Part shown: in pieces, positions 1 to 64,000 of the stretch
Layout of the letters: the number at the start of each line of letters is the position of its first letter
How positions within the stretch are numbered: the first letter of the stretch is position 1
Assembly: GCF_008831505.1 (NCBI RefSeq)
Contig: NZ_CP044507.1
Location: 1,240,001-1,304,000, forward strand
Length of the DNA: 64,000 nt
Source of the DNA: Chryseobacterium sp.
GTDB lineage: Bacteria > Bacteroidota > Bacteroidia > Flavobacteriales > Weeksellaceae
Direction of reading: 5' to 3'
The notes under the pieces: generated by a model
Databases searched by the model: none
Told to the model about the DNA's origin: nothing
The model's input: the letters and a program-made list of their open reading frames with translations, nothing else
Program-made: the position numbers and the translations under genes

Positions 1-921
1 CCAAACAATACCTCGCGCGAACATCTTCAGACGCTTTATGACCTTGGTTTCCGCCGCTGCAGTTTTGGTGTACAGGATTATGACCCACAGGTTCAGAAAG
101 CCATCAACCGAATCCAACCCTTTGAAAATGTAGAGCGCGTGACCAACTGGGCACGTGAGATTGGGTATACCAGTATTTCCCATGACCTGGTATTCGGGCT
201 GCCTTTCCACACCTGGGAAAAGATGGAATTTACCATCCGCCGTACCCTGGAACTGAAGCCTGACCGTCTGGCCTTCTATTCCTATGCCCATGTGCCGTGG
301 ATTAAAGGTGTGGGTCAGAGAGGTTTTGATGAAAACGATCTGCCAAGCGGCGAGGAAAAGCGCAAACTGTATGAAAACGGCAAAAAATTACTTGAAGAAC
401 TGGGATATATTGAAATCGGCATGGATCACTTCGCGCTTCCGCATGACGATCTTTATCAATCCATGGTTTCAGGCAACATCCACCGGAATTTCATGGGTTA
501 TTCTTCCGGTAAGACCCAACTGATGATAGGCCTAGGTATGAGTGCCATCTCCGATTCGTGGTATGCCTTTGCCCAAAATGAAAAGACTGTGGAGGATTAT
601 CAGAAACGTGTGGACGAAGGTATAATACCGGTATTCCGCGGACATATACTGAATGAGGAAGACCTTAACATCCGCCAGCATATCCTGAACATCATGTGCC
701 GGCTGGAAACTTCCTGGGACTGGCAGAATACGTTCCCGGAACTGCCAAATGCCCTGGAAGCACTTCAGGAAATGCAGGACGACGGTCTGGTGGAAATCTC
801 TGAAAACGCGATTAAGATCACGGAAAAGGGCCGCGCATTCACGAGAAATGTAGCGATGACCTTTGACCTGAGAATGATGAGGAAAAAACCCGAAACGCGC
901 ATTTTTTCGATGACGATTTAA
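1..921 (+). CDS. hemN: Oxygen-independent coproporphyrinogen III oxidase HemN, C-terminal part (5' end outside window)
   Basis: The reading frame is open from base 1, so the gene begins upstream; about 306 C-terminal residues are visible of a protein usually near 455. The first 40 codons contain the HemN signature FGVQDYDPQVQKAINR followed by QPF, which belongs to the radical-SAM barrel; the CxxxCxC cluster motif lies outside the window. The end carries the typical HemN tail (FDLRMMRKKPETRIFSMTI). HemN converts coproporphyrinogen III to protoporphyrinogen IX without oxygen in the cytoplasm. A GTG at 139 is internal and is not the start. A second, degraded copy of part of the 3' end lies at 2009-2113. 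Confidence 0.93.
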   Translation, partial: PNNTSREHLQTLYDLGFRRCSFGVQDYDPQVQKAINRIQPFENVERVTNWAREIGYTSISHDLVFGLPFHTWEKMEFTIRRTLELKPDRLAFYSYAHVPWIKGVGQRGFDENDLPSGEEKRKLYENGKKLLEELGYIEIGMDHFALPHDDLYQSMVSGNIHRNFMGYSSGKTQLMIGLGMSAISDSWYAFAQNEKTVEDYQKRVDEGIIPVFRGHILNEEDLNIRQHILNIMCRLETSWDWQNTFPELPNALEALQEMQDDGLVEISENAIKITEKGRAFTRNVAMTFDLRMMRKKPETRIFSMTI

Positions 922-1041
922 TTTGGGAATCCAATATAGAAATGAAAAAGCGACTTGTAAAAGTTGCTTTTTTTATTGAAATTGATATTTAATAAAGTAA
1001 ATTTGAAATGTTCAACTTTCAGTAAAAACGTAAATAACTCT

Positions 1042-1914
1042 ATGAAAAAAGCAATACCACTTATCATTGTATTTGTAAGTTTTAATTTCTATGGTCAGAC
1101 TTTAGAGCAAAAAGCGGCGGAAAAAGCTTGCGAATGTGTCAAAGAAATAAGGACCTTAAATGATGAGAATTACATAGAATGTATCTCCAAATCATTGACA
1201 GAATCTTTAATAGAAACTGATCGTAAAGAGAATTTTAAGAAAATTTCGACTGTTGATGGGATGAAGAATACTTTATCTGAAGTTGACTCAATTGTAAAAT
1301 TAATTTGCAGTATTGATCAAAATGCTCTACTTGAAGAAAAGACCAAACTGTATTATCGGTATTCCGAAAATTTAAATGCAACAAATTCCTATAAAATTGG
1401 GAAAGATTTTATGGATGCAGAAAATTATAAATTAGCAATTGAAGCTTTTCAATTAGCGTTAAAAAATGATCCTAATTTCGTCTTAGCTTTAGATGATATT
1501 GCAATGTCATATAGGAAAATCGATCAATATGAAGAGGCTATTCAATTTTATCAAAAATCCTTAGACATTTTTCCGGAAGGAGATTTTGCGTTAATGAATA
1601 TTGCAGTAGTGTATAGTCTAAAACACGACTACAAAACCTCAGGTGAGTATTTTAAAAAGTTGATAAAATTTCATCCAAATTATGCTGAAGGATACTATGG
1701 TTTAGGGAGAAGTTTTGCGTTCTTAGAAGATTACGAAAATGCACTAACTAATATTATTAAAGCACATAAAATTTACGTAAAAGAGGGTTCACAGTACACA
1801 AAAGATTCACAACAAATGATACAAATTATTTTTAATGAAATGAAGAAAGGGGAGAAGGAGAAAGATTTTTATAGGATTGCTAAAGAAAATGACGTGAACA
1901 TTAACCATTTTTAA
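1042..1914 (+). CDS. Secreted TPR-repeat protein, AT-rich
   Basis: 290 residues from the ATG at 1042, chosen because it gives a clean signal peptide (MKKAIPLIIVFVSFNFYGQ); the frame stays open upstream to 964 without a better start. Residues about 110-260 form tandem TPR helices (ALKNDPNFVLALDDIAMSY, KLIKFHPNYAEGYYGLGRSF). The N-terminal part has paired Cys (ACECVKEI) and another Cys further on, typical of Bacteroidetes periplasmic proteins of unknown role. The base composition is much richer in A+T than hemN and the sugar dehydrogenase on either side, and a hemN 3' remnant lies just downstream, suggesting that the gene arrived by recombination. Function is unknown; TPRs suggest protein binding. 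Confidence 0.8.
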   Translation: MKKAIPLIIVFVSFNFYGQTLEQKAAEKACECVKEIRTLNDENYIECISKSLTESLIETDRKENFKKISTVDGMKNTLSEVDSIVKLICSIDQNALLEEKTKLYYRYSENLNATNSYKIGKDFMDAENYKLAIEAFQLALKNDPNFVLALDDIAMSYRKIDQYEEAIQFYQKSLDIFPEGDFALMNIAVVYSLKHDYKTSGEYFKKLIKFHPNYAEGYYGLGRSFAFLEDYENALTNIIKAHKIYVKEGSQYTKDSQQMIQIIFNEMKKGEKEKDFYRIAKENDVNINHF

Positions 1915-2008
1915 TCAATCTTACAGGTGATTCTTATCATGCGCTTAATGTGTCGACTAGCAGACTGCGTTTCGGAAGCTACCGACTGCGCTTGACGCAC
2001 AGACCTAA

Positions 2009-2113
2009 ATGCAGGACGACGGTTTGGTGGAGATTAAGGATAACAACATCAAAATCATGGAGAAGGCGCCCGCGAAAGATAACAACAGAGCCCGAGCAAT
2101 TATAATACAATAA
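2009..2113 (+). pseudogene. Remnant of a second hemN 3' end
   Basis: A 34-codon frame from 2009 to the TAA at 2111-2113 begins MQDDGLVEIKDNNIKIMEKA, which matches the HemN residues encoded at about 772-831 in 15 of 20 positions. The match then stops: the conserved RNVAM...FSMTI tail of HemN is absent. The piece is close to, but not identical with, the intact hemN upstream, so it is more likely the stump of a different hemN allele than a recent tandem copy. It borders the AT-rich TPR gene on its downstream side. Confidence 0.75.
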
Positions 2114-2117
2114 TTTC

Positions 2118-3476
2118 TTATTTCACCATCAACTTTTCCGTAAACACCTTCACATTATCCGCGTAAATATTTACAAAGTAGATTCCCGGAACCAAACGCG
2201 AAATATCAACACTGCCGCCCTCGTTAAGTTTCGTTCTATGCACCATTCGGCCTTCAGCATTCGTAAAATCTGCTGTCCGATCTGTCCCGGTTACACCTTG
2301 TACGGATATTATTCCTGAGGCCGGATTCGGATATATTTTAACTCCACCAGCCACGTTTTCCTGAGTGCCGAGGGTGGTAGTCGTAACTTTATAAATTTTT
2401 CCGTTATTGATGGACGCCACATAAAGTTCTTTCTGAGCATCCTGACCGAAGGTAGAAAAGTTGTTTCCGCTGAAAGCCGTTGTCCATGTGATTGTATTGT
2501 CCGGACTCATCATTCCAATCTGAGCCGAGCAATAGTCTGCAAAGAAATACTTTCCGCTAAATGCCGGATAGAGAGAACCGCGGTAAACATAGCCGCCCGT
2601 AATTGAGCATTTACCCCCGGAGTGGTTATAAACCGCAACCGGATACGTCATAGTATTTGCGGCCGCACAACCCGTTGAGTTATAAACAGTGTTACCCTCG
2701 TAACACCGCCATCCGTAGTTCAGTCCGCCCTGTGATGCAGGCATTCTGTTAATTTCTTCAATCTGGTTCTGTCCTACATCCGCAATCAGAATATTTCCGG
2801 CAGTATGATCGAACGAGAATTTCCAGGCATTTCGCAGGCCGTAAGCCCAAACTTCATCGGCGCCGTCTGTGCCGACGAAAGGATTACCGGGCGGAATATT
2901 ATATGGCGCAGCACCATTGATGTCAATTCTTAAAAGTTTGGCCAGTAAAGCATTTTTGTTCTGTCCGTTATTGTTGGGGTCTCCACCGCTGCCGCCGTCA
3001 CCTGTAGAGATATAGAGATATCCGTCTGCGCCGAAGTGCATGCTGCCACCGTTATGATTGGAGAATGGCTTGGGAATGTTCAGTATAATATTTTCCGATG
3101 CCGGATTTGCAGTATCAGCATTTCCTGAGCTTACACTGTAACGGGCTACCGTTATATTACCGGACAAGTCGTTGTAGTACACGAAAAAATAACCGTTTGC
3201 CGCATATTGAGGGTGAAAGGCCAGCCCCAGAAGTCCTCTTTCTCCACCATAATTGATCTTGGTGCTGATATCCAGAAAATTAACTGGATTCACTGTTCCG
3301 GAAGGCTGCACAATTTTAATCTGGCCTGTTTGCTGTACCACAAACAGACGTGCATCATTTGCATGCACGATCTCCACCGGCGACGAGAAGCCGGTACTGA
3401 ATTCCTGTAGCAGCACAGTTTGAGCCTGGATATGCATGGCGCCGACACAAATCACCAACGTGTATAAATGTTTCAT
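2118..3476 (-). CDS. Secreted PQQ-dependent sugar (glucose/sorbosone) dehydrogenase with T9SS sorting tail
   Basis: 452 residues. A signal peptide (MKHLYTLVICVGAMHIQAQ) is followed by a six-bladed GSDH beta-propeller at about 25-365, recognisable by RGLLGLAFHPQY, HNGGSMHFGADGYLYISTGD and GYVYRG. Residues about 380-452 are a type A T9SS C-terminal domain (IYPNPASGIISVQG ... GIYFVNIYADNVKVFTEKLMVK), so the enzyme is expected on the cell surface or released through the type IX system. The family oxidises aldose sugars with PQQ; substrate and cofactor are not shown by the sequence. It is a single gene convergent with the hemN region and divergent from secDF. Confidence 0.88.
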   Translation of the reverse strand: MKHLYTLVICVGAMHIQAQTVLLQEFSTGFSSPVEIVHANDARLFVVQQTGQIKIVQPSGTVNPVNFLDISTKINYGGERGLLGLAFHPQYAANGYFFVYYNDLSGNITVARYSVSSGNADTANPASENIILNIPKPFSNHNGGSMHFGADGYLYISTGDGGSGGDPNNNGQNKNALLAKLLRIDINGAAPYNIPPGNPFVGTDGADEVWAYGLRNAWKFSFDHTAGNILIADVGQNQIEEINRMPASQGGLNYGWRCYEGNTVYNSTGCAAANTMTYPVAVYNHSGGKCSITGGYVYRGSLYPAFSGKYFFADYCSAQIGMMSPDNTITWTTAFSGNNFSTFGQDAQKELYVASINNGKIYKVTTTTLGTQENVAGGVKIYPNPASGIISVQGVTGTDRTADFTNAEGRMVHRTKLNEGGSVDISRLVPGIYFVNIYADNVKVFTEKLMVK

Positions 3477-3646
3477 AACAAGGTCATTTATAATTATTTA
3501 TGAAGGTATGTTGATATAAACCTTTCTGTTTTACATCAGGATACTGAAAATTAATATAATGCACATTTTTTTGAAAGTCCTTCAAAAATCCCTAAATTAA
3601 GGAAGTTGAAATGTTAAAATAATGTGAAAAGTGCTAATAAAAACAT

Positions 3647-3654
3647 TATATTTG
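3647..3654 (+). promoter_or_regulatory. -7 box of secDF promoter
   Basis: TATATTTG fits the Bacteroidetes housekeeping -7 consensus TAnnTTTG and lies 27 bases before the secDF ATG. A weak -33 match (TGTG) is present about 20 bases upstream. Confidence 0.6.
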
Positions 3655-3681
3655 CCGACTAAATTTTAATGTTGTATTATA

Positions 3682-6597
3682 ATGCAAGGAAAAGGATTTA
3701 TAACGCTTATTGCGGTTATACTAGGCTTAATCTGCATCAACGAGTTGCTGCCCACGTGGTATGCCGGTAAAGTTGAGAAGCAGGCTACAGAAATTTCGGC
3801 AGGGGATCCTGTGAAATATCAGAAAGAGCTGGACAGGCTCTCCAAGGATACCCTTAATCTTGGGTTTACAAAACTCCATTATAAAGGAGCCAAGGAAAAA
3901 GAAATGAAACTTGGTCTGGACCTTAAAGGCGGTATCAATGTACTGTTGGAAATTAACCAGAGAGATCTCATCAGTAACCTGACCAATTATTCAGAAAACC
4001 CTATCCTGATTGAGGCACTGAACCGTACTGATGAAGTCCAGAAGAACTCAACCCGTTCCTACATAGATAACTTTTTTGTGCAGTTTGACGCTGTGAATAA
4101 AGAGAAAGGTGCTAACCTTAAACTTGCCGACCCTGAAATCTTCGGCAATCCAAACCTTACTGAGATCCGGTTTAACACCAGCGACGAGGAAGTTAAAAAA
4201 ATCGTAAGCAACAGAATTGAACTGTCTACCGGTACCGCATATGAGGTAATCCGTACCCGTATCGATAAGATGGGGGTAACGCAGCCAAACGTTCAGCGTG
4301 TACCCGGCACAGGTCGTATTTCCGTGGAAATGCCGGGTGTAAAAGATATTGACCGTGTAAAGAAAATGCTTCAGACTTCTGCAAAACTACAGTTCTGGGA
4401 AGTACAGCAACTTCCGGAAGTGGCTCCTTATTTTGAGCAGCTTTCACAAATTATCGCGGTTAAAGGTGATTCTATAGGCGTACCGAAGACAACAAACCTG
4501 ATGAACTTGCTGCAGCTCAATACAATGGCTGCAAACGGTGTGGGTAATATAAAACTTAGTGATACCGCAACAGTAAATAAAATTCTGAACAGCGAGATTG
4601 CAAAAAAAGCCAGACCAGCCAATATCAAGCATACCAACTTCTTTTGGGGATATAAACCGGATGCAGGCAACGAAGGTAATTTGGTTCTGTATGCAATTAG
4701 AGGAAATGCCTCGCAGAAAGCTCCCGTAGATGGTGCCGTAGAATCTGCAAACATAGGATATGACGACTTAGGCAGAGTAGTGGTAGACATGCAGATGGAT
4801 TCCAAAGGTGCAAAGGACTGGAAAACCATGACTGAGAAAAACGTTGGAAAGCCGGTTGCTGTTACCCTGGACAATGTGGTATATACCGCTCCTAATGTAA
4901 ACGAAGCCATCCCAAGCGGAAGAACTCAGATCTCCGGAAACTTTTCTCAGGAAGAGGCCCAGGATTTGGTGAATGTTCTTGGCGCAGGTAAACTTCCTGC
5001 AGGTGCTAAAATCGTACAGGCAGAAGTGGTAGGGCCATCATTGGGTGCTGAATCTATCCAGTCCGGTATGTGGTCTTTCATCATCGCCTTTTTGATTATC
5101 GTTGTTTACCTGATATTTTATTATGGCGGCGCCGGTGTTTACGCGGTTATTGCAATGCTCATCAACCTGTTCTTCCTTATGGGTATTATGGATTCGGTGG
5201 ATGCTACGCTTACCCTTCCCGGTATTGCGGGGGTAGTACTTTCCATGGCCATGGCCATTGATGCCAACGTAATTGTATATGAAAGAACCAAGGAAGAACT
5301 CTTCCTGGGTAAAAATATCAAGGAAGCCTACAAAGAAGGGTTCAATTTCTCCCTTTCTGCTATTATTGACGGTAACATCACTTCACTCCTTACAGCAATT
5401 GTACTTTATGTTTTCGGTACGGGACCAATTAAAGGTTTTGCTGTTACATTGGGTATCGGTATCCTGATGTCTATGTTTACCTGTGTACTTCTAACAAGGG
5501 TGATGATTTTTAACCGTCTTGAAAAAGGCAAAGGACTGTCAGTTTGGACACCGATGACCAAGAATCTGTTCCGCAATACGTGGATCGATTTTATCGGCAA
5601 AAGAAAATTCGCCTATATCTTCTCGGCCATACTTACAGTAATCTGTCTCGGATCAATCTTTACACAAGGATTTAAATTTGGTGTAGATTTTAACGGCGGG
5701 CGGAGTTATGTAGTTCGTTTCGACAAATCCGTTAATCCGGTTGATGCGGATGAGAGTCTGCAAAAGATCTTTGTGGCGAAGGATGGAGACCAGAATGCGG
5801 TTGATGTAAAAACATTCGGCAGCGATAACCAGCTGAAGATTACTACGGATTATATGATCAATGAGCAATCCGTAGAAGCTGATATGGCCGTAGAACAGAA
5901 ACTGTTTGAAGGTCTTAAACCATACCTACCGGCAAATGCCTCAATTCAAAATTTCAAAGGCGGAGATGACGGTGCTGCTTATGGAATCATCAGTTCCGTA
6001 AAAGTAGGCCCTACCGTTGCCGATGATATTAAGACGGGTGGTGCCCTGGCACTGTTTATCGCACTTATCGGTATCTTCCTTTATATTCTTTTAAGATTTA
6101 AAAGATGGCAGTTCTCCACCGGAGCCATTGCTTCTCTGGTGCATGATGCGATCGTGATCCTGGGTGTGTATTCCTTACTCAGGAATATGATGCCGTTCAG
6201 CATGGAGATCAATCAGGACTTTATTGCGGCTTTGCTTACAGTTCTGGGTTACTCCATCAATGATACGGTAATCATTTTTGACAGAATTCGTGAGTATCTG
6301 AAGGAAAAGAAATCGTTGACACTGGAGAACCTTTTCAACGACTCGATTTCAAGCACGCTGGGCCGGACGTTTAACACAGCCTTTGCAACCTTCCTTGTAA
6401 TCCTGGCCATCTTTATTTTTGGTGGTGAGAACCTGAGAGGGTTTATGTTTGCACTTCTGATAGGAGTAGGATTCGGAACATATTCCACATGGTTTATAGC
6501 CTCCGCAGTATCTTACGACCTTCTGAAGAAAAAGGGCACTAAAGCCCTTGCCGAGAAGCCTGCCGTAGAGGAGAACACAGGTTCAACACGCAATTAA
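3682..6597 (+). CDS. secDF: Protein translocase subunit SecDF (fused SecD and SecF)
   Basis: 971 residues, the single-chain SecDF usual in Bacteroidetes. The SecD half has an N-terminal membrane helix (about 3-22), the D1 motif LGLDLKGGINVLLEI at about 75-90, a periplasmic domain, and the segment SGRTQISGNFSQEEAQDL before five further helices (about 455-620). The SecF half starts near 640 and contains FKFGVDFNGGRSYVVRF (about 664) and helices around 785-950. SecDF uses the proton gradient to pull preproteins from the SecYEG channel into the periplasm. A strong terminator follows. There are no signs of damage. Confidence 0.97.
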   Translation: MQGKGFITLIAVILGLICINELLPTWYAGKVEKQATEISAGDPVKYQKELDRLSKDTLNLGFTKLHYKGAKEKEMKLGLDLKGGINVLLEINQRDLISNLTNYSENPILIEALNRTDEVQKNSTRSYIDNFFVQFDAVNKEKGANLKLADPEIFGNPNLTEIRFNTSDEEVKKIVSNRIELSTGTAYEVIRTRIDKMGVTQPNVQRVPGTGRISVEMPGVKDIDRVKKMLQTSAKLQFWEVQQLPEVAPYFEQLSQIIAVKGDSIGVPKTTNLMNLLQLNTMAANGVGNIKLSDTATVNKILNSEIAKKARPANIKHTNFFWGYKPDAGNEGNLVLYAIRGNASQKAPVDGAVESANIGYDDLGRVVVDMQMDSKGAKDWKTMTEKNVGKPVAVTLDNVVYTAPNVNEAIPSGRTQISGNFSQEEAQDLVNVLGAGKLPAGAKIVQAEVVGPSLGAESIQSGMWSFIIAFLIIVVYLIFYYGGAGVYAVIAMLINLFFLMGIMDSVDATLTLPGIAGVVLSMAMAIDANVIVYERTKEELFLGKNIKEAYKEGFNFSLSAIIDGNITSLLTAIVLYVFGTGPIKGFAVTLGIGILMSMFTCVLLTRVMIFNRLEKGKGLSVWTPMTKNLFRNTWIDFIGKRKFAYIFSAILTVICLGSIFTQGFKFGVDFNGGRSYVVRFDKSVNPVDADESLQKIFVAKDGDQNAVDVKTFGSDNQLKITTDYMINEQSVEADMAVEQKLFEGLKPYLPANASIQNFKGGDDGAAYGIISSVKVGPTVADDIKTGGALALFIALIGIFLYILLRFKRWQFSTGAIASLVHDAIVILGVYSLLRNMMPFSMEINQDFIAALLTVLGYSINDTVIIFDRIREYLKEKKSLTLENLFNDSISSTLGRTFNTAFATFLVILAIFIFGGENLRGFMFALLIGVGFGTYSTWFIASAVSYDLLKKKGTKALAEKPAVEENTGSTRN

Positions 6598-6617
6598 TAG
6601 TTTATCATATAGTGCCG

Positions 6618-6646
6618 ATGTCCCCTTTTTGGGGACATTTTTTTTG
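6618..6646 (+). terminator. Rho-independent terminator after secDF
   Basis: Stem ATGTCCCC / GGGGACAT with a T5 loop, followed by a run of T, 20 bases after the secDF stop codon. Confidence 0.85.
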
Positions 6647-6720
6647 TTGATGTATATGCAGCAATATAATTGTCTGCTCATTTTGAAAAAATAGCTGCTT
6701 CCACAGTATTCAATAATTCT

Positions 6721-6728
6721 TACCTTCG
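6721..6728 (+). promoter_or_regulatory. Possible -7 box directly before the MFS gene
   Basis: TACCTTCG is a near match to TAnnTTTG and ends 5 bases before the GTG start at 6734. If it is used, transcription would begin essentially at the start codon. No good -33 element is visible. Confidence 0.4.
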
Positions 6729-6733
6729 CAGCT

Positions 6734-7960
6734 GTGAAAAAGAATAAAAAATCGGCAGCCATAGGGTTTATATTTATTACTCTTTTGGTTGATATCACTG
6801 GCTGGGGGATTGTAATTCCGGTTGTACCATCGCTCATCCAGGAACTCATTCATGACGCTGATCTCAGCGTGGCATCCCAGTACGGCGGTTGGCTTAGCTT
6901 TGTCTACGCTTTTATGCAGTTTCTTTTTGCACCTATTCTCGGTAACCTGAGTGACAAATACGGTAGGCGGCCCGTTATCCTGTTTGCGCTACTGGGCTTT
7001 GCGCTAAACTTCTTCATCCAGGCCTGGGCACCAACTATATTCTGGCTGTTCGTGGGCCGGATTCTCTCCGGAGTTACAGGTGCGAGTATTACCACTGCCA
7101 GCGCGTATATCGCTGATATTTCTGATGACAGCAACCGGGCTAAAAATTTTGGGATGATAGGCGCTGCCTTTGGTCTGGGCTTCATCCTGGGACCTGTGAT
7201 TGGCGGACTGCTGGGACAGTTTGGTCCACGTGTTCCGTTTATAGCAGCCGGTATTCTCTGCTTACTGAACTTCCTGTATGGTATCTTTGTACTTCCTGAA
7301 AGTCTCGGTCAGGAGCACCGGCGCAATTTCAGCTGGAAACGTGCCAATCCGGTGGGCACACTTTTCAATATCCGACGCTACCCAGCCATCCTTTATCTGA
7401 TGATGGCCTGGTTCCTGGTTTATATCGCCGCACATGCCATCCAGACAAACTGGGCCTTCTTTACCATGTACCGCTTCAGTTGGGATGAGAAGATGGTCGG
7501 CATTTCGCTCGGAGTTATGGGAGCCATGACTGCTGTTGTGCAGGGCTTTCTGATTCGCCGTATACATCCTAAGTTCGGGACCGAACGCAGTATTTTGTAC
7601 GGTATTATGCTTTATGCTACAGGTATGTTGCTTTTCGCATTCGCTTATAAGGAATGGATGATGTTCGCTATCTTAATGCTTTACTGTTTGGGTGGAATCG
7701 CCGGCCCGGCACTGCAGTCTGTGATCTCATCCAAAGTACCTGCCAACGAGCAGGGCGACATCCAGGGTGCACTCACATCAGTAGTAAGCATTACGTCCAT
7801 CATTGGACCACCACTGATGACGAACGTGTTTTATTTCTTTACACATGATCAGGCGCCTTTCCAGTTCCCGGGCGCACCTTTCTTCCTGGGTTTTCTATTT
7901 ATGGCTACCAGTGCGGGATTTGTGTACTACGTTTTTCACCGGAAAAAATCTAAAAAGTGA
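6734..7960 (+). CDS. MFS transporter, TetA/TCR-type drug:H+ antiporter family
   Basis: 408 residues with about 12 hydrophobic segments. Helix 1 carries the TetA-like stretch DITGWGIVIPVVPSLI, and the loop between helices 2 and 3 has motif A (GNLSDKYGRRPVI, about 69-81). Further TetA-type features are the SGVTGASITTASAYIAD segment and the helix 5 region GLGFILGPVIGGLLG. Flavobacterial relatives are usually annotated as TCR/Tet family exporters, but the substrate cannot be read from sequence and resistance should not be assumed. The start is GTG at 6734, directly behind a possible -7 box; no other start fits the first helix. It is a single gene between the secDF terminator and tatA. Confidence 0.85.
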   Translation: MKKNKKSAAIGFIFITLLVDITGWGIVIPVVPSLIQELIHDADLSVASQYGGWLSFVYAFMQFLFAPILGNLSDKYGRRPVILFALLGFALNFFIQAWAPTIFWLFVGRILSGVTGASITTASAYIADISDDSNRAKNFGMIGAAFGLGFILGPVIGGLLGQFGPRVPFIAAGILCLLNFLYGIFVLPESLGQEHRRNFSWKRANPVGTLFNIRRYPAILYLMMAWFLVYIAAHAIQTNWAFFTMYRFSWDEKMVGISLGVMGAMTAVVQGFLIRRIHPKFGTERSILYGIMLYATGMLLFAFAYKEWMMFAILMLYCLGGIAGPALQSVISSKVPANEQGDIQGALTSVVSITSIIGPPLMTNVFYFFTHDQAPFQFPGAPFFLGFLFMATSAGFVYYVFHRKKSKK

Positions 7961-8046
7961 GATGCTGTTTTTTTCCATACAGCCTGCGCCGATTCTCATT
8001 AAAGGTTTAAGGCTGCATTACCGCAGACATTTGTTATTAGTTTTTG

Positions 8047-8054
8047 TATTTTTG
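8047..8054 (+). promoter_or_regulatory. -7 box of tatA promoter
   Basis: TATTTTTG matches TAnnTTTG exactly and ends 4 bases before the tatA ATG at 8059, so the expected transcription start coincides with the start codon. No well-spaced -33 TTG is visible. Confidence 0.5.
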
Positions 8055-8058
8055 TGCC

Positions 8059-8376
8059 ATGGAATTAGGTTTCTCTGAAATTATTGTAGTAATACTCGCA
8101 ATTATCGTTTTGTTTGGTCCGGACAAAATACCGTCTATCGCACGTGACCTGGGACTGGGTGTCCGGAAAATGAAAGGTGCAATGGAGGATATAAAAACCG
8201 AAATTTTGAAGGAAACCGATAATCCTGTTGCGGAAATTAAACGCGAGATTGAAAAGGTGAAAGAAGCTGCCAAAGAATATGATCCCACCCATGATTTAAG
8301 ACGCGATCTGGATCTTACGGCCAAGGCAAAGGAAGATCAGCTTTCCGATACTCACCAGGGCCCTGTAAGCCGATAA
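8059..8376 (+). CDS. tatA: Sec-independent translocase protein TatA/TatB-like
   Basis: 105 residues from the ATG at 8059; upstream in-frame TTG at 8044 would overlap the promoter box. The N-terminus is the single Tat membrane helix followed by the FGP hinge (LGFSEIIVVILAIIVLFGPDKIP) and an amphipathic helix (ARDLGLGVRKMKGAMEDI). The rest is charged and helical. The length and the MELGFSEI start are usual for the flavobacterial TatA/B protein that forms the twin-arginine pore with TatC; tatC is not in the window. The stop codon is 4 bases before the PAP2 gene, so the two are likely co-transcribed. Confidence 0.9.
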   Translation: MELGFSEIIVVILAIIVLFGPDKIPSIARDLGLGVRKMKGAMEDIKTEILKETDNPVAEIKREIEKVKEAAKEYDPTHDLRRDLDLTAKAKEDQLSDTHQGPVSR

Positions 8377-8380
8377 TGCA

Positions 8381-8935
8381 ATGCAGGAGTTAGTAGCCGC
8401 AGATAAAGAGCTTTTTTTGTTCCTGAACGGACTCGGAAGTGTCGGTTTTGACAATTTCTGGCTCATGATTTCTGAAAAGTGGATTTGGATTCCGCTTTAC
8501 CTTGTCTTTCTCATTGTGCTGCTGCGAACTTATGGATGGCGCGCGCTTCTCTATATGCTTGTCTTCATCGCATTAGGCGTGGCGGTTTCCGACCAGCTGG
8601 CAGGAATCTTTAAAGTGGGTATTGCCAGACTGAGACCCTGCCATGATCCCGCGCTTGAAACTTTGATGCGGGAAGTGGAATGTGGCGGCAGTTTTGGTTT
8701 CTATTCGGCACACGCATCCAATACGTTTTTTATTGCTAACTTTATGACGCTCATGCTGAAGAGAAAGTTCGGATGGTTTCCGTACTTCCTTTTCCTTTGG
8801 GCCGCCATAGTTTCTTACAGCCGCATTTACCTGGGCGTCCACTTTCCGATGGATATCTTAATGGGAGGGGGTGTAGGTTATTTATTAGGGGGTCTATTTG
8901 CAACATTAAGCCTTAAAGTAATGAATAAGAAATAA
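8381..8935 (+). CDS. PAP2-family membrane phosphatase
   Basis: 184 residues, about five membrane helices. The three-part phosphatase signature is readable: K-VGIARL-RP (motif 1, about 77-85), YSAHASN (motif 2, the usual PSGH changed to SAH) and SRIYLGVHFPMD (motif 3, about 147-158). Such enzymes remove phosphate from lipids such as undecaprenyl diphosphate or phosphatidic acid; which one is not determined. The gene is placed between tatA and a TPR gene with gaps of 4 and 11 bases and is probably part of one operon. Confidence 0.87.
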   Translation: MQELVAADKELFLFLNGLGSVGFDNFWLMISEKWIWIPLYLVFLIVLLRTYGWRALLYMLVFIALGVAVSDQLAGIFKVGIARLRPCHDPALETLMREVECGGSFGFYSAHASNTFFIANFMTLMLKRKFGWFPYFLFLWAAIVSYSRIYLGVHFPMDILMGGGVGYLLGGLFATLSLKVMNKK

Positions 8936-8946
8936 ACCTGAATGCA

Positions 8947-9762
8947 ATGAGAAAAATTTACACTTTTATGGCAATAGGCACGATGGCACTTGCTCCAGCC
9001 CAATTGCAGGATTCAAAAGCGGCGGATGAATGCTTCAAAAAAGCCGATTATAAATGTGCAGAAACAGCCTATGCTTCACTTGCCGATAAGGAGCGGATTG
9101 GCAAGCTGAAAGCTCAGTTCTACAATGGTTTGGGAACCTCACAGCGCCGTCTAGGCAAGACTCAGCAGGCTTTTACTTCCTATCAGAATGCACTGAAGGC
9201 CGATCCTAACAGTCTGGATACCTATGTTAATTTAAGTTCAATGCATGCCCAGTGGGGTAATAAACAAAATGCGCTGGATTTTGCCGCCAAAGGTCTGCTT
9301 CTGGACCCTGAAAATGCTGATCTTTTCCTTACCCGCGCCAAAATTTATGAAGAACTTAAAAAAAATGATCTGGCTGAAAAAGATTATAAGCATCTCATTT
9401 CCATTGCCCCGGATAATCTCATAGCACGTACCAATTACGCTACTTTTAAAATGAACAGCGGTAAACTGGATGATGCGCTTAAGGACTACAATACACTGAT
9501 CGCTGAAAAACCTGAAAGTCTGCTTTACAACAACCGTGCATCGGTTTACCTGGCGCAGAAGAAGTATAAGGAAGCTACTGCAGATGTGGAAAAAGCAATT
9601 AAACTGGATCCGAAATTCTCACTCTCATACGTTACAAAAGCCCGGATTCAATTTGAGACCAACCGTGCTGCAGATGCCTGTCTGAACCTTGAAAAAGCAC
9701 TGAAAACCGGTTTTGAGAAGTATCTGATCAACGATCTGCTGAAAAAGTGTGCAACAAAATAA
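8947..9762 (+). CDS. Exported TPR-repeat protein
   Basis: 271 residues. The first 19 residues look like a signal peptide (MRKIYTFMAIGTMALAPAQ). From about 30 to the end it is a chain of TPR units with the usual spacing (SYQNALKADPNSLDTYVNLS, DYKHLISIAPDNLIARTNYA, DVEKAIKLDPKFSLSYVTKA). No enzymatic domain is visible. It follows the PAP2 gene by 11 bases and closes the tatA-PAP2-TPR group. The role is unknown, most likely protein interaction in the periplasm. Confidence 0.82.
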   Translation: MRKIYTFMAIGTMALAPAQLQDSKAADECFKKADYKCAETAYASLADKERIGKLKAQFYNGLGTSQRRLGKTQQAFTSYQNALKADPNSLDTYVNLSSMHAQWGNKQNALDFAAKGLLLDPENADLFLTRAKIYEELKKNDLAEKDYKHLISIAPDNLIARTNYATFKMNSGKLDDALKDYNTLIAEKPESLLYNNRASVYLAQKKYKEATADVEKAIKLDPKFSLSYVTKARIQFETNRAADACLNLEKALKTGFEKYLINDLLKKCATK

Positions 9763-9773
9763 CGGCCTGGATT

Positions 9774-10247
9774 TCAGTCGTTGTGATAGGGTTTACCCTG
9801 TAGGATCTGATCGGCACGGTAAAGCTGCTCCACGAAGAATAGCCGGATCATCTGATGTGTGAACGTCATCCTGGAAAGTGAAAGTTTTTCATTGGCTTGA
9901 TGGTGAAGTTCAGGTGCAAAGCCATAGGCACCGCCAATCAGGAAATTGATTTTTTTCACGGATGAATTCATCCACACATCCATCTTAGCTGCAAATTCAC
10001 GGCTGCTGTACTGTTTCCCGTTTTCATCAAGCAGCACAGTGATGTCCGAAGGTTCAATTTGGTTTGAAAAAAGTTTGGCTTCTTCTTTTTTCAGCAGATC
10101 CGGTGACAGATTTCCGGCGTTTCTTACATCCGGAATTTCAATGAGTTCAAAGTTCCAGTGGCGGGGAAGGCGTATACGGTAATATTCCAGAAGACCCCTA
10201 ATTTCGGCACTTGCAGTCTTGCCGATACACAGTAAATTGATTCGCAT
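9774..10247 (-). CDS. rlmH: 23S rRNA (pseudouridine1915-N3)-methyltransferase RlmH
   Basis: 157 residues, the normal length for this SPOUT methyltransferase. The start MRINLLCIGKT, the SAM knot motif FLIGGAYGFAP (about 98-110) and the C-terminal block LSRMTFTHQMIRLFFVEQLYRA ending in PYHND are diagnostic. RlmH methylates pseudouridine 1915 in helix 69 of 23S rRNA after 70S assembly. It is convergent with the TPR gene (11-base gap) and divergent from the BrkB-type gene. Confidence 0.95.
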   Translation of the reverse strand: MRINLLCIGKTASAEIRGLLEYYRIRLPRHWNFELIEIPDVRNAGNLSPDLLKKEEAKLFSNQIEPSDITVLLDENGKQYSSREFAAKMDVWMNSSVKKINFLIGGAYGFAPELHHQANEKLSLSRMTFTHQMIRLFFVEQLYRADQILQGKPYHND

Positions 10248-10277
10248 TGCTTATATTTGTTCTGCAAATATAGTTGA

Positions 10278-11300
10278 ATGACGTTTAGAACCCCACGCTT
10301 CATAAGAAAAATTCATCAGTTCCTGGACGGCATCCATATACCTTTTCTGGGGGTATCGCTGTGGAAAATGTTTGAAATTTATATTCAGGGGGTTTTCAAA
10401 AATAAGATAGGCCGGACGGCAGGCGCCATCTCCTGGAACTTTGTTTTCTCACTTTTTCCCTTTATCCTCTTCCTGCTTTCCATAATGCCTTACTTGCCGT
10501 ATTATGACAGGCTGCAGTTTTATATTTTTGACGTGCTCATGCACCAGATATTCCCTGGCAGAATAGAGGAGGATGTAATAAGCTATATTAAAAATACAAT
10601 CATTCCCAATACAACCTCAATTAGTAAAATTACCATTGTACTGGCTTTGTTTTTTGCCACCAACGGCACTTTTGCATTAATTGACGGTTTTAATGAATAT
10701 ACGGATGTAAAGCATCACGATGTTAAAGAGTTCATCACCGCATTTTTCATTACCATAGCCTTCATCAGCGTTATTTTCCTGGCACTCTTTGGAGTGTACT
10801 ACGCTGAACTTGTGTTGAAATGGTTTAAACCGTCCTACGATATTTCCTGGTTTGTGGAAAACCTTTCCAGGATCATCGGTTTTATCTCCTTTCCGCTTTT
10901 CTATTTCTTCCTGCTGGCCCTTTTTTATTGGGTAGGGACCGTTAAGATTACAAGATTTAAGCAGGCTGTACCCGGTGCTTTGCTTACAACGGTGCTTTTT
11001 GTGCTCACCACCTATCTCTTTGCGATTTATGCCCGGAATTTCGCCACCTATAATGTCCTCTATGGATCAATCGGAACCATGATCCTGTTAATGGTTTGGG
11101 TGAATGTAAATGTATATCTGCTGCTTTTTGGAAACGAGCTCAATTTGGCCATTCGCCGTGTGAGGCTGGACAAACTGATCGCTGATGAGCTGCAGAAGGA
11201 AATCCCAAAACAGGTACTTAATTCCGACTCAAAGCAGGTGATTGAAGAACATCAGATTATCCTTCCCAACAATTCTGCCGAAAACTCCTCCAAACCTTAA
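10278..11300 (+). CDS. YihY/BrkB family inner-membrane protein
   Basis: 340 residues with about six membrane helices between 35 and 300. Family marks are the region AGAISWNFVFSLFPFILFLLS and the C-terminal GSIGTMILLMVWVNVNVYLLLFGNELN. The family was formerly called ribonuclease BN, which is not its function; it is now treated as a putative transporter or envelope protein. The last 4 bases overlap the 3' end of nhaA on the other strand. Confidence 0.88.
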   Translation: MTFRTPRFIRKIHQFLDGIHIPFLGVSLWKMFEIYIQGVFKNKIGRTAGAISWNFVFSLFPFILFLLSIMPYLPYYDRLQFYIFDVLMHQIFPGRIEEDVISYIKNTIIPNTTSISKITIVLALFFATNGTFALIDGFNEYTDVKHHDVKEFITAFFITIAFISVIFLALFGVYYAELVLKWFKPSYDISWFVENLSRIIGFISFPLFYFFLLALFYWVGTVKITRFKQAVPGALLTTVLFVLTTYLFAIYARNFATYNVLYGSIGTMILLMVWVNVNVYLLLFGNELNLAIRRVRLDKLIADELQKEIPKQVLNSDSKQVIEEHQIILPNNSAENSSKP

Positions 11301-12448
11301 TTTGAAAGTTGCTTCTGCCCGGACTTTATCAGAATAAGATAGCCTGTAAGTCCTGATAAAAATGATGCAATCAGTATCGCAAATTTTGCTTCATCCTGAA
11401 TATCCACCTGTCCTTTATATGACAGAAGTGCGATAAAAATGGACATCGTAAATCCAATTCCGGCCAGGAATCCTGTGCCAACCATTTGTGTCCAGTTGCT
11501 ATCGGCAGGGAGCGAACTCAGCTTCGTGCGGATGGCAATACCTGAAAAAAGTGTTATTCCGATTACCTTTCCCGCTACAAGTCCTAAAATTATTCCGTAT
11601 CCCAGTGTTGAGAAAAGACCGTCAACCATTCCGCTTTTGAACAGTATATTGGTATTGGCCAGAGCAAATATGGGCATTATGAAAAAGTTTACCGGTGTGT
11701 GCAGGCTGTGCTCCAGCTTTTCCAGTGGCGATATTTCAGTATCCGAAGCATTGGTAGGAATAGTGAAGGCAAGGATAACACCCGCAATTGTAGCATGAAT
11801 GCCTGAGTGATGCATAAAATACCATAAAAATAAGCCCGGTAGGATATAGTAAATATGGCGTGTAACCTTCAACCTGTTCAGCGCAATCAAAAGGATTATG
11901 ACGAGTGCCGAGTAAAGTAAGTACATCCAGTGAATCTGTTCCGTATAAAAAATAGCTATTACCAGGATTGCACCCAAATCATCTACAATGGCAAGTGCTG
12001 CCAGGAAAATCTTGATGGAAGCCGGCACCCTGCTGCCAAGCATTGCCACAATCGCCAGCGAGAACGCAATATCTGTGGCCATGGGTATACCCCACCCGTT
12101 GGCATACTCAGTACCGGCGTTAAAGAAAGCAAATATGCCTGCAGGTACTACCATTCCGCCAACGGCAGCGAAAATGGGCAGCGACGCATTTTTAAAACTC
12201 GAAAGCTCTCCTTCTATGATCTCTCTTTTTATTTCCAAACCCACAAGGAGAAAAAATATGGCCATTAAACCATCATTTATCCATACCGCTGTACTGTAAG
12301 GCCCTAACCGCTGTTGAAGCAGGTTGGCAAAAGCTTCACCGGCAGAGGAATTCGCCAGGAGAAGTGAGATTACAACACAACAAAGAAGTAAGATACCAGA
12401 TGACTGGCTGCTTTGAAAAAAATTCTGAAAATAGGTGGTTAAATTCAT
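11297..12448 (-). CDS. nhaA: Na+/H+ antiporter NhaA
   Basis: 383 residues with about 12 hydrophobic segments. The ion-binding aspartate pair is present in AIVDDLGAILVIAIFYT, together with PVNFFIMPIFALANTN and GFTMSIFIALLSY typical of NhaA. The protein exchanges sodium for protons across the inner membrane and helps with salt and alkaline pH. It starts 12 bases after the rsh stop codon on the same strand, so it is probably transcribed with rsh, an uncommon pairing that may tie ion homeostasis to the stringent response. Confidence 0.95.
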   Translation of the reverse strand: MNLTTYFQNFFQSSQSSGILLLCCVVISLLLANSSAGEAFANLLQQRLGPYSTAVWINDGLMAIFFLLVGLEIKREIIEGELSSFKNASLPIFAAVGGMVVPAGIFAFFNAGTEYANGWGIPMATDIAFSLAIVAMLGSRVPASIKIFLAALAIVDDLGAILVIAIFYTEQIHWMYLLYSALVIILLIALNRLKVTRHIYYILPGLFLWYFMHHSGIHATIAGVILAFTIPTNASDTEISPLEKLEHSLHTPVNFFIMPIFALANTNILFKSGMVDGLFSTLGYGIILGLVAGKVIGITLFSGIAIRTKLSSLPADSNWTQMVGTGFLAGIGFTMSIFIALLSYKGQVDIQDEAKFAILIASFLSGLTGYLILIKSGQKQLSN

Positions 12449-12460
12449 ACTGATTTATAG

Positions 12461-14665
12461 TTATATCCGCTTCACCTTAGAGATTCCGCTGATGTTCTTA
12501 AGCTGTTTAAATGTTTCTTCCAGCTGGTTTCTGTTCTTAACTTCAAGATTGATGCTCCCCGTGAAGATCCCGTCGTTTGAGGCAATAGTCATGCTTTTCA
12601 TATCTATACTCATGGCGTTGCTGATGACCTGAGTAATGTCGTTAATCATTCCCATTCTGTCCAGACCTTCAATTTCAATCTTGATCCGGTTCATGAAGCT
12701 TTCCGCATTCACCCATTTTGCTTCCATTACGCGGTAGTCGTACTGAGCGCGAAGATTGATTGCATTAGGGCAGTTATCGCTGTGCACCTTAATTCCTTCT
12801 GAAATGGTGATGAACCCAAAGATTTTATCGCCGGGAATCACATTACAGCACTTGGCGAAAGTATAATTAAGCTTTTCCTCATCTTTGCCAAAAACAATCA
12901 TATCAAGATTGGTTTGCGCGGGTTCCTCGAAAGCGAGGTTTTTTGTTGGAGACTTGCGGAAACGGTTCAGAAGGTTATTGAAAACGCTCTTGCTTTCAAT
13001 GTATTTTCTGAGATCACCGGTATCCAGCGTACCGTCCTGGAAAAAGAGAAAAAGTTCCTGTGAGGTTTTCAGGTTAAAGAATTTCTGCATCCTGTTCACC
13101 TCATCATCGTTAAAGTTGATCTTGGCGTGCCTCAGTTTCCTTTGCAGGATTTCCTTGCCTTCAGCAACGAGATGATTTTTTGTGGAATTAAGATAACTCT
13201 TTATTTTGGATTTGGCTTTAGATGTAACCACGAAGTCCAGCCAGTCCGCTTTGGGCTTCTGGTTTTGGGAAGACAGGATGTCCACCTGGTCTCCATTCTG
13301 AAGTACATGTGAAATAGGAACCAGTTTGCCGTTCACTTTGGCGCCAAGACAGCGTGTACCTAGGTCTGAGTGTACGGAAAATGCAAAATCGAGAGCGGTT
13401 GAACCTACAGGAAGGATTTTGATTTCACCCTGTGGCGTAAATACAAATACCTCTTTGGAATACAGGTTCAGTTTAATATTGTCCAGCAGCTCTGTTGTTG
13501 TAAGGTGCTGTTGCGTTTCCAGAACCTCGCGGATGCTGGTTACCCACTTCTCAAAATTTTTCTCATCCGAATTTGGCCGGTAGCCTTCCTTATATTTGTA
13601 ATGAGCGGCCACTCCTTTTTCGGCAATATCATCCATACGTTCAGAACGGATCTGTACTTCAATCCACTTCTTATCTGGCCCCAGAACCGTGAGATGCAGA
13701 CTTTCATACCCGGTAGACCGTGGTTGGGTAATCCAGTCGCGCATCCGCTGCGGATTACTGTGATATAAATCCGTTACAATGGAGTATATTTTCCAGGCCA
13801 GGAATTTTTCGTTTTTTGCGTCGGATTTGTAGATGATGCGGATCGCATAGTTGTCGTACACTTCCTCAAAAAGCACACCCTGTTTTACCATTTTCCGGTA
13901 AATTGAAGAAATGGCTTTTGCTCTACCCTTGATGGTGAAACTGAGGTTTTCTTCCTTCAGCCTTTCAGAAACCTCCTTTGTAAACTCATCTACATACTTA
14001 TGCCGCTGCTCATTGGCAAGTTCCAGTTTTTCATCTATCTCTGCGTAAACCTCCGGGTTGTTGTATTTTAGTGAAAGATCTTCAAGCTCTGATTTAATAT
14101 TGTAAAGACCCAGTCGGTGAGCAAGGGGTGCGTAGATGTAAACTGTTTCCGAGGCGATTTTCTTCTGTTTGTCAGGGCGCATACTCTCCAGGGTACGCAT
14201 ATTATGAAGGCGGTCTGCAATTTTTATAAGAATTACCCGGAAATCTTCGGAGAGGGTAAGCAGGAGTTTGCGGTAATTTTCGGACTGGATGGAGATGTTC
14301 TGGTGATTCATGATCGAAATCTTCGTCAGCCCGTTCACGATCTTGGCTATCTTTTCGCCAAAGAGTTTTTCCAGATCCTCATGGGTGTATTCCGAATCTT
14401 CAATCACATCGTGGAGCAGCGCGCAGGCAATGGATGTGGCTCCAAGGCCTATTTCATTGGCAACAATCTTGGCCACTTCTATCGGATGATAAATATAAGG
14501 CTCGCCGGATTTGCGCCGCTGGTCTTTGTGTGCATCCAGAGCTATGTCAAAAGCTCTGCGAATCAGCTTATTCTGTTCCTCATCCAGTGTTCGGTACGTG
14601 TTGGATATAAGGTCCTTATATCTGGCCAGAATTTCCTGTTTTTCCTGTTCTAAATCATATACCAT
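12461..14665 (-). CDS. rsh: Bifunctional (p)ppGpp synthetase/hydrolase, RelA/SpoT family (Rsh)
   Basis: 734 residues. The HD hydrolase domain is intact (YIYHPIEVAK with His60, and HDVIED at 85-90). The synthetase domain has GYESLH and the catalytic EVQIRS segment followed by AEKGVAAHYKYKEG. A TGS domain (VFTPQGEIKILPVGSTALDFAF) and a C-terminal ACT domain (about 655-734) follow. Both activities should be functional, so the protein sets alarmone levels in starvation. The ATG at 14665 gives the usual MVYDLEQEKQEIL start. nhaA follows closely. Confidence 0.95.
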   Translation of the reverse strand: MVYDLEQEKQEILARYKDLISNTYRTLDEEQNKLIRRAFDIALDAHKDQRRKSGEPYIYHPIEVAKIVANEIGLGATSIACALLHDVIEDSEYTHEDLEKLFGEKIAKIVNGLTKISIMNHQNISIQSENYRKLLLTLSEDFRVILIKIADRLHNMRTLESMRPDKQKKIASETVYIYAPLAHRLGLYNIKSELEDLSLKYNNPEVYAEIDEKLELANEQRHKYVDEFTKEVSERLKEENLSFTIKGRAKAISSIYRKMVKQGVLFEEVYDNYAIRIIYKSDAKNEKFLAWKIYSIVTDLYHSNPQRMRDWITQPRSTGYESLHLTVLGPDKKWIEVQIRSERMDDIAEKGVAAHYKYKEGYRPNSDEKNFEKWVTSIREVLETQQHLTTTELLDNIKLNLYSKEVFVFTPQGEIKILPVGSTALDFAFSVHSDLGTRCLGAKVNGKLVPISHVLQNGDQVDILSSQNQKPKADWLDFVVTSKAKSKIKSYLNSTKNHLVAEGKEILQRKLRHAKINFNDDEVNRMQKFFNLKTSQELFLFFQDGTLDTGDLRKYIESKSVFNNLLNRFRKSPTKNLAFEEPAQTNLDMIVFGKDEEKLNYTFAKCCNVIPGDKIFGFITISEGIKVHSDNCPNAINLRAQYDYRVMEAKWVNAESFMNRIKIEIEGLDRMGMINDITQVISNAMSIDMKSMTIASNDGIFTGSINLEVKNRNQLEETFKQLKNISGISKVKRI

Positions 14666-14734
14666 CGTTGCCCTGCTTTAGCAGACGAAAGTACAAAATT
14701 CTTACCTAACCACGGACATTACAGTAATAGATGC

Positions 14735-14761
14735 AAAAAAAAACCTGCGTGTTGGCGCAGG
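14735..14761 (-). terminator. Terminator of the 14775-15140 gene
   Basis: On the minus strand CCTGCG-CCAACA-CGCAGG is followed by nine T. It lies just past the stop codon of the small hypothetical gene and upstream of rsh. Confidence 0.85.
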
Positions 14762-14774
14762 CTTGACTTGATTA

Positions 14775-15140
14775 TCATTCGTTGGGGAAAGACTGGATTT
14801 CTGCATTCATCCCTTCATGAAAATGTTTATGAGTGGCAATTGCCTTAGGTGTGAAAATCTGCTGGCGCGAATGTATTGAAATAATGCGCCTCAGTTCTTC
14901 GGCATTATCAATTTTTGTGCTTAGCTGATCTATGTGTGTTACACCGTAAAATTTGAAAATATTGTTCGCCATCTGGAGCTCGTATTCATCATTAAGTTTT
15001 ACGCAGAGCATAAGAGGGTGGTCTTCGGAATCCTGAACAACGAGCGCACTGGGTTTGAAACCGGCTATTTCGAAACTGTTCCGGGCTTTCTGCAGCACTT
15101 CCGGCTTTTGGAAAAATCCAATATAGTTCATAGAAGTCAT
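14775..15140 (-). CDS. Conserved small cytoplasmic protein, function unknown
   Basis: 121 residues, no signal peptide or membrane segment. The sequence has a compact alpha/beta look (MNYIGFFQKPEVLQKARNSF, LMLCVKLNDEYELQMANNIF) and a His-rich stretch near the C-terminus (ATHKHFHEG). I do not recognise the family. Two in-frame ATGs (15140 and 15131) are possible starts. It is followed by a strong terminator of its own, which supports it being a real, separately transcribed gene. Confidence 0.65.
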   Translation of the reverse strand: MTSMNYIGFFQKPEVLQKARNSFEIAGFKPSALVVQDSEDHPLMLCVKLNDEYELQMANNIFKFYGVTHIDQLSTKIDNAEELRRIISIHSRQQIFTPKAIATHKHFHEGMNAEIQSFPNE

Positions 15141-15435
15141 ATCATAGCATTTATTTGGTTCCTACAAAGTTTACATAATCTTTAACAGATAGACAAGATA
15201 ATTAACATATATTTGAGGATGCGCTATAATATATCTGCAACCACAGCTACCACATAGTCCTATTTTTCTTCAAAGAAGTAATTGGCGAATGGGTGAAGCC
15301 TTCGCTGGTATATAATTTGATGCAGTGGTTTGCTCAAAAGTATTAAACCCATTCTATTAAATTAATACTTGGGGTAATTTGCATAATTGATATATTATCA
15401 CTATCTTACCCTCATAAATCAAAAACAAATATTAT

Positions 15436-15696
15436 ATGTCACAAACCACTTTAAGAAAATTCCTGATGGAAAACATTTCAACTACCGAGAATGTAAATCT
15501 TCTTTGCTATGATGAGCTGAAAAAGAAGTTCAGGGTAAGTGAACAGGTAATTAAGGATGAGATCAGAATTATACAGGAAGCTGAGATTGCCCGGTGCAGG
15601 CGTATGTTTAAGACTGAGTTTTACCTGTACAAATGTGCCCGCATGGGCAACACTTTCAATGATTCCGGCAATTCACGTAGAATTACCAATTCTTAA
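15436..15696 (+). CDS. Small hypothetical protein
   Basis: 86 residues, charged, with a helix-turn-helix-like beginning (YDELKKKFRVSEQVIKDEIRII) but no firm DNA-binding match. There is no signal peptide. The gene follows a 295-base AT-rich spacer with a TATATTTG box at 15208-15215, over 200 bases upstream. Coding status rests on start codon, composition and lack of competing frames, so confidence is moderate. Confidence 0.5.
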   Translation: MSQTTLRKFLMENISTTENVNLLCYDELKKKFRVSEQVIKDEIRIIQEAEIARCRRMFKTEFYLYKCARMGNTFNDSGNSRRITNS

Positions 15697-15827
15697 TGTT
15701 TCCTATGCTTTTCGTACATGGCGGAAAGCCCTTCTCCAGGCAAAATCATTTTTATAAGGCTGTGCGGCAATATTTTGCTCACAGCTTTTTTTTGTGAATT
15801 CTCATTATTCCCGGCCTTAGGTAATCC

Positions 15828-15858
15828 TTGTAAGCGCATTCCAAATTCCATATCTTTA
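15828..15858 (+). promoter_or_regulatory. menB promoter
   Basis: TTG at 15828-15830, a 20-base spacer, then TATCTTTA at 15851-15858, a one-base variant of TAnnTTTG. The menB ATG is 16 bases downstream. Confidence 0.55.
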
Positions 15859-15873
15859 CCGCAAAATATACCG

Positions 15874-16713
15874 ATGAATACAGACTGGACCACCGTTAAG
15901 GAATACGAAGACATTACTTATAAAAAAAGAGGGGGCGTGGCAAGGATAGCTATTAACAGAGCTGAAGTGAGAAACGCATTCCGCCCTAAAACAACTTCTG
16001 AATTATATGATGCCTTTTATCATGTTTCTGAAGATGCGTCAGTAGGTGTTGTCCTGCTCACCGGTGAGGGACCGAGTGCAAAAGATGGTGGTCATGCATT
16101 CTGCAGTGGCGGTGACCAGAGAGCACGTGGCGAAAAAGGTTATGTGGGCGATGACGGACGTCACCGTCTTAATATCCTGGAGGTGCAGCGGCTGATCCGC
16201 TTTATGCCTAAAGTTGTCATCGCTGTTGTAAACGGCTGGGCAGTGGGCGGCGGTCATTCGCTTCATGTGGTTTGTGACCTCACCCTGGCCAGTAAAGAAC
16301 ACGCCATCTTTAAACAAACCGACGCCGACGTAACCAGTTTCGACGGTGGATACGGCTCGGCTTACCTGGCTAAAATGGTGGGTCAGAAAAAGGCACGCGA
16401 AATATTCTTCCTGGGCAGAAATTATTCTGCACGTGAAGCTGAGGCGATGGGAATGGTAAATGCGGTGATTCCGCATGCTGAACTGGAAGATACTGCTTAT
16501 GAGTGGGCTCAGGAAATTCTTGGAAAATCACCCATGTCTATCCGAATGCTGAAGTTTGCAATGAACCTGACTGATGACGGCATGGTGGGTCAGCAGGTAT
16601 TTGCCGGAGAAGCTACAAGACTAGCCTATATGACTGAAGAAGCAAAGGAAGGCAGAAACGCGTTCCTTGAAAAAAGAAAACCTGATTTTGGAGAAAACCA
16701 GTGGATTTCATAA
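15874..16713 (+). CDS. menB: 1,4-dihydroxy-2-naphthoyl-CoA synthase MenB
   Basis: 279 residues from the ATG at 15874; an upstream in-frame extension to 15718 covers the promoter and has no family match. Crotonase-fold motifs include CSGGDQRARG (oxyanion region), VNGWAVGGGHSLHVVCDL and SFDGGYGSAYLA. Residue 150 is Asp (QTDADV), where the Escherichia coli enzyme has the Gly that binds bicarbonate; this is the bicarbonate-independent type seen in Mycobacterium. MenB closes the naphthoquinone ring in menaquinone synthesis. menA lies 2.2 kb downstream on the same strand. Confidence 0.95.
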   Translation: MNTDWTTVKEYEDITYKKRGGVARIAINRAEVRNAFRPKTTSELYDAFYHVSEDASVGVVLLTGEGPSAKDGGHAFCSGGDQRARGEKGYVGDDGRHRLNILEVQRLIRFMPKVVIAVVNGWAVGGGHSLHVVCDLTLASKEHAIFKQTDADVTSFDGGYGSAYLAKMVGQKKAREIFFLGRNYSAREAEAMGMVNAVIPHAELEDTAYEWAQEILGKSPMSIRMLKFAMNLTDDGMVGQQVFAGEATRLAYMTEEAKEGRNAFLEKRKPDFGENQWIS

Positions 16714-16730
16714 TGCTCAAATCCCTGTGA

Positions 16731-17345
16731 ATGTCCCATTTTTTTAATGATAAAGTGTTGGATCACGACCTGCCAAGGTTTGAGGAGGTGGTGCTGACAC
16801 CGGTTTCCAAAAAGTACCTGCAGGTGATCATTTTGAACACCCTTATTTTTTCCGTGATCTTATTGGGCGCTGCCGGAGTGGGTAACTTTTTTCTGAAAAA
16901 TTCTTTTCCGGATTTGGCCTGGATTGTTCCTGTGGTAATTACAGCCTTGGTTGTAATCAACTTCATTTATCAGGTTCTGGCATTCCGACAGCGAAAATAT
17001 GCTTTCCGCGAACGCGACGTAATCTATCAGTTTGGTCTTATCAGCAAAACGATCGTTATTATCCCGTTCAACAGAATACAGCATACGGCGTTGGAAGAAG
17101 GTTGGCTTTCCCGCTCATTGGGTTTGAAGTCCGTCACAGTATTCACGGCTGGTGCCGGCGGATCTGACCTTTCAATTAACGGACTTCCCGGGGATATCGC
17201 TGAAAACTTTAACCAGCTGATTTTAGCAAAAATTGACAGTGAAAATTCTACTGTTGATTCACTGGCAACGCCGGAATCAGCTACCGATGTAGTGGGAGAA
17301 AAGGGAAGCGGTGCAATTATCGAAAGTAGTAAGGAAGATGGATAA
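16731..17345 (+). CDS. Bacterial PH-domain (bPH2, YdbS-like) membrane protein
   Basis: 204 residues with two N-terminal membrane helices (about 30-75) followed by a bPH2 domain (FRERDVIYQFGLISKTIVIIPFNRIQHT, GLKSVTVFTAGAGG). This is the YdbS layout. The gene ends overlapping the start of the next, larger PH protein by 8 bases, and homologous pairs usually work as a complex. In Firmicutes such proteins affect resistance to envelope stress and certain peptides; the role here is not known. Confidence 0.8.
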   Translation: MSHFFNDKVLDHDLPRFEEVVLTPVSKKYLQVIILNTLIFSVILLGAAGVGNFFLKNSFPDLAWIVPVVITALVVINFIYQVLAFRQRKYAFRERDVIYQFGLISKTIVIIPFNRIQHTALEEGWLSRSLGLKSVTVFTAGAGGSDLSINGLPGDIAENFNQLILAKIDSENSTVDSLATPESATDVVGEKGSGAIIESSKEDG

Positions 17346-18840
17346 AGCGTTTAGCACACCCAGGCGTCAGTCCAAAATTGGAATTCTTTTGCTAACGCTT
17401 ATTAATTTCGGCAAGTTCCTCAAGGCGGCCTGGCCTTTATATGTGCTTTTTTTTATCCGTGATAAAAATCCCGGCAGTATTGTTTTTTATATTATTGGTA
17501 CAGTGGGCGTACTGGCCGTCATGTTCCTGGTCTCCTACCTTCAGTACCGCAACTTTTCCTACAGTATCAGTGAGCAAACTGGAGAGCTAATCATTAACAG
17601 TGGCATCATTAACAGGAAAAAGGTCAGTATCGAAAAAAATAAGATTCAGGAAGTGAATATCAACCAACCTTTGATTCACCGATTACTGAATATTTACAAA
17701 CTTGAAATTGACAGTCCCGGCAGTGACAAGAAGGAAGTTACAGTAAATGCCATTTCACTTAAGAATGCGCGTGACCTGAAGCATTATCTGATGGGGTATC
17801 AAACGTTGGCCACCGATGTTTTGTCAACCGCCTCAACATCTGCATCAAGAGTTGATTCACCCGAACTTATAAAGATCTCTGTAACTTCTCTGATAAAATA
17901 TGGCCTCACCGCAAATTATCTCAAAAGTTTTCTGGGACTTATCGGTATTATGATCTATGTGGGGCAAAGTGTCCTGGATTTGTTCCGTGAACAGTCTTTG
18001 GAAGAGTTTATTTCCGGAAGCGCATCTCAAAACATCAATGCCGCTCTGCTTCATCAGGTACCGGTCATTGCTATATTCCTTCTTGTCTTCATGCTTTTCA
18101 TTGTGGGTATAGCTGTGAATTTGGTGACCAATCTGGTAATTTACTATGGCATGAAAATTTTTAAAGGCGGGGAAAGGCTGTCGCTGGAATACGGCCTGCT
18201 GAACACCAAAAATGCCATCATCAGCAAAAGTAAAGTGCAGATGGTGACCGAAATACAGAATTTTTTGCAGAAGAAGGTGAACGTCCTCCAGCTTCGCGTC
18301 AGCCAGATTTCAGGAGAAGTGAATAGCAGGGACAGCTATACAACGATCCCTGGTTGCAGTCCGAAAGAAAAAAATGATTTACTGGAATTTTTGTGGAACC
18401 GCATGCCAGTTTTCAAAAAAATGTTACGGCCCGACCTTCGCAAACTTATTATCGGACATTTGCTTTATATAGTTTTACCCGTAATTATTTTTGTCATATT
18501 TTTGGATACATCCTATTTTCCGCTTCTGGCAGCCTACCTCCTGGCCGCAGAAACAGGTATTATAATGGCATTCCGAAACAGCCGACTTTATTATAATGAA
18601 GACTTTATCATGGTGCAGTCCGGTATTTGGGACCTTAAACGGAAGACCATAGAAACGGAAAAAATCCAGGCAATTAAACTCCAGCAGTATTTCTGGCAGA
18701 ACAAAAGTGATCTTGGGTCCGCAACTTTCTTTACGGCGGGTGGCAGGATTTCGTTCAGAAGTTCAAGCTACAGCAAGCTTCGGAAACTTGTGAATTATAG
18801 CCTGTATAAAGTAGAAAGCACTTCGAAAAGCTGGATGTGA
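17338..18840 (+). CDS. Bacterial PH-domain (bPH2, YdbT-like) multi-pass membrane protein
   Basis: 500 residues from the ATG at 17338, which overlaps the stop of the preceding PH gene; a GTG at 17311 is an alternative. Three repeated PH units can be seen around INSGIINRKKVSIEKNKIQEV, LSLEYGLLNTKNAIISKSKVQ and MVQSGIWDLKRKTIETEKIQAI, each preceded by a pair of membrane helices. This is the YdbT arrangement and it is the partner of the upstream YdbS-like protein. The coupled overlap suggests matched translation. Confidence 0.8.
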   Translation: MDKAFSTPRRQSKIGILLLTLINFGKFLKAAWPLYVLFFIRDKNPGSIVFYIIGTVGVLAVMFLVSYLQYRNFSYSISEQTGELIINSGIINRKKVSIEKNKIQEVNINQPLIHRLLNIYKLEIDSPGSDKKEVTVNAISLKNARDLKHYLMGYQTLATDVLSTASTSASRVDSPELIKISVTSLIKYGLTANYLKSFLGLIGIMIYVGQSVLDLFREQSLEEFISGSASQNINAALLHQVPVIAIFLLVFMLFIVGIAVNLVTNLVIYYGMKIFKGGERLSLEYGLLNTKNAIISKSKVQMVTEIQNFLQKKVNVLQLRVSQISGEVNSRDSYTTIPGCSPKEKNDLLEFLWNRMPVFKKMLRPDLRKLIIGHLLYIVLPVIIFVIFLDTSYFPLLAAYLLAAETGIIMAFRNSRLYYNEDFIMVQSGIWDLKRKTIETEKIQAIKLQQYFWQNKSDLGSATFFTAGGRISFRSSSYSKLRKLVNYSLYKVESTSKSWM

Positions 18841-18883
18841 CACCTGCAGTAAATTATCAATTACTACAAATGAATAAGATTTT

Positions 18884-19813
18884 ATGATAGATTGGATAAA
18901 AGCCGCAAGGCTCCGTACGCTGCCACTTTCAATGAGTGGAATCATCGTGGGCTCCTTCATCGCCAGATGGCGGATTATGGAAGAAGGCGGCACCTGGGAC
19001 TGGCGAATTTTTGCTTTGGCGATGCTCGTAACTCTGTTATACCAAATCCTTTCAAACTTTGCCAATGATTATGGCGACGGAATTAAAGGAACTGACGAAT
19101 TTCGGTCCCATGAGGCGGAACAACGGGCAGTGGGCTCCGGCCGTATAACCGCGCATCAAATGAGGAATGCGGTGATCCTTTTCGCCGTACTTTCGTTCAT
19201 TGCGACTGTTGCGCTGCTTTACCTGGCCTTCTTCAGGGAAAACCTAATGAATGAATTCTACACCTTTACAGCGCTTGGAGTGGCCTGCATCCTGGCTGCC
19301 GTGGGATATACAGTTGGGAAAAAGCCTTATGGTTATTTGGGTCTTGGCGACCTCTTCGTTTTCCTTTTCTTCGGTATCGTCGCTGTTTGCGGAAGTTATT
19401 TCCTTTTCACAAAGACCTTCCACTGGGACATGCTATTACCTGCAACGGCCATTGGAATGCTGAGCGCTGCCGTGCTTAACCTCAACAATATGCGTGATAT
19501 AGAGAGTGATGCTCTAAGCGGTAAGAAAACTCTGGCGCTCAAAATGGGTTACAGATATGCGATGGTGTATGAAATTGTCCTGCTGCAGTTGCCGTTGTTG
19601 CTTGTACTGGTATTTATGATGATGAATGAGCTGCAGAACAGCGGTAATTACTATGCCTATATTTTCTTTATTTTAATGTTTCCCATGATGGCACTAAGAA
19701 GAAGAATTATGCAGGTAAAAGATCCAAAGGAGCTGGATCCGTTTCTGAAGCAGATCGGCATACTTACATTGGTTATGAGTATTCTGATCGCATTCGGACT
19801 GAATTACTTTTAG
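18884..19813 (+). CDS. menA: 1,4-dihydroxy-2-naphthoate polyprenyltransferase MenA
   Basis: 309 residues, UbiA-type prenyltransferase with about eight or nine helices. The first Asp-rich motif is in NFANDYGDGIKGTDE (about 61-75), and the second in LNLNNMRDIESDALSGKKTLA. MWIKAARLRTLPLS-like start (here MIDWIKAARLRTLPLS) is typical of MenA rather than UbiA. The enzyme attaches the isoprenoid side chain to DHNA in the membrane. It lies with menB and the PH pair on one strand, with a 43-base gap before it. Confidence 0.93.
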   Translation: MIDWIKAARLRTLPLSMSGIIVGSFIARWRIMEEGGTWDWRIFALAMLVTLLYQILSNFANDYGDGIKGTDEFRSHEAEQRAVGSGRITAHQMRNAVILFAVLSFIATVALLYLAFFRENLMNEFYTFTALGVACILAAVGYTVGKKPYGYLGLGDLFVFLFFGIVAVCGSYFLFTKTFHWDMLLPATAIGMLSAAVLNLNNMRDIESDALSGKKTLALKMGYRYAMVYEIVLLQLPLLLVLVFMMMNELQNSGNYYAYIFFILMFPMMALRRRIMQVKDPKELDPFLKQIGILTLVMSILIAFGLNYF

Positions 19814-19896
19814 ACGAAAAATAAAAGGCAATTACAGGATCATGCGAAGTCATTAAGAAGGCTGTTACTCAGGAACTGTATCTTTGCAGTTGCTGA

Positions 19897-19980
19897 AATG
19901 GGCGTTCCGTAGGAATGCGACCTGTACAGCCATTAGCAAAACATAATGCGCAGTGTTCCTTAGGAACGCTACCTTACTGT
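19897..19980. repeat. Pair of REP-like palindromic units
   Basis: Two related units lie 52 bases apart: GCGTTCCGTAGGAATGCGACC at 19902 and GTGTTCCTTAGGAACGCTACC at 19954. Each has a short palindromic core (TTCC-N2-AGGAA) followed by GCxACC. The layout resembles the REP elements that RAYT transposases spread in Bacteroidetes. They sit between menA and the metallo-hydrolase gene, after a TATCTTTG box at 19879-19886, so they may be in its 5' leader. No transposase is nearby. Confidence 0.5.
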
Positions 19981-20023
19981 TAAATGTCAAGATTAGATTA
20001 ACCAACCAACAAAACATATAGAA

Positions 20024-20710
20024 ATGAAAATTCAATACCTTGGACAGAACTGTTTTCTGTTCACGTACGACGGCAAAAATATCCTTAGCGACCCTTTCTA
20101 TAACTTTGGTAAAGCCGAATCCGGTTTTGACCTCGAAGCTCAGACCATCGATTATGTTCTTATCACGCATGCCCATGGAGATCATACCGCCGATGTGAAG
20201 GAAGTTTTGTACCACCACCCGGCAGCACAGGTGATCGCTCAACCGGAAATCTGCGCTTATTTTGAACATCCGCAATCTATAGATATGAACTTTGGCGGTA
20301 CCACTAAAATAGATGACCTGGAAATATCAATGGTTCCGGCAAGTCACACCAGCTCATTTCCGGACGGAAGATATGGTGGCGAACCTGCAGGCTATATGCT
20401 GAAAACACCAGATACCACAATTTATTTTGCGGGCGACACCGGCATTTCTGCCGAGATGGAAATCCTGCCTAAATTCTTTGGAAAAATTGATGTAGCCATC
20501 CTCCCCATTGGCGGACACTACACTATGTGTGCGGAAAAAGCAGCATTTGCAGCCTCAGAATTAATTAAAACTCCTAAAGTAATCGGATGTCATTTTGATA
20601 CTTTTCAACCCATCAAGATAAACCATGATTTGGCTAAGTCAAAATTCAGTGAAAAAGGAGTGGAGTTGGTATTGCCGAAACTTGGCGAAATCCTTGAAAT
20701 CAGGAAATAA
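20024..20710 (+). CDS. UPF0173-type metal-dependent hydrolase (metallo-beta-lactamase fold)
   Basis: 228 residues. The metal motif THAHGDHTAD (about 49-58), a later His in ASHTSSFPDG, the Asp in YFAGDTG and a final His in GCHFDTFQP complete the dinuclear site. The start MKIQYLGQNCFLFTYDGKNIL is typical of the family. The substrate is unknown. Its TAA overlaps the T-run of the ffs terminator on the other strand, so the two genes are convergent. Confidence 0.88.
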   Translation: MKIQYLGQNCFLFTYDGKNILSDPFYNFGKAESGFDLEAQTIDYVLITHAHGDHTADVKEVLYHHPAAQVIAQPEICAYFEHPQSIDMNFGGTTKIDDLEISMVPASHTSSFPDGRYGGEPAGYMLKTPDTTIYFAGDTGISAEMEILPKFFGKIDVAILPIGGHYTMCAEKAAFAASELIKTPKVIGCHFDTFQPIKINHDLAKSKFSEKGVELVLPKLGEILEIRK

Positions 20711-20715
20711 AAAAA
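20709..20715 (-). terminator. T-run ending the ffs transcript
   Basis: Seven T on the minus strand directly follow the closing helix of the 4.5S RNA (CTTGCC then AT7), so the long terminal hairpin of the RNA itself serves as terminator stem. Confidence 0.75.
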
Positions 20716-20716
20716 T

Positions 20717-20809
20717 GGCAAGCGATCTACATCACACCGCTACAACCGTTTACCTTTGCTGCGTTCCCACCCTGGAGGATTCACAGGAGCTGGTTGTGTA
20801 GGACTTGCC
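20717..20809 (-). ncRNA. ffs: 4.5S signal recognition particle RNA
   Basis: The minus strand gives a 93-base RNA whose ends pair (GGCAAG with CTTGCC; CTACAC with GTGTGATGTAG; ACAACC with GGTTGT). The apical part reads CCAGGGTGGGAACGCAGCA, corresponding to the conserved GGAA and GCAGC loops of the Ffh-binding helix 8. A consensus promoter sits immediately upstream and a T-run immediately downstream. The RNA binds Ffh and targets membrane proteins co-translationally. It is the small bacterial form without an Alu domain. Confidence 0.92.
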
Positions 20810-20813
20810 GCTG

Positions 20814-20843
20814 CAAATATACAAATATTTATAAAACTTCAAA
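20814..20843 (-). promoter_or_regulatory. ffs promoter, consensus Bacteroidetes type
   Basis: On the minus strand: TTTG (20843-20840), an 18-base spacer and TATATTTG (20821-20814). The predicted RNA end is 5 bases further, which gives a local calibration for -7 to start distance. Confidence 0.85.
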
Positions 20844-20857
20844 CTTTAATTGCATTT

Positions 20858-21433
20858 ATGTCCAAAAATCCTGTTACCCTGGGTATCATTCTCTTCGTTA
20901 CCACGATGCTGCTTTTCTTCACCGTCTACCTTATAAGCGGTGTGGATTATTTTAACAACAGTCTTATTGTCAATGCCTTCGTACTGCCTTTGCTGTACTG
21001 CATATTCGCGTATCTATCAGTAAACAGTTACTGGAAATCAAAAGGTACAATTTCTTTCAAGGAGGCCTTCAGCAAAGCCTTTACACCGATGTTCGTGGGA
21101 GGTTTTCTCTCTGTAGTATCTATGTTTGTGTTCCTGAACTTTGTAGATACAGATGCCAAAGATCTTTTGAATTATCAGTATGTGGAACGCCAGAAGGCAG
21201 AACTGAACAAAGAGTACGAATCTGCAAAACAGGTCCTGGCAAAAAAGGAAGATATTGAAGAACTGGAGATCAAATACCGCCAGCGCATCCAAAGTTTTGA
21301 ACCGGAGCGTGTAAAGGACAAGGACATGCTTACCTTCAGGCTATTTTCCTCCTACTTTGCGGCAATCCTTATTTTTTACTTAATTTTATCCCTGTTTTTC
21401 GGAGCATTTTTCCGCGGCAGAACCACTAAATAA
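20858..21433 (+). CDS. DUF4199 membrane protein
   Basis: 191 residues from the ATG at 20858; the frame is open upstream but that part is the ffs gene and its promoter. Four membrane helices are seen (about 8-30, 37-55, 75-98 and 160-185), with a long charged, helical loop (QYVERQKAELNKEYESAKQV) between helices 3 and 4. This is the DUF4199 layout. It is directly followed (23 bases) by a GT2 gene, an arrangement common in flavobacteria. The function is unknown. Its promoter region overlaps that of ffs on the other strand. Confidence 0.82.
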   Translation: MSKNPVTLGIILFVTTMLLFFTVYLISGVDYFNNSLIVNAFVLPLLYCIFAYLSVNSYWKSKGTISFKEAFSKAFTPMFVGGFLSVVSMFVFLNFVDTDAKDLLNYQYVERQKAELNKEYESAKQVLAKKEDIEELEIKYRQRIQSFEPERVKDKDMLTFRLFSSYFAAILIFYLILSLFFGAFFRGRTTK

Positions 21434-21456
21434 TTTATTCCATTTTTTTCAAATCA

Positions 21457-22407
21457 ATGAATTTATCCATCATCATCCCCTTATTAAATGAAGAGGAATC
21501 CCTGGAAGAACTTTTTTCCAGAATTGATACAGTATGCAGAGGAGCAAATCTGACCTATGAAGTCTGGTTTGTAGACGATGGCAGTACCGATCTGTCCTGG
21601 AGCATCATAGAAAACCTTAAAGTGCAGCACCCGCAGATCAATGCCATACGGTTTTCGCGAAATTACGGTAAATCCCAGGCCTTACATGCCGCCTTCGAAA
21701 GGGCGCACGGCGATGTAATTATTACAATGGATGCGGATCTTCAGGATTTCCCGGAAGAGATACCCGAACTTTATCAGATGGTGAAAGAAGAGGATTACGA
21801 TATCGTTTCAGGCTGGAAAAAGAAAAGATTTGACAATGTAATGACTAAAAACCTGCCCTCTAAACTCTTTAATTCGGCGGCCCGCAAAGTTTCAGGTGTA
21901 GAACTTCATGATTTTAACTGCGGACTTAAAGCCTATAAAAAGCAGGTTGTAAAATCTATTGATGTTTATGGCGATATGCACCGTTACATTCCTGTACTGG
22001 CAGCCAATGCAGGCTTCCGCCGTATCACCGAGAAAGAAGTTCAGCACCAGGCCAGACCTTACGGAACTTCCAAATTCGGGACGGAACGTTTCGTGCGCGG
22101 GTTCCTTGATCTGATCACCCTTTGGTTCGTAAGCCGTTTCGGTGGCAGACCTATGCACTTTTTCGGTGCAGTGGGAACCATCATGTTCATAATTGGATTT
22201 CTTTCGGCACTGTGGCTTGGCATTTCCAAACTCATCGACGTATCGCGGGGCGTTTATGGGCACCTGCTTACAGACAATGCTTTTTTCTTCATCGCACTTA
22301 CCATGATGATTCTGGGGTCACTGCTGTTTATTGCAGGGTTCCTGGGCGAAATGATTATCCGGACCACCCGGGATAATAAGCATTACCACATTGACCAGGT
22401 AATTTAG
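21457..22407 (+). CDS. Family 2 glycosyltransferase, polyprenol-phosphate (DPM1/GtrB-like) type
   Basis: 316 residues. The GT-A domain at about 1-225 contains VWFVDDGSTDLSW and ITMDADLQDFPEEIP (DxD-type metal site). Two C-terminal membrane helices (about 235-260 and 270-295) are as in GtrB/ArnC/DPM1 proteins, which transfer a sugar to undecaprenyl phosphate on the cytoplasmic side of the membrane. The sugar is not known. It follows a DUF4199 gene and precedes a lipoprotein gene with gaps of 23 and 22 bases, probably one operon. It could supply the donor for an O-glycosyltransferase such as the DUF2723 protein at 39.5 kb, which is only a suggestion. Confidence 0.9.
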   Translation: MNLSIIIPLLNEEESLEELFSRIDTVCRGANLTYEVWFVDDGSTDLSWSIIENLKVQHPQINAIRFSRNYGKSQALHAAFERAHGDVIITMDADLQDFPEEIPELYQMVKEEDYDIVSGWKKKRFDNVMTKNLPSKLFNSAARKVSGVELHDFNCGLKAYKKQVVKSIDVYGDMHRYIPVLAANAGFRRITEKEVQHQARPYGTSKFGTERFVRGFLDLITLWFVSRFGGRPMHFFGAVGTIMFIIGFLSALWLGISKLIDVSRGVYGHLLTDNAFFFIALTMMILGSLLFIAGFLGEMIIRTTRDNKHYHIDQVI

Positions 22408-22429
22408 CGTAACTATACGAATGTGAAGT

Positions 22430-23131
22430 ATGAAAAACGGTTGTTTACTGATTCTGATTTTTAGCCTTTTATCCTGCGGAAAAATTAAACCCGAAGGCGA
22501 TATTGAAAATCGGGATATTAAGGTGGAGGAATTTACAAAACTTGACCTGAAAGGTAAATTCCGGGTCTTTTACCTGCGGTCAGCGGATAATTTTGTTAAT
22601 GTAGAGACCTATCCGAACATCCTGGATAATCTGCGGATTAAGGTGAAGGATAAAACACTGTATATTGAGGAAAAAAGGGAAACCCAGGAAGTTGATTTCT
22701 ACAATATTAACATTTATTCAAGGTACAGTCCCGCCAGTATTTCAATAGCAGATTCTGCCGAGATGACCCTTTCCAGTGAGATAAAAACAGATAATTTCAA
22801 ACTAAGCCTGAAAGATAATGCCAAGTTCATTGGCTCGGTCAATACCCGCCGGGCCGAAATTGATCTGATGAATACCAGCCGCGCCAATTTTCAGGGACAA
22901 ACACGCGACGCTGTGATTAAGATAGCAGATACTGCCAACCTGATCGCACCTTACTGGATGATTACCAACCTGAATATTGACTCCAAAAACGGGAATTACG
23001 CGGAAGTAAATGTAAAAGACTCACTAAAAGGAAAGATTGGTAATACGGCTAAGTTCCTTTACTATAATGACCCTATCCGCGCATTTAAAATTGACAAAAC
23101 GGCAAATGTGCAGAATAAGTTACTGGAGTAG
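22430..23131 (+). CDS. Lipoprotein with GIN (DUF2807-like) domain
   Basis: 233 residues. Lipobox LLSC with Cys16 after a short hydrophobic signal. The body is a repetitive beta structure starting with FTKLDLKGKFRVFYLRSAD, then pairs such as ADSAEMTLSSEIKTDNFKLS and KDNAKFIGSVNTRRAEIDL, as in the DUF2807 head-domain family of Bacteroidetes. It is likely attached to a membrane and facing the periplasm or surface. It is the last gene of the DUF4199-GT2 group. Confidence 0.75.
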   Translation: MKNGCLLILIFSLLSCGKIKPEGDIENRDIKVEEFTKLDLKGKFRVFYLRSADNFVNVETYPNILDNLRIKVKDKTLYIEEKRETQEVDFYNINIYSRYSPASISIADSAEMTLSSEIKTDNFKLSLKDNAKFIGSVNTRRAEIDLMNTSRANFQGQTRDAVIKIADTANLIAPYWMITNLNIDSKNGNYAEVNVKDSLKGKIGNTAKFLYYNDPIRAFKIDKTANVQNKLLE

Positions 23132-23146
23132 GGTAGAATGGAGCAA

Positions 23147-23609
23147 GGAAGATGGAAGTCGGGAGAAGGAAGAAAATAACCGGTCTAACCTTAAACCATA
23201 AGTTTTAAATTTGAAAAATTAATTATTTGGCAAAAGGCCATGGATTTCGGAGAAAAAATTCATCATATGGCAGCCGCTTTTCCAAAAGATGAAATTATAA
23301 TTTGTCCTCCCAGATTCGAAGAGCAGCAGATTCTATTGCTTTAAATATTTCGGAAGGTTCTATTTTACAGTCAGCTGCCGAATTCCGAAAGTTCCTGGGA
23401 TATGCTATACGTTCGCTGGCGGAAGTGGTGACCTGTCTATATAAAGCAAATAGGAGAACTTATAAATATGAGGGTAATTTTATTAATTTATACAATCAAA
23501 GTTTTAATCTGATGAATCAAATTATAGCATTCAGAAACCAATTGAAGTAGGGCTGCAATTTGTGGATAGTAAATAAATCTGGACTTCCATCTTCCAACTT
23601 CCATCTTCC
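23147..23609. mobile_element. Four-helix-bundle unit bounded by inverted repeats
   Basis: The 14-base GGAAGATGGAAGTC at 23147-23160 has an exact inverted copy GACTTCCATCTTCC at 23582-23595, followed by a second copy of the right motif (AACTTCCATCTTCC, 23596-23609). Between them lies only the broken four-helix-bundle gene. Such genes in flavobacteria are often edged by the same kind of TTCCATCTTCC motifs, so the whole block may be a decayed, spreading unit. No transposase is included. Confidence 0.5.
23198..23550 (+). pseudogene. Broken four-helix-bundle protein (23S rRNA intervening-sequence family)
   Basis: The family N-terminus is readable from 23198 (SFKFEKLIIWQKAMDFGEKI then HHMAAAFPKDEI) but its start codon is ATA instead of ATG. 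At 23294-23297 one T is missing (GAAATTATAAT for GAAATTTATAAT), shifting the frame. The rest (SSQIRRAADSIALNISEGS to FRNQLK, from 23302) continues in the next frame. Two independent lesions make this a pseudogene. Intact relatives are about 118 residues, form a pentameric four-helix bundle and are often encoded in 23S rRNA insertions; this one is between protein genes. Confidence 0.85.
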
Positions 23610-23649
23610 AACCTATAACATCATTCATAACTACAAACACAAATAAACA

Positions 23650-25368
23650 ATGACTACATTAGAAAAAGCTCAGCTTTGGCTCACCGATACATTTGACAAT
23701 GATACCCAATCCATTATTAAACAGTGGATTGCCGGAAACCCCGAAGAACTTGAGGATTCCTTTTACCGCGAACTCGAATTCGGCACCGGTGGAATGCGTG
23801 GCATCATGGGCGTGGGTACAAACAGGCTTAACCGTTACACGCTCGGCCAGGCCACACAGGGACTTGCCAATTATCTTCATACCCAATTTCCGGCTGAGGA
23901 AATTAAAGTCGCCATTGCCTACGACGTACGTAACAATTCCAAAGAATTTGGTAAGATGTGCGCTGATGTACTTACAGCTAACGGTATAAAAGTACTGCTT
24001 TTTAAAGAACACCGCCCTACACCTGAGCTTTCGTTTACCGTGCGGGATAAAAAATGTAATGCCGGTATCGTATTAACAGCCTCGCACAATCCACCTGAAT
24101 ATAACGGGTATAAAGTGTACTGGAACGACGGTGCGCAGATTGTTCCGCCACATGATGCGGCCATTATTAAGGAAGTCTACGCAGTGAAATTTGAGGAGAT
24201 TAAATTTACCGGAAACGACGAACTTATTGAGTGGATAGGAGAGGAGCAGGATGATGTCTATATTGACGCCTGCATAGAAAATTCTCTCTACCAAAAAGAT
24301 AAAACAGGTTACGATAATTTGAATATCGTGTTCACCTCTATCCATGGCACCACGTACACCACTGTTCCTCAAGCATTAAGGAAAGCCGGATTTACCAAAA
24401 TTGACCTTGTAAAGGAACAGATGATACCAAGCGGTAATTTTCCTACGGTAGAGTCTCCCAATCCTGAGGAACCGGCCGCGCTGGAAATGGCCATGGACCT
24501 GGCACGCATCACCAACGGCGATATTGTGATCGGTACCGATCCGGACGGCGACAGGCTTGGCATTGCGGTACGCAACCTGGACGGCGAAATGCAACTGCTG
24601 AACGGCAATCAGTGTAATACAATTCTGACCTATTACATCCTTGATCAGTGGCAGAAAGGAGGCAGGATTACAGGAAAGGAATTCATCGGTTCCACCATCG
24701 TGACTTCCGATGTCTTTTTTGATATTGCTGAGAAATTCGGTGTAGACTGCAAGGTAGGCCTTACCGGTTTCAAGTGGATTGGAAAGATGATCCGTGATTT
24801 TGAAGGTAAAGAAAAGTTTGTTTGCGGCGGCGAGGAAAGTTTTGGTTTCATGACGGGTGATTTTGTTCGCGACAAGGATTCCTGCGGCTCAATTCTTCTA
24901 GCCTGCGAAATTGCTGCCTGGTGCAAAGCCAACGGCAAAACAATGTACCAGTACATGATCGAGATCTATAAAGAGATTGGGATGTACTATGAAGGGCTTA
25001 TCAACGTAGTCAAAAAAGGCCGTTCCGGAGCCGAAGAGATCGTAACTATGATGCGTGACTTCCGCGAAAACCCGCCGAAAGTAATCGCGGGGTCACCGGT
25101 TGCCGAGATTAAAGATTTTCAGGAGCAGTCCATGGTTAATGTGACTACAGCCAAAAAGTCTGTAATGGACGATATTCCGAAATCAAATGTGCTGATATGG
25201 TATACAGAAGATGGGACAAAAGTTTGCGTTCGCCCTTCCGGTACAGAACCAAAGATCAAGTTTTATGTCTCTGTAAAAGATACTTTAGATTCGGAAGCCG
25301 AGTTTAACTCAAAGCTGCAACTATTGGATCAGAAGATTCGTCAAGTCAAAGCAGACCTTAATCTGTAA
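23650..25368 (+). CDS. Phosphohexomutase (phosphoglucomutase/phosphomannomutase family)
   Basis: 572 residues, the long PGM2-like form common in Bacteroidetes. The four active-site blocks are present: phosphoserine loop TASHNPPEYNGYK (about 141-153), metal loop GTDPDGDRLGIAV (about 295-307), sugar loop GGEESFGFM (about 393-401) and phosphate loop RPSGTEPKIKFYV (about 528-540). It interconverts hexose 1- and 6-phosphates in the cytoplasm, feeding glycan synthesis. The exact sugar cannot be fixed from these motifs. Confidence 0.93.
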   Translation: MTTLEKAQLWLTDTFDNDTQSIIKQWIAGNPEELEDSFYRELEFGTGGMRGIMGVGTNRLNRYTLGQATQGLANYLHTQFPAEEIKVAIAYDVRNNSKEFGKMCADVLTANGIKVLLFKEHRPTPELSFTVRDKKCNAGIVLTASHNPPEYNGYKVYWNDGAQIVPPHDAAIIKEVYAVKFEEIKFTGNDELIEWIGEEQDDVYIDACIENSLYQKDKTGYDNLNIVFTSIHGTTYTTVPQALRKAGFTKIDLVKEQMIPSGNFPTVESPNPEEPAALEMAMDLARITNGDIVIGTDPDGDRLGIAVRNLDGEMQLLNGNQCNTILTYYILDQWQKGGRITGKEFIGSTIVTSDVFFDIAEKFGVDCKVGLTGFKWIGKMIRDFEGKEKFVCGGEESFGFMTGDFVRDKDSCGSILLACEIAAWCKANGKTMYQYMIEIYKEIGMYYEGLINVVKKGRSGAEEIVTMMRDFRENPPKVIAGSPVAEIKDFQEQSMVNVTTAKKSVMDDIPKSNVLIWYTEDGTKVCVRPSGTEPKIKFYVSVKDTLDSEAEFNSKLQLLDQKIRQVKADLNL

Positions 25369-25463
25369 AGAAATTGAACACCTTATCCACATAGTTAGAT
25401 CATTGATTATTACAATTCCACAGCGTAATGCTTAAAGCCTAAAGCTTATGGCTCCTTATCCTC

Positions 25464-26207
25464 ATGAAAATTATCGCCGTAATACCCGCCCGCTATGAAG
25501 CCAGCCGTTTTCCCGGAAAACTGATGCAGTTGCTGGGCGACAAAACCGTCATTTCTACCACCTACAGAAATGTGATCTCCACCGGTCTTTTTGATGAAGT
25601 TTTTGTGGCTACGGATTCAGAAATCATTTTTGACGAGATTGCCCGAATTGGAGGAAAAGCAGTGATGACCGGAACTCATGAAACAGGAAGTGACCGTATT
25701 GCTGAAGCTGTACAGAATATAAGCTGTGATATCGTGGTAAATGTGCAGGGCGATGAACCCTTCCTGAAACTTGAACCTTTGACCCAGCTTATTAACGTAT
25801 TCAAATATGATGTTGAACACCGGATTTCACTCGCTTCCCTAAAGATTAAACTTTCGGAAAAGGAGGATGTTGAGAATCCGAATAACGTTAAAGTAATCAC
25901 TGACCTGAACGGATTTGCAATGTATTTCAGCAGGTCTGTCATTCCGTATTCGCGTGATGAATCTTATGCCACAGAATATTTTAAGCACATCGGCGTTTAT
26001 GCCTTCAGGAAGTCGGCGCTGCTTAAGTTTGCAAGTTTGCCCATGAGCCCGCTGGAATCTGCCGAGAAAATTGAGTGCATACGTTACCTTGAGCATGGCA
26101 TGAAGATCAAAATGATCGAAACCGATTTTGTGGGCGTGGGAATAGACGTTCCGGAAGACCTTGAAAAGGCAAAACTAATCCTGGAAGCACAACGGAAAGG
26201 TCTGTAA
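25464..26207 (+). CDS. kdsB: 3-deoxy-manno-octulosonate cytidylyltransferase KdsB
   Basis: 247 residues. The start [20 protein letters not shown] is the nucleotide-binding signature of KdsB, followed by [10 protein letters not shown] (metal/CTP site, about 92-101) and the C-terminal [13 protein letters not shown]. The enzyme activates Kdo as CMP-Kdo for lipopolysaccharide inner core. kdsA is 18 kb downstream at 43731. The gene lies 95 bases after the phosphohexomutase. Confidence 0.95.
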
Positions 26208-26216
26208 ATAATAGTA

Positions 26217-26224
26217 TATATTTG
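26217..26224 (+). promoter_or_regulatory. -7 box before the 26245 gene
   Basis: TATATTTG matches TAnnTTTG and lies 20 bases before the ATG. No clear -33 element at the right distance. Confidence 0.45.
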
Positions 26225-26244
26225 AAAAATATTTGATTGACTGA

Positions 26245-26907
26245 ATGAGAAAGATAATTGCAGTGCTGATGATGATGATGTGTGGATTGGTAAATGCACA
26301 AACAGCGAAGGAAATCATTGACAAAAACATTGAACTGAGCGGCGGACTGACCAACTGGAAACTCCTGAATACTGTAATGCTGCAGGGCAGGGTGACCCTT
26401 GGAATTAATGACGAGTACCCAATTAAAATTTACCAGCAACGACCTAATCTTAGCAAGACTTCCATCATCATCGGCAAAAAGGAAACAGCAATTGAAGGAT
26501 ATGACGGTAAAAAAGGTTACGCCATGAATTATGCGAACAACAGGCTGCAGGAATATCCGAATTATATTGCGGAAAGCTTCGACAACGATTTCATAGACTG
26601 GGAAAGTAAAGGTTTTGAGGCAAAATATCTTGGAAAGGAGAAAGTAGGAAATACCTATTGCCACAAAGTACAGCTTACTAAAAATGTAAATACCAGCTTT
26701 TATTATTTCGATACAAAAAATTACCAGTTGCTGAAGGAAGTAAAGAAAGACGAAAGCCTGGTGTACAGCGATTATAAGAAAGTTGGCAGCCTGATGATGC
26801 CATTCCGCATAGAATCTTCGTCTGCGAAAAAGGACAGTGATTATGTCATCCTGATCAATAAAATTGAAACCAACAGGGTGTTCCCGGAAAACACCTTTAA
26901 GTTTTAG
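26245..26907 (+). CDS. Exported LolA/outer-membrane lipoprotein-sorting-like protein
   Basis: 220 residues with a signal peptide (MRKIIAVLMMMMCGLVNAQ). The mature part is rich in beta strands and includes IEGYDGKKGYAMNY, CHKVQLTKNVNTSFYYFDTKNYQLLKE and KKVGSLMMPFRIES, like the LolA-fold proteins of Bacteroidetes (peptidase-like or outer-membrane lipoprotein-sorting annotations). It is probably periplasmic; the ligand is unknown. It is followed 43 bases later by a glutathione peroxidase gene. Confidence 0.7.
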   Translation: MRKIIAVLMMMMCGLVNAQTAKEIIDKNIELSGGLTNWKLLNTVMLQGRVTLGINDEYPIKIYQQRPNLSKTSIIIGKKETAIEGYDGKKGYAMNYANNRLQEYPNYIAESFDNDFIDWESKGFEAKYLGKEKVGNTYCHKVQLTKNVNTSFYYFDTKNYQLLKEVKKDESLVYSDYKKVGSLMMPFRIESSSAKKDSDYVILINKIETNRVFPENTFKF

Positions 26908-26950
26908 AAGAGACTATATGCAATACTCATTTTTCTAAGAAATTAACCCT

Positions 26951-27520
26951 ATGAAAAAAATATTCATCTTCCTTCTTGCCGCAGGTGCGTTTTTGCAAAG
27001 CTGCACCAATATGAAAAAGGAACAGTCACCGGAAACATCAAATGTTATGAAAAGTATATATGATTACAAAGTGGAAAGCCTGGACGGCGGCCAGATTGAT
27101 CTTGCAGATTACAAGGGTAAGAAAATCCTGATCGTGAACACGGCTTCAGAATGTGGTTTCACCTCGCAGTATGCCGATTTGGAAGAACTGTCAAATACCT
27201 ATAAGGATAAACTTGTGGTGATAGGGTTCCCGGCCAATAATTTCGGCGGACAGGAACCGGGAACAAACGAAGAAATCGGTGCCTTTTGCCAGAAGAATTT
27301 TGGGGTAACCTTCCCAATGGCGGCCAAGGTATCTGTAAAAGGAGATGATACCGCACCTTTATTCCAGTTCCTGACCCAAAAAGAACTGAACGGTGTAAAG
27401 AATACAACCATCCTTTGGAACTTCACTAAGTTTCTTGTTGATGAAAACGGTAAGCTAATAGATTCGTACATCAGTACCACCAAACCAACCGACGGCGCCA
27501 TTACAAAGCACCTTAAATAA
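26951..27520 (+). CDS. Glutathione peroxidase family lipoprotein
   Basis: 189 residues. A lipobox (FLQSC, Cys18) predicts lipid anchoring outside the cytoplasm. The peroxidase domain from about 35 has the catalytic Cys68 in NTASECGFT, the Gln in FPANNFGGQEPGT, and WNFTKFLVD with the Trp and Asn. The catalytic residue is Cys, not selenocysteine, so thioredoxin is the likelier reductant than glutathione. It probably protects the envelope from peroxides. A strong terminator follows. Confidence 0.92.
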   Translation: MKKIFIFLLAAGAFLQSCTNMKKEQSPETSNVMKSIYDYKVESLDGGQIDLADYKGKKILIVNTASECGFTSQYADLEELSNTYKDKLVVIGFPANNFGGQEPGTNEEIGAFCQKNFGVTFPMAAKVSVKGDDTAPLFQFLTQKELNGVKNTTILWNFTKFLVDENGKLIDSYISTTKPTDGAITKHLK

Positions 27521-27526
27521 TACACA

Positions 27527-27552
27527 GAACGGCAATCAGCCGTTCTTTTTTT
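27527..27552 (+). terminator. Terminator of the glutathione peroxidase gene
   Basis: GAACGGC-AATCA-GCCGTTC followed by eight T. The stop codon of the convergent gene (27536) lies within the loop and stem. Confidence 0.88.
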
Positions 27553-28192
27553 CTGCAAAACTGAAAATGTTGCCCAGTTTGATCTTGGAATAGCCGTTGG
27601 ATTTAATCCCGGCTGCATTGATCATGGCTTTAGCCAAGACGGGAGTTGGCAAAGGTTTCTGCTGCTCCAGGATGCCGAACTTATTGGCGAATTTAATGAT
27701 CTTGCCACCCAGCACTTCACCTGTACGTTCCGAATCATGTCGGTCCAGCATGCCGGGGCTGAAGATGGTCAGTTTATTGAAATGCAGCTTTTTTATTTCC
27801 TCCTCCAGCTCACCCTTCATTCGGGAATAAAAGATCTTTGATTTTGGGCTCGCGCCATAGGCGGACACCAGTATAAAATCGTCTACACCGTTTTCCTTCG
27901 CATTTTTGGCAAAATCCAGCTGATAATCAAAATCAACCTTTCGCTGCGCCTCTTTGCTGCCGGCGTTCTTCAGTGTGGTGCCCATACAGGAAAAGGCCAC
28001 ATCACCTTTCACCAGGCGTTTCCACTCTTCCTGCTTATCGAAATCAACAACGTGTACGCTAAGTTTTGGGTGTTGAGACGTCAGCGGTTTTCTCACAAAA
28101 ACATCCACCTGAGTGAATCCGCTGTCCTGCAGCAGTTGGTTTACCAAATCTTTTCCGGTGGCGCCGGTGGCTCCTATAATGAGTGCTTTCAT
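27536..28192 (-). CDS. NAD(P)-binding oxidoreductase, atypical SDR (HTATIP2/YwnB-like)
   Basis: 218 residues, Rossmann fold with the dinucleotide motif IGATGATGKDLVNQLL at the N-terminus, VAFSCMGTTLKNAGSKEA around 70-87, and FILVSAYGASPKSKIFYSRMKGE (Ser and Tyr-x3-Lys region altered). It resembles flavobacterial oxidoreductases related to human HTATIP2. The reaction is unknown. Its end overlaps the terminator of the glutathione peroxidase gene. Confidence 0.82.
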   Translation of the reverse strand: MKALIIGATGATGKDLVNQLLQDSGFTQVDVFVRKPLTSQHPKLSVHVVDFDKQEEWKRLVKGDVAFSCMGTTLKNAGSKEAQRKVDFDYQLDFAKNAKENGVDDFILVSAYGASPKSKIFYSRMKGELEEEIKKLHFNKLTIFSPGMLDRHDSERTGEVLGGKIIKFANKFGILEQQKPLPTPVLAKAMINAAGIKSNGYSKIKLGNIFSFAEKKNG

Positions 28193-28271
28193 AAATTCTG
28201 ATCTGCAGTTGTAAGTTCTGATGACTGAAATTTACGGATTTTTAATTAATATTGATGACTGAGACTTCAAT

Positions 28272-28625
28272 ATGGAAATAGACGAGATACTGGCGTATTG
28301 CAATGCAAAAAAAGGAGTGGAAGAAACTTTCCCCTTCGATCAGGAAACTTTAGTACTGAAAGTGGGAGGAAAAATGTTCCTCCTTATTCCGCTGGAGCAG
28401 CAGCCACTGACTATTTCCGTAAAGACTGACCCGGAATGGACCGCCGATCTCCGTGCCCAGCATTCTCAGATCACTGGCGCCTACCACATGAACAAAACAC
28501 ACTGGAACTCGGTGGTGTGCGAAGGCCTGAAAAAGGATTTGATCCTAATACTGATCGATCACTCGTATGAACTTATCTTTAAATCACTGACAAAGAAAAA
28601 GCAGTTAGAGTTATACGATATGTAG
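28272..28625 (+). CDS. MmcQ/YjbR family protein
   Basis: 117 residues. Typical order: ILAYCNAKKGVEETFPFD, then VLKVGGKMFLLI, KTDPEWTADLRAQH and a C-terminal GAYHMNKTHWNSVV block. The family has a CyaY-like fold and is often annotated as DNA-binding, with little experimental support. No signal peptide. It is divergent from the SDR gene with a 79-base gap. Confidence 0.88.
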   Translation: MEIDEILAYCNAKKGVEETFPFDQETLVLKVGGKMFLLIPLEQQPLTISVKTDPEWTADLRAQHSQITGAYHMNKTHWNSVVCEGLKKDLILILIDHSYELIFKSLTKKKQLELYDM

Positions 28626-28763
28626 TGAATGTGCAGATTATATATTATTTAATATAATAATGCTTGCGGGACCTAATTTTTTTTTTTTCTTTGATGTATT
28701 CTTAATAATGGCCAAAATATTAGAATAAACAGTTTAAGTTAAATTTAAAAAATTAAAAACGTT

Positions 28764-29066
28764 ATGAAAAAAATTATCTATCTAACTGCATTCTTCGCCA
28801 CTTATGGACTGACAAATGCAACACCAACGTCATCCGGTATAAATAGACCTTTGCCCGCGATTCTCGATATTTCGACTTGCTATCACCAAACGGTCACAGT
28901 TTATACTGATCACTGCGGTAAAAACGTTGGCACGACCTTTTCGCCATTGGTAGCTTTTCCGTGCGGTGATGGGCAGCCTGAAAATTCCGTTTCTCAAACC
29001 GAAAATCACATACAACTACCTCCTCCGCAAGGCCCACTCAAGCCCTGTACGAGTCTTGAAGCATAA
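28764..29066 (+). CDS. Small secreted Cys/Pro-containing protein
   Basis: 100 residues with a clear signal peptide (MKKIIYLTAFFATYGLTNA). The mature part of about 80 residues has four Cys (in DISTCYHQ, DHCGKN, FPCGDG and KPCTSL) and a proline-rich tail (LPPPQGPLKP). I do not recognise a family. It ends 14 bases before the ATG of the GLPGLI gene, so the two are very likely co-transcribed. Upstream is a run of 13 T and AT-rich DNA. Four Cys in an exported protein suggest two disulfides. Confidence 0.65.
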   Translation: MKKIIYLTAFFATYGLTNATPTSSGINRPLPAILDISTCYHQTVTVYTDHCGKNVGTTFSPLVAFPCGDGQPENSVSQTENHIQLPPPQGPLKPCTSLEA

Positions 29067-29080
29067 AGATTGTGTATAAT

Positions 29081-29860
29081 ATGAAAAAGTACATCATATT
29101 GCTAATCCTCCTGGGTCTTGCTGAATTAACTGAGGCCCAGGGGATTTTAATTGAATATTCATATATTACTTTCGGAAACAATAAGGGAGCTAAAGCTTTC
29201 ACTTTTTCCAATGACCAAGAGAATACCTTCATGATTGGCGACGGTAAAAAAGGTGAGTATGGATATAAGGACGTGCTGGCAAACCCTGATTTACTAAATC
29301 CCTATTACCTATATAGCTACGATAAAACCAATGATACCTTTTATCAGGCTTTACCTTACTTTTTTACCACCGTTCCGGAGTTTGAAAGTAAATTTGCCGC
29401 AGATAAGGTTGGTGCTTTAAACTGGGTAATATCAGGTGATAAAAAAACCATTCTGGGTTATGAATGTACCCAAGCAACTGCGGAATTTCGGGGCCGCAAG
29501 TGGGAGGTGTGGTTTACAACGGCACTGAATGCTGAGGCATTTCCGTGGAAATTGCATGGTCTTCCGGGCGTAATCCTGGAAGCGCGGGACTCAGAGAAAT
29601 TATTTTTATTTATTGCCGATAGAATCTCTGTGAATTCCGAATATGATAATGTGCCGGGAGTTAAAAAGTTTTTCTCAAAAAACAGGACCGATGCCGTAGA
29701 CTATAAAACAGTAATCGAACATCAGAACAGAGGATTAATGGAGCTGCAGTCACAGCAGCTGTCCAAATATCCCTCCGGAACGCAGTTTCAGGGGATACCA
29801 CACTTTCGAAGCGGTGAGTTTGAAAGGCATCATGAATGGAACGACACTAAAAAGAAATGA
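29081..29860 (+). CDS. GLPGLI family exported protein
   Basis: 259 residues from the ATG at 29081 (a GTG at 29072 is less likely). Signal peptide MKKYIILLILLGLAELTEAQ. The family-defining stretch is WKLHGLPGVILEARD (GLPGVI variant), preceded by ILGYECTQATAEFRGRKWEVWF. GLPGLI proteins are periplasmic or surface proteins of Bacteroidetes without known function, and their genes often accompany outer-membrane barrels, as here. A large TonB-type barrel gene follows after 160 bases. Confidence 0.88.
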   Translation: MKKYIILLILLGLAELTEAQGILIEYSYITFGNNKGAKAFTFSNDQENTFMIGDGKKGEYGYKDVLANPDLLNPYYLYSYDKTNDTFYQALPYFFTTVPEFESKFAADKVGALNWVISGDKKTILGYECTQATAEFRGRKWEVWFTTALNAEAFPWKLHGLPGVILEARDSEKLFLFIADRISVNSEYDNVPGVKKFFSKNRTDAVDYKTVIEHQNRGLMELQSQQLSKYPSGTQFQGIPHFRSGEFERHHEWNDTKKK

Positions 29861-30020
29861 TATTTTTAATGTACGTAGAGTTTTCTGTCCTTCAACGATG
29901 TTGTAGATCCACTGTATATGCACACATCTAACCTTCCTGAAGGTGCGTAGCAGAATTCATGTATCCGCTTTTTGGAGATGGAAATTCCCTTTCAATAGCA
30001 AGCGATATTAAATAATATTA

Positions 30021-32672
30021 ATGAAGCATTTATGTGTACTTTTCACCATACTGTTTATAAAAATTTCTGCACAGTCAGAGATTAAAGGAATTGCGGTAGC
30101 CGAAAATGGTCAGCCAATTGTTCGGGCCAACGTTATTCTTTTTAATGCGGCAAATGAAATTGAAACTTTCGGTTTTAGCGATAAGACCGGAAGTTTTTCT
30201 GTTTCTACACAGAAAACAGGAAACTTTACCCTGCAGCTTGCCGCTTTTAACCATCATCCAACGAGTATAGAAGTAGTTCTGGATCATCAGAATAAAAGAA
30301 TCGATCTTCAGAAAGTTGAAATCTCCAAAATTCCGGAAAACGAAATCCAGGAAGTTATTGTTACAAAACAAAACCCGGTCCGTATTAGAAAAGATACTGT
30401 GGAGTATACCGCAGAAAAATTCGCCTCCGGCACAGAAATGAATGTGGAAGAACTGCTTAAAAAACTGCCCGGAATTACCGTAGAAAGTGACGGCAAAATA
30501 AAATTTAACAATAAGGAAGTGGAGCGCGTAATGATTGAAGACGATGACCTCTTCGAACGCGGCTACCAAACCCTTACCCAAAACATGCCCTCCCAATCAC
30601 TGGACAAAGTGCAGGTGCTCACCAACTACTCCCGCAACAAGCTCCTGAAAGACGTACAGAATGATGAACGGGTGGCCATAAACCTCACGCTGAAGGAAGA
30701 TGCCAAGGGAAAATGGTTTGGAAATGCGCTGTTTGCTACCACCAGCTATGTGGAAAACATGCATCAGGTCAAACTCAATGTGATGAATTTCTCAAAAAGG
30801 CGCAAATTCTATCTGCTCTACAACCGGAACAACCTGGGACTGAACGAAATGGGTGGCGTGGCCTACCTTATGAATCCAGCACAGGAAACCGATGCAGAAA
30901 ATATTGGCAGTAACCTTAGCATCAATCCTGTGATTCGGCTTCATCAAAAAAACAGTCAGTTCAGTGATAACCGCACGAACTTCAATGATGACCAGCTGGC
31001 ATCACTAAACTATATCTACAATTTCCGTAATGACTGGAAACTGAAATTCGTAACTGTTTACAACGACATTGAGAACCGGAATTACACGGATAATACTTAC
31101 CGTTTTATGTACGACGGACTTCAGTTTACCAATATTGAGAGTAAAACATGGAAGCAGAACATCCGCAATTTGGTAGGGAAGCTCGAACTGAGCAGGGAAT
31201 TCAGCAAAAATGCCAATCTGCAGTTTTATAACAAGACCTCCTCGGTACACGAACGAAACAGTAACGATTTTATCTTTAACGGTGCACTGAATCAGCAGTC
31301 TGGTAACAACCGTCTCACAAGTACAGAAAGCAAAATATCCTACACTAAAAAACTGGATTCGTCCAAAGCTTTAGTGGCGGTCGCCAGACATTATTATTAT
31401 GACCGACCCTATAATTTCACCGATGAAAATGAAGTGTTTACCTATGTCACAGGAAATCCTGAGGCCAGGCGGATCCGTCAGCAGCTTTATTCACAGCTGA
31501 ATTTTGCGGGAGCAAAAATATCATATCTGAACAGATACAGTGACAGTAAATACCTTGAACTTCAATTGGGTGATGAATACAGATCCGAAAAACTGAATTC
31601 GGAGATCAGTTTATTTAATAATGACCTGCAAAGCATTGTATTTAACCGTGCTGAATTCCAGAATGATATGTATCTGAAACAGAACCGCGTTTTTGCCAAA
31701 GGAAAATTCATCCACACTTATAAAAACTGGAAATACACCCTGGACCTGCTGTCCGAGTTGGTATCTTCAGACTTCAACCGTACCCTGCAGTCGGAGCTTT
31801 TTGTATCACCGGGATTCCATATCGGATTTGAGGACCGAAAGACCGGAAGTTTCACTTTATACGGAAACCGGCGGTTCACACCGCTGGCAATCGAAAATCT
31901 TTTGCAGAACTACATCTATCTGGGCAACCGCAATTTTACCGAAGGTACGGCCGGTTTTCAGCTGCTTCCCGATTACAGCCTCGGATTGTCCTACAGTTTA
32001 GGCGACCAACTCACTAAAAATCTGAACTTCAGTGTAAATTATATGCGTCTGGAGCGGTTTATGTCCAACAATTCACTGGTAAACAAAAACTACACATTCA
32101 ACCAGACCATTCTGGTTGAGGATAATGATACATTCTTTGCCAATCTGGAGGTAAGAAGGTATGTACGTTTTGTAAAATCACGCTTCAGCCTGCTGGGTGG
32201 ATTTATGTCTTCGGGCTATAAAAACAGCATTAACGGGCAGGAACTGGTAGAAAGTACATTTTCCAACAAAAAAGTAGGTTTTGAAATGAAATCCGGCTGG
32301 ACTAAGAAAATCAATTATGAGCTGGGCTATGACTGGACATTTTCCAGATTGAAATCTGTTTCGTTCACGAATGACTATTTGGATCAGAAAGGTTTTTTTA
32401 ATCTATACTACAACTTCAGCAGTGAATTCAGGATCCAGGGAAATTTTGAATACTATCATTTTGGCAATACGCCGCAGAAATCCACTCGTTTTCTGGATAT
32501 TAAAGCGGATTATATGATCAAGAAATTAAAAACCAATGTTTTCCTCCGCGCCAACAACCTGCTGAACTCAAGCACCATTCAGCGCTATTCACTAACAAAC
32601 GTGAGCGAAAGCATTTATACACAGCGCCTGATGCCAAGACATGTGGTTTTGGGAATTAACAAGAACTTTTAG
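30021..32672 (+). CDS. Outer-membrane beta-barrel protein, TonB-dependent receptor-like, with carboxypeptidase-regulatory N-domain
   Basis: 883 residues. Signal peptide MKHLCVLFTILFIKISAQ, a CarboxypepD_reg-like domain at about 20-100 (IKGIAVAENGQPIVRANVIL), then a plug-like region (VEELLKKLPGITVESDGKIKFN, IEDDDLFERGYQTLTQNMP) and a large C-terminal barrel with alternating aromatic strands to the final Phe. No TonB box is obvious. The group is the family often found beside GLPGLI genes. A cargo or ligand is not known. Confidence 0.85.
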   Translation: MKHLCVLFTILFIKISAQSEIKGIAVAENGQPIVRANVILFNAANEIETFGFSDKTGSFSVSTQKTGNFTLQLAAFNHHPTSIEVVLDHQNKRIDLQKVEISKIPENEIQEVIVTKQNPVRIRKDTVEYTAEKFASGTEMNVEELLKKLPGITVESDGKIKFNNKEVERVMIEDDDLFERGYQTLTQNMPSQSLDKVQVLTNYSRNKLLKDVQNDERVAINLTLKEDAKGKWFGNALFATTSYVENMHQVKLNVMNFSKRRKFYLLYNRNNLGLNEMGGVAYLMNPAQETDAENIGSNLSINPVIRLHQKNSQFSDNRTNFNDDQLASLNYIYNFRNDWKLKFVTVYNDIENRNYTDNTYRFMYDGLQFTNIESKTWKQNIRNLVGKLELSREFSKNANLQFYNKTSSVHERNSNDFIFNGALNQQSGNNRLTSTESKISYTKKLDSSKALVAVARHYYYDRPYNFTDENEVFTYVTGNPEARRIRQQLYSQLNFAGAKISYLNRYSDSKYLELQLGDEYRSEKLNSEISLFNNDLQSIVFNRAEFQNDMYLKQNRVFAKGKFIHTYKNWKYTLDLLSELVSSDFNRTLQSELFVSPGFHIGFEDRKTGSFTLYGNRRFTPLAIENLLQNYIYLGNRNFTEGTAGFQLLPDYSLGLSYSLGDQLTKNLNFSVNYMRLERFMSNNSLVNKNYTFNQTILVEDNDTFFANLEVRRYVRFVKSRFSLLGGFMSSGYKNSINGQELVESTFSNKKVGFEMKSGWTKKINYELGYDWTFSRLKSVSFTNDYLDQKGFFNLYYNFSSEFRIQGNFEYYHFGNTPQKSTRFLDIKADYMIKKLKTNVFLRANNLLNSSTIQRYSLTNVSESIYTQRLMPRHVVLGINKNF

Positions 32673-33589
32673 AAAGGAAATTCAGCGGTCAGCCTTTTAT
32701 CCTCATCCAGCCTTTCAATCAGCTTTTCCACCGAGTCAAACTTGATCTCATCATGCAGAAATTCACGAAAGTTTACTGAAATTTCTTCACCATAAATATC
32801 ATCATTAAAATCAAGGATATAGACTTCGGTGGAGAGGGAAGTACCATTCACCGTAGGGTTGGTGCCGATGCTCAGCATGCCTTTATATTTCTGGTCTTTT
32901 ACAAAGACCTCCACGATATAGGCCCCTTTCTTGGGCAGAAGTTTTAAGGGATCAGTCTCTATATTTGCCGTGGGATAACCGATGGTGCGTCCTATCTTTC
33001 TTCCATTGACCACTGTTCCTGAGACTGAAAATACATAACCCAGCATTTCGTTGGCCTCCTTTACATTTCCTGCGGCCAGCGCATTTCTGATCTGGGTGGA
33101 ACTGATGTTTCGGTCGTGGTAATTCACCGCCTCAACTTGCTGCACTTCAAAACCGCATTCGGTGGACATTTCCTTTAAAAGGTTAAAATCACCGCTTTTG
33201 TTCTTGCCGAAGGTGTGGTCGTGACCAATGATCAGGTGCTTTACATTCAACTTCTCTACCAGGATCTGCTTTACAAATTCAGCACCGCTGAGATTGCGGA
33301 ACTGTTCGTCGAATTCCTTCAGGAAAAGATGCTCCACACCATTTTTTTCAAGCAGATAAATCTTCTCGTCAATGGTGTTCAGCAGTTTCAGGTCGTCATT
33401 TGGGTTAAAAACTGTGCGCGGATGTGGCCAAAAAGTGAGGATGGCAGTCTGAAACCCCTTCTCACGGCTAATAGAATTAAGCTGGTTAATGATGGTCTGA
33501 TGACCGCGGTGCACCCCATCGAACATACCAATAGAAAGCGCCAGCGGCGTTTTTTCCTGGTGTTCGTTAAAGTTCCGAAATATTTTCAA
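32669..33589 (-). CDS. ribF: Bifunctional riboflavin kinase/FAD synthetase RibF
   Basis: 306 residues from the TTG at 33589 (LKIFRNFNEHQEKTPLALS), which matches the usual family start; the open frame continues upstream to 33676, but that stretch is the promoter and shows no family match. The FMN adenylyltransferase domain has SIGMFDGVHRGHQ and IIGHDHTFGKNKSGDF; the kinase domain has GRTIGYPTANI and SIGTNPTVNG. It makes FMN and FAD from riboflavin. The TTG start is unusual and could lower translation. The last bases overlap the end of the barrel gene. Confidence 0.93.
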   Translation of the reverse strand: MKIFRNFNEHQEKTPLALSIGMFDGVHRGHQTIINQLNSISREKGFQTAILTFWPHPRTVFNPNDDLKLLNTIDEKIYLLEKNGVEHLFLKEFDEQFRNLSGAEFVKQILVEKLNVKHLIIGHDHTFGKNKSGDFNLLKEMSTECGFEVQQVEAVNYHDRNISSTQIRNALAAGNVKEANEMLGYVFSVSGTVVNGRKIGRTIGYPTANIETDPLKLLPKKGAYIVEVFVKDQKYKGMLSIGTNPTVNGTSLSTEVYILDFNDDIYGEEISVNFREFLHDEIKFDSVEKLIERLDEDKRLTAEFPF

Positions 33590-33610
33590 AAGGGTGACTT
33601 TTTGATGGTG

Positions 33611-35200
<1,590 letters not shown>

Positions 35201-35205
35201 TCAGA

Positions 35206-35263
35206 CACAGGATCTCAGATCTCAGACTTTCTGAAATCTGAAATCTGAAATCTTCAAATCTAG
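35206..35263 (+). repeat. Short tandem heptamer repeats between atpD and atpC
   Basis: ATCTCAG twice, then TCTGAAA three times and a related TCTTCAAATCT. The two blocks are partly complementary (TCTCAGA against TCTGAAA) and could form a hairpin in the atpD-atpC mRNA. Confidence 0.55.
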
Positions 35264-35269
35264 ATTGAC

Positions 35270-35551
35270 ATGAACATAAAAATTTTAACTCCGGAATTTG
35301 TAGTCTTCGAAGGCGAAGTGAAATCGGTTTTGCTTCCCGGGAAGAACGGTGATTTCCATATCAAGAAGGACCACGCTGCCATTGTTGCCTCACTGATTAA
35401 CGGAAAGATCAGAATCTTTACAGATTCCATCGGAGAAAAGTATGCGGAGAAATTTGTTCGCGAGAACGAAAAGGAAAACGTTTACTCTTTCAAAGTGAAG
35501 AGCGGGGTTATTGAATTCAATAATAACCAGGGCATCATTCTGGCAGAATGA
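35270..35551 (+). CDS. atpC: F-type ATP synthase subunit epsilon
   Basis: 93 residues, the short form that holds only the N-terminal beta-sandwich (MNIKILTPEFVVFEGEVKSV, LPGKNGDFHIKKDHAAIV). The C-terminal two-helix inhibitory domain of the Escherichia coli subunit is missing, as is normal in Bacteroidetes. It is part of the central stalk of F1. It follows atpD by 69 bases, with heptamer repeats in between and a terminator behind. Confidence 0.93.
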   Translation: MNIKILTPEFVVFEGEVKSVLLPGKNGDFHIKKDHAAIVASLINGKIRIFTDSIGEKYAEKFVRENEKENVYSFKVKSGVIEFNNNQGIILAE

Positions 35552-35576
35552 CTGAATCCTGAATCCGAATAATAAT

Positions 35577-35601
35577 AAGCTCCAGAGATGGAGCTTTTTT
35601 T
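35577..35601 (+). terminator. Terminator of atpD-atpC
   Basis: AAGCTCC-AGAGAT-GGAGCTT followed by a T-run, 25 bases after the atpC stop codon. The T-run touches the stop codon of the convergent hydrolase gene. Confidence 0.8.
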
Positions 35602-36766
35602 ATGCCTGACTTTCACCAATCCGAAAGTAGCGGTCGTGCTTTTTGTGGATATTTCTGTGTGCTATTAGTTCTTCATGTTCACCCCTAAGTGTAGCCAGGA
35701 TATCACGTTGCACCTCCGTACTGGTAAGATAACCCCAGTGGTCTGCAATATCATGCAGCTTGCTCCCCAGGTCATTTTTGGTGTGCGAACAGTCTACAAT
35801 TACAACATTGTCAGGCAGATTATTTATACCAGCAGGTCCGTATTTGCCAAGCCTGGGCGAGAGGATATTTTTGGAGAGAGTAGAGATGGAAAGTACATCA
35901 TCACTTTTATGGATATAGACCGAAATCCGGTTGGCCAGTTTGGTCAGTTTGTATAGCGACTCATCTTCTTTGTCAAATGAATTGACGGAAATGTCGGAGT
36001 TCAGCAACATCACCTGGTCCAGGACTTTCATAATACTGCTGCTTTTCATGCAGATAAGTGCACTCCGCAGAAGCCGGTTTCCCATAGAATGAGCCATTAG
36101 ATGAATGCGCTGACCGCAGAAATCAAGTTCGGGATCGGCCAATACCTGTTTAATAAATTCATTATACTTCAGCATCATCTTGTAAAATACCATACCCGCG
36201 TCTATGGAGTTTCTTTTGTCATCGATATAGGTATATGGGAACAGCGATTTAGACCCCGGCCAACTGAGCAAAAGCAGGTTCTGCACCGGAGAGTCGGGAT
36301 TGTCTATGTATTGCCTTTTTAAGGTCTCAATGGCTTCCAGCTCATCACTGAACGTATAAGAATACCCATGAATGAACACGAGCAGATCTCCACGCTTTCC
36401 GGCGCTGGTTTCCAGCATGGAACTGTAGAACTCATAAAACATCCGCTGGCTGCCGCGCAGCCGGTTAAGTTTGTCCGGCGAGGCTTTTCCCTTATGTTTG
36501 AGTTCCAGAAGTACTTCCTTTACGGGAAGATAATCATAGTCAAAATAGTCAGAAAGTATCTCATGTGCGCTGTCTGAATGTGTTTTCAGGAGTTTTTTAT
36601 ATTCCTTTTTGTGCATTCCTTCCGCCGAAGGCGGCTGATAGCCCAGGTATTTTGCGATGCGGAAACTGGATGTCCCCGTCTGGCTTTCGAAACAGAATTT
36701 GGACAGCGTCTTGTTTCCTTCTTTGACCTGTGAGATTTCCCTGTTGCTGATGATGAAGATGGCCAT
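35600..36766 (-). CDS. Alpha/beta hydrolase, DUF900-like
   Basis: 388 residues without signal peptide. The nucleophile elbow is LMAHSMGNRLL (about 220) after LLVFIHGYSYTFSDELEAI (about 126), where the HGY supplies the oxyanion region; later Asp and His (SDDVLS, CSHTKND) may complete the triad. This fits the DUF900 lipase-like hydrolases. The substrate is unknown. It stands alone, ends against the atpC terminator and has a 159-base gap to the sulfonolipid-type gene upstream. Confidence 0.78.
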   Translation of the reverse strand: MAIFIISNREISQVKEGNKTLSKFCFESQTGTSSFRIAKYLGYQPPSAEGMHKKEYKKLLKTHSDSAHEILSDYFDYDYLPVKEVLLELKHKGKASPDKLNRLRGSQRMFYEFYSSMLETSAGKRGDLLVFIHGYSYTFSDELEAIETLKRQYIDNPDSPVQNLLLLSWPGSKSLFPYTYIDDKRNSIDAGMVFYKMMLKYNEFIKQVLADPELDFCGQRIHLMAHSMGNRLLRSALICMKSSSIMKVLDQVMLLNSDISVNSFDKEDESLYKLTKLANRISVYIHKSDDVLSISTLSKNILSPRLGKYGPAGINNLPDNVVIVDCSHTKNDLGSKLHDIADHWGYLTSTEVQRDILATLRGEHEELIAHRNIHKKHDRYFRIGESQA

Positions 36767-36873
36767 GATAATTGGTTTTCAGATGCTGAACTAAGTTATG
36801 CCAAAATTTATTCAACTGCAATACAGCGGTTGCAGCAGTTTCAGGTCTTTACATTCATGACCGGTCTGAAGCC

Positions 36874-36901
36874 AAAAAAACCGTCTCGCAAAGCAAGACG
36901 G
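36874..36901 (-). terminator. Terminator of the capA-like gene
   Basis: On the minus strand CCGTCT-TGCTTTGCG-AGACGG followed by seven T, 25 bases after the stop codon. Confidence 0.85.
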
Positions 36902-36925
36902 TCAGTTAAATAGGAGCGGGTTGGG

Positions 36926-38200
36926 TTAATCTGCCTTAAAAGACAGGCCCTGTTCTTCCAGAAGTTTTCTTTCCTGCTCTTTATACACGCCGGAAGTCAG
37001 TTTATCATGAATGGCATCGAAGGCATCCAGCGTTTCGTTGATTTCAGCATCTGTGTGCGAGGCAGTAGGAATAAGTCTCAGCAGGATCATTCCCTTTGGA
37101 ATCACCGGATAGATGACCACTGAAGTAAAGATGCCGTAGTTTTCACGCAGGTCCTTCACCAGCATTGTCGCTTCTACAGTAGATCCCTGCATCATCACCG
37201 GCGTAACACATGTATTGGTATTACCCAGGTTAAAGCCTCTTTCAGCCAGACCGTTCTGCAGCTTGTTTACATTTTCCCAAAGTTTATCTTTGATCTCCGG
37301 TCTTGTACGCAGCAGTTCCAGTCTTTTCAGGCCACCTATTACCATCGGCATGGTAAGCGATTTAGCGAAAACCTGTGAACGTAAGTTATATTTAAGGATT
37401 CTGATAATCTCTTTGTCACCCGCGATAAATGCGCCGAATCCTGCCATTGATTTGGCAAAAGTGGAGAAATAGATATCGATCTGCTCCTGGCAGCCCTGTT
37501 CTTCACCGGCACCCGCACCCGTTTTCCCTAAAGTACCGAAACCATGGGCATCATCAACTAACAGGCGGAAATTGAATTTGGATTTAAGGTCGCATATTTC
37601 CTTCAGTTTACCCTGCATACCGCGCATCCCGAAAACACCTTCTGTAATCACCAGGATACCGCCGCCGTGTTCTTCGGCAACTTTTGTAGCTCGTGCCAGG
37701 TTCTTCTCCAGACTGGCTATATCGTTATGCTTGAAGGTAAAGCTTTTACCCATATGCAAACGCACACCGTCTACGATACAGGCATGAGAATCTGCATCAT
37801 AAACAATTACATCATGACGGGAAACAAGCGCATCAATAGTAGATACCATTCCCTGGTAACCAAAATTAAGCAGGTAGGCAGCTTCTTTTCCAACGAATTC
37901 CGCCAGTTCACTTTCCAGTTGCTGATGCTGTGCAGTCTCGCCGGACATGGCACGCGCACCCATAGGATAAAACATTCCATATTCCGCAGCGGCTTTTGCA
38001 TCGGCTTCAAGCACTTCAGGGTGATTGCAGAGTCCCAGGTAGTCATTGGCACTCCAGAAAACAACCTCACGTCCCTGAAATTGCATACGGGGTCCTATAG
38101 GTCCTTCCAGTTTAGGAAATACAAAATAACCTTCTGCGTAATCTGCAAACTGTCCCAGGGGTCCGGGATTCTGTTTGATACGTTCAAAAATATCTACCAT
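36926..38200 (-). CDS. Alpha-oxoamine synthase, probable cysteate-C-fatty acyltransferase (sulfonolipid synthesis)
   Basis: 424 residues, PLP-dependent family of KBL/BioF/SPT. The PLP Lys250 is in STFAKSMAGFGAF, and the cofactor-ring aspartate region is VDDAHGFGTLGKTG (about 215-228). The N-terminus FPKLEGPIGPRMQFQGREVVFWSAND differs from Kbl and BioF. The next gene upstream on this strand is a cysteate synthase-like PLP enzyme. In Bacteroidetes that pair (CapA/SulA with CapB) condenses cysteate with an acyl thioester to make 3-keto-capnine, the base of sulfonolipids. The assignment rests mainly on context; another acyl-CoA/amino acid condensation remains possible. Confidence 0.72.
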   Translation of the reverse strand: MVDIFERIKQNPGPLGQFADYAEGYFVFPKLEGPIGPRMQFQGREVVFWSANDYLGLCNHPEVLEADAKAAAEYGMFYPMGARAMSGETAQHQQLESELAEFVGKEAAYLLNFGYQGMVSTIDALVSRHDVIVYDADSHACIVDGVRLHMGKSFTFKHNDIASLEKNLARATKVAEEHGGGILVITEGVFGMRGMQGKLKEICDLKSKFNFRLLVDDAHGFGTLGKTGAGAGEEQGCQEQIDIYFSTFAKSMAGFGAFIAGDKEIIRILKYNLRSQVFAKSLTMPMVIGGLKRLELLRTRPEIKDKLWENVNKLQNGLAERGFNLGNTNTCVTPVMMQGSTVEATMLVKDLRENYGIFTSVVIYPVIPKGMILLRLIPTASHTDAEINETLDAFDAIHDKLTSGVYKEQERKLLEEQGLSFKAD

Positions 38201-38232
38201 TTAATTTGGGTTTATTGTAAAAATATTGGCTG

Positions 38233-38240
38233 CAAAGTTA
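38233..38240 (-). promoter_or_regulatory. -7 box of the capA-like gene
   Basis: TAACTTTG on the minus strand matches TAnnTTTG, 32 bases before the start codon. With the terminator just upstream it implies that capA is transcribed independently of capB. Confidence 0.55.
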
Positions 38241-38255
38241 GCTAAAATGATACGT

Positions 38256-38287
38256 AAAAAAAAGCCTTTTGCGCACTGCAAAAGGCT
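38256..38287 (-). terminator. Terminator of the capB-like gene
   Basis: On the minus strand AGCCTTTTGC-AGTGC-GCAAAAGGCT followed by eight T, 17 bases after the stop codon. Confidence 0.88.
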
Positions 38288-38304
38288 GTATAAAAGAGAT
38301 GTTC

Positions 38305-39342
38305 TTATTTGATGTATTCGGTCTTGAAAACTTCGTCGTAGTTATGTACGCAATTGTTCACAAAACCCTGCTGAGCCATCCACTCGTCGCTGTATACCTT
38401 GGTGATGTATCTTGATCCGTGATCCGGAAAGATCAGCACAACCACCTCGTCGGGTCCGAAAGGATGAGCCTGAGCGTACTGAATCAGTCCCTGGGTTACG
38501 GCACCACAGGTGTAACCGCCCATAATTGCCTCCTTCAGTGCAATTTCTCTGGTACGGTAGGCCGACATTTCGTCATTCACCTTTACAAACTGGTCAATCT
38601 GGTCAAAAAGCAATGCCGAAGGAATCAAATTTTTACCCATTCCTTCAATCTGATATGGCTTGATATCCAGTGGATTAATCTCACCGGTTTCATGATAACC
38701 TTTAAGGATGGACCCGTCTGCATCTACACCTATAATCTTGATGTCAGGATTTTTCTCCCTAAGGAATTTAGCAGATCCGGAGAGTGTACCGCCCGTACCT
38801 GTGCAGGCAAAGACATGAGTTACTTTACCTTCAGTTTGCTCCCAGATTTCGGGACCGGTAGTCTGGTAATGGGCATCTATATTGAGCTCGTTAAAATATT
38901 GATTGATATAAACGGAGTTGGGAGTTTCCGAAGCAATTCTTTTGGCTACCTCATAGTAAGAGCGCGGATCGTCTGCAGGTACATTTGCAGGGCAAACATA
39001 AACCTGAGCGCCCAGAGCTTTCAGATAGGCAATTTTTTCCGCTTTCGTCTTGTCACTAACGGCAAGTATGCACTTATAACCCTTCACAATGGAAACCATA
39101 GCAACCGAAAATCCTGTATTTCCGGAGGTGGTTTCTACGATTACTGATTCAGGAGTCAGAATTCCTTTTTCTTCAGCTTTTTCTATAATATGGAGGGCAA
39201 TCCTGTCTTTAGTGGAATGTCCGGGATTACAGGACTCAAGTTTGGCGTACACCATTGCCGGGATCTCCCTGGTCACATGATTAAGTTTCACCAATGGAGT
39301 ATTTCCGATTAAGCCAAGAATATTATCGTAAACATTACTCAT
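38305..39342 (-). CDS. PLP-dependent cysteine-synthase-like enzyme, probable cysteate synthase
   Basis: 345 residues, fold type II PLP enzyme. PLP Lys45 lies in ESCNPGHSTKDR; true cysteine synthases and CBS have NPGGSVKDR-like sequences, so the substrate loop is changed. TTSGNTG (71-77) and GTGGTLSG bind cofactor and phosphate. There is no CBS or regulatory domain. Its place directly upstream of the CapA-like gene matches the cysteate synthase (from O-phosphoserine and sulfite) of sulfonolipid-making Bacteroidetes. A role in cysteine or cystathionine synthesis is the alternative. The C-terminal tail after GSRYITKVYSDEWM is family-like. Confidence 0.75.
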   Translation of the reverse strand: MSNVYDNILGLIGNTPLVKLNHVTREIPAMVYAKLESCNPGHSTKDRIALHIIEKAEEKGILTPESVIVETTSGNTGFSVAMVSIVKGYKCILAVSDKTKAEKIAYLKALGAQVYVCPANVPADDPRSYYEVAKRIASETPNSVYINQYFNELNIDAHYQTTGPEIWEQTEGKVTHVFACTGTGGTLSGSAKFLREKNPDIKIIGVDADGSILKGYHETGEINPLDIKPYQIEGMGKNLIPSALLFDQIDQFVKVNDEMSAYRTREIALKEAIMGGYTCGAVTQGLIQYAQAHPFGPDEVVVLIFPDHGSRYITKVYSDEWMAQQGFVNNCVHNYDEVFKTEYIK

Positions 39343-39541
39343 TAAATATATTTTTTCTCAAAAAAATCATCGACAAAAATACAAAAAAAAGTATTAGGAA
39401 ATAATTTCCTGATGCTTTTAAGACTGAGGTTTCTTTTCATAGTAGCAGGCTGCCAGCAAATATTACACCATCACTTTATCTGAGAACAAACGGAGGATAA
39501 ATGCCGGAAAAATACTATTTTCGCATGATTTGTAAATTATT

Positions 39542-42500
39542 ATGAAAAACTGGACATTTAAGAAATGGAATACGGTGTTGGGATGGGTAATTTTTGGAAT
39601 TGCCTTTCTAACCTACCTCTCAACTGTTGAACCTAATTTAAGCTTCTGGGATGCCGGAGAATATATTGCCTCTGCGGTAAAACTCGAAGTGACCCATGCG
39701 CCGGGTGCAGCACTCTTCCAGCTTGTGGGAGCTGTGGCGGGACTGTTCGCTTTCGGAAACGGTGCCAATTATTCAATCATCATCAACTCAATGTCGGCGC
39801 TGTTCAGTGCTTTTACTATTCTTTTTCTGTTTTGGACCATTACACATCTTGTGCGCCGCCTGCTGAATAAAGATTTTGAAGAAGTGACCGTGCACGAGGA
39901 AATCTCAATCCTTTTTGCCGGCGCCATTGGAGCCCTGTGCTTTACATTTTCTGATACTTTCTGGTTTTCGGCAGTGGAAGGTGAAGTGTACTCCATGGCG
40001 TCCATGTTTATTGCACTGATTGTCTGGCTGATCACCAAATGGGAAAATGAATATGACCAAACCGACAGTCAAAGATGGATAATCCTTATCTTCTTTGTGG
40101 TAGGTCTTTCCGTAGGTGTTCACATGATGGCCATGCTGGCAATTCCGTCTGTCTGTCTTATTTATTATGCGCGCAATTACGAGTTTACCTGGAAAAACTT
40201 TGCCGTGGCAAATGTCCTTACGCTCATTGTCCTGATTCTCGTATTCAAAATCGTCTTCCCGGTGATCATGACCATGTTTGGAAAACTTGAAATATTCTTT
40301 GTGAACGGCCTTGGTTTACCTTTCCATTCCGGGACAATAGCTGCATTCATCCTTATGACTGCGCTATGCTATTTCCTCCTTAACTACAGCGGTAAATCCG
40401 GGAACAGGCTTCTGCAGACCGCATCACTTTCCCTTGTTTTCATGATCATTGGTTTTTCCTGCTGGCTCGTGATTCCGATACGCGCCAATGCAAACCCGCC
40501 AATGAACCTTAACAATCCGGATACCGCCATCGGTATGCTGGATTATTACAACCGCGAACAGTACGGTGACTGGCCTACCTTCTACGGTCAGAACTATACA
40601 GCCAGTCTGGACGCTAACGGTATCCTTAAAAACGAGGACGGAAGTTTCAAAAGTAAAAAAACCGGCGATATTTATGAAAAGGACGAACAGTCGGGCAGCT
40701 ACCGTATCGTAGGCGAGCGTTTTAATTATGTGTATTCGCCAAACCATGTGGGTTTTATGCCGAGGATGTTCAACGATGATAAAAATGTAATGGCCAATTA
40801 CATCAGTATGTATGGTGCACCTGATTTTTCCTTTAATTATGACAACCCGGACATTGCCGACAGTCCTGAGGCACGCAAAATATTTGACGAACTGCGTGCA
40901 AAATATGAAGACGGCTCCATAAGCGTATCGGATTACCTGGAAGTGCGTCCCTACAATCTGATTAATGTTCAGAAACCCTCGCTGGCGCAAAACCTCGATT
41001 ATTTCTTCAGTTTTCAGAATGGTTATTATTTCCTCAGATACCTGATGTGGAATTTTGCCGGAAGGCAGAATGACCTGGAAGGAAATATGGAAAACACCAA
41101 CGGCAATTGGATTTCCGGCATCTCTTTTATTGATGATGCCCGCCTGGGAGACCAGTCCAGGTTACCGGCAAAATTTAAAAATGACAGTACCGTGGCTTTT
41201 TATTTCCTGCCGCTTATCCTGGCTATCATAGGATTTTTCTTTCATCTGAACCGTGATTTCGGCCGCTTTTATGCACTGCTGTCATTATTTGTATTAACAA
41301 GTGTCGGAATTATATTTTATACCGGCGTAAAACCTTTCGAACCAAGAGAGCGTGATTACGCTATGGTGGGATCGTTCTATGCCCTGGCAATTTGGATTGG
41401 TTTGGGAGCTGCTGCTATCCTGTGGTATCTGCAGTCCAAAGTAAAATCCAATGCAGCCAACATTGTAGTGGGAATCCTGCTTCTTGGTATTCCGTTTATG
41501 ATGGGCTTCCAGAATTATGTGCCACATGACAGAAGTGAGCGCTATTCTGCGTATGACTATGCTCATTCCGTCCTGAAATCACTGCCTAAAAACAATATCC
41601 TGTTTGTTTATGGTGATAATGATACTTACCCTGTATGGGGTCTGCAGGAAACAGAAGGCTTCCGCGACGATGTAAAGGTGGTTAATTTCACCCTGCTTTC
41701 AACTCCGTGGAATATTGACCAGGTAAAGCGCCGTACCTATAATTCCAGCCCGGTTCCCGGCACACTGAAGCATGACGACTACCGCGACGGCACCAATGAC
41801 CAGATTGTGGTGTTTGATGCCGAAAATCTGCAGGGTTTCATTCAGAACCAGATACAGAACGGTGCACCTGAAAGTATATTCGCACCATTTACCAAATACA
41901 TCGCTCAGGATTCGATGACCGTAAAGGAAGCTGTAGAATTTATTAAAATGAAAAGCCCTGAAAAAGATGAAATGCTGAAAATGCTTTTCGGTCAGGAAAA
42001 ATATGAGAAATTCAACTTTATCCCTGTTTCCCGTTTCGTGATTCCTGTAAATAAAGCAAATGCGGTGAAATCCGGTGCTATAAAAGCTTCAGATTTGCCC
42101 TCAGCAGTGGATCATATCACGGTTGAATACAGACGCGGTACGATGTTCAAGAACAACCTTATCTTACTGGATATCCTAGCCAACTTCGACTGGAACCGTA
42201 CGATTAACTTCTCCAACGGAGGTGTATATGACAGCGAGAATATATTTTATCTGGACGATTATCTGCAATATGACGGATTCAGTTACCGTCTGGTTCCAAT
42301 TAAAACTTCGGCCAGAGAAGATGGTGAAATGGGCCGTGTGGATCCCGAATCGCTTTATAATGTGGTGAAGAATTTCAGATGGGGTAATTTCAAAGATTTA
42401 GATGTTCATTTTGATCAGACCTCTACTTCAAATATCATGAGCTACCGAAATTCTGCCGGCAGGGCTGCTGAAGCGCTGGCACTATCGGGCCAGAAACAGA

Positions 42501-43027
42501 AAGCGCTGGAAATCCTGGATCTGGTATCCCGCGAAATCCCGGTTTCCAAATACAGTGATCCGCGTTCACTGAGCTCCATTGCCTATGCCTATATCGTAGC
42601 AGGTGAGGAGCAAAAAGGACTTAAGTTGGCAGAGCAGCTGAAAAAGGGAATCTTTGAGGAATATGATTATTATAACAGTCTGACTCCGGCGCAGCAAAAA
42701 TTTGTAGGACGGCAGATGCGTACCAACACGATGGAATATTCCATGGTTGTAGCCGCGGTGAGCGATGCTTATAACAAGACCGGAAAACCGGATAAAGGGT
42801 ATGCTTATTTGGTAAAATCTCTTGAACCTGTGGACAAGCGCTTTAACAGCTTCATCAAAAACCTGGAGCAGATGGGCAGGGAAAAAGCCTACCGTGAAAG
42901 TTCCAAGATTCAGCGGATTACGCCGTTTTACAGTTATCTTTTTGATGTGATGAAGCCCTACGATTCAACCTATGCAAGCGAAAAGGAGGACCAAATCACC
43001 AGAGCAATGATGAGGGTCACCCAATAA
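39542..43027 (+). CDS. DUF2723 membrane protein, TMEM260-like O-glycosyltransferase family
   Basis: 1161 residues. The N-terminal half has about ten membrane helices, and just after the first helix the family motif FWDAGEYIASAVKLEVTHAPGAALFQLVG, an Asp-Glu pair typical of GT-C enzymes. A second membrane block spans about 550-660, followed by a long soluble C-terminal region ending in TPR-like helices (RAAEALALSGQKQKALEIL). Human TMEM260 of this family is a protein O-mannosyltransferase; in flavobacteria a similar role outside the inner membrane is plausible but unproven. It is a single gene with its own terminator. Confidence 0.85.
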   Translation: MKNWTFKKWNTVLGWVIFGIAFLTYLSTVEPNLSFWDAGEYIASAVKLEVTHAPGAALFQLVGAVAGLFAFGNGANYSIIINSMSALFSAFTILFLFWTITHLVRRLLNKDFEEVTVHEEISILFAGAIGALCFTFSDTFWFSAVEGEVYSMASMFIALIVWLITKWENEYDQTDSQRWIILIFFVVGLSVGVHMMAMLAIPSVCLIYYARNYEFTWKNFAVANVLTLIVLILVFKIVFPVIMTMFGKLEIFFVNGLGLPFHSGTIAAFILMTALCYFLLNYSGKSGNRLLQTASLSLVFMIIGFSCWLVIPIRANANPPMNLNNPDTAIGMLDYYNREQYGDWPTFYGQNYTASLDANGILKNEDGSFKSKKTGDIYEKDEQSGSYRIVGERFNYVYSPNHVGFMPRMFNDDKNVMANYISMYGAPDFSFNYDNPDIADSPEARKIFDELRAKYEDGSISVSDYLEVRPYNLINVQKPSLAQNLDYFFSFQNGYYFLRYLMWNFAGRQNDLEGNMENTNGNWISGISFIDDARLGDQSRLPAKFKNDSTVAFYFLPLILAIIGFFFHLNRDFGRFYALLSLFVLTSVGIIFYTGVKPFEPRERDYAMVGSFYALAIWIGLGAAAILWYLQSKVKSNAANIVVGILLLGIPFMMGFQNYVPHDRSERYSAYDYAHSVLKSLPKNNILFVYGDNDTYPVWGLQETEGFRDDVKVVNFTLLSTPWNIDQVKRRTYNSSPVPGTLKHDDYRDGTNDQIVVFDAENLQGFIQNQIQNGAPESIFAPFTKYIAQDSMTVKEAVEFIKMKSPEKDEMLKMLFGQEKYEKFNFIPVSRFVIPVNKANAVKSGAIKASDLPSAVDHITVEYRRGTMFKNNLILLDILANFDWNRTINFSNGGVYDSENIFYLDDYLQYDGFSYRLVPIKTSAREDGEMGRVDPESLYNVVKNFRWGNFKDLDVHFDQTSTSNIMSYRNSAGRAAEALALSGQKQKALEILDLVSREIPVSKYSDPRSLSSIAYAYIVAGEEQKGLKLAEQLKKGIFEEYDYYNSLTPAQQKFVGRQMRTNTMEYSMVVAAVSDAYNKTGKPDKGYAYLVKSLEPVDKRFNSFIKNLEQMGREKAYRESSKIQRITPFYSYLFDVMKPYDSTYASEKEDQITRAMMRVTQ

Positions 43028-43049
43028 TTACCCTTACAATTAATCACAG

Positions 43050-43071
43050 GCGGACTTCAGTCCGCTTTTTT
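43050..43071 (+). terminator. Terminator of the DUF2723 gene
   Basis: GCGGAC-TTCA-GTCCGC followed by six T, 23 bases after the stop codon. Confidence 0.9.
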
Positions 43072-43077
43072 ATTGGC

Positions 43078-43085
43078 TATATTTG
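43078..43085 (+). promoter_or_regulatory. -7 box before the DUF1697 gene
   Basis: TATATTTG matches TAnnTTTG, 25 bases before the ATG. Its -33 region would fall in the upstream terminator, so the promoter is probably weak. Confidence 0.45.
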
Positions 43086-43110
43086 TATTTAAATCTTTTG
43101 TAAAACCTGT

Positions 43111-43638
43111 ATGAAATACTGTGCCTTCCTGCGCGGAGTGAATGTAAACGGGACTTCCATGAAAATGGCAGAAGTTTGCAGCGTGTTTGAATCAGTTGGA
43201 ATGGAGCAGGTAACATCTGTACTTGCTTCCGGTAACATTCTTTTTTTATCAGAAAAGAATCCTGAAATAATTAAAGCAGAACTTGAAAAAGCCATGTCCG
43301 CTCATTTCAATTATGAAGCTTATGTGTTTCTGCGGAATGAGAATGAAATTGCGGACATGATTTCCCAAAATCCTTTTGAAGCTGACGCCGATTTTCACAC
43401 CTATATTTTTGTGGTACAGGCTGACATCGAAAAAGAATTGCTCGATATCTTCAATAAATCGTCAAAAAGTAAAGATGAAAAAGGGCAGGTGGTAAACAGC
43501 ACATTCTATTGGCAGGTATCTAAAGGGAATACTCTGGAAAGTCAGTTTGGAAAGGTATTGGGCCGGAAATCGCTGAAAGATAAACTGACCAGCCGCAATG
43601 TGAACACTTTTGTTAAGATTTCAAACAAATTCAAATAA
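43111..43638 (+). CDS. DUF1697 family protein
   Basis: 175 residues, no signal peptide. The start YCAFLRGVNVNGTSMKMAE and the block VTSVLASGNILFLSEKN are diagnostic of DUF1697, and the end KDKLTSRNVNTFVKI also fits. The family is widespread, cytoplasmic and uncharacterised. It is located between the DUF2723 gene and kdsA with no clear operon link. Confidence 0.9.
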   Translation: MKYCAFLRGVNVNGTSMKMAEVCSVFESVGMEQVTSVLASGNILFLSEKNPEIIKAELEKAMSAHFNYEAYVFLRNENEIADMISQNPFEADADFHTYIFVVQADIEKELLDIFNKSSKSKDEKGQVVNSTFYWQVSKGNTLESQFGKVLGRKSLKDKLTSRNVNTFVKISNKFK

Positions 43639-43730
43639 ATTATAGGAACTGAAACATTGTAAAGCCTTACTACAGACTCAATTTTAGTATTTTTAACCCT
43701 TATCAATTATTACCTTATAAGTCTATCAAA

Positions 43731-44540
43731 ATGATTCAACATCTAAATAACATCCATCATTCAGACTCCACCAACTTTTTCCTGATCGCAGGTCCCTGTA
43801 TTATTGAAGGCGAAGACATGGCACTCAGGATTGCCGAGAAAGTGATTACCATTACCGATAAATATAAGATTCCTTACATCTTCAAAGGGAGCTTTAAGAA
43901 AGCCAACCGCAGCCGGGTAGACAGTTTTACGACCATTGGCGAAGAAAAATCCCTTGAAATTCTGAGAAAAGTGGGGGAAACTTTCAATATTCCAACAACT
44001 ACCGACATTCATGAGAACGATCATGCAGCGCTGGCGGCGCAGTACGTAGATGTTCTCCAGATTCCGGCATTCCTGGTAAGGCAAACGGATCTGTTGGTTG
44101 CGGCGGCTAAAACCGGTAAATGTGTGACGCTGAAAAAAGGGCAGTTCCTTTCGCCCGAAGCCATGAAGTTTGCCGTAGAGAAAGTTACTGATTCCGGGAA
44201 CACGAAAACAGCGATTATTGAAAGAGGAAACTCCTTTGGATATTCAGACCTGGTGGTAGACTTCCGCGGAATCCCGACCATGCAGCAATATGCACCCGTG
44301 ATCCTGGATGTCACACACTCTCTTCAGCAGCCTAATCAAAGTTCCGGCGTTACAGGAGGCCGACCGGAACTCATTGAAACCATAGCAAAGGCTGGAATCG
44401 CTGTGGGGGCCGACGGTCTTTTCATCGAAACTCATCCAGACCCGAGTTGTGCAATGTCAGACGGTGCCAATATGCTAAAACTGGACCGACTGGATGATCT
44501 GCTGCAAAAACTGACGCGCATACGCGAAGCTATCCTGTAA
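43731..44540 (+). CDS. kdsA: 3-deoxy-8-phosphooctulonate synthase KdsA
   Basis: 269 residues. The barrel start FLIAGPCIIEGEDMALRIA, the PEP-binding FKGSFKKANRSR, TTTDIHEND and the end MSDGANMLKLDRL are typical. It condenses PEP with arabinose 5-phosphate, the first committed step towards Kdo of lipopolysaccharide. The family has metal-dependent and independent forms; the Asn in KGSFKKANR suggests the non-metal type, but Cys is not seen at the usual metal site and I did not check further. kdsB is elsewhere at 25464. Confidence 0.95.
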   Translation: MIQHLNNIHHSDSTNFFLIAGPCIIEGEDMALRIAEKVITITDKYKIPYIFKGSFKKANRSRVDSFTTIGEEKSLEILRKVGETFNIPTTTDIHENDHAALAAQYVDVLQIPAFLVRQTDLLVAAAKTGKCVTLKKGQFLSPEAMKFAVEKVTDSGNTKTAIIERGNSFGYSDLVVDFRGIPTMQQYAPVILDVTHSLQQPNQSSGVTGGRPELIETIAKAGIAVGADGLFIETHPDPSCAMSDGANMLKLDRLDDLLQKLTRIREAIL

Positions 44541-44581
44541 TTCAGTTAATTTTTATAAATTTAGTTCCTAAAATTCGCGAC

Positions 44582-46804
44582 TTGAGAAGACAGATTTTCC
44601 TTGCAGCCTCCATCCTGCCTCTAATGTTTTATTCCCAAAAGGAAGATACCTTACGTACACAGACCATTGAAGAAGTGGTTTTCCAGAGAAAAGGAAATGT
44701 AACCCAGGATGTTACCAATGTAAGCGTCAATGCCAGACAGGCTGGCCAGATTGCTTCTGTTTCGGGTGGTATTGAAGGGCTGATTAAAACACTGCCGTCC
44801 GTAAACTCTAATACGGAGCTTTCTTCACAGTATATGGTCCGTGGCGGCAACTATGATGAAAACCTGATCTACATTAACGATATCGAGATTTACAGACCTT
44901 TCCTCATCCGCAATTCCATGCAGGAAGGGATGAGCATCATCAATCCGGATATGGTTTCCACGGTGAATTTTTCAGCCGGTGGATTTGAAGCCAAGTACGG
45001 CGATAAGATGTCATCGGCCCTTAATATCTATTACCGTGAGCCGGAAAAATTTGAAGTATCCGGTGAAGCCAGCATGATAGGAGGGAGGCTTTCAACAGGT
45101 TTTGCGACAGGAAACAAAAAACTGACGGCCCTGGTTTCCGGACGGTACAGAAATACCAATCTTATATTAAACACACTGAATGAAGAAACGGACTTCAATC
45201 CGAGATATATGGACTTCCAGTCCTATCTGAATTATCATGTGAGTCCAAAATTTTCCATGTCGTTTATCGGTTATTATTCGCAAAACGATTATGAAATGAT
45301 TCCGAAGGCCAAGGAAGTTGAGTTTGGCAGCGTGAACCAACCTATAAAAGTAAGTGTTTTCTATAACGGCCGCGAGGACGACAGATACAAAAACATGATG
45401 GGAACTTTTTCCCTGAACTACAGACCTAATGATAAATGGAGAATCCTTCTGGATAATTTTGCTTATCAGAACCGTGAGCGCGAGTATTACAGTATCGCCT
45501 CCGCTTATGTGCTTGAAAGTTTTGATCCCGTAACAGGTGATCCCGTAACCTCGTACGATGTGGGCGGACAGATAGACCATGCGCGGAATGACCTGATGGT
45601 CAGAACCTATGGAACACAGTTGCGGACACGATTTTCGCCTAATGTAAACTCCAATATTGAAGTCGGTTTTAAATTTGAAAAAGAAAATCTGCGGGACCTG
45701 ACCAACGAGTGGCGATTGGTGGATTCTTTGGGTTACAGTGTACCGCGTGATCAGGTTTTGCCGGGCGTACTGGATCCATCGTCCATGGAACTTTATTACC
45801 ATATTGCCGGTGATAATAGTATAGAACCTACCCGGATGTCAGCTTATGCACAGTATTCCAACAAGTTTTACTGGGGCCGGAGCCGTGCCTATTTTAATGC
45901 CGGAGCGAGGGTAGCCAACTGGTCTTTCAATAAGGAAACCATTTTCTCACCACGCGCGCAGTTTGCCATTAAGCCCGACTGGAAGTCGGATATGCTTTTC
46001 CGGGTTGCCGGCGGAATTTACTACCAGCAGCCTTTTTATAAGGAAATTAAAGATCTGGACGGCAGTTTTAACTTCGAAATCAAATCGCAGCGCTCGATGC
46101 AGCTAATTGTTGGTAACGATTACGAATTCTCCATGTACGACCGGCCTTTCAAACTTACCACCGAGCTTTATTATAAGAAGATGGACGACCTGATACCGTA
46201 TTTTATGGACAACGTGCGGATCCGTTATTCAGGGAAAAACAATGCCGAAGGGTATGCCTATGGAATTGATACCCGGCTTTTCGGCGAGTTTGTTCCGGGA
46301 GTAGATTCGTGGCTGTCTGCAAGTTATGCCCGTACTTTTGAAAACATAGACAGCAGGGGAGACATTGCCCGTGCCACAGACCAAAGGTTCCGTTTTGCCA
46401 TTTTCTACCAGGATTATATGCCTAAATTTCCAAAAATGCGGGTCAATCTGACCGGTATTTACGCTATGGGACTGCCTACAGGCGCACCCATCATGTTTGA
46501 CAGTAACGGACAGCCCAGCCTGGAAACCCGGTACGACTATCAGAAAACATTGCCGTCATACAAAAGGGTGGATATTGGCCTTTCCTATGTATTTATTGAT
46601 CCTAAGGAAAAGAACAAAGCCTGGGGCTTCTGGGAAAATTTTGAAGAGCTCACCTTGGGCGTTCAGGTTTTCAATGCTTTTAATATTTACAACACGGTGG
46701 CTAACCAATGGGTTACAGACGTCAGCAATAACTATATTTATCCGGTTCCGGTAAATCTTACAGGCCGTTTCTTCAATGCAAAGCTGGAATTCAGGATAAA
46801 ATAA
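44582..46804 (+). CDS. TonB-dependent receptor plug/barrel protein
   Basis: 740 residues starting with TTG at 44582 (MRRQIFLAASILPLMFYSQ signal peptide); no ATG upstream gives a signal sequence. A short TIEEVVFQ segment, which could be a TonB box, is followed by the plug (about 45-150: IEGLIKTLPSVNSNTELSSQYMVRGGNYDENLIYINDI) and a barrel to the C-terminal FNAKLEFRIK. The substrate is unknown. An SRPBCC gene follows after 8 bases. A TAAATTTA -7-like box at 44556-44563 precedes it. Confidence 0.87.
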   Translation: MRRQIFLAASILPLMFYSQKEDTLRTQTIEEVVFQRKGNVTQDVTNVSVNARQAGQIASVSGGIEGLIKTLPSVNSNTELSSQYMVRGGNYDENLIYINDIEIYRPFLIRNSMQEGMSIINPDMVSTVNFSAGGFEAKYGDKMSSALNIYYREPEKFEVSGEASMIGGRLSTGFATGNKKLTALVSGRYRNTNLILNTLNEETDFNPRYMDFQSYLNYHVSPKFSMSFIGYYSQNDYEMIPKAKEVEFGSVNQPIKVSVFYNGREDDRYKNMMGTFSLNYRPNDKWRILLDNFAYQNREREYYSIASAYVLESFDPVTGDPVTSYDVGGQIDHARNDLMVRTYGTQLRTRFSPNVNSNIEVGFKFEKENLRDLTNEWRLVDSLGYSVPRDQVLPGVLDPSSMELYYHIAGDNSIEPTRMSAYAQYSNKFYWGRSRAYFNAGARVANWSFNKETIFSPRAQFAIKPDWKSDMLFRVAGGIYYQQPFYKEIKDLDGSFNFEIKSQRSMQLIVGNDYEFSMYDRPFKLTTELYYKKMDDLIPYFMDNVRIRYSGKNNAEGYAYGIDTRLFGEFVPGVDSWLSASYARTFENIDSRGDIARATDQRFRFAIFYQDYMPKFPKMRVNLTGIYAMGLPTGAPIMFDSNGQPSLETRYDYQKTLPSYKRVDIGLSYVFIDPKEKNKAWGFWENFEELTLGVQVFNAFNIYNTVANQWVTDVSNNYIYPVPVNLTGRFFNAKLEFRIK

Positions 46805-46812
46805 TTTCGCTG

Positions 46813-47301
46813 ATGCCCAGGATTGAACTCAGCACCGAAATCAGATCTTCAATAGAAATATGCTTTGATCTTTCGCGGAGTGTGGATCTTCATAAACTCT
46901 CAACAGCGAAAACGAACGAAGAAGCTGTTGCCGGAAAAACCAGCGGACTGATGAATCTGAATGAGACCGTTAGCTGGAGAGCCACCCATTTTTTTATCCG
47001 TCAGGAGCTGACTACAAAAATTACGGCTTTGGATCATCCTGTATATTTTGTTGATGAGCAGCTAAAAGGAATATTCAGATCGCTCAGACATCAGCATAAA
47101 TTTGCTCAGGACGGTGAAAAAACTACTATGACCGATATTTTTGATTTTGAGTCGCCGGGTGGGATTCTTGGTCAATTATTTAACAGGCTTATACTCACAA
47201 GTTATATTCGGAAATTCCTGATCGAAAGAAATCAGATTATAAAAGAATTTGCAGAATCAGATCGCTGGAAAGAGGTGTTGGATGGAAAGATCTATAAGTA
47301 G
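46813..47301 (+). CDS. SRPBCC (START-like) family protein
   Basis: 162 residues, no signal peptide. RIELSTEIRSSIEICFDLSRSVDLHKLSTAKTNEEAVAGKTSG at the N-terminus and the middle FDFESPGGILGQLFNRLILT are typical of flavobacterial SRPBCC proteins related to cell-division inhibitor-type annotations. The ligand is unknown. It starts 8 bases after the TonB receptor gene and is probably on the same mRNA. Confidence 0.83.
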   Translation: MPRIELSTEIRSSIEICFDLSRSVDLHKLSTAKTNEEAVAGKTSGLMNLNETVSWRATHFFIRQELTTKITALDHPVYFVDEQLKGIFRSLRHQHKFAQDGEKTTMTDIFDFESPGGILGQLFNRLILTSYIRKFLIERNQIIKEFAESDRWKEVLDGKIYK

Positions 47302-47568
47302 ATAGAATTTCAGATTTACTCAGGAGAAAAACTGCGGGTTATGATACAGCGAATGCACGCAATTTAACATAATATAAATTATAGGCGTTTCTGTTGTATA
47401 TATGCTGCTGATTTAAATTGTGCTTTATTAATACTGAATCAGCTTTAATATCATTTATCACAGCTATGCTGAAACACATTCAAAAAAGGAACAGTTTCAG
47501 TCATTCTTCTATTCATACTTTTACAGAGCTCTGCTATTTTTTATATTTTAGCTTTTATTTTTAGAATT

Positions 47569-48066
47569 ATGAAGAAATCAATTTTAGTGTTAGGCATGAT
47601 AGCCGTAACAATGTCCTGCGGGAAAAAAACTGAAAACACGATTAATGACGTTTCCAACCGCGATTCCCTGGCGGTAAATGAAAGTGATATTCAGATCGAT
47701 GCCATTCCGGAAAACTGCTATATGGAAGCTACCGGTAAAGATTCACTTTTTGTACGCCTTAGCGACAATTTGGGTACAGTTACGGGAAAGATGCATTATA
47801 AAAATTTCGAAAAGGACAGTTCATTTGGCGACCTCGTGGGCATGGCAGATGGCGATACCCTAAAACTTGAATATACCTTCCAGGCCGAAGGAACCACTTC
47901 AACCCGTGAAATATGGTTTCTGAGAAAAGATGGCAGTCTTATAGAAGGCATTGGCGACTATAACGAAACGGGTGAACAATACAAGGATACTAAACTTCTC
48001 AAATTTACCGGCGGCCATACCCTGAAAGCGGCAGACTGCAAAGGTTTTGATAAAAATTTAAAATAG
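47569..48066 (+). CDS. Hypothetical lipoprotein
   Basis: 165 residues with a lipobox (VTMSC, Cys17) and an Asn/Asp-rich linker. The mature part has strands like LFVRLSDNLGTVTGKMHYKNFEKDSSFGDLVG and pairs of Cys (ENCYME and KAADCKGFD) that could form a disulfide. It resembles short Bacteroidetes lipoproteins, but I do not recognise a named family. It opens a run of stress-type genes after a 267-base spacer with no other feature seen. Confidence 0.7.
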   Translation: MKKSILVLGMIAVTMSCGKKTENTINDVSNRDSLAVNESDIQIDAIPENCYMEATGKDSLFVRLSDNLGTVTGKMHYKNFEKDSSFGDLVGMADGDTLKLEYTFQAEGTTSTREIWFLRKDGSLIEGIGDYNETGEQYKDTKLLKFTGGHTLKAADCKGFDKNLK

Positions 48067-48269
48067 CAGCTGTAAGTTGTCAGCAACTGTCGTTTAAATT
48101 ATTTTTTTTTAAATCCGCGACCACAAAGTTACTTAAGCAGATTGGAGCTGCTCCCCTATTTGTATCTGCATTTACAGCGCTGTTTTTTTTAATAAATCAC
48201 CATTTAACCCTGTTTTTTTAGGTCTGATATTTGTATAAAAACAGAAATCAAACATAAAAAATCAACATT

Positions 48270-48833
48270 ATGAAAAAGACAACCGATGCCGGCAACGGTC
48301 AGGGAGCACGTAAGGTAGAAGCAAAATCCTCAGCTGCCGAGGGACTGAAGGAATTATTCAAAGACGGTTTGAAAGATATTGTTTATGCCGAGAGGGCATT
48401 GCTGAAAGCCCTTCCAAAAATGATGAATAACGCAACAGAACCTAAACTGAAATCTGCCATTGAAGATCATATTACGGTCACTGAAGGACAGGTACAGAGA
48501 CTGGAGCAAATCTTTGAAATCCTAGGCGAATCCAGCAGAGGAAAGAAATGTGAAGCGATTGAAGGATTAATAAAGGAAGGTGAAAGCATAATGGAAGAAA
48601 CAGAAGTCGGACCTGTAAGAGATGCCGGCATCATCGCTGCTTCGCAGAAAATTGAACATTACGAAATTGCATCATACGGAACCCTGGCGGCGTTTGCCAA
48701 TACTTTGGGCGAAAGTGAGATTGTAACTCTGCTGGAGGCAACTCTGGCTGAGGAAAAGGAAGCTGATTCCTTACTAACAGAATCTGCATACAATTCAATA
48801 AATTTCGAAGCCGCAGAAGAAGATACAAAGTAA
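48270..48833 (+). CDS. Ferritin-like DUF892 (YciE/YciF-type) protein
   Basis: 187 residues. The four-helix DUF892 domain begins at about 25 (LKELFKDGLKDIVYAERALLKALPKM) and has the di-iron-type residues in helix pairs (EDHITVTEGQVQRLEQIFEIL, EHYEIASYGTLAAFA). YciF-type proteins are induced by stationary phase or osmotic stress. The N-terminal 20 residues are Lys/Ala-rich. A clear terminator follows. The upstream GATATTTG at about 48226 may be its -7 box. Confidence 0.9.
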   Translation: MKKTTDAGNGQGARKVEAKSSAAEGLKELFKDGLKDIVYAERALLKALPKMMNNATEPKLKSAIEDHITVTEGQVQRLEQIFEILGESSRGKKCEAIEGLIKEGESIMEETEVGPVRDAGIIAASQKIEHYEIASYGTLAAFANTLGESEIVTLLEATLAEEKEADSLLTESAYNSINFEAAEEDTK

Positions 48834-48839
48834 AAGGAG

Positions 48840-48862
48840 GGCTGCAATCTGCAGCCTTTTTT
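48840..48862 (+). terminator. Terminator of the DUF892 gene
   Basis: GGCTGCA-ATC-TGCAGCC followed by six T, immediately after the stop codon. Confidence 0.9.
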
Positions 48863-48890
48863 AATGTGATCTTACTACAAAGATTTTATT

Positions 48891-49334
48891 ATGAAATTAA
48901 TAAACTACAGGAAAATTTCGGTGATAATGGCGGTAGTGGCACTGTCACTTTTAAGTTGCGAAGAACAGAAAATTGTGACTCCTGCTGAACTTCCCGAACA
49001 GATAAACACATGGCTTTCCACAAAATTTCCGGGAGCTACTGTTGCGCAGGCCTCAACCGAACGTGACGGGTTCAGTAAAAATTATGAGGTCACACTTTCT
49101 GACGGCACCAATGTGGAATTTAACGGTAAAGGTGAAGTTACGGATGTGAAGAGCACAAAATCATTACCCGCCGGAATAGTTCCTGATAAGATAATTCAGT
49201 ATGTGACTAAAAACTATCCCGGCAGTACCATTATTAGCTGGGAGTCAGACGGTAATGGGCAGCAAGCCCAACTGGATAACAGTATTAAACTGGAATTCAA
49301 TAAAGCAGGCGATTTTACGCGTATAGATCAGTAA
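48891..49334 (+). CDS. Exported PepSY-like (DUF2874) lipoprotein
   Basis: 147 residues. Signal with lipobox LSLLSC (Cys23). Two related units follow: INTWLSTKFPGATVAQASTE...NYEVTLSDGTNVEFNGKGE and IIQYVTKNYPGSTIISWESD...IKLEFNKAGDFTRID, the double PepSY-like fold of the DUF2874 group. The role is unknown; relatives are periplasmic. It follows the DUF892 gene by 57 bases, separated by a terminator. Confidence 0.85.
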   Translation: MKLINYRKISVIMAVVALSLLSCEEQKIVTPAELPEQINTWLSTKFPGATVAQASTERDGFSKNYEVTLSDGTNVEFNGKGEVTDVKSTKSLPAGIVPDKIIQYVTKNYPGSTIISWESDGNGQQAQLDNSIKLEFNKAGDFTRIDQ

Positions 49335-49360
49335 CTTAATACACTTAATAGCAATTGCCC

Positions 49361-49390
49361 AAAACCACCGCGTTCAGGTGGTTTTATTAT
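49361..49390 (+). terminator. Terminator of the PepSY-like gene
   Basis: AAACCACC-GCGTTCA-GGTGGTTT followed by a T-rich TTATTAT tract, 28 bases after the stop codon. Confidence 0.65.
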
Positions 49391-49448
49391 ATATAAGCGC
49401 TCCCTTTCAGTAACTGCCGCACACTGAACGTGTTGCAGACATCACTCA

Positions 49449-50321
49449 TCAGAACTGTGGTACAAAGCGTTTTGGAATAATAAGCAGCGGTAAACCTACT
49501 TTTGAGGCATGGCGCGCCGCATAGCTTCCAAATATGAACCTATCCAGGAAGCCGTGGTTTTCATGACCCATTACCAGCATATCAATTTTTTCCTTTTTCA
49601 GCAGTTCCAATCCACTATCTATATTATCTGCTTTTATTGACTTGAATGTAAACCTGCCATCAAAATCCTTTGTGAAGTTTTTCTGCCTGTTACTGTATTC
49701 CCGGGAATCAATAACCTCTACAAAATTAGGAATATGGGCCACCAGCAGCTCCGCATTAAAATAACCCGCAAATTTTGCCAGACTCTGAGCGGTTAGCTTA
49801 TCCTCTGCACTCATCTCAGAAGAATAGGCAATTCTGCTCGGAACTTCAAATGTTTTGTCAAAGGGTATAATAAGCAGCGGCAGCTTTGTACGCTTAATCA
49901 TTTCCTGGGTATTGCTTCCAAATACCAAACGGTCCAGTTTTCCTGCACCCGTCATTCCCATTACCACCATTGGCACAACCTTAGCTTCCGCAGTTTTCTG
50001 CACTATGGTAGAAACATCACCGAAATCACAGCTAGTGCTGATTTCTGGACGGTAAACGCCAGGGAAATTTAATAATATTTCAGCTGCCTTATTTTGAAGC
50101 TCACCTGTAAGTTTCTGCAGTCTGGAAATACAGACCTCCCGCAACTCGGGGAAATTTTTTACAGCCATAGAGATTCCGCCTAAGGAAGGATCCGGTCCTT
50201 CGGGACGCAGCGCATGGCAAAGATGAATATTTGCATTCAGCCTCAACGCCAGCTGTAAAGCGTAAAACGCCGCGTTTTCTGAAGGCGCTGAAAAATCGGT
50301 GGGGATGATTATGGTTTTCAT
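49449..50321 (-). CDS. Universal stress protein with two USP domains
   Basis: 290 residues in two tandem USP folds (about 1-145 and 150-285). Each has the ATP-site signature: VVMGMTGAGKLDRLVFGSNTQ with LPLLIIP in the first, VMGHENHGFLDRFIFGSYA with LPLLIIPK in the second. Start MKTIIIPTDFSAPSENA is typical. Tandem USP proteins are induced in starvation, hypoxia or oxidative stress. It is divergent from the alcohol dehydrogenase gene with a 285-base AT-rich spacer. Confidence 0.93.
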   Translation of the reverse strand: MKTIIIPTDFSAPSENAAFYALQLALRLNANIHLCHALRPEGPDPSLGGISMAVKNFPELREVCISRLQKLTGELQNKAAEILLNFPGVYRPEISTSCDFGDVSTIVQKTAEAKVVPMVVMGMTGAGKLDRLVFGSNTQEMIKRTKLPLLIIPFDKTFEVPSRIAYSSEMSAEDKLTAQSLAKFAGYFNAELLVAHIPNFVEVIDSREYSNRQKNFTKDFDGRFTFKSIKADNIDSGLELLKKEKIDMLVMGHENHGFLDRFIFGSYAARHASKVGLPLLIIPKRFVPQF

Positions 50322-50606
50322 GGTCGGATGATTAGCAGTTTAAGTGCGATTTCCTACCAAATTTAGCAAATCCGTTGATGATGTCCTAATTCCACTTCAT
50401 GATATATGCTGCCTTCTGTATAGTAAATAAACATTTGTACTGAATACTGGCGTGTTGCCTTATTAAATACCAAAAAGTATAGTTACGTCCATTTTGACCT
50501 CACATTATCAATCCGTTAAGTTCATAAAAAATCATAAATAAGTATTATTCTGTTCCCGTCGGTCCTGCTTTTGCATCCGGTTATCCAATCACAAAAAATT
50601 TGAACT

Positions 50607-51758
50607 ATGTTAGCAATGAACTTTCGCGGGCCTTTCCGTGTGCGCGCAGACCGCAACATGCCCGAACCCCGGATTGAACATCCCGAAGACGCAATCGTAA
50701 AAGTACTGAGATCCTGTATCTGCGGCTCCGACCTGCATCTGTACCATGGTTTGGTACCGGATACCAGAACCGGCTCCACCTTTGGACATGAATTCATCGG
50801 CGAAGTTGTGGAAGTTGGTCCGTCCGTGCAAAAACTTAAGGTGGGCGACCGTGTCATGGTCCCATTTAATATCGCTTGCGGAAAATGTGCCTTTTGCAAA
50901 CAGGAACTGTATGGGAACTGTCACGAATCGAATCCCATGGCTACGGCAGTTGGTGGAATCTTTGGCTATTCCCATACTGCTGGTGGCTTTCAGGGCGGTC
51001 AGGCCGAATATGCCCGCGTACCGTATGCAGACGTAGGACCAACTGTTATACCGGACTGGATGGATCCGGATGATGCCGTACTTCTTACAGACGTGGTACC
51101 CACAGGTTATCAGGCCGCCGAGATGGCGGGCATACAGAAAGGCGATACTGTGGTCGTTTTTGGTGCAGGTCCTATAGGCATTATGGCTGCCAAATGTGCC
51201 TGGCTGTTTGGTGCCGGAAGAGTGATCATTATTGATGAACTTGAATACAGGCTGGAATTCGCGGCTAAATATGCGCAGTGTGAAGCGTACAACTTTCACA
51301 GCATCGGCGACCCTGTTGTTTTCATTAAAACGCAAACAGACTCCCTGGGAGCAGATGTTTGTATTGATGCCGTAGGTTGCGAGGCCAAAGGAAATATGAT
51401 GAATACCCTGTTGGGAATGAAACTTCTTCTGCAGGGCGGCTCTACCACTGCCCTGCATTGGGCGATCAATTCAGTAAAGAAAAGCGGTATCGTTTCGATC
51501 GTAGGTGTTTACGGTCCAATTGATGCACTGGTACCAATTGGTAATGTGGTCAATAAAGGTATCACTATACGGGCCAACCAGGCTGCGGTGAAAAGAAATT
51601 TACCTAAACTGATAGAGCATGTGCGCAACGGAATTCTGAATCCAAAGGAGATTATTACGCACCGGATTCCAATGGAAGAAGTAGCGGATGCCTACCATAT
51701 ATTTTCGCGGAAGCTGGACGGGTGTATCAAGACCGTCCTTATCCCTCCTACAGCGTAA
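50607..51758 (+). CDS. Zinc-dependent alcohol dehydrogenase (formaldehyde/glutathione-independent type)
   Basis: 383 residues. Catalytic zinc ligands are Cys39 (CICGSD) and His61-Glu62 (FGHEFIGEV); structural zinc is held by Cys91, 94, 97 and 105. The NAD fold has VVFGAGPIGIMAAKCA. The long insertion after 105 and the N-terminal VRADRNMPEPRIEHPEDAIVKV are like the FDH-type threonine/alcohol dehydrogenase group. The substrate is unknown. A small membrane-anchored protein gene follows after 31 bases. Confidence 0.9.
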   Translation: MLAMNFRGPFRVRADRNMPEPRIEHPEDAIVKVLRSCICGSDLHLYHGLVPDTRTGSTFGHEFIGEVVEVGPSVQKLKVGDRVMVPFNIACGKCAFCKQELYGNCHESNPMATAVGGIFGYSHTAGGFQGGQAEYARVPYADVGPTVIPDWMDPDDAVLLTDVVPTGYQAAEMAGIQKGDTVVVFGAGPIGIMAAKCAWLFGAGRVIIIDELEYRLEFAAKYAQCEAYNFHSIGDPVVFIKTQTDSLGADVCIDAVGCEAKGNMMNTLLGMKLLLQGGSTTALHWAINSVKKSGIVSIVGVYGPIDALVPIGNVVNKGITIRANQAAVKRNLPKLIEHVRNGILNPKEIITHRIPMEEVADAYHIFSRKLDGCIKTVLIPPTA

Positions 51759-51789
51759 GATTTCAGTTTAACCTAAAAAAAATTACAAA

Positions 51790-52332
51790 ATGCTTACAGA
51801 CGAAACAAAGCCAGCAGACTTTAAGAAAAGTGAAGCGGCAGATTATAGCCATATAAAAGGTTGGGGAATTGACGCTGATCCTGAAAACGATCCTGTTTAC
51901 CCGATGAAGAACCGGAATAATGCAGAACATGAAGGTTACGCCTGGAAAAGACCGGCCCAGCAGAATGATAATGTTGAGATTTTGAAATCTGTGGAACGGC
52001 CGAATCTGACTGCTGTTTTCGGTACGGCTTCTCCACCGGAAGGTCTGAATGGTAAACTGAGGAGATTTGCCTTTAAATACAGCGAGTCCAGCTACGGACG
52101 ATGGTTACCCCTGGTGCTGGCTGACCGTGTGGGTGAAGTTGAGGGTATAATTGATGATTTGAAAAAAGGTCATGTACCTAATATTTTTGCAGAACGTGGT
52201 TGGGGTTCAGAATGGAAACACAACAGAACCAATTTCCTGCTGAAAGTGGCTGCAGTAGCTGCTGTTGCTGTGGTAGCGGTATCGGTACTGTCCAGCAATA
52301 AAGAGAATGGTGACAATGATGATGGCCTTTAA
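51790..52332 (+). CDS. Tail-anchored hypothetical protein downstream of the alcohol dehydrogenase
   Basis: 180 residues. The soluble part is polar and includes HIKGWGIDADPENDPVYPM, SVERPNLTAVFGTASPPEGL and SESSYGRWLPLVLADRVGEVEG; a single hydrophobic helix (about 150-168, Ala/Val-rich) lies near the C-terminus, followed by a short acidic tail. This fits a tail-anchored protein facing the cytoplasm. I do not recognise the family. The 31-base gap to the dehydrogenase suggests co-transcription, so it may localise that enzyme. Confidence 0.75.
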   Translation: MLTDETKPADFKKSEAADYSHIKGWGIDADPENDPVYPMKNRNNAEHEGYAWKRPAQQNDNVEILKSVERPNLTAVFGTASPPEGLNGKLRRFAFKYSESSYGRWLPLVLADRVGEVEGIIDDLKKGHVPNIFAERGWGSEWKHNRTNFLLKVAAVAAVAVVAVSVLSSNKENGDNDDGL

Positions 52333-52374
52333 CAAAATTATCATGTTTAGATTTAAAAGTCACTTTTAATCAAA

Positions 52375-52412
52375 ACCAAAAAATCCCGGAAGAAACTCCG
52401 GGATTTTTTTGG
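52375..52412. terminator. Bidirectional terminator between 51790 gene and cphA
   Basis: ATCCCGGA-AGAAAC-TCCGGGAT with A-run before and T-run after, so it can stop transcription from both sides. Confidence 0.88.
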
Positions 52413-52424
52413 TTAAAAGGATTT

Positions 52425-55052
52425 TCAGTGTAGTCCTTCTTCCAGAATTTCTTTTTGCTGATATTCCTGTACAAGGTCAATCGCGTTGGATATTACATCG
52501 CTTAAGGCTGTAATGAAGGTGCCTTCCTCTGCCAAACTCATGGCATGCTTCAGCGCCTCAATTTCTTTAGGAATGATTTCAAAACTTGGGTTCTTTCCTG
52601 CAGATTGTATTCCGTCTATTACCAGACCGCAGATTTCTTCCTCTGTACGTCCGCGAAGATGTTTCTCATTTCGGATAATGATATGGTCAAACATCCTGCC
52701 GGCAATCTTCCCGCACTCCCGTATATCTTCATCACGCCTGTCGCCCACTCCCGAAATGATTCCGATTTTTTTAGGGCTGTCCACATTAGCCAGAAAATCT
52801 TCAATCGCTTCATAACCCGCAGCATTGTGTGCAAAGTCAATCATTACCTTGAAATTCTTAAAATTGAAAATATTTAGACGGCCGGGCGTTAGCTGTGCAC
52901 TTGGGATAAAGGTTCGCAGTGAATTGGCGATGTCTTCAATTTCAAACCCATGAAGATAAGTGGCCAGGCTGGCTGCCAGAACATTGGCAATCATGAATTT
53001 GGCCTTACCTTCCATGGTAATTGGAATATTGTTCACCTTGGCAATTCTGATTTTCCAGTCACCCTTTTTTATTGTCACATATCCCTCTTCATAAACAGAT
53101 GTAACCTTACCTTCCTTGGCGTACTTCCTCATATGAGGATTATTTTCATCCATGCTGAACAGCGCAACCCGGGCCGGCAGATCATGCAGCAGTCTCATGG
53201 AATATTCATCGTCGGCATTCAGGATGCACCAGCCGTTTTTCTTTACGCTGTCCAGCACTACCCTTTTCACACGGGTCAGGTCCCGAAGACTGTGTATATC
53301 GTCCATACCCAGATGATCCTCCTTAATGTTTGTAAGGACACCGATGTCAGCCTGGCTGTAGCCCAGTCCGGAACGCAGGATTCCCCCGCGCGCAGTCTCC
53401 AGTACCGCAAACTCCACCGTGGGGTCCTTCAGGATGAATTCCGCAGACATCGGGCCGGTAGTGTCGCCTTTGGCAAGCATGGTGTTCTGGATATAAATAC
53501 CGTCTGATGTCGTAAAACCTACACGGTAACCGTTATTTTTTACAATATGTGAGATAAGTCTTGTGGTTGTCGTTTTACCGTTGGTGCCTGTAACCGAAAT
53601 AATGGGAATGGTGAAGGGTTTCCCGGGTGGGTAAAGCATATCGACCACAGGAGCAGCCACATTTCTCGGCAAACCTTCGCTGGGGGCCAAATGCATTCGG
53701 AAACCCGGTGCAGCGTTAACTTCAAGGATTGCTCCCCCACTTTCTTTAAGTGGCTGGGTAAGATTTTCGGCCATGATGTCAATTCCGCAAACATCCAGTC
53801 CAATAATTTTGGACACCCGTTCGCACATAGTGATATTTTCCGGATGGACCATATCTGTTACATCAATAGAGGTGCCGCCGGTGGAAAGATTGGCGGTAGA
53901 CTTCAGGTATACGATCTCCCCTTTCTGAGGTATAGTCTCAGGCGTATAGTTCAGCCTGCTCAGTAATTCAGACGTATCTTTATCAATGGATATCTCCGTA
54001 AGTACATTTTCGTGTCCATAGCCACGGCGCGGGTCCTGATTCTCTCTTTCAATCAGTTCGGAAATATTCAGCTCACCATCACCTACCACATGGGCGGGAA
54101 CCCGTCTTGCAGCTGCAACCATTTTGTGGTTGATCACAAGTATCCGGAAATCAAAACCCGTAATATATTTTTCGACAATCACTTTTTCGGAAACGGTTTT
54201 GGCGTGCTCCAGACCCAAGACGGCAGTTTCCCAGTCGCGCACATTTATAGACTGTCCACGACCATGGTTCCCTGAAAGTGGTTTCAGCACGATAGGGTAA
54301 CCTATTTTATCTATGATTTTCTTCAGATCCTCCACTTGCACTGCAATATCGCCTGAAGGGACAGGTATGGCAGCTTCCTCCAGCATTTTCTTTGTTGCCT
54401 CTTTATTACAGGCAATCTCTACGGCTATGGAACTGGTTTTTCCTGTAACCGTAGCCTGGAACCTCTGTTGGTTTACGCCATAACCCAACTGAACCAGTGA
54501 ATTTCTGCCAAGTCTGATCCAGGGAATGCGTCGTGAAACTGCTTCTTCAACTATACTTCCGGTAGAAGGTCCAAGCCGTACACGCTCGCGTATTTCACGA
54601 AGACTCTGAATACAGGCTTCAAGGTCATATTCCGTACCGGCCACCAACGCTTCGGCAATCTTCACAGATTCTTCCGCTGCAAAAAGACCGGCACTTTCCT
54701 CAAGATAACTGAAAACCACATTGTAAATTCCGGGTGTTTTTGTCTCGCGTGTCCTGCCGAATCCGGTGTTCATTCCTGCCAGGGTCTGTATTTCCAGCGC
54801 AATATGTTCTATGACGTGCCCCATCCAGGTACCCATTTCAATACGGTGAAAAAAGCCACCCTCATGACCCTCTGAACATCTGTGGGTAAATAGAGATGGC
54901 ATAAGTTTTTCAATACGTTCCCGGAATCCCGGAATTTTATTGGTAGGAAAATTTTCAAGCTCCTCCAGATTTAGGCGCATCTGTATCAGTTTTTTGCGGC
55001 GGATACTCCAAATGTTTGGTCCGCGAAGGGCCTGTATTTTTTCGATTTTCAT
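52425..55052 (-). CDS. cphA: Cyanophycin synthetase CphA
   Basis: 875 residues, the CphA1 length. An N-terminal domain (IQALRGPNIWSIRRKKLIQMR) is followed by an ATP-grasp module (about 220-475; VLKPLSGNHGRGQSI and ILEVNAAPGFRMHL) and a Mur-ligase-like module with the P-loop VTGTNGKTTTT (about 485-495) and RPGR-like ATPGRLNIF. The enzyme adds Asp to the chain and Arg to its side chain, building the nitrogen store multi-L-arginyl-poly-L-aspartate. The degradation genes lie divergently upstream, giving a complete cycle. Confidence 0.95.
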   Translation of the reverse strand: MKIEKIQALRGPNIWSIRRKKLIQMRLNLEELENFPTNKIPGFRERIEKLMPSLFTHRCSEGHEGGFFHRIEMGTWMGHVIEHIALEIQTLAGMNTGFGRTRETKTPGIYNVVFSYLEESAGLFAAEESVKIAEALVAGTEYDLEACIQSLREIRERVRLGPSTGSIVEEAVSRRIPWIRLGRNSLVQLGYGVNQQRFQATVTGKTSSIAVEIACNKEATKKMLEEAAIPVPSGDIAVQVEDLKKIIDKIGYPIVLKPLSGNHGRGQSINVRDWETAVLGLEHAKTVSEKVIVEKYITGFDFRILVINHKMVAAARRVPAHVVGDGELNISELIERENQDPRRGYGHENVLTEISIDKDTSELLSRLNYTPETIPQKGEIVYLKSTANLSTGGTSIDVTDMVHPENITMCERVSKIIGLDVCGIDIMAENLTQPLKESGGAILEVNAAPGFRMHLAPSEGLPRNVAAPVVDMLYPPGKPFTIPIISVTGTNGKTTTTRLISHIVKNNGYRVGFTTSDGIYIQNTMLAKGDTTGPMSAEFILKDPTVEFAVLETARGGILRSGLGYSQADIGVLTNIKEDHLGMDDIHSLRDLTRVKRVVLDSVKKNGWCILNADDEYSMRLLHDLPARVALFSMDENNPHMRKYAKEGKVTSVYEEGYVTIKKGDWKIRIAKVNNIPITMEGKAKFMIANVLAASLATYLHGFEIEDIANSLRTFIPSAQLTPGRLNIFNFKNFKVMIDFAHNAAGYEAIEDFLANVDSPKKIGIISGVGDRRDEDIRECGKIAGRMFDHIIIRNEKHLRGRTEEEICGLVIDGIQSAGKNPSFEIIPKEIEALKHAMSLAEEGTFITALSDVISNAIDLVQEYQQKEILEEGLH

Positions 55053-55267
55053 GTGTAATAACGCTAACGTTTATTTATTTTTGAATGCTTTCAATATCAA
55101 AGATAATTGAAATCCTTGAAAACTGGAGCTGGTGCATGAAATTTTTGTGGATTTATGGGCAACCGCAACATGTGCTCAATAGTCTGGCAAAAAGTAACCA
55201 GATAAAAACAATTAGCGGTCAGTGGGAAAGAATTGCTGTATCTGTAACGCAGCAGCTATAATTTATA

Positions 55268-55275
55268 TAAATTTG
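55268..55275 (+). promoter_or_regulatory. -7 box of the cphB promoter
   Basis: TAAATTTG matches TAnnTTTG and ends 6 bases before the cphB ATG. A -33 TTG is not seen at the right spacing, so the promoter may need an activator. Confidence 0.5.
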
Positions 55276-55281
55276 CAAGGT

Positions 55282-56178
55282 ATGAAGCCTGTAGGAAAAT
55301 TAATGATCATCGGCGGAGCTGTGAATAAAGGAAGTTTCACTGAAACTGAATATGAGACCAGTGCAGAGAAAAACCTGAACTTCTTTGAACGGGGAATCCT
55401 TCGTAAGATCATCAATGAAAGTAAAAATAAGGAAGAATCAGTAATAGAGGTCATCACTACTGCATCACAGATTCCGCAGATCGTAGGTCCAGAATATAAG
55501 AAGGCCTTTGAGTTTTTAGGAGCCAAACATGTTAATATACTGGACATCCAGACCCGTGAGCAAGCCAATTCTGATGCGATTGTTGCCCGTGCCAATAATG
55601 CTGATGTCGTTATGTTCACCGGGGGCGACCAACTTCGGTTAACTTCAATATTAGGAGGCACGCGCTTCCATGAAGCCATACTTATCAAATACCAGGAGAC
55701 AGATTTCCTTTATTGCGGGACTTCCGCCGGTGCTGCTGCTGCCTCCGAAAATATGATCTACCAGGGTTCCAGCAGTGAAGCACTGCTTAAGGGCGAAATT
55801 AAAACAACTCAGGGACTGGGTTTCATAGACAATGTAATTGTTGATACACATTTTGTACAGCGGGGAAGGATAGGCCGGCTTTTTCAGGCTGTCGTCAGTA
55901 ATCCAAGAACCTTAGGTATTGGTCTTGGCGAAGACACGGGTCTTTTCATTAAGGACGACTGCATGACTGCGGTAGGTTCCGGACTTGTAATCCTTGTAGA
56001 TGGCCGCTTCATTAAAGATACCAACCTAACAAAGGTAAATCTGGGCGAACCAATTTCCATAGATAATTTAGTTGTGCACGTAATGTCGGTAAACGATAGA
56101 TTTGACCTAAAGAGCAAGGAACTCACTATTGAAAACACGCAGTACAGTCCGATACCCTCCTTAAATGGGCAACAGTAG
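55282..56178 (+). CDS. cphB: Cyanophycinase CphB
   Basis: 298 residues from the ATG at 55282; the open frame before it covers the promoter. It is a serine peptidase of the peptidase E/S51 type with nucleophile Ser148 in YCGTSAGAAAASE, and typical DVVMFTGGDQLRL and DTHFVQRGRIGRL blocks. It cuts cyanophycin to beta-Asp-Arg dipeptides. The length (the usual 270-ish) and no signal peptide suggest the intracellular form. The next gene starts 34 bases after the stop and can split the dipeptide. Confidence 0.94.
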   Translation: MKPVGKLMIIGGAVNKGSFTETEYETSAEKNLNFFERGILRKIINESKNKEESVIEVITTASQIPQIVGPEYKKAFEFLGAKHVNILDIQTREQANSDAIVARANNADVVMFTGGDQLRLTSILGGTRFHEAILIKYQETDFLYCGTSAGAAAASENMIYQGSSSEALLKGEIKTTQGLGFIDNVIVDTHFVQRGRIGRLFQAVVSNPRTLGIGLGEDTGLFIKDDCMTAVGSGLVILVDGRFIKDTNLTKVNLGEPISIDNLVVHVMSVNDRFDLKSKELTIENTQYSPIPSLNGQQ

Positions 56179-56212
56179 CCGGCTTGCTGTTTTACTGCCA
56201 AACACAGAACTA

Positions 56213-57055
56213 ATGAAGATAATAATACATGGTGGCTTCTTCTCGGAAAGCAGCCAGACTGCAGAAACGAAAATAGCAAAACAGCAGTCACTGACAAACA
56301 TAATTGATCGCAGTTGGGATTACCTGAAGGAACATACAGCCGCGGAAACCGCCGTGTTTGCAGTTTCACTTTTGGAAGACGACGAGCTTTTTAATGCGGG
56401 CACCGGATCACAAATTCAGAGCGACGGAAAAATAAGGATGAGTGCATCCTTAATGAATGGGGAAACTCAAAAGTTTTCGGGTGTCATCAATATTGAATCT
56501 GTTAAAAATCCAATAAAGGTTGCCGAACTGCTGAAAGATGAAGACGACCGTGTCCTGGGTGGCCAGGGTGCGAAAATTTACGCATCTGCACATGGGATTG
56601 AAGATTATTCCACAGAAATACCGCAGCGGCGCTCAGAATATGAGGAGAAACTGAAAAATGGCGGTTTGGGTACTGTAGGCTGCGTGGTTCTGGATAAGGA
56701 TGGAAAGCTGGCAGCAGCAACATCAACCGGTGGCAAAGGATTTGAGTTGGTGGGCAGGATTTCCGATTCAGCCACAGTAGCGGGAAATTACGCCAATCGC
56801 CATTGTGCGGTGAGCTGTACAGGTGTTGGAGAAGATATAGTAAGTAACGCAACAGCTACCAAAATTGTTACCCGCGTAAGCGATGGGCTCTCGGTGCAAG
56901 AAGCGTTTCGCAGAACATTCAGTGAGCTGGCAGAAATTGACGGTTTTGCTGGGGCTATAGGAATAGATAGTTACGGAAATATCCATTTTCAGGAAAGTCA
57001 TCCCACTATGGTATTTGCTGCATATGACGGAGAAAAACACATGATGTTTAAGTAA
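56213..57055 (+). CDS. iaaA: Isoaspartyl peptidase/L-asparaginase (Ntn-hydrolase), beta-Asp-Arg dipeptidase candidate
   Basis: 280 residues. The autocleavage site is LGTVGCVVLD with nucleophile Thr154; later TSTGG and HCAVSCTGVGEDI contribute to the pocket. The N-terminus KIIIHGG is typical. Where most relatives read E-M-D-A, this has RMSASLMNG (about 75-83), a changed stretch near the active site. Its place behind cphB fits removal of Asp and Arg from cyanophycin dipeptides. Substrate preference is inferred. A TAATG start at 56213 is preferred over an upstream open stretch. Confidence 0.9.
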   Translation: MKIIIHGGFFSESSQTAETKIAKQQSLTNIIDRSWDYLKEHTAAETAVFAVSLLEDDELFNAGTGSQIQSDGKIRMSASLMNGETQKFSGVINIESVKNPIKVAELLKDEDDRVLGGQGAKIYASAHGIEDYSTEIPQRRSEYEEKLKNGGLGTVGCVVLDKDGKLAAATSTGGKGFELVGRISDSATVAGNYANRHCAVSCTGVGEDIVSNATATKIVTRVSDGLSVQEAFRRTFSELAEIDGFAGAIGIDSYGNIHFQESHPTMVFAAYDGEKHMMFK

Positions 57056-57130
57056 TAAATCTGTAACGCATTAAATATTTTTAATTAAGTATCTTTTTAA
57101 TATAAATTTAAGACATATTCCACTTCCTTT

Positions 57131-57145
57131 GGCACAGAATTTACA
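57131..57145 (+). promoter_or_regulatory. Possible sigma-54-like -24/-12 element
   Basis: TTTGGCAC-N5-TTACA is near the sigma-54 consensus TGGCAC-N5-TTGCA, but the important G of the -12 GC is an A. It is 45 bases before the start of the small 57190 gene. Confidence 0.2.
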
Positions 57146-57189
57146 GTTCCTAGCGTAACATTTATTATTAACAAACAAATATTAAAACT

Positions 57190-57459
57190 ATGAGCACTAG
57201 AAGAAATGGATTATTGGCATTGCTGGGCCTTGGGGCACTCGCTTTCTGGAAATACAAAAACTCTACACCGGAAGAGCAGCAGGCGGTTAAGGATAAATTT
57301 AACACAGCTAAGGACAACTTAGGAAAGTTGGGGAATGATTTGAAGAGCAAAGCTTCCGACATGGCATCTCAGGTACAGAGCAAAGCCGGTGAATTTGCCA
57401 ACAAAGCCGAAAATAAAGCCGAAGAAGTAAGGTCTGATGTAAACAGCAGCAATCTTTAA
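57190..57459 (+). CDS. Small membrane-anchored helical protein (YtxH/LEA-like)
   Basis: 89 residues. A short N-terminal hydrophobic helix (NGLLALLGLGALAFWKY, about 6-22) is followed by a Lys/Glu/Ala-rich amphipathic helix with repeats like KFNTAKDNLGKLGNDLKSKASDMASQVQSKAGEFANKAENKAEEV. This resembles YtxH or late-embryogenesis-like stress proteins. It is one of several stress-type genes in this region and ends close to a bidirectional terminator. Confidence 0.72.
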   Translation: MSTRRNGLLALLGLGALAFWKYKNSTPEEQQAVKDKFNTAKDNLGKLGNDLKSKASDMASQVQSKAGEFANKAENKAEEVRSDVNSSNL

Positions 57460-57481
57460 CAACTTTTTTCAGAGAAATCAC

Positions 57482-57513
57482 AAACTGCCTTCATTTTGAA
57501 GGCAGTTTTTTTA
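57482..57513. terminator. Bidirectional terminator
   Basis: AAACTGCCTTC-ATTTT-GAAGGCAGTTT with T-run on the plus strand; it overlaps the 3' end of the convergent methyltransferase gene, whose stop is at 57491. Confidence 0.88.
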
Positions 57514-58294
57514 TGGCTGTCAGTGAAAAAACATGGGGAACTTTGTGCCCAAACTGCGGAATTCTGTATTTGCCGGGCTCAAATTCTTCATTGTGTCTGA
57601 AGCAGGGATAGGGTGTCCAGTCATATTCCTGAAAGGAAGTAATTTGAAGTCCATTGGAAAGAAGCGCAGTTAAAACTTCTGAGGTGGGATGATTCCACGT
57701 AACGGATTTCTGATGAAGGTCTGCTGACTGATCCGCGTAGGTTCCCTGCTCCTCTTCCTCAATTGTTTCCTCATTAAAATAACTGTATTTGATGTGCGTG
57801 AAATTTTCATCAAACATCCAGATAATAGGATGGAACTCTACAAAGATCAGTTTACCGCCTGGTTTAAGGAAATGGCAAATAACGCCTGCCCATTTGTCAA
57901 GATCAGGTAACCAACCAATAGTTCCGTAGCTGGTATATACGATATCAAATTTCCCGCTCAGTACATCTGGTAGCTCATATAAATCTGAAGTTATAAATTC
58001 CGTGTTGACTCCTGCTTTTATTGAGAGGTCGCGTGCAGCTTCAATTGCCTTGTCCGAAAGATCGGCTCCTGTAACATGCGCACCCATGCGGGAAAGTGAG
58101 ATAGAGTCCTGCCCGAAATGGCATTGTAGATGAAGAATCTCCTTTTCTTTCACCTCTCCTAAAATTTCAAGCTCTATTGAATTGAGCGAGGTCCGACCTG
58201 CCAGGAATTCATCAACAAAATAAAAGTCTGATTTTAGATGATGCTCCACCTTAGCATTCCAGGCGTCCCGGTTGATATTGAGATAATTATCCAT
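57491..58294 (-). CDS. Class I SAM-dependent methyltransferase
   Basis: 267 residues. The SAM-binding motif is LHLQCHFGQDSISLSRMGAHVTGADLS (about 56-82), with DIVYTSYGTIGWLPDL as the later acidic block. The family resembles UbiE/methyltransferase-25-type small-molecule enzymes. The acceptor is not known. It is convergent with the 57190 gene and upstream (51 bases) of it is hisS on the same strand. Confidence 0.88.
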   Translation of the reverse strand: MDNYLNINRDAWNAKVEHHLKSDFYFVDEFLAGRTSLNSIELEILGEVKEKEILHLQCHFGQDSISLSRMGAHVTGADLSDKAIEAARDLSIKAGVNTEFITSDLYELPDVLSGKFDIVYTSYGTIGWLPDLDKWAGVICHFLKPGGKLIFVEFHPIIWMFDENFTHIKYSYFNEETIEEEEQGTYADQSADLHQKSVTWNHPTSEVLTALLSNGLQITSFQEYDWTPYPCFRHNEEFEPGKYRIPQFGHKVPHVFSLTAIKKLPSK

Positions 58295-58345
58295 ATATAA
58301 TGCTGTTATTCTTCCGCCATCAACGGCAATCTGCTATAAAATCCG

Positions 58346-59701
58346 TTACTTCCAGCTAAAAAATTCCTGAAGCGCAACAGTATGCTGCTCCCCGGTCTTC
58401 AGATCTTTAACAGTAATTCTGCTGCCGGCAATTTCTTCGCCACCAAAGAAAACCAGCTTTGGAATACCTTTCTTTTCAGCGTATGTAAATTGTTTTTTAA
58501 GTTTGGCAGTCTCAGGGTAAAGCTCAGCGGATATACCTTTGATCCGAAGTTGGGCAATTACTTTTAAAGCCTCCAACGCCTCTGTCTCACCATAGTTGGC
58601 AAACAGATACTGTACACCTGTATTTTCATCTTCCTCAAAGAGGCCCAATTCCTCCATCACCAGATAAATGCGGTCCAGACCGAACGAAATACCTATGCCC
58701 GGAATATTTTTTACGCCAAAAACTTCTGTGAGGTTATCATATCTGCCACCACCGCCAATGGAGCCCATCTCCACACCTTTAGCTTTTACTTCGAAAATTG
58801 CACCAGTATAATAATCAAGCCCACGGGCGAGGGTTATGTCGAATTTTAACTGTGCTGAGGAAATACCTAGCTCAAAGCATCTGGTAAGGACAAATTCCAG
58901 TTCTTCCACACCTTTAAGTCCCGATTCAATTCCCTCAAATTTTGTCTTTAGTTGCTGAACATTCTCCAAAGCATGATCACCTTGAGTGAACAGGAAATCA
59001 AGTTTATCAATCGAAGCCTGACTGATATTTTTCTGTACGAGCTCTTTTACAACTCCCTCCTTCCCTATTTTGTCCAGTTTATCCAACGCAACTGTAAAAT
59101 CAATCAGCTGATCTGCGATTCCGGCATATTCAGCCAGTCCGGTTAGAATTTTGCGGTTGTTCAGGTGTATGGTTACGGGAATCCTAAGCTCCGAAAAAGA
59201 TTTAAGATAAAGCTGCACCAGTTCGACTTCCTGCCAAAGGCTCTCGGAACCTACAACGTCGGCATCGCACTGATAAAATTCTCTGAAGCGTCCTTTCTGT
59301 GGCCGGTCTGCCCGCCAGACCGGCTGGATTTGGTAGCGTTTGAACGGAAATACCATCTGACCGTGATTCATGGCTACATAGCGGGCAAAAGGTACAGTAA
59401 GATCATAGCGCAGGGCTTTTTCAGAGATTTGTGAAATCAGTTTTTGCGAATTCTTCGTACTCCAGTCTTCTTCTTTCGTTTTGGAAGCATAATCTCCGGA
59501 GTTAAGGATCTTAAATATCAGCCGGTCCCCTTCTTCACCATATTTACCTGTAAGTGTCGAAAGATTTTCAAAACTTGGCGTTTCCAGCGGCTGGAAACCG
59601 AAAAGTTCAAAATTTTTCTGAAGTGTATTGATAATCTGTCGTCTCCTGATGACTTCTCCTGCGCTGAAATCGCGGGTTCCTTTCGCTAAACTTGGCTTCA
59701 T
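58346..59701 (-). CDS. hisS: Histidine-tRNA ligase HisS
   Basis: 451 residues, class II synthetase. Motif 1 region is near [13 protein letters not shown]; motif 2 is [18 protein letters not shown] (about 129-146); histidine-specific [15 protein letters not shown] (about 285-300) and motif 3 [11 protein letters not shown] are present, plus the C-terminal anticodon-binding domain with [14 protein letters not shown]. Start [17 protein letters not shown] is typical. The cytoplasmic enzyme charges tRNA-His. Confidence 0.97.
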
Positions 59702-59748
59702 TACTAATCTTTAGGTTATTGGCAGCGGATCTATCCCACCTGCAATTG

Positions 59749-59756
59749 CAAAAATA
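59749..59756 (-). promoter_or_regulatory. -7 box of hisS promoter
   Basis: TATTTTTG on the minus strand matches TAnnTTTG, 47 bases before the hisS start. No -33 TTG at good spacing. Confidence 0.4.
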
Positions 59757-59836
59757 ATGATTTGTTGAGGACTGGCAGGTGTCCGCTGAAAATAAGCTAA
59801 GAAAATACGAAGATAGACGCTATAATGATTTCACTG

Positions 59837-60283
59837 TCAGATCAGCTCTACCAGATTGATAATTTCCTCGCCGTAATTTTCAATTTTATGTTTACCGAAA
59901 CCTTTGATGTCCTGAAGCTCTTCCTTTTTAGCCGGTTTGTATTTGGCAATTGAAAGGAGTTCCTTATTGGTCGCAATAAAGTAGGACGGCAACTTTTGGT
60001 TTTTGGCTTTTTCATTCCGCCACAAGCGAAGGGCATCCAGGATTTTCACTTCATCCTGATTAAGTTCATCTTCGTCAGGCGCACTGTACTTTTTGCCGGG
60101 TTCTTCATTCAGTATGGGCTTTTTCTCCTCAAAGTAAAGGATTACAGACCAACACTCCGATTCCTTTATAAAAGCAGACTCAAACTTCAGTATCTGGTGC
60201 TCTGCCAGGAACTTATCCAGCTTCTGCTGATCGGCGCGGATGAAGGCATCGTCTATCCGGACCTTTAAAACTTTAACTTTCAT
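59837..60283 (-). CDS. HRDC-domain protein
   Basis: 148 residues from the ATG at 60283 (MKVKVLKVRIDD); a longer frame to 60340 starts in a less convincing MWSGFSLY extension. The N-terminal half (FESAFIKESECWSVILYFEEK) resembles the small domain seen in flavobacterial HRDC proteins. The C-terminal HRDC (LRLWRNEKAKNQKLPSYFIATNKELLSIAKYKP and LQDIKGFGKHKIENYGEEII) usually binds nucleic acid and follows RecQ or RNase D. Here it stands without a helicase domain. The next gene upstream is the SSB gene. Confidence 0.88.
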   Translation of the reverse strand: MKVKVLKVRIDDAFIRADQQKLDKFLAEHQILKFESAFIKESECWSVILYFEEKKPILNEEPGKKYSAPDEDELNQDEVKILDALRLWRNEKAKNQKLPSYFIATNKELLSIAKYKPAKKEELQDIKGFGKHKIENYGEEIINLVELI

Positions 60284-60365
60284 GATTTGGTGTTTTTGTG
60301 GTTTTTTGTACTTGCAATATAAGGAGAAGCCGGACCACATCTTAGTCGTCCGGCTTCAGAATCTT

Positions 60366-60692
60366 CTATTTACTTCCCAGGAGAACAAGTTCTTCAACGC
60401 GTATCTCTGTTATGTACATTTTTTGACCGTCTTTTTCATAGGAACGGTACATGAGTTTTCCTTCTACCGCGATTTCCTTACCTTTCTGCACATATTTCTG
60501 CATAATCTCCGCGGTTTTACCGAAGGCTACCAATGAATGCCATTGGGTCTCCTCTACTTTCTCGCCCATGGCGTTGGTATAAAAGTCGTTGGTTGCCAGC
60601 GATACACTGGCTTTCATTCCTTTTTCAAAGTTGATAACTTCGACTTCTTTTCCTGTGTGACCGATTAGGGTTACTCTGTTTCTTAGTGACAT
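60366..60692 (-). CDS. ssb: Short single-stranded DNA-binding protein
   Basis: 108 residues. The OB-fold is recognisable by NRVTLIGHTGKEVEVINFEKG, EETQWHSLVAFGKTAEIMQKYVQKGKEIAVEGKL and YEKDGQKMYITEIRVEELVLLG. It ends right after the OB domain (LLGSK): the flexible tail and the acidic DDxPF-like tip of the main SSB are absent, so this is probably a paralogue and not the principal replication SSB. It lies upstream of the HRDC gene. Confidence 0.85.
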   Translation of the reverse strand: MSLRNRVTLIGHTGKEVEVINFEKGMKASVSLATNDFYTNAMGEKVEETQWHSLVAFGKTAEIMQKYVQKGKEIAVEGKLMYRSYEKDGQKMYITEIRVEELVLLGSK

Positions 60693-61008
60693 GACTTTAA
60701 AATTTAATTGTTAGACTTAGATAAGAGACTCACTGTTATTCTCAAATCTCTGATGCAAAGATTCAACGGTGGCCAAAATTTATTCGGTTAAAAAATATTT
60801 AATATCGTTTGTAGTCGTTTGTAAATGGATATAATAATAATTTACAGTGATTTATAAAAACTAAATTTATTTTATGATGTATGATTTTCTATTAATTTGT
60901 CCGTACTTTCAGCACAGGTCAGGCTTCTTACAGGTAAAAATCAGCCTTCATTATCTCATTATTTTCCGTAACTTTCTCGTTTAAATTTTAAAATAATTAA
61001 CCGCCGAA
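60693..61008. other. 316-base gene-free spacer
   Basis: AT-rich DNA between the divergent ssb and ABC-transporter genes. It holds a short direct repeat (TCGTTTGTA at about 60807 and 60816) and must contain promoters for both sides, but I see no consensus -33/-7 pair and no RNA gene. Confidence 0.6.
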
Positions 61009-61947
61009 ATGTTAGAAGCACACCAGGTTAAAAAGTCATATGATGCGGGACGGAAAACCGCGCTGCAGGACTTCAGCATCAATGTTCCCACCGGCAGTAT
61101 CTATGGACTGCTGGGCCCAAACGGAGCTGGAAAAACAACCTTCATCCGGATCATCAACCAAATTACCCAAGCCGACAGCGGCGAGGTTTTCATTAACGGT
61201 GAAAAGCTCAACCCCAGCCATATCCGCGATATTGGCTATATGCCCGAAGAGCGCGGGTTGTATAAGAACATGACGGTGGGCGACCAGCTGCTCTATTTTG
61301 GCGAACTTAAGGGCATGACCAAGAGCGAGGCCCTGCATGAGGCCAAATACTGGTTTGAACAGCTGAATATCGATCAGTGGTGGAAAAAAAAGCTTAGCGA
61401 ACTTTCCAAAGGGATGGCACAAAAGATACAGTTCGTAGTTACGGTGCTGCACAAACCAAAACTTCTTATTCTGGATGAACCGTTTTCGGGATTCGACCCT
61501 GTGAATGCAAATCTTATCAAGGACCAGATATTGGCTTTGAAAGAACGTGGCACGACCATTATCCTGTCCACTCACCGGATGGAAAGTGTGGAAGAAATGT
61601 GCGATTATGTGGCATTAATCAATAACTCCAGAAAAATCCTGGACGGAAAGGTATTTGATGTTCGTGAACAATTCAAGAAAAATATTTTCGGGGTCACGCT
61701 TTCGGATGTGGACCAACAGCAGTTTGAAAATTTCCGCAAGGTTCATGACATTAGCCTTTTCACTACAGCAAATGAGCTTATTTCCTTTGACATCAGTAAT
61801 AGCGGAAACCAGAATCATCTTATATCGGAACTTGTAAGAATTGGCAAAATACGGTCCTTTGACGAAAAGATTCCGAGTATGAATGAAGTCTTCATTACCG
61901 CTGTGCGCGATTGTTATGCCGCACCTGAAACGGTAACTTTCCATTAA
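61009..61947 (+). CDS. ABC transporter ATP-binding protein (NatA-like)
   Basis: 312 residues. Walker A GPNGAGKTT at 36-44, the signature LSKGMAQKIQF at about 130-140 and Walker B LLILDEPFSGFDP follow. The C-terminal 80 residues form the extension found in NatA/CcmA-type exporters. The permease gene starts 32 bases downstream. In relatives the pair exports sodium or other small substrates; the actual substrate is not shown. Confidence 0.93.
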   Translation: MLEAHQVKKSYDAGRKTALQDFSINVPTGSIYGLLGPNGAGKTTFIRIINQITQADSGEVFINGEKLNPSHIRDIGYMPEERGLYKNMTVGDQLLYFGELKGMTKSEALHEAKYWFEQLNIDQWWKKKLSELSKGMAQKIQFVVTVLHKPKLLILDEPFSGFDPVNANLIKDQILALKERGTTIILSTHRMESVEEMCDYVALINNSRKILDGKVFDVREQFKKNIFGVTLSDVDQQQFENFRKVHDISLFTTANELISFDISNSGNQNHLISELVRIGKIRSFDEKIPSMNEVFITAVRDCYAAPETVTFH

Positions 61948-61979
61948 TAATTAAGACTGCCTTAGCATTGAACTTCCAC

Positions 61980-63290
61980 ATGAAGAATATATTTTTAATC
62001 ACTAAACGTGAATACCTGACGCAGGTAAAAAAGAAATCCTTTATTATCCTCACTATTCTGGCTCCGATAATAATGATTGCATTCGGTGCCTTTATTGCCG
62101 TAATGCTGAAAGCTAATGAAACCCAGTACACTGTTAATGTAATTGACAAAGGAGGAGTCTTCGCCGGCAAACTTAAATCGGATGATAAACTGAAATATGT
62201 TTATGTAAACCCCGCGTCTGAAAATCAGCTGGTAAACAGTTTGAAAGACATGGAGGAAACCAATGGCTTGCTGATCCTGGCACCCCTGCAGGATAACAGG
62301 TTTGATATGCTGGAAAAGAATTCCAGACTGCTTGTGAACGATAAGATTGGCTTTGAGACCAAACAGCGCATTGTGGACGACTTATCGGAGGTTTTACGTC
62401 AGGCCAAGATAAAGCACCTCAATATCAATGAAGAGGAGATTGTGCAGCTCGATAAAAATTTTGAACTTAAAAGCAGTAATGTTAATGATAAGAGCCAGGT
62501 AGATACAGACCTGGATTTCGGTGTGAAGTATGGCCTTGGGATGGTCCTGATGTATGCTGTGTTTATGTTCATCATTATTTATGGTGTACGTGTTATGAGA
62601 TCAGTACTGGAAGAGAAGAATAACCGTGTGGTGGAAATCCTTATTTCATCAGTAAAGCCATTTGAGCTGATGATGGGTAAGATTCTGGGTGTTACCCTGG
62701 TTGCCCTAACCCAGTTCAGCGTATGGATTACAATGGCTATTTTAGGTGCTTTATTTCTGAATACCGGATTTTCTGCCATGAAGGATAATCTGCCAAGCGG
62801 AAGTGAGCAGGTGGTGGAGAAAGTGGATTTTGCCCAAATCGCGGGAGAGGTGTCGCACATTTTGCTGGAGATGAATGTACCTGTTGTCATTGCTGTGTTT
62901 CTGTTTTTCTTCCTTTTTGGTTATATCTTTTACAGTTCCATGTATGCGGCAATCGGTTCGGCGGTCGATAATGAGACCGAAACACAACAGTTTACCCTGT
63001 TTGCGATTATACCGCTGATGGTGGGCATGTACGGCAGCATAACCATCATTAACAACCCTAATGGTCCACTTGGTTTCTGGCTGTCCATCATTCCGTTTAC
63101 CTCACCTGTGGCCATGGTGGCACGCATACCATTTGGTGTGCCGATGTGGGAAATCGCGCTGTCTATGTTCCTGCTTATTATGAGCACATTTCTCATGGTT
63201 TTTATTGCGGCCAAAGTTTACCGCGTGGGCATTTTAATGTACGGAAATAAGGCAACAATGAAGGAACTCTGGAAGTGGATCAGAAACTGA
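61980..63290 (+). CDS. ABC transporter permease (ABC-2, NatB-like)
   Basis: 436 residues from the ATG at 61980; an in-frame TTG at 61968 is less likely. One N-terminal membrane helix (about 20-43) is followed by a large outer domain (about 45-180) and five or six helices from 185 to the end. The segment VMRSVLEEKNNRVVEILISSVKPFELMMGKILG is the NatB/ABC-2 signature. It forms the membrane part of the exporter with the ATPase encoded upstream. Confidence 0.92.
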   Translation: MKNIFLITKREYLTQVKKKSFIILTILAPIIMIAFGAFIAVMLKANETQYTVNVIDKGGVFAGKLKSDDKLKYVYVNPASENQLVNSLKDMEETNGLLILAPLQDNRFDMLEKNSRLLVNDKIGFETKQRIVDDLSEVLRQAKIKHLNINEEEIVQLDKNFELKSSNVNDKSQVDTDLDFGVKYGLGMVLMYAVFMFIIIYGVRVMRSVLEEKNNRVVEILISSVKPFELMMGKILGVTLVALTQFSVWITMAILGALFLNTGFSAMKDNLPSGSEQVVEKVDFAQIAGEVSHILLEMNVPVVIAVFLFFFLFGYIFYSSMYAAIGSAVDNETETQQFTLFAIIPLMVGMYGSITIINNPNGPLGFWLSIIPFTSPVAMVARIPFGVPMWEIALSMFLLIMSTFLMVFIAAKVYRVGILMYGNKATMKELWKWIRN

Positions 63291-63322
63291 TGATTTTACG
63301 AAAGCTTCATGATTTAGGTAAT

Positions 63323-63355
63323 AAAAAAACTGCTTGATTTCTCAGCAGTTTTTTT
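63323..63355. terminator. Bidirectional terminator between ABC permease and VOC genes
   Basis: AAACTGCT-TGATTTCTC-AGCAGTTT with A-run before and T-run after, serving both convergent genes. Confidence 0.85.
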
Positions 63356-63366
63356 GTTAGTACGGT

Positions 63367-63810
63367 TTATTGTTGAACCTTTTCAGGATCGTCATAATTC
63401 ACCATCCAGTTAATGCCGAATTTGTCCGTCCACATTCCGAAATAAGCTCCCCAGAAGGTTTCGGCGTTTGGCATTGTCACCACTCCACCTTCCGAAAGCG
63501 CGGTTGCCAGACGGTCGGCCTCTTCGCGCGAATCGGTGTTGATTGATATAGAGAAATTGTTTCCCTGCAGGAAGCCTGCGGACCATTCACCGCCTGTATC
63601 ACTGCCCATAAGCATCGTTTCCTGCGAGATGGGTAACGACACATGCATAATGCGGTTTTTTTCGATCTCGGACATCTTTTCGTTACCTTCAGCAGGCATA
63701 TCACCAAAGCGCCCGATATATGGAAATTCGCCGCCAAATACCGATTTATAGAAGTTAAAAGCCTCCTCGCAATTACCGTTGAAGGTTAAGTACACATTTA
63801 CTGTTGCCAT
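63367..63810 (-). CDS. VOC family protein (PhnB/glyoxalase-like)
   Basis: 147 residues. Start ATVNVYLTFNGNCEEAFNFYKSVFGGEF, middle EKNRIMHVSLPISQETMLMGSD and end FGMWTDKFGINWMVNYD are typical of PhnB-like VOC proteins. The single His (HVSLP) and the pair of acidic residues may bind a metal; no enzymatic reaction is assigned. It is convergent with the ABC genes and lies downstream of the partial SRPBCC gene on the same strand. Confidence 0.92.
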   Translation of the reverse strand: MATVNVYLTFNGNCEEAFNFYKSVFGGEFPYIGRFGDMPAEGNEKMSEIEKNRIMHVSLPISQETMLMGSDTGGEWSAGFLQGNNFSISINTDSREEADRLATALSEGGVVTMPNAETFWGAYFGMWTDKFGINWMVNYDDPEKVQQ

Positions 63811-63866
63811 AATTCTTATATTAATTATTTCATTTGTACTGAGTTAATTGTGTGGCAGCCATCCAT

Positions 63867-64000
63867 TTAGGGTTTTTCTGATAACGCCTTCAGTTTCTGC
63901 AGACCTAAGGTGAAATCGGGCCCTACCTGATCCTCCAGATCCATGAAGAGCTTCATGGGGCTGAAAGGAAAGGGTATCTCTGAGGTGAATCCCCATACCG
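63867..64000 (-). CDS. SRPBCC (polyketide cyclase-like) protein, C-terminal end only
   Basis: The last 44 codons of a gene running in from beyond the right edge; the stop codon is TAA at 63867-63869. The residues VWGFTSEIPFPFSPMKLFMD and LGLQKLKALSEKP match the end of flavobacterial SRPBCC proteins of the polyketide-cyclase type. It is followed by the VOC gene on the same strand with a 56-base gap, and both are families often found together. Confidence 0.7.
   Translation of the reverse strand, partial: VWGFTSEIPFPFSPMKLFMDLEDQVGPDFTLGLQKLKALSEKP

Follow-up and report, generated by a model that had tools for sequence, protein, structure and literature searches.

In Myxococcus xanthus, Oar is needed for the secretion of PopC, a TonB-dependent process according to the published account (PMC6434023). 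Oar/PopC shares with the locus presented here a TonB-type barrel carrying an N-terminal CarboxypepD_reg extension and a plug, and its cargo is a periplasmic protein; PopC is, unlike the small exported protein of our locus, a protease without a signal peptide, and the available part of that account does not report a GLPGLI partner, a poly-T tract or leader-constant arrays (PMC6434023), the export role of our barrel being one that we infer. A second point of reference is provided by the periplasmic carriers LolA, LolB and RseB, to which the likewise periplasmic GLPGLI protein is predicted to be similar in its half-barrel fold, with many structure rows at Z of about 6-8.4, values that can reflect a common arrangement. 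GLPGLI differs from them in lacking a sequence match, and whereas the cargo of the Lol carriers consists of lipoproteins, no lipobox is seen by eye in the leader of the mini-protein. A conserved signal peptide followed by a hypervariable mature part is familiar from the conotoxins and from the phase-variable Vlp lipoproteins of mycoplasma, the latter with a homopolymer before the gene; our small protein has no sequence relation to either and, unlike them, is accompanied by dedicated GLPGLI and barrel partners.

The window protein is a member by sequence of the GLPGLI family (TIGR01200 / PF09697, Porph_ging), and the subset of the family studied here has a small exported protein as its matched neighbour. 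A literature search of incomplete coverage, the absence therefore being weak evidence, returned neither a described function nor a small partner for this family, and what is written of TonB-dependent proteins in connection with protein export or small secreted proteins in Bacteroidetes, again as far as it was covered, does not describe the present architecture; to that extent the suggestion of an earlier note, that the system is an undescribed one, is supported. For GLPGLI, the predicted fold is the one that PNGase F-II has at its N-terminus, in the bowl-like NBL domain (4r4x/4r4z, 7zgn; Z 14-15, plus a match to PF22252), which is fused to a glycanase whereas GLPGLI stands alone. Since the NBL domain has been called unique, with a function yet to be found (PMC9522356), the link to GLPGLI bears on that domain too.

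The locus lies in a window of 64,000 nucleotides from Chryseobacterium sp. (contig NZ_CP044507.1), and its features are collected in Table 1. The small exported protein, GLPGLI and the barrel form a conserved operon. The earlier note, made from the letters of the window, had described an exported protein of 100 residues with four cysteines and a Pro-rich tail, which was borne out (C39, C51, C67 and C94 all fall in the mature part, behind a hydrophobic leader), followed by a GLPGLI gene and a CarboxypepD_reg barrel, both of which were confirmed by profile (TIGR01200, E=1.8e-28; CarboxypepD_reg, E=1.6e-7). The GLPGLI start codon at 29081 lies 14 bases past the stop of the small gene, and the gap between GLPGLI and barrel amounts to 160 bp in the window, while in many relatives the two genes touch or overlap. 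That note had not mentioned the poly-T tract, the arrays, the fold of the GLPGLI model, the sister species in which the site is empty, or a leader that stays constant before a variable mature part co-varying with GLPGLI.

Table 1. Coordinates of the cassette and its neighbours, counted from the first nucleotide of the window.
Feature	Position	Strand	Remarks
Small exported Cys protein gene	28764..29066	+	100 aa; signal peptide residues 1-19 = 28764-28820
Conserved codons of the small protein	C39 = 28878-28880; C67 = 28962-28964	+	G52 also conserved
GLPGLI gene	29081..29860	+	259 aa, exported; TIGR01200 match
Outer-membrane barrel gene, TonB-type by profile	30021..32672	+	883 aa; extension about 30081-30305, plug-like region about 30336-30743
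T12 homopolymer tract	28677..28688	+	75 bp 5' of small-gene ATG; candidate phase-variable promoter element
Left flank, MmcQ/YjbR-type gene, outside cassette	28272..28625	+	NF007603 match, below cut-off
Right flank, riboflavin kinase/FMN adenylyltransferase-like gene, outside cassette	32669..33523	-	

The best reading of the cassette, to which a probability of about 45% is attached, is that a phase-variable mini-protein of the disulfide type is exported or displayed by the Oar-like barrel with power from TonB, GLPGLI being its cognate periplasmic carrier.

With regard to the small protein, 26 sequences could be aligned, in which M1, C39, G52 and C67 are invariant and a common leader type, MKKxILGLxLTxGxSGxAxAN, is evident. 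Given that such leaders could inflate the matches and that the profile was built from the same proteins, the mature parts were scored alone in a leave-one-out manner, whereupon all 26 outscored 300 shuffles each of their own sequence; for the window protein the score was 42.9 bits (E=1.5e-15 with Z=1), a value reached by 0/300 shuffles. Searches against Pfam and NCBIfam yielded no useful match for the window protein and no convincing one for any of the 26, the weak hits to PF20985, DUF6520 and PhrK being dismissed as mostly below any meaningful level. The best match among PDB sequences had E>=0.14. The structural model comprises four strands (38-48, 54-59, 63-66 and 76-84) with a core of high confidence, and none of the PDB structures compared with it was a reliable fold match (best Z 3.1).

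The window GLPGLI protein scores 99.9 bits against TIGR01200, for which the curated cut-off is 50, and carries the GPWKxxGLPGLILE-type motif as FPWKLHGLPGVILE; across 49 sequences P162 and G163 of the motif are invariant and G160 and L161 nearly so. As a search of PDB sequences returned chance hits only, recourse was made to a fold search with the AF2 model (pLDDT 92.3), the nearest solved structure being the N-terminal domain of PNGase F-II (PDB 4r4z, Z=15.2), in keeping with the sequence match to PF22252 (E=2.8e-6). Next came ependymin-related protein (EPDR1), VioE, LolA, RseB and LolB at Z of about 6-9, among which EPDR1, LolA and RseB had top scores of Z 8-8.7. GLPGLI is thus predicted from its model to have the fold of the PNGase F-II N-terminal domain and to resemble the LolA/RseB carriers. 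No set of catalytic residues is obvious among the invariant positions, which would favour binding over catalysis.

The third component matched CarboxypepD_reg (PF13620/PF13715, residues 21-95) in Pfam, with no barrel or plug match; such an extension precedes the plug in 21-22 of 24 barrel members. PF14905 (OMP_b-brl_3) was matched by 2/24 homologs, both distant (best E=3e-7). By hhalign, residues 18-238, spanning the extension and plug, aligned with an OMP_b-brl_3 protein of the same genome at E=3.8e-10, and the plug alone at E=1e-5, so that by profile the barrel is TonB-type. A putative TonB box, EVIVT at residues 111-115, was noted by eye only, and the sequence profile of the barrel found no match in the PDB at E<=0.01.

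The distribution of the three genes was surveyed in 246 genomes of the family, one per species. Close barrels (E<=1e-100) occur in 22 genomes from 11 genera. The small protein, sought with the 26-member profile at E<=1e-15, is present in 16/246 genomes, always inside this cassette, and all 16 belong to the 19 genomes with a barrel at E<=1e-150 (Fisher p=1.9e-22). Close barrels are preceded by GLPGLI and, ahead of it, the small exported protein, and often a single barrel follows two or three such pairs. When loci were picked by GLPGLI or barrel similarity only, a small exported reading frame of 50-130 aa lay directly upstream of 31/55 GLPGLI genes as against 4/257 other genes; conversely, among 18 loci found solely by weak small-protein matches (E about 1e-10 to 1e-4), some of which reach another family of the order (G347, G378), GLPGLI neighbours the small gene in 17, three of these having been missed by the motif filter and then confirmed with TIGR01200. 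The survey proposed by the earlier note, for small Cys proteins before GLPGLI-barrel pairs elsewhere, hence succeeded, with homologs at the same place in 14/15 genomes whose barrels are at least 49% identical, and its view of the three genes as one cassette gains from both the conservation and the co-occurrence.

The architecture extends to further genera. Among independent barrels from named species with enough upstream sequence (n=70), GLPGLI stands immediately upstream in 54 and a small exported reading frame precedes GLPGLI in 23, most of these small proteins having two or four cysteines after the leader; hosts of the full arrangement include Flavobacterium, Maribacter, Cellulophaga, Polaribacter, Aureivirga, Marivirga, Chryseobacterium and Faecalibacter. 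The small gene accompanies barrels of up to 897 aa (22/42) and not longer ones (1/28; p=8e-6, the 897-aa line having been drawn post hoc). GLPGLI proteins themselves are found in 230/246 family genomes, often several per genome. A small partner for every GLPGLI gene was ruled out, with about three in 20 loci spread over the family's GLPGLI matches having one, and none of this kind was seen at the other nine GLPGLI genes of the window's genome; a scan of the genome contigs with the GLPGLI protein found nothing.

GLPGLI and the barrel must have work to do without the small protein, for genome G238 has kept seven GLPGLI genes and the barrel while the small gene is absent, and 31/54 GLPGLI-barrel pairs of the named-species set likewise go without it; both observations count against the export reading, as does L037 with its three small genes to one GLPGLI. 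The commonness of such pairs lends some weight to uptake, whereby the barrel would import a ligand (a metal, cofactor, peptide or lipid), GLPGLI would bind that ligand in the periplasm, and the small protein would act either as a secreted scavenger returning with it or as a periplasmic accessory. Most TonB-dependent transporters import, which counts for this explanation and against the export reading, and LolA-like folds bind hydrophobic ligands. We nevertheless consider uptake unlikely: a look at the flanks of the cassettes, short of systematic annotation, brought no genes for metals, haem or siderophores to notice, and a mature part that is hypervariable behind its constant leader and matched to GLPGLI, and not to the barrel, as set out below, would be unexpected of a scavenger that must dock at the barrel.

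As for the genomic site, the 4-kb cassette of the window sits between the YjbR-type and riboflavin-kinase genes, with the stop of the barrel overlapping that of the riboflavin-kinase gene by 4 bp, and these two genes abut in three congeneric sister species that are without the cassette (a 4-bp overlap in two, a 12-bp gap in one). The cassette occupies this site in other genera too (L034, L035, L039, L040, L043 and L041), and it is found at other sites in L036, L037, L038, L045 and L046.

The relation between the parts was examined through their identities. With the barrel held constant, the mature core of the small protein co-varies with the neighbouring GLPGLI (partial Mantel r=0.54, p=1e-4, 20 pairs; r=0.57 without the near-orthologs L049/L050), both between genomes and within arrays, whereas with GLPGLI accounted for, the core shows no clear relation to the barrel (r=0.11, p=0.09; 0.18, p=0.02 without L049/L050). 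The signal peptide, on the other hand, follows genome and barrel (r=0.70 against the barrel). Overall, the leader of the small protein is better conserved than its core (identity 0.50 against 0.23), an order reversed in GLPGLI (0.29 against 0.31), and within arrays the identities are 0.90 for the leader, 0.29 for the core and 0.30 for GLPGLI. In five out of seven loci compared (L038, L041, L043, L044 and L047), the 60 bp upstream and the leader DNA are 82-100% identical, while the mature part shares at most 53% protein identity and GLPGLI 35-46%; the pattern is not seen in L037 and L082, where the small genes lack a GLPGLI gene each (L037 has three small genes and one GLPGLI). Several module types in an array share one barrel. 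Because the core co-varies with GLPGLI and the leader with the barrel, the mature domain and GLPGLI behave as a single cognate unit that is exchangeable while the leader in front of it stays constant, and the role of periplasmic helper that the earlier note had assigned to GLPGLI is strengthened by this co-variation together with the predicted LolA/RseB-like fold.

Cognate co-variation and arrays would also suit a toxin-immunity arrangement, in which the small protein would be an effector akin to a bacteriocin, GLPGLI would confer the cognate immunity in the periplasm, and the barrel would be either the exporter or the target receptor; the GLPGLI genes of G238, being devoid of small genes, resemble orphan immunity genes. 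This is distinctly unlikely in our view, as the small protein matches no toxin family, and as in L038 the small gene (10154-10447) is intact and the GLPGLI gene after it (9354-10130) bears an in-frame TAA, which, like the small genes of L037 and L082 that have no GLPGLI of their own, speaks against a strict immunity role. It is also conceivable that the small protein, co-inherited with the barrel, binds and blocks it, masking it from phage or bacteriocin, or adjusts how active it is, without passing through; such a surface role is judged very improbable, since the core does not follow the barrel when GLPGLI is taken into account. Export through a common conduit by way of a specific carrier fits these data, because the variable domain is matched to GLPGLI and not to the barrel, and the exchange of modules behind a constant leader and barrel would mean that it is the outward-facing part that diversifies.

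The T12 tract upstream of the small gene is the sole A/T run of at least 10 in the window and one of three runs of at least 12 in the 2.76-Mb genome. Runs of T8-T45 precede 19/28 cassette small genes, lying 35-79 bp 5' of the start in all but one. Among the 731 kb of the window and its relatives, 16 A/T runs of at least 12 occur, of which 13 were counted before a small gene against an expectation of 0.03 under a uniform model that ignores the base composition of intergenic DNA. The near-identical duplicates L044a and L044b differ in their tracts (T16 vs T9) within near-identical flanks, and between members of one species, each species being represented by one genome, no difference in tract length was seen, which counts against the switching assumed in the export reading. 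Taken as a sequence signature, the tract suggests slipped-strand phase variation; no convincing alignment to the canonical Bacteroidetes -33/-7 promoter was obtained beside it. As a general trait of the architecture the poly-T tract was ruled out, no run of at least 12 being present in the 23 small-GLPGLI-barrel loci of the named-species set (8-11 in three). Switching of this kind would suit a costly effector, as in the toxin-immunity explanation, and phase-variable expression is typical of surface receptors, as the masking explanation would have it.

Under the export reading, the mini-protein would reach the periplasm via Sec, where the C39/C67 pair probably forms a disulfide. GLPGLI, with its predicted LolA/RseB-like fold, would bind its own mini-protein and pass it to the barrel, and the Oar-like TonB-dependent barrel would then move it outward, to the cell surface or into the medium, a step for which Oar/PopC, with its matching domain layout, provides a precedent (PMC6434023). 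Expression would probably be switched by slippage in the poly-T tract, and the mature domain and GLPGLI would be swapped as one module behind the constant leader and constant barrel. We infer that the small protein is cargo of the barrel, as the earlier note had suggested, and likewise the direction of transport, the disulfide, the binding of the small protein by GLPGLI and the switching from the patterns described above.

It is tentatively proposed, with less assurance than for the export reading itself, that the cassette represents a new outer-membrane export or display system of Bacteroidota, in which phase-variable mini-proteins of the disulfide type are served by LolA-like GLPGLI carriers of their own and share one TonB-powered barrel, while leader-constant module exchange diversifies the exported domain. 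If true, this would provide the first function for one clade of the large GLPGLI family, whose role is rendered testable by the cognate small partner and the dedicated barrel. If the export reading is right, there would be, beside Oar/PopC, a further and apparently widespread form of TonB-dependent protein secretion, one that looks phase-variable and fast-diversifying.

Three small exported Cys proteins, encoded at one of the compared loci (L153, genome G020), were found to carry a near-identical leader (MKNLLFGA...) ahead of differing mature sequences, each of their genes being followed by an exported gene that is GLPGLI-like or of similar size. This locus is a further array built on the same logic as the arrays of several small-GLPGLI pairs per barrel. 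Two such pairs adjoin ribosomal-protein genes in L090 (G100), where the leader MKKLLFVAALGVAGFMSAK is common to both small proteins and the mature parts are Cys-rich.

Near the site of the window's cassette, a group comprising another small Cys protein and two GLPGLI genes, flanked by the riboflavin-kinase and atpD genes, occurs in L091 (G127) and L092 (G103), with no barrel beside it. A tandem of seven GLPGLI genes preceding a barrel in L034 (G238) contained no detectable small gene; either the partners have been lost or these GLPGLI genes serve another role. The barrel gene of L040 (G200) is split into two frames, the small and GLPGLI genes upstream of it both being intact.

Homopolymer tracts before small genes were also recorded in L041 and L046, and the L041 small gene downstream of T13 has lost its ATG. 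Besides the T12 tract of the window, only two A/T runs of at least 12 exist in the organism's own genome (G000), both possibly marking further phase-variable loci.

Coordinates of the features (positions within the locus, contig or window)
Feature	Location	Positions
Small exported Cys proteins (three)	L153	2290-2535, 3691-3948, 5982-6251
Small-GLPGLI pairs (two)	L090	4274-6840
Small Cys protein and two GLPGLI genes	L091, L092	about 5500-7550
Seven-GLPGLI tandem, then barrel	L034	6895-13811
Split barrel gene	L040	4301-6953
Region with T13 tract before small gene	L041	7822-8190
T45 tract before small gene	L041	9124-9168
T36 tract before small gene	L046	6155-6190
A/T run outside the window	G000:C1	534310-534321
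A/T run outside the window	G000:C1	1326465-1326478
GLPGLI gene	window	29081-29860

Because PNGase F-II has at its N terminus a bowl-like domain that matches the window's GLPGLI protein in predicted fold and shares a Pfam match with it, this function-unassigned domain of PNGase F-II-type glycanases may be a GLPGLI relative.
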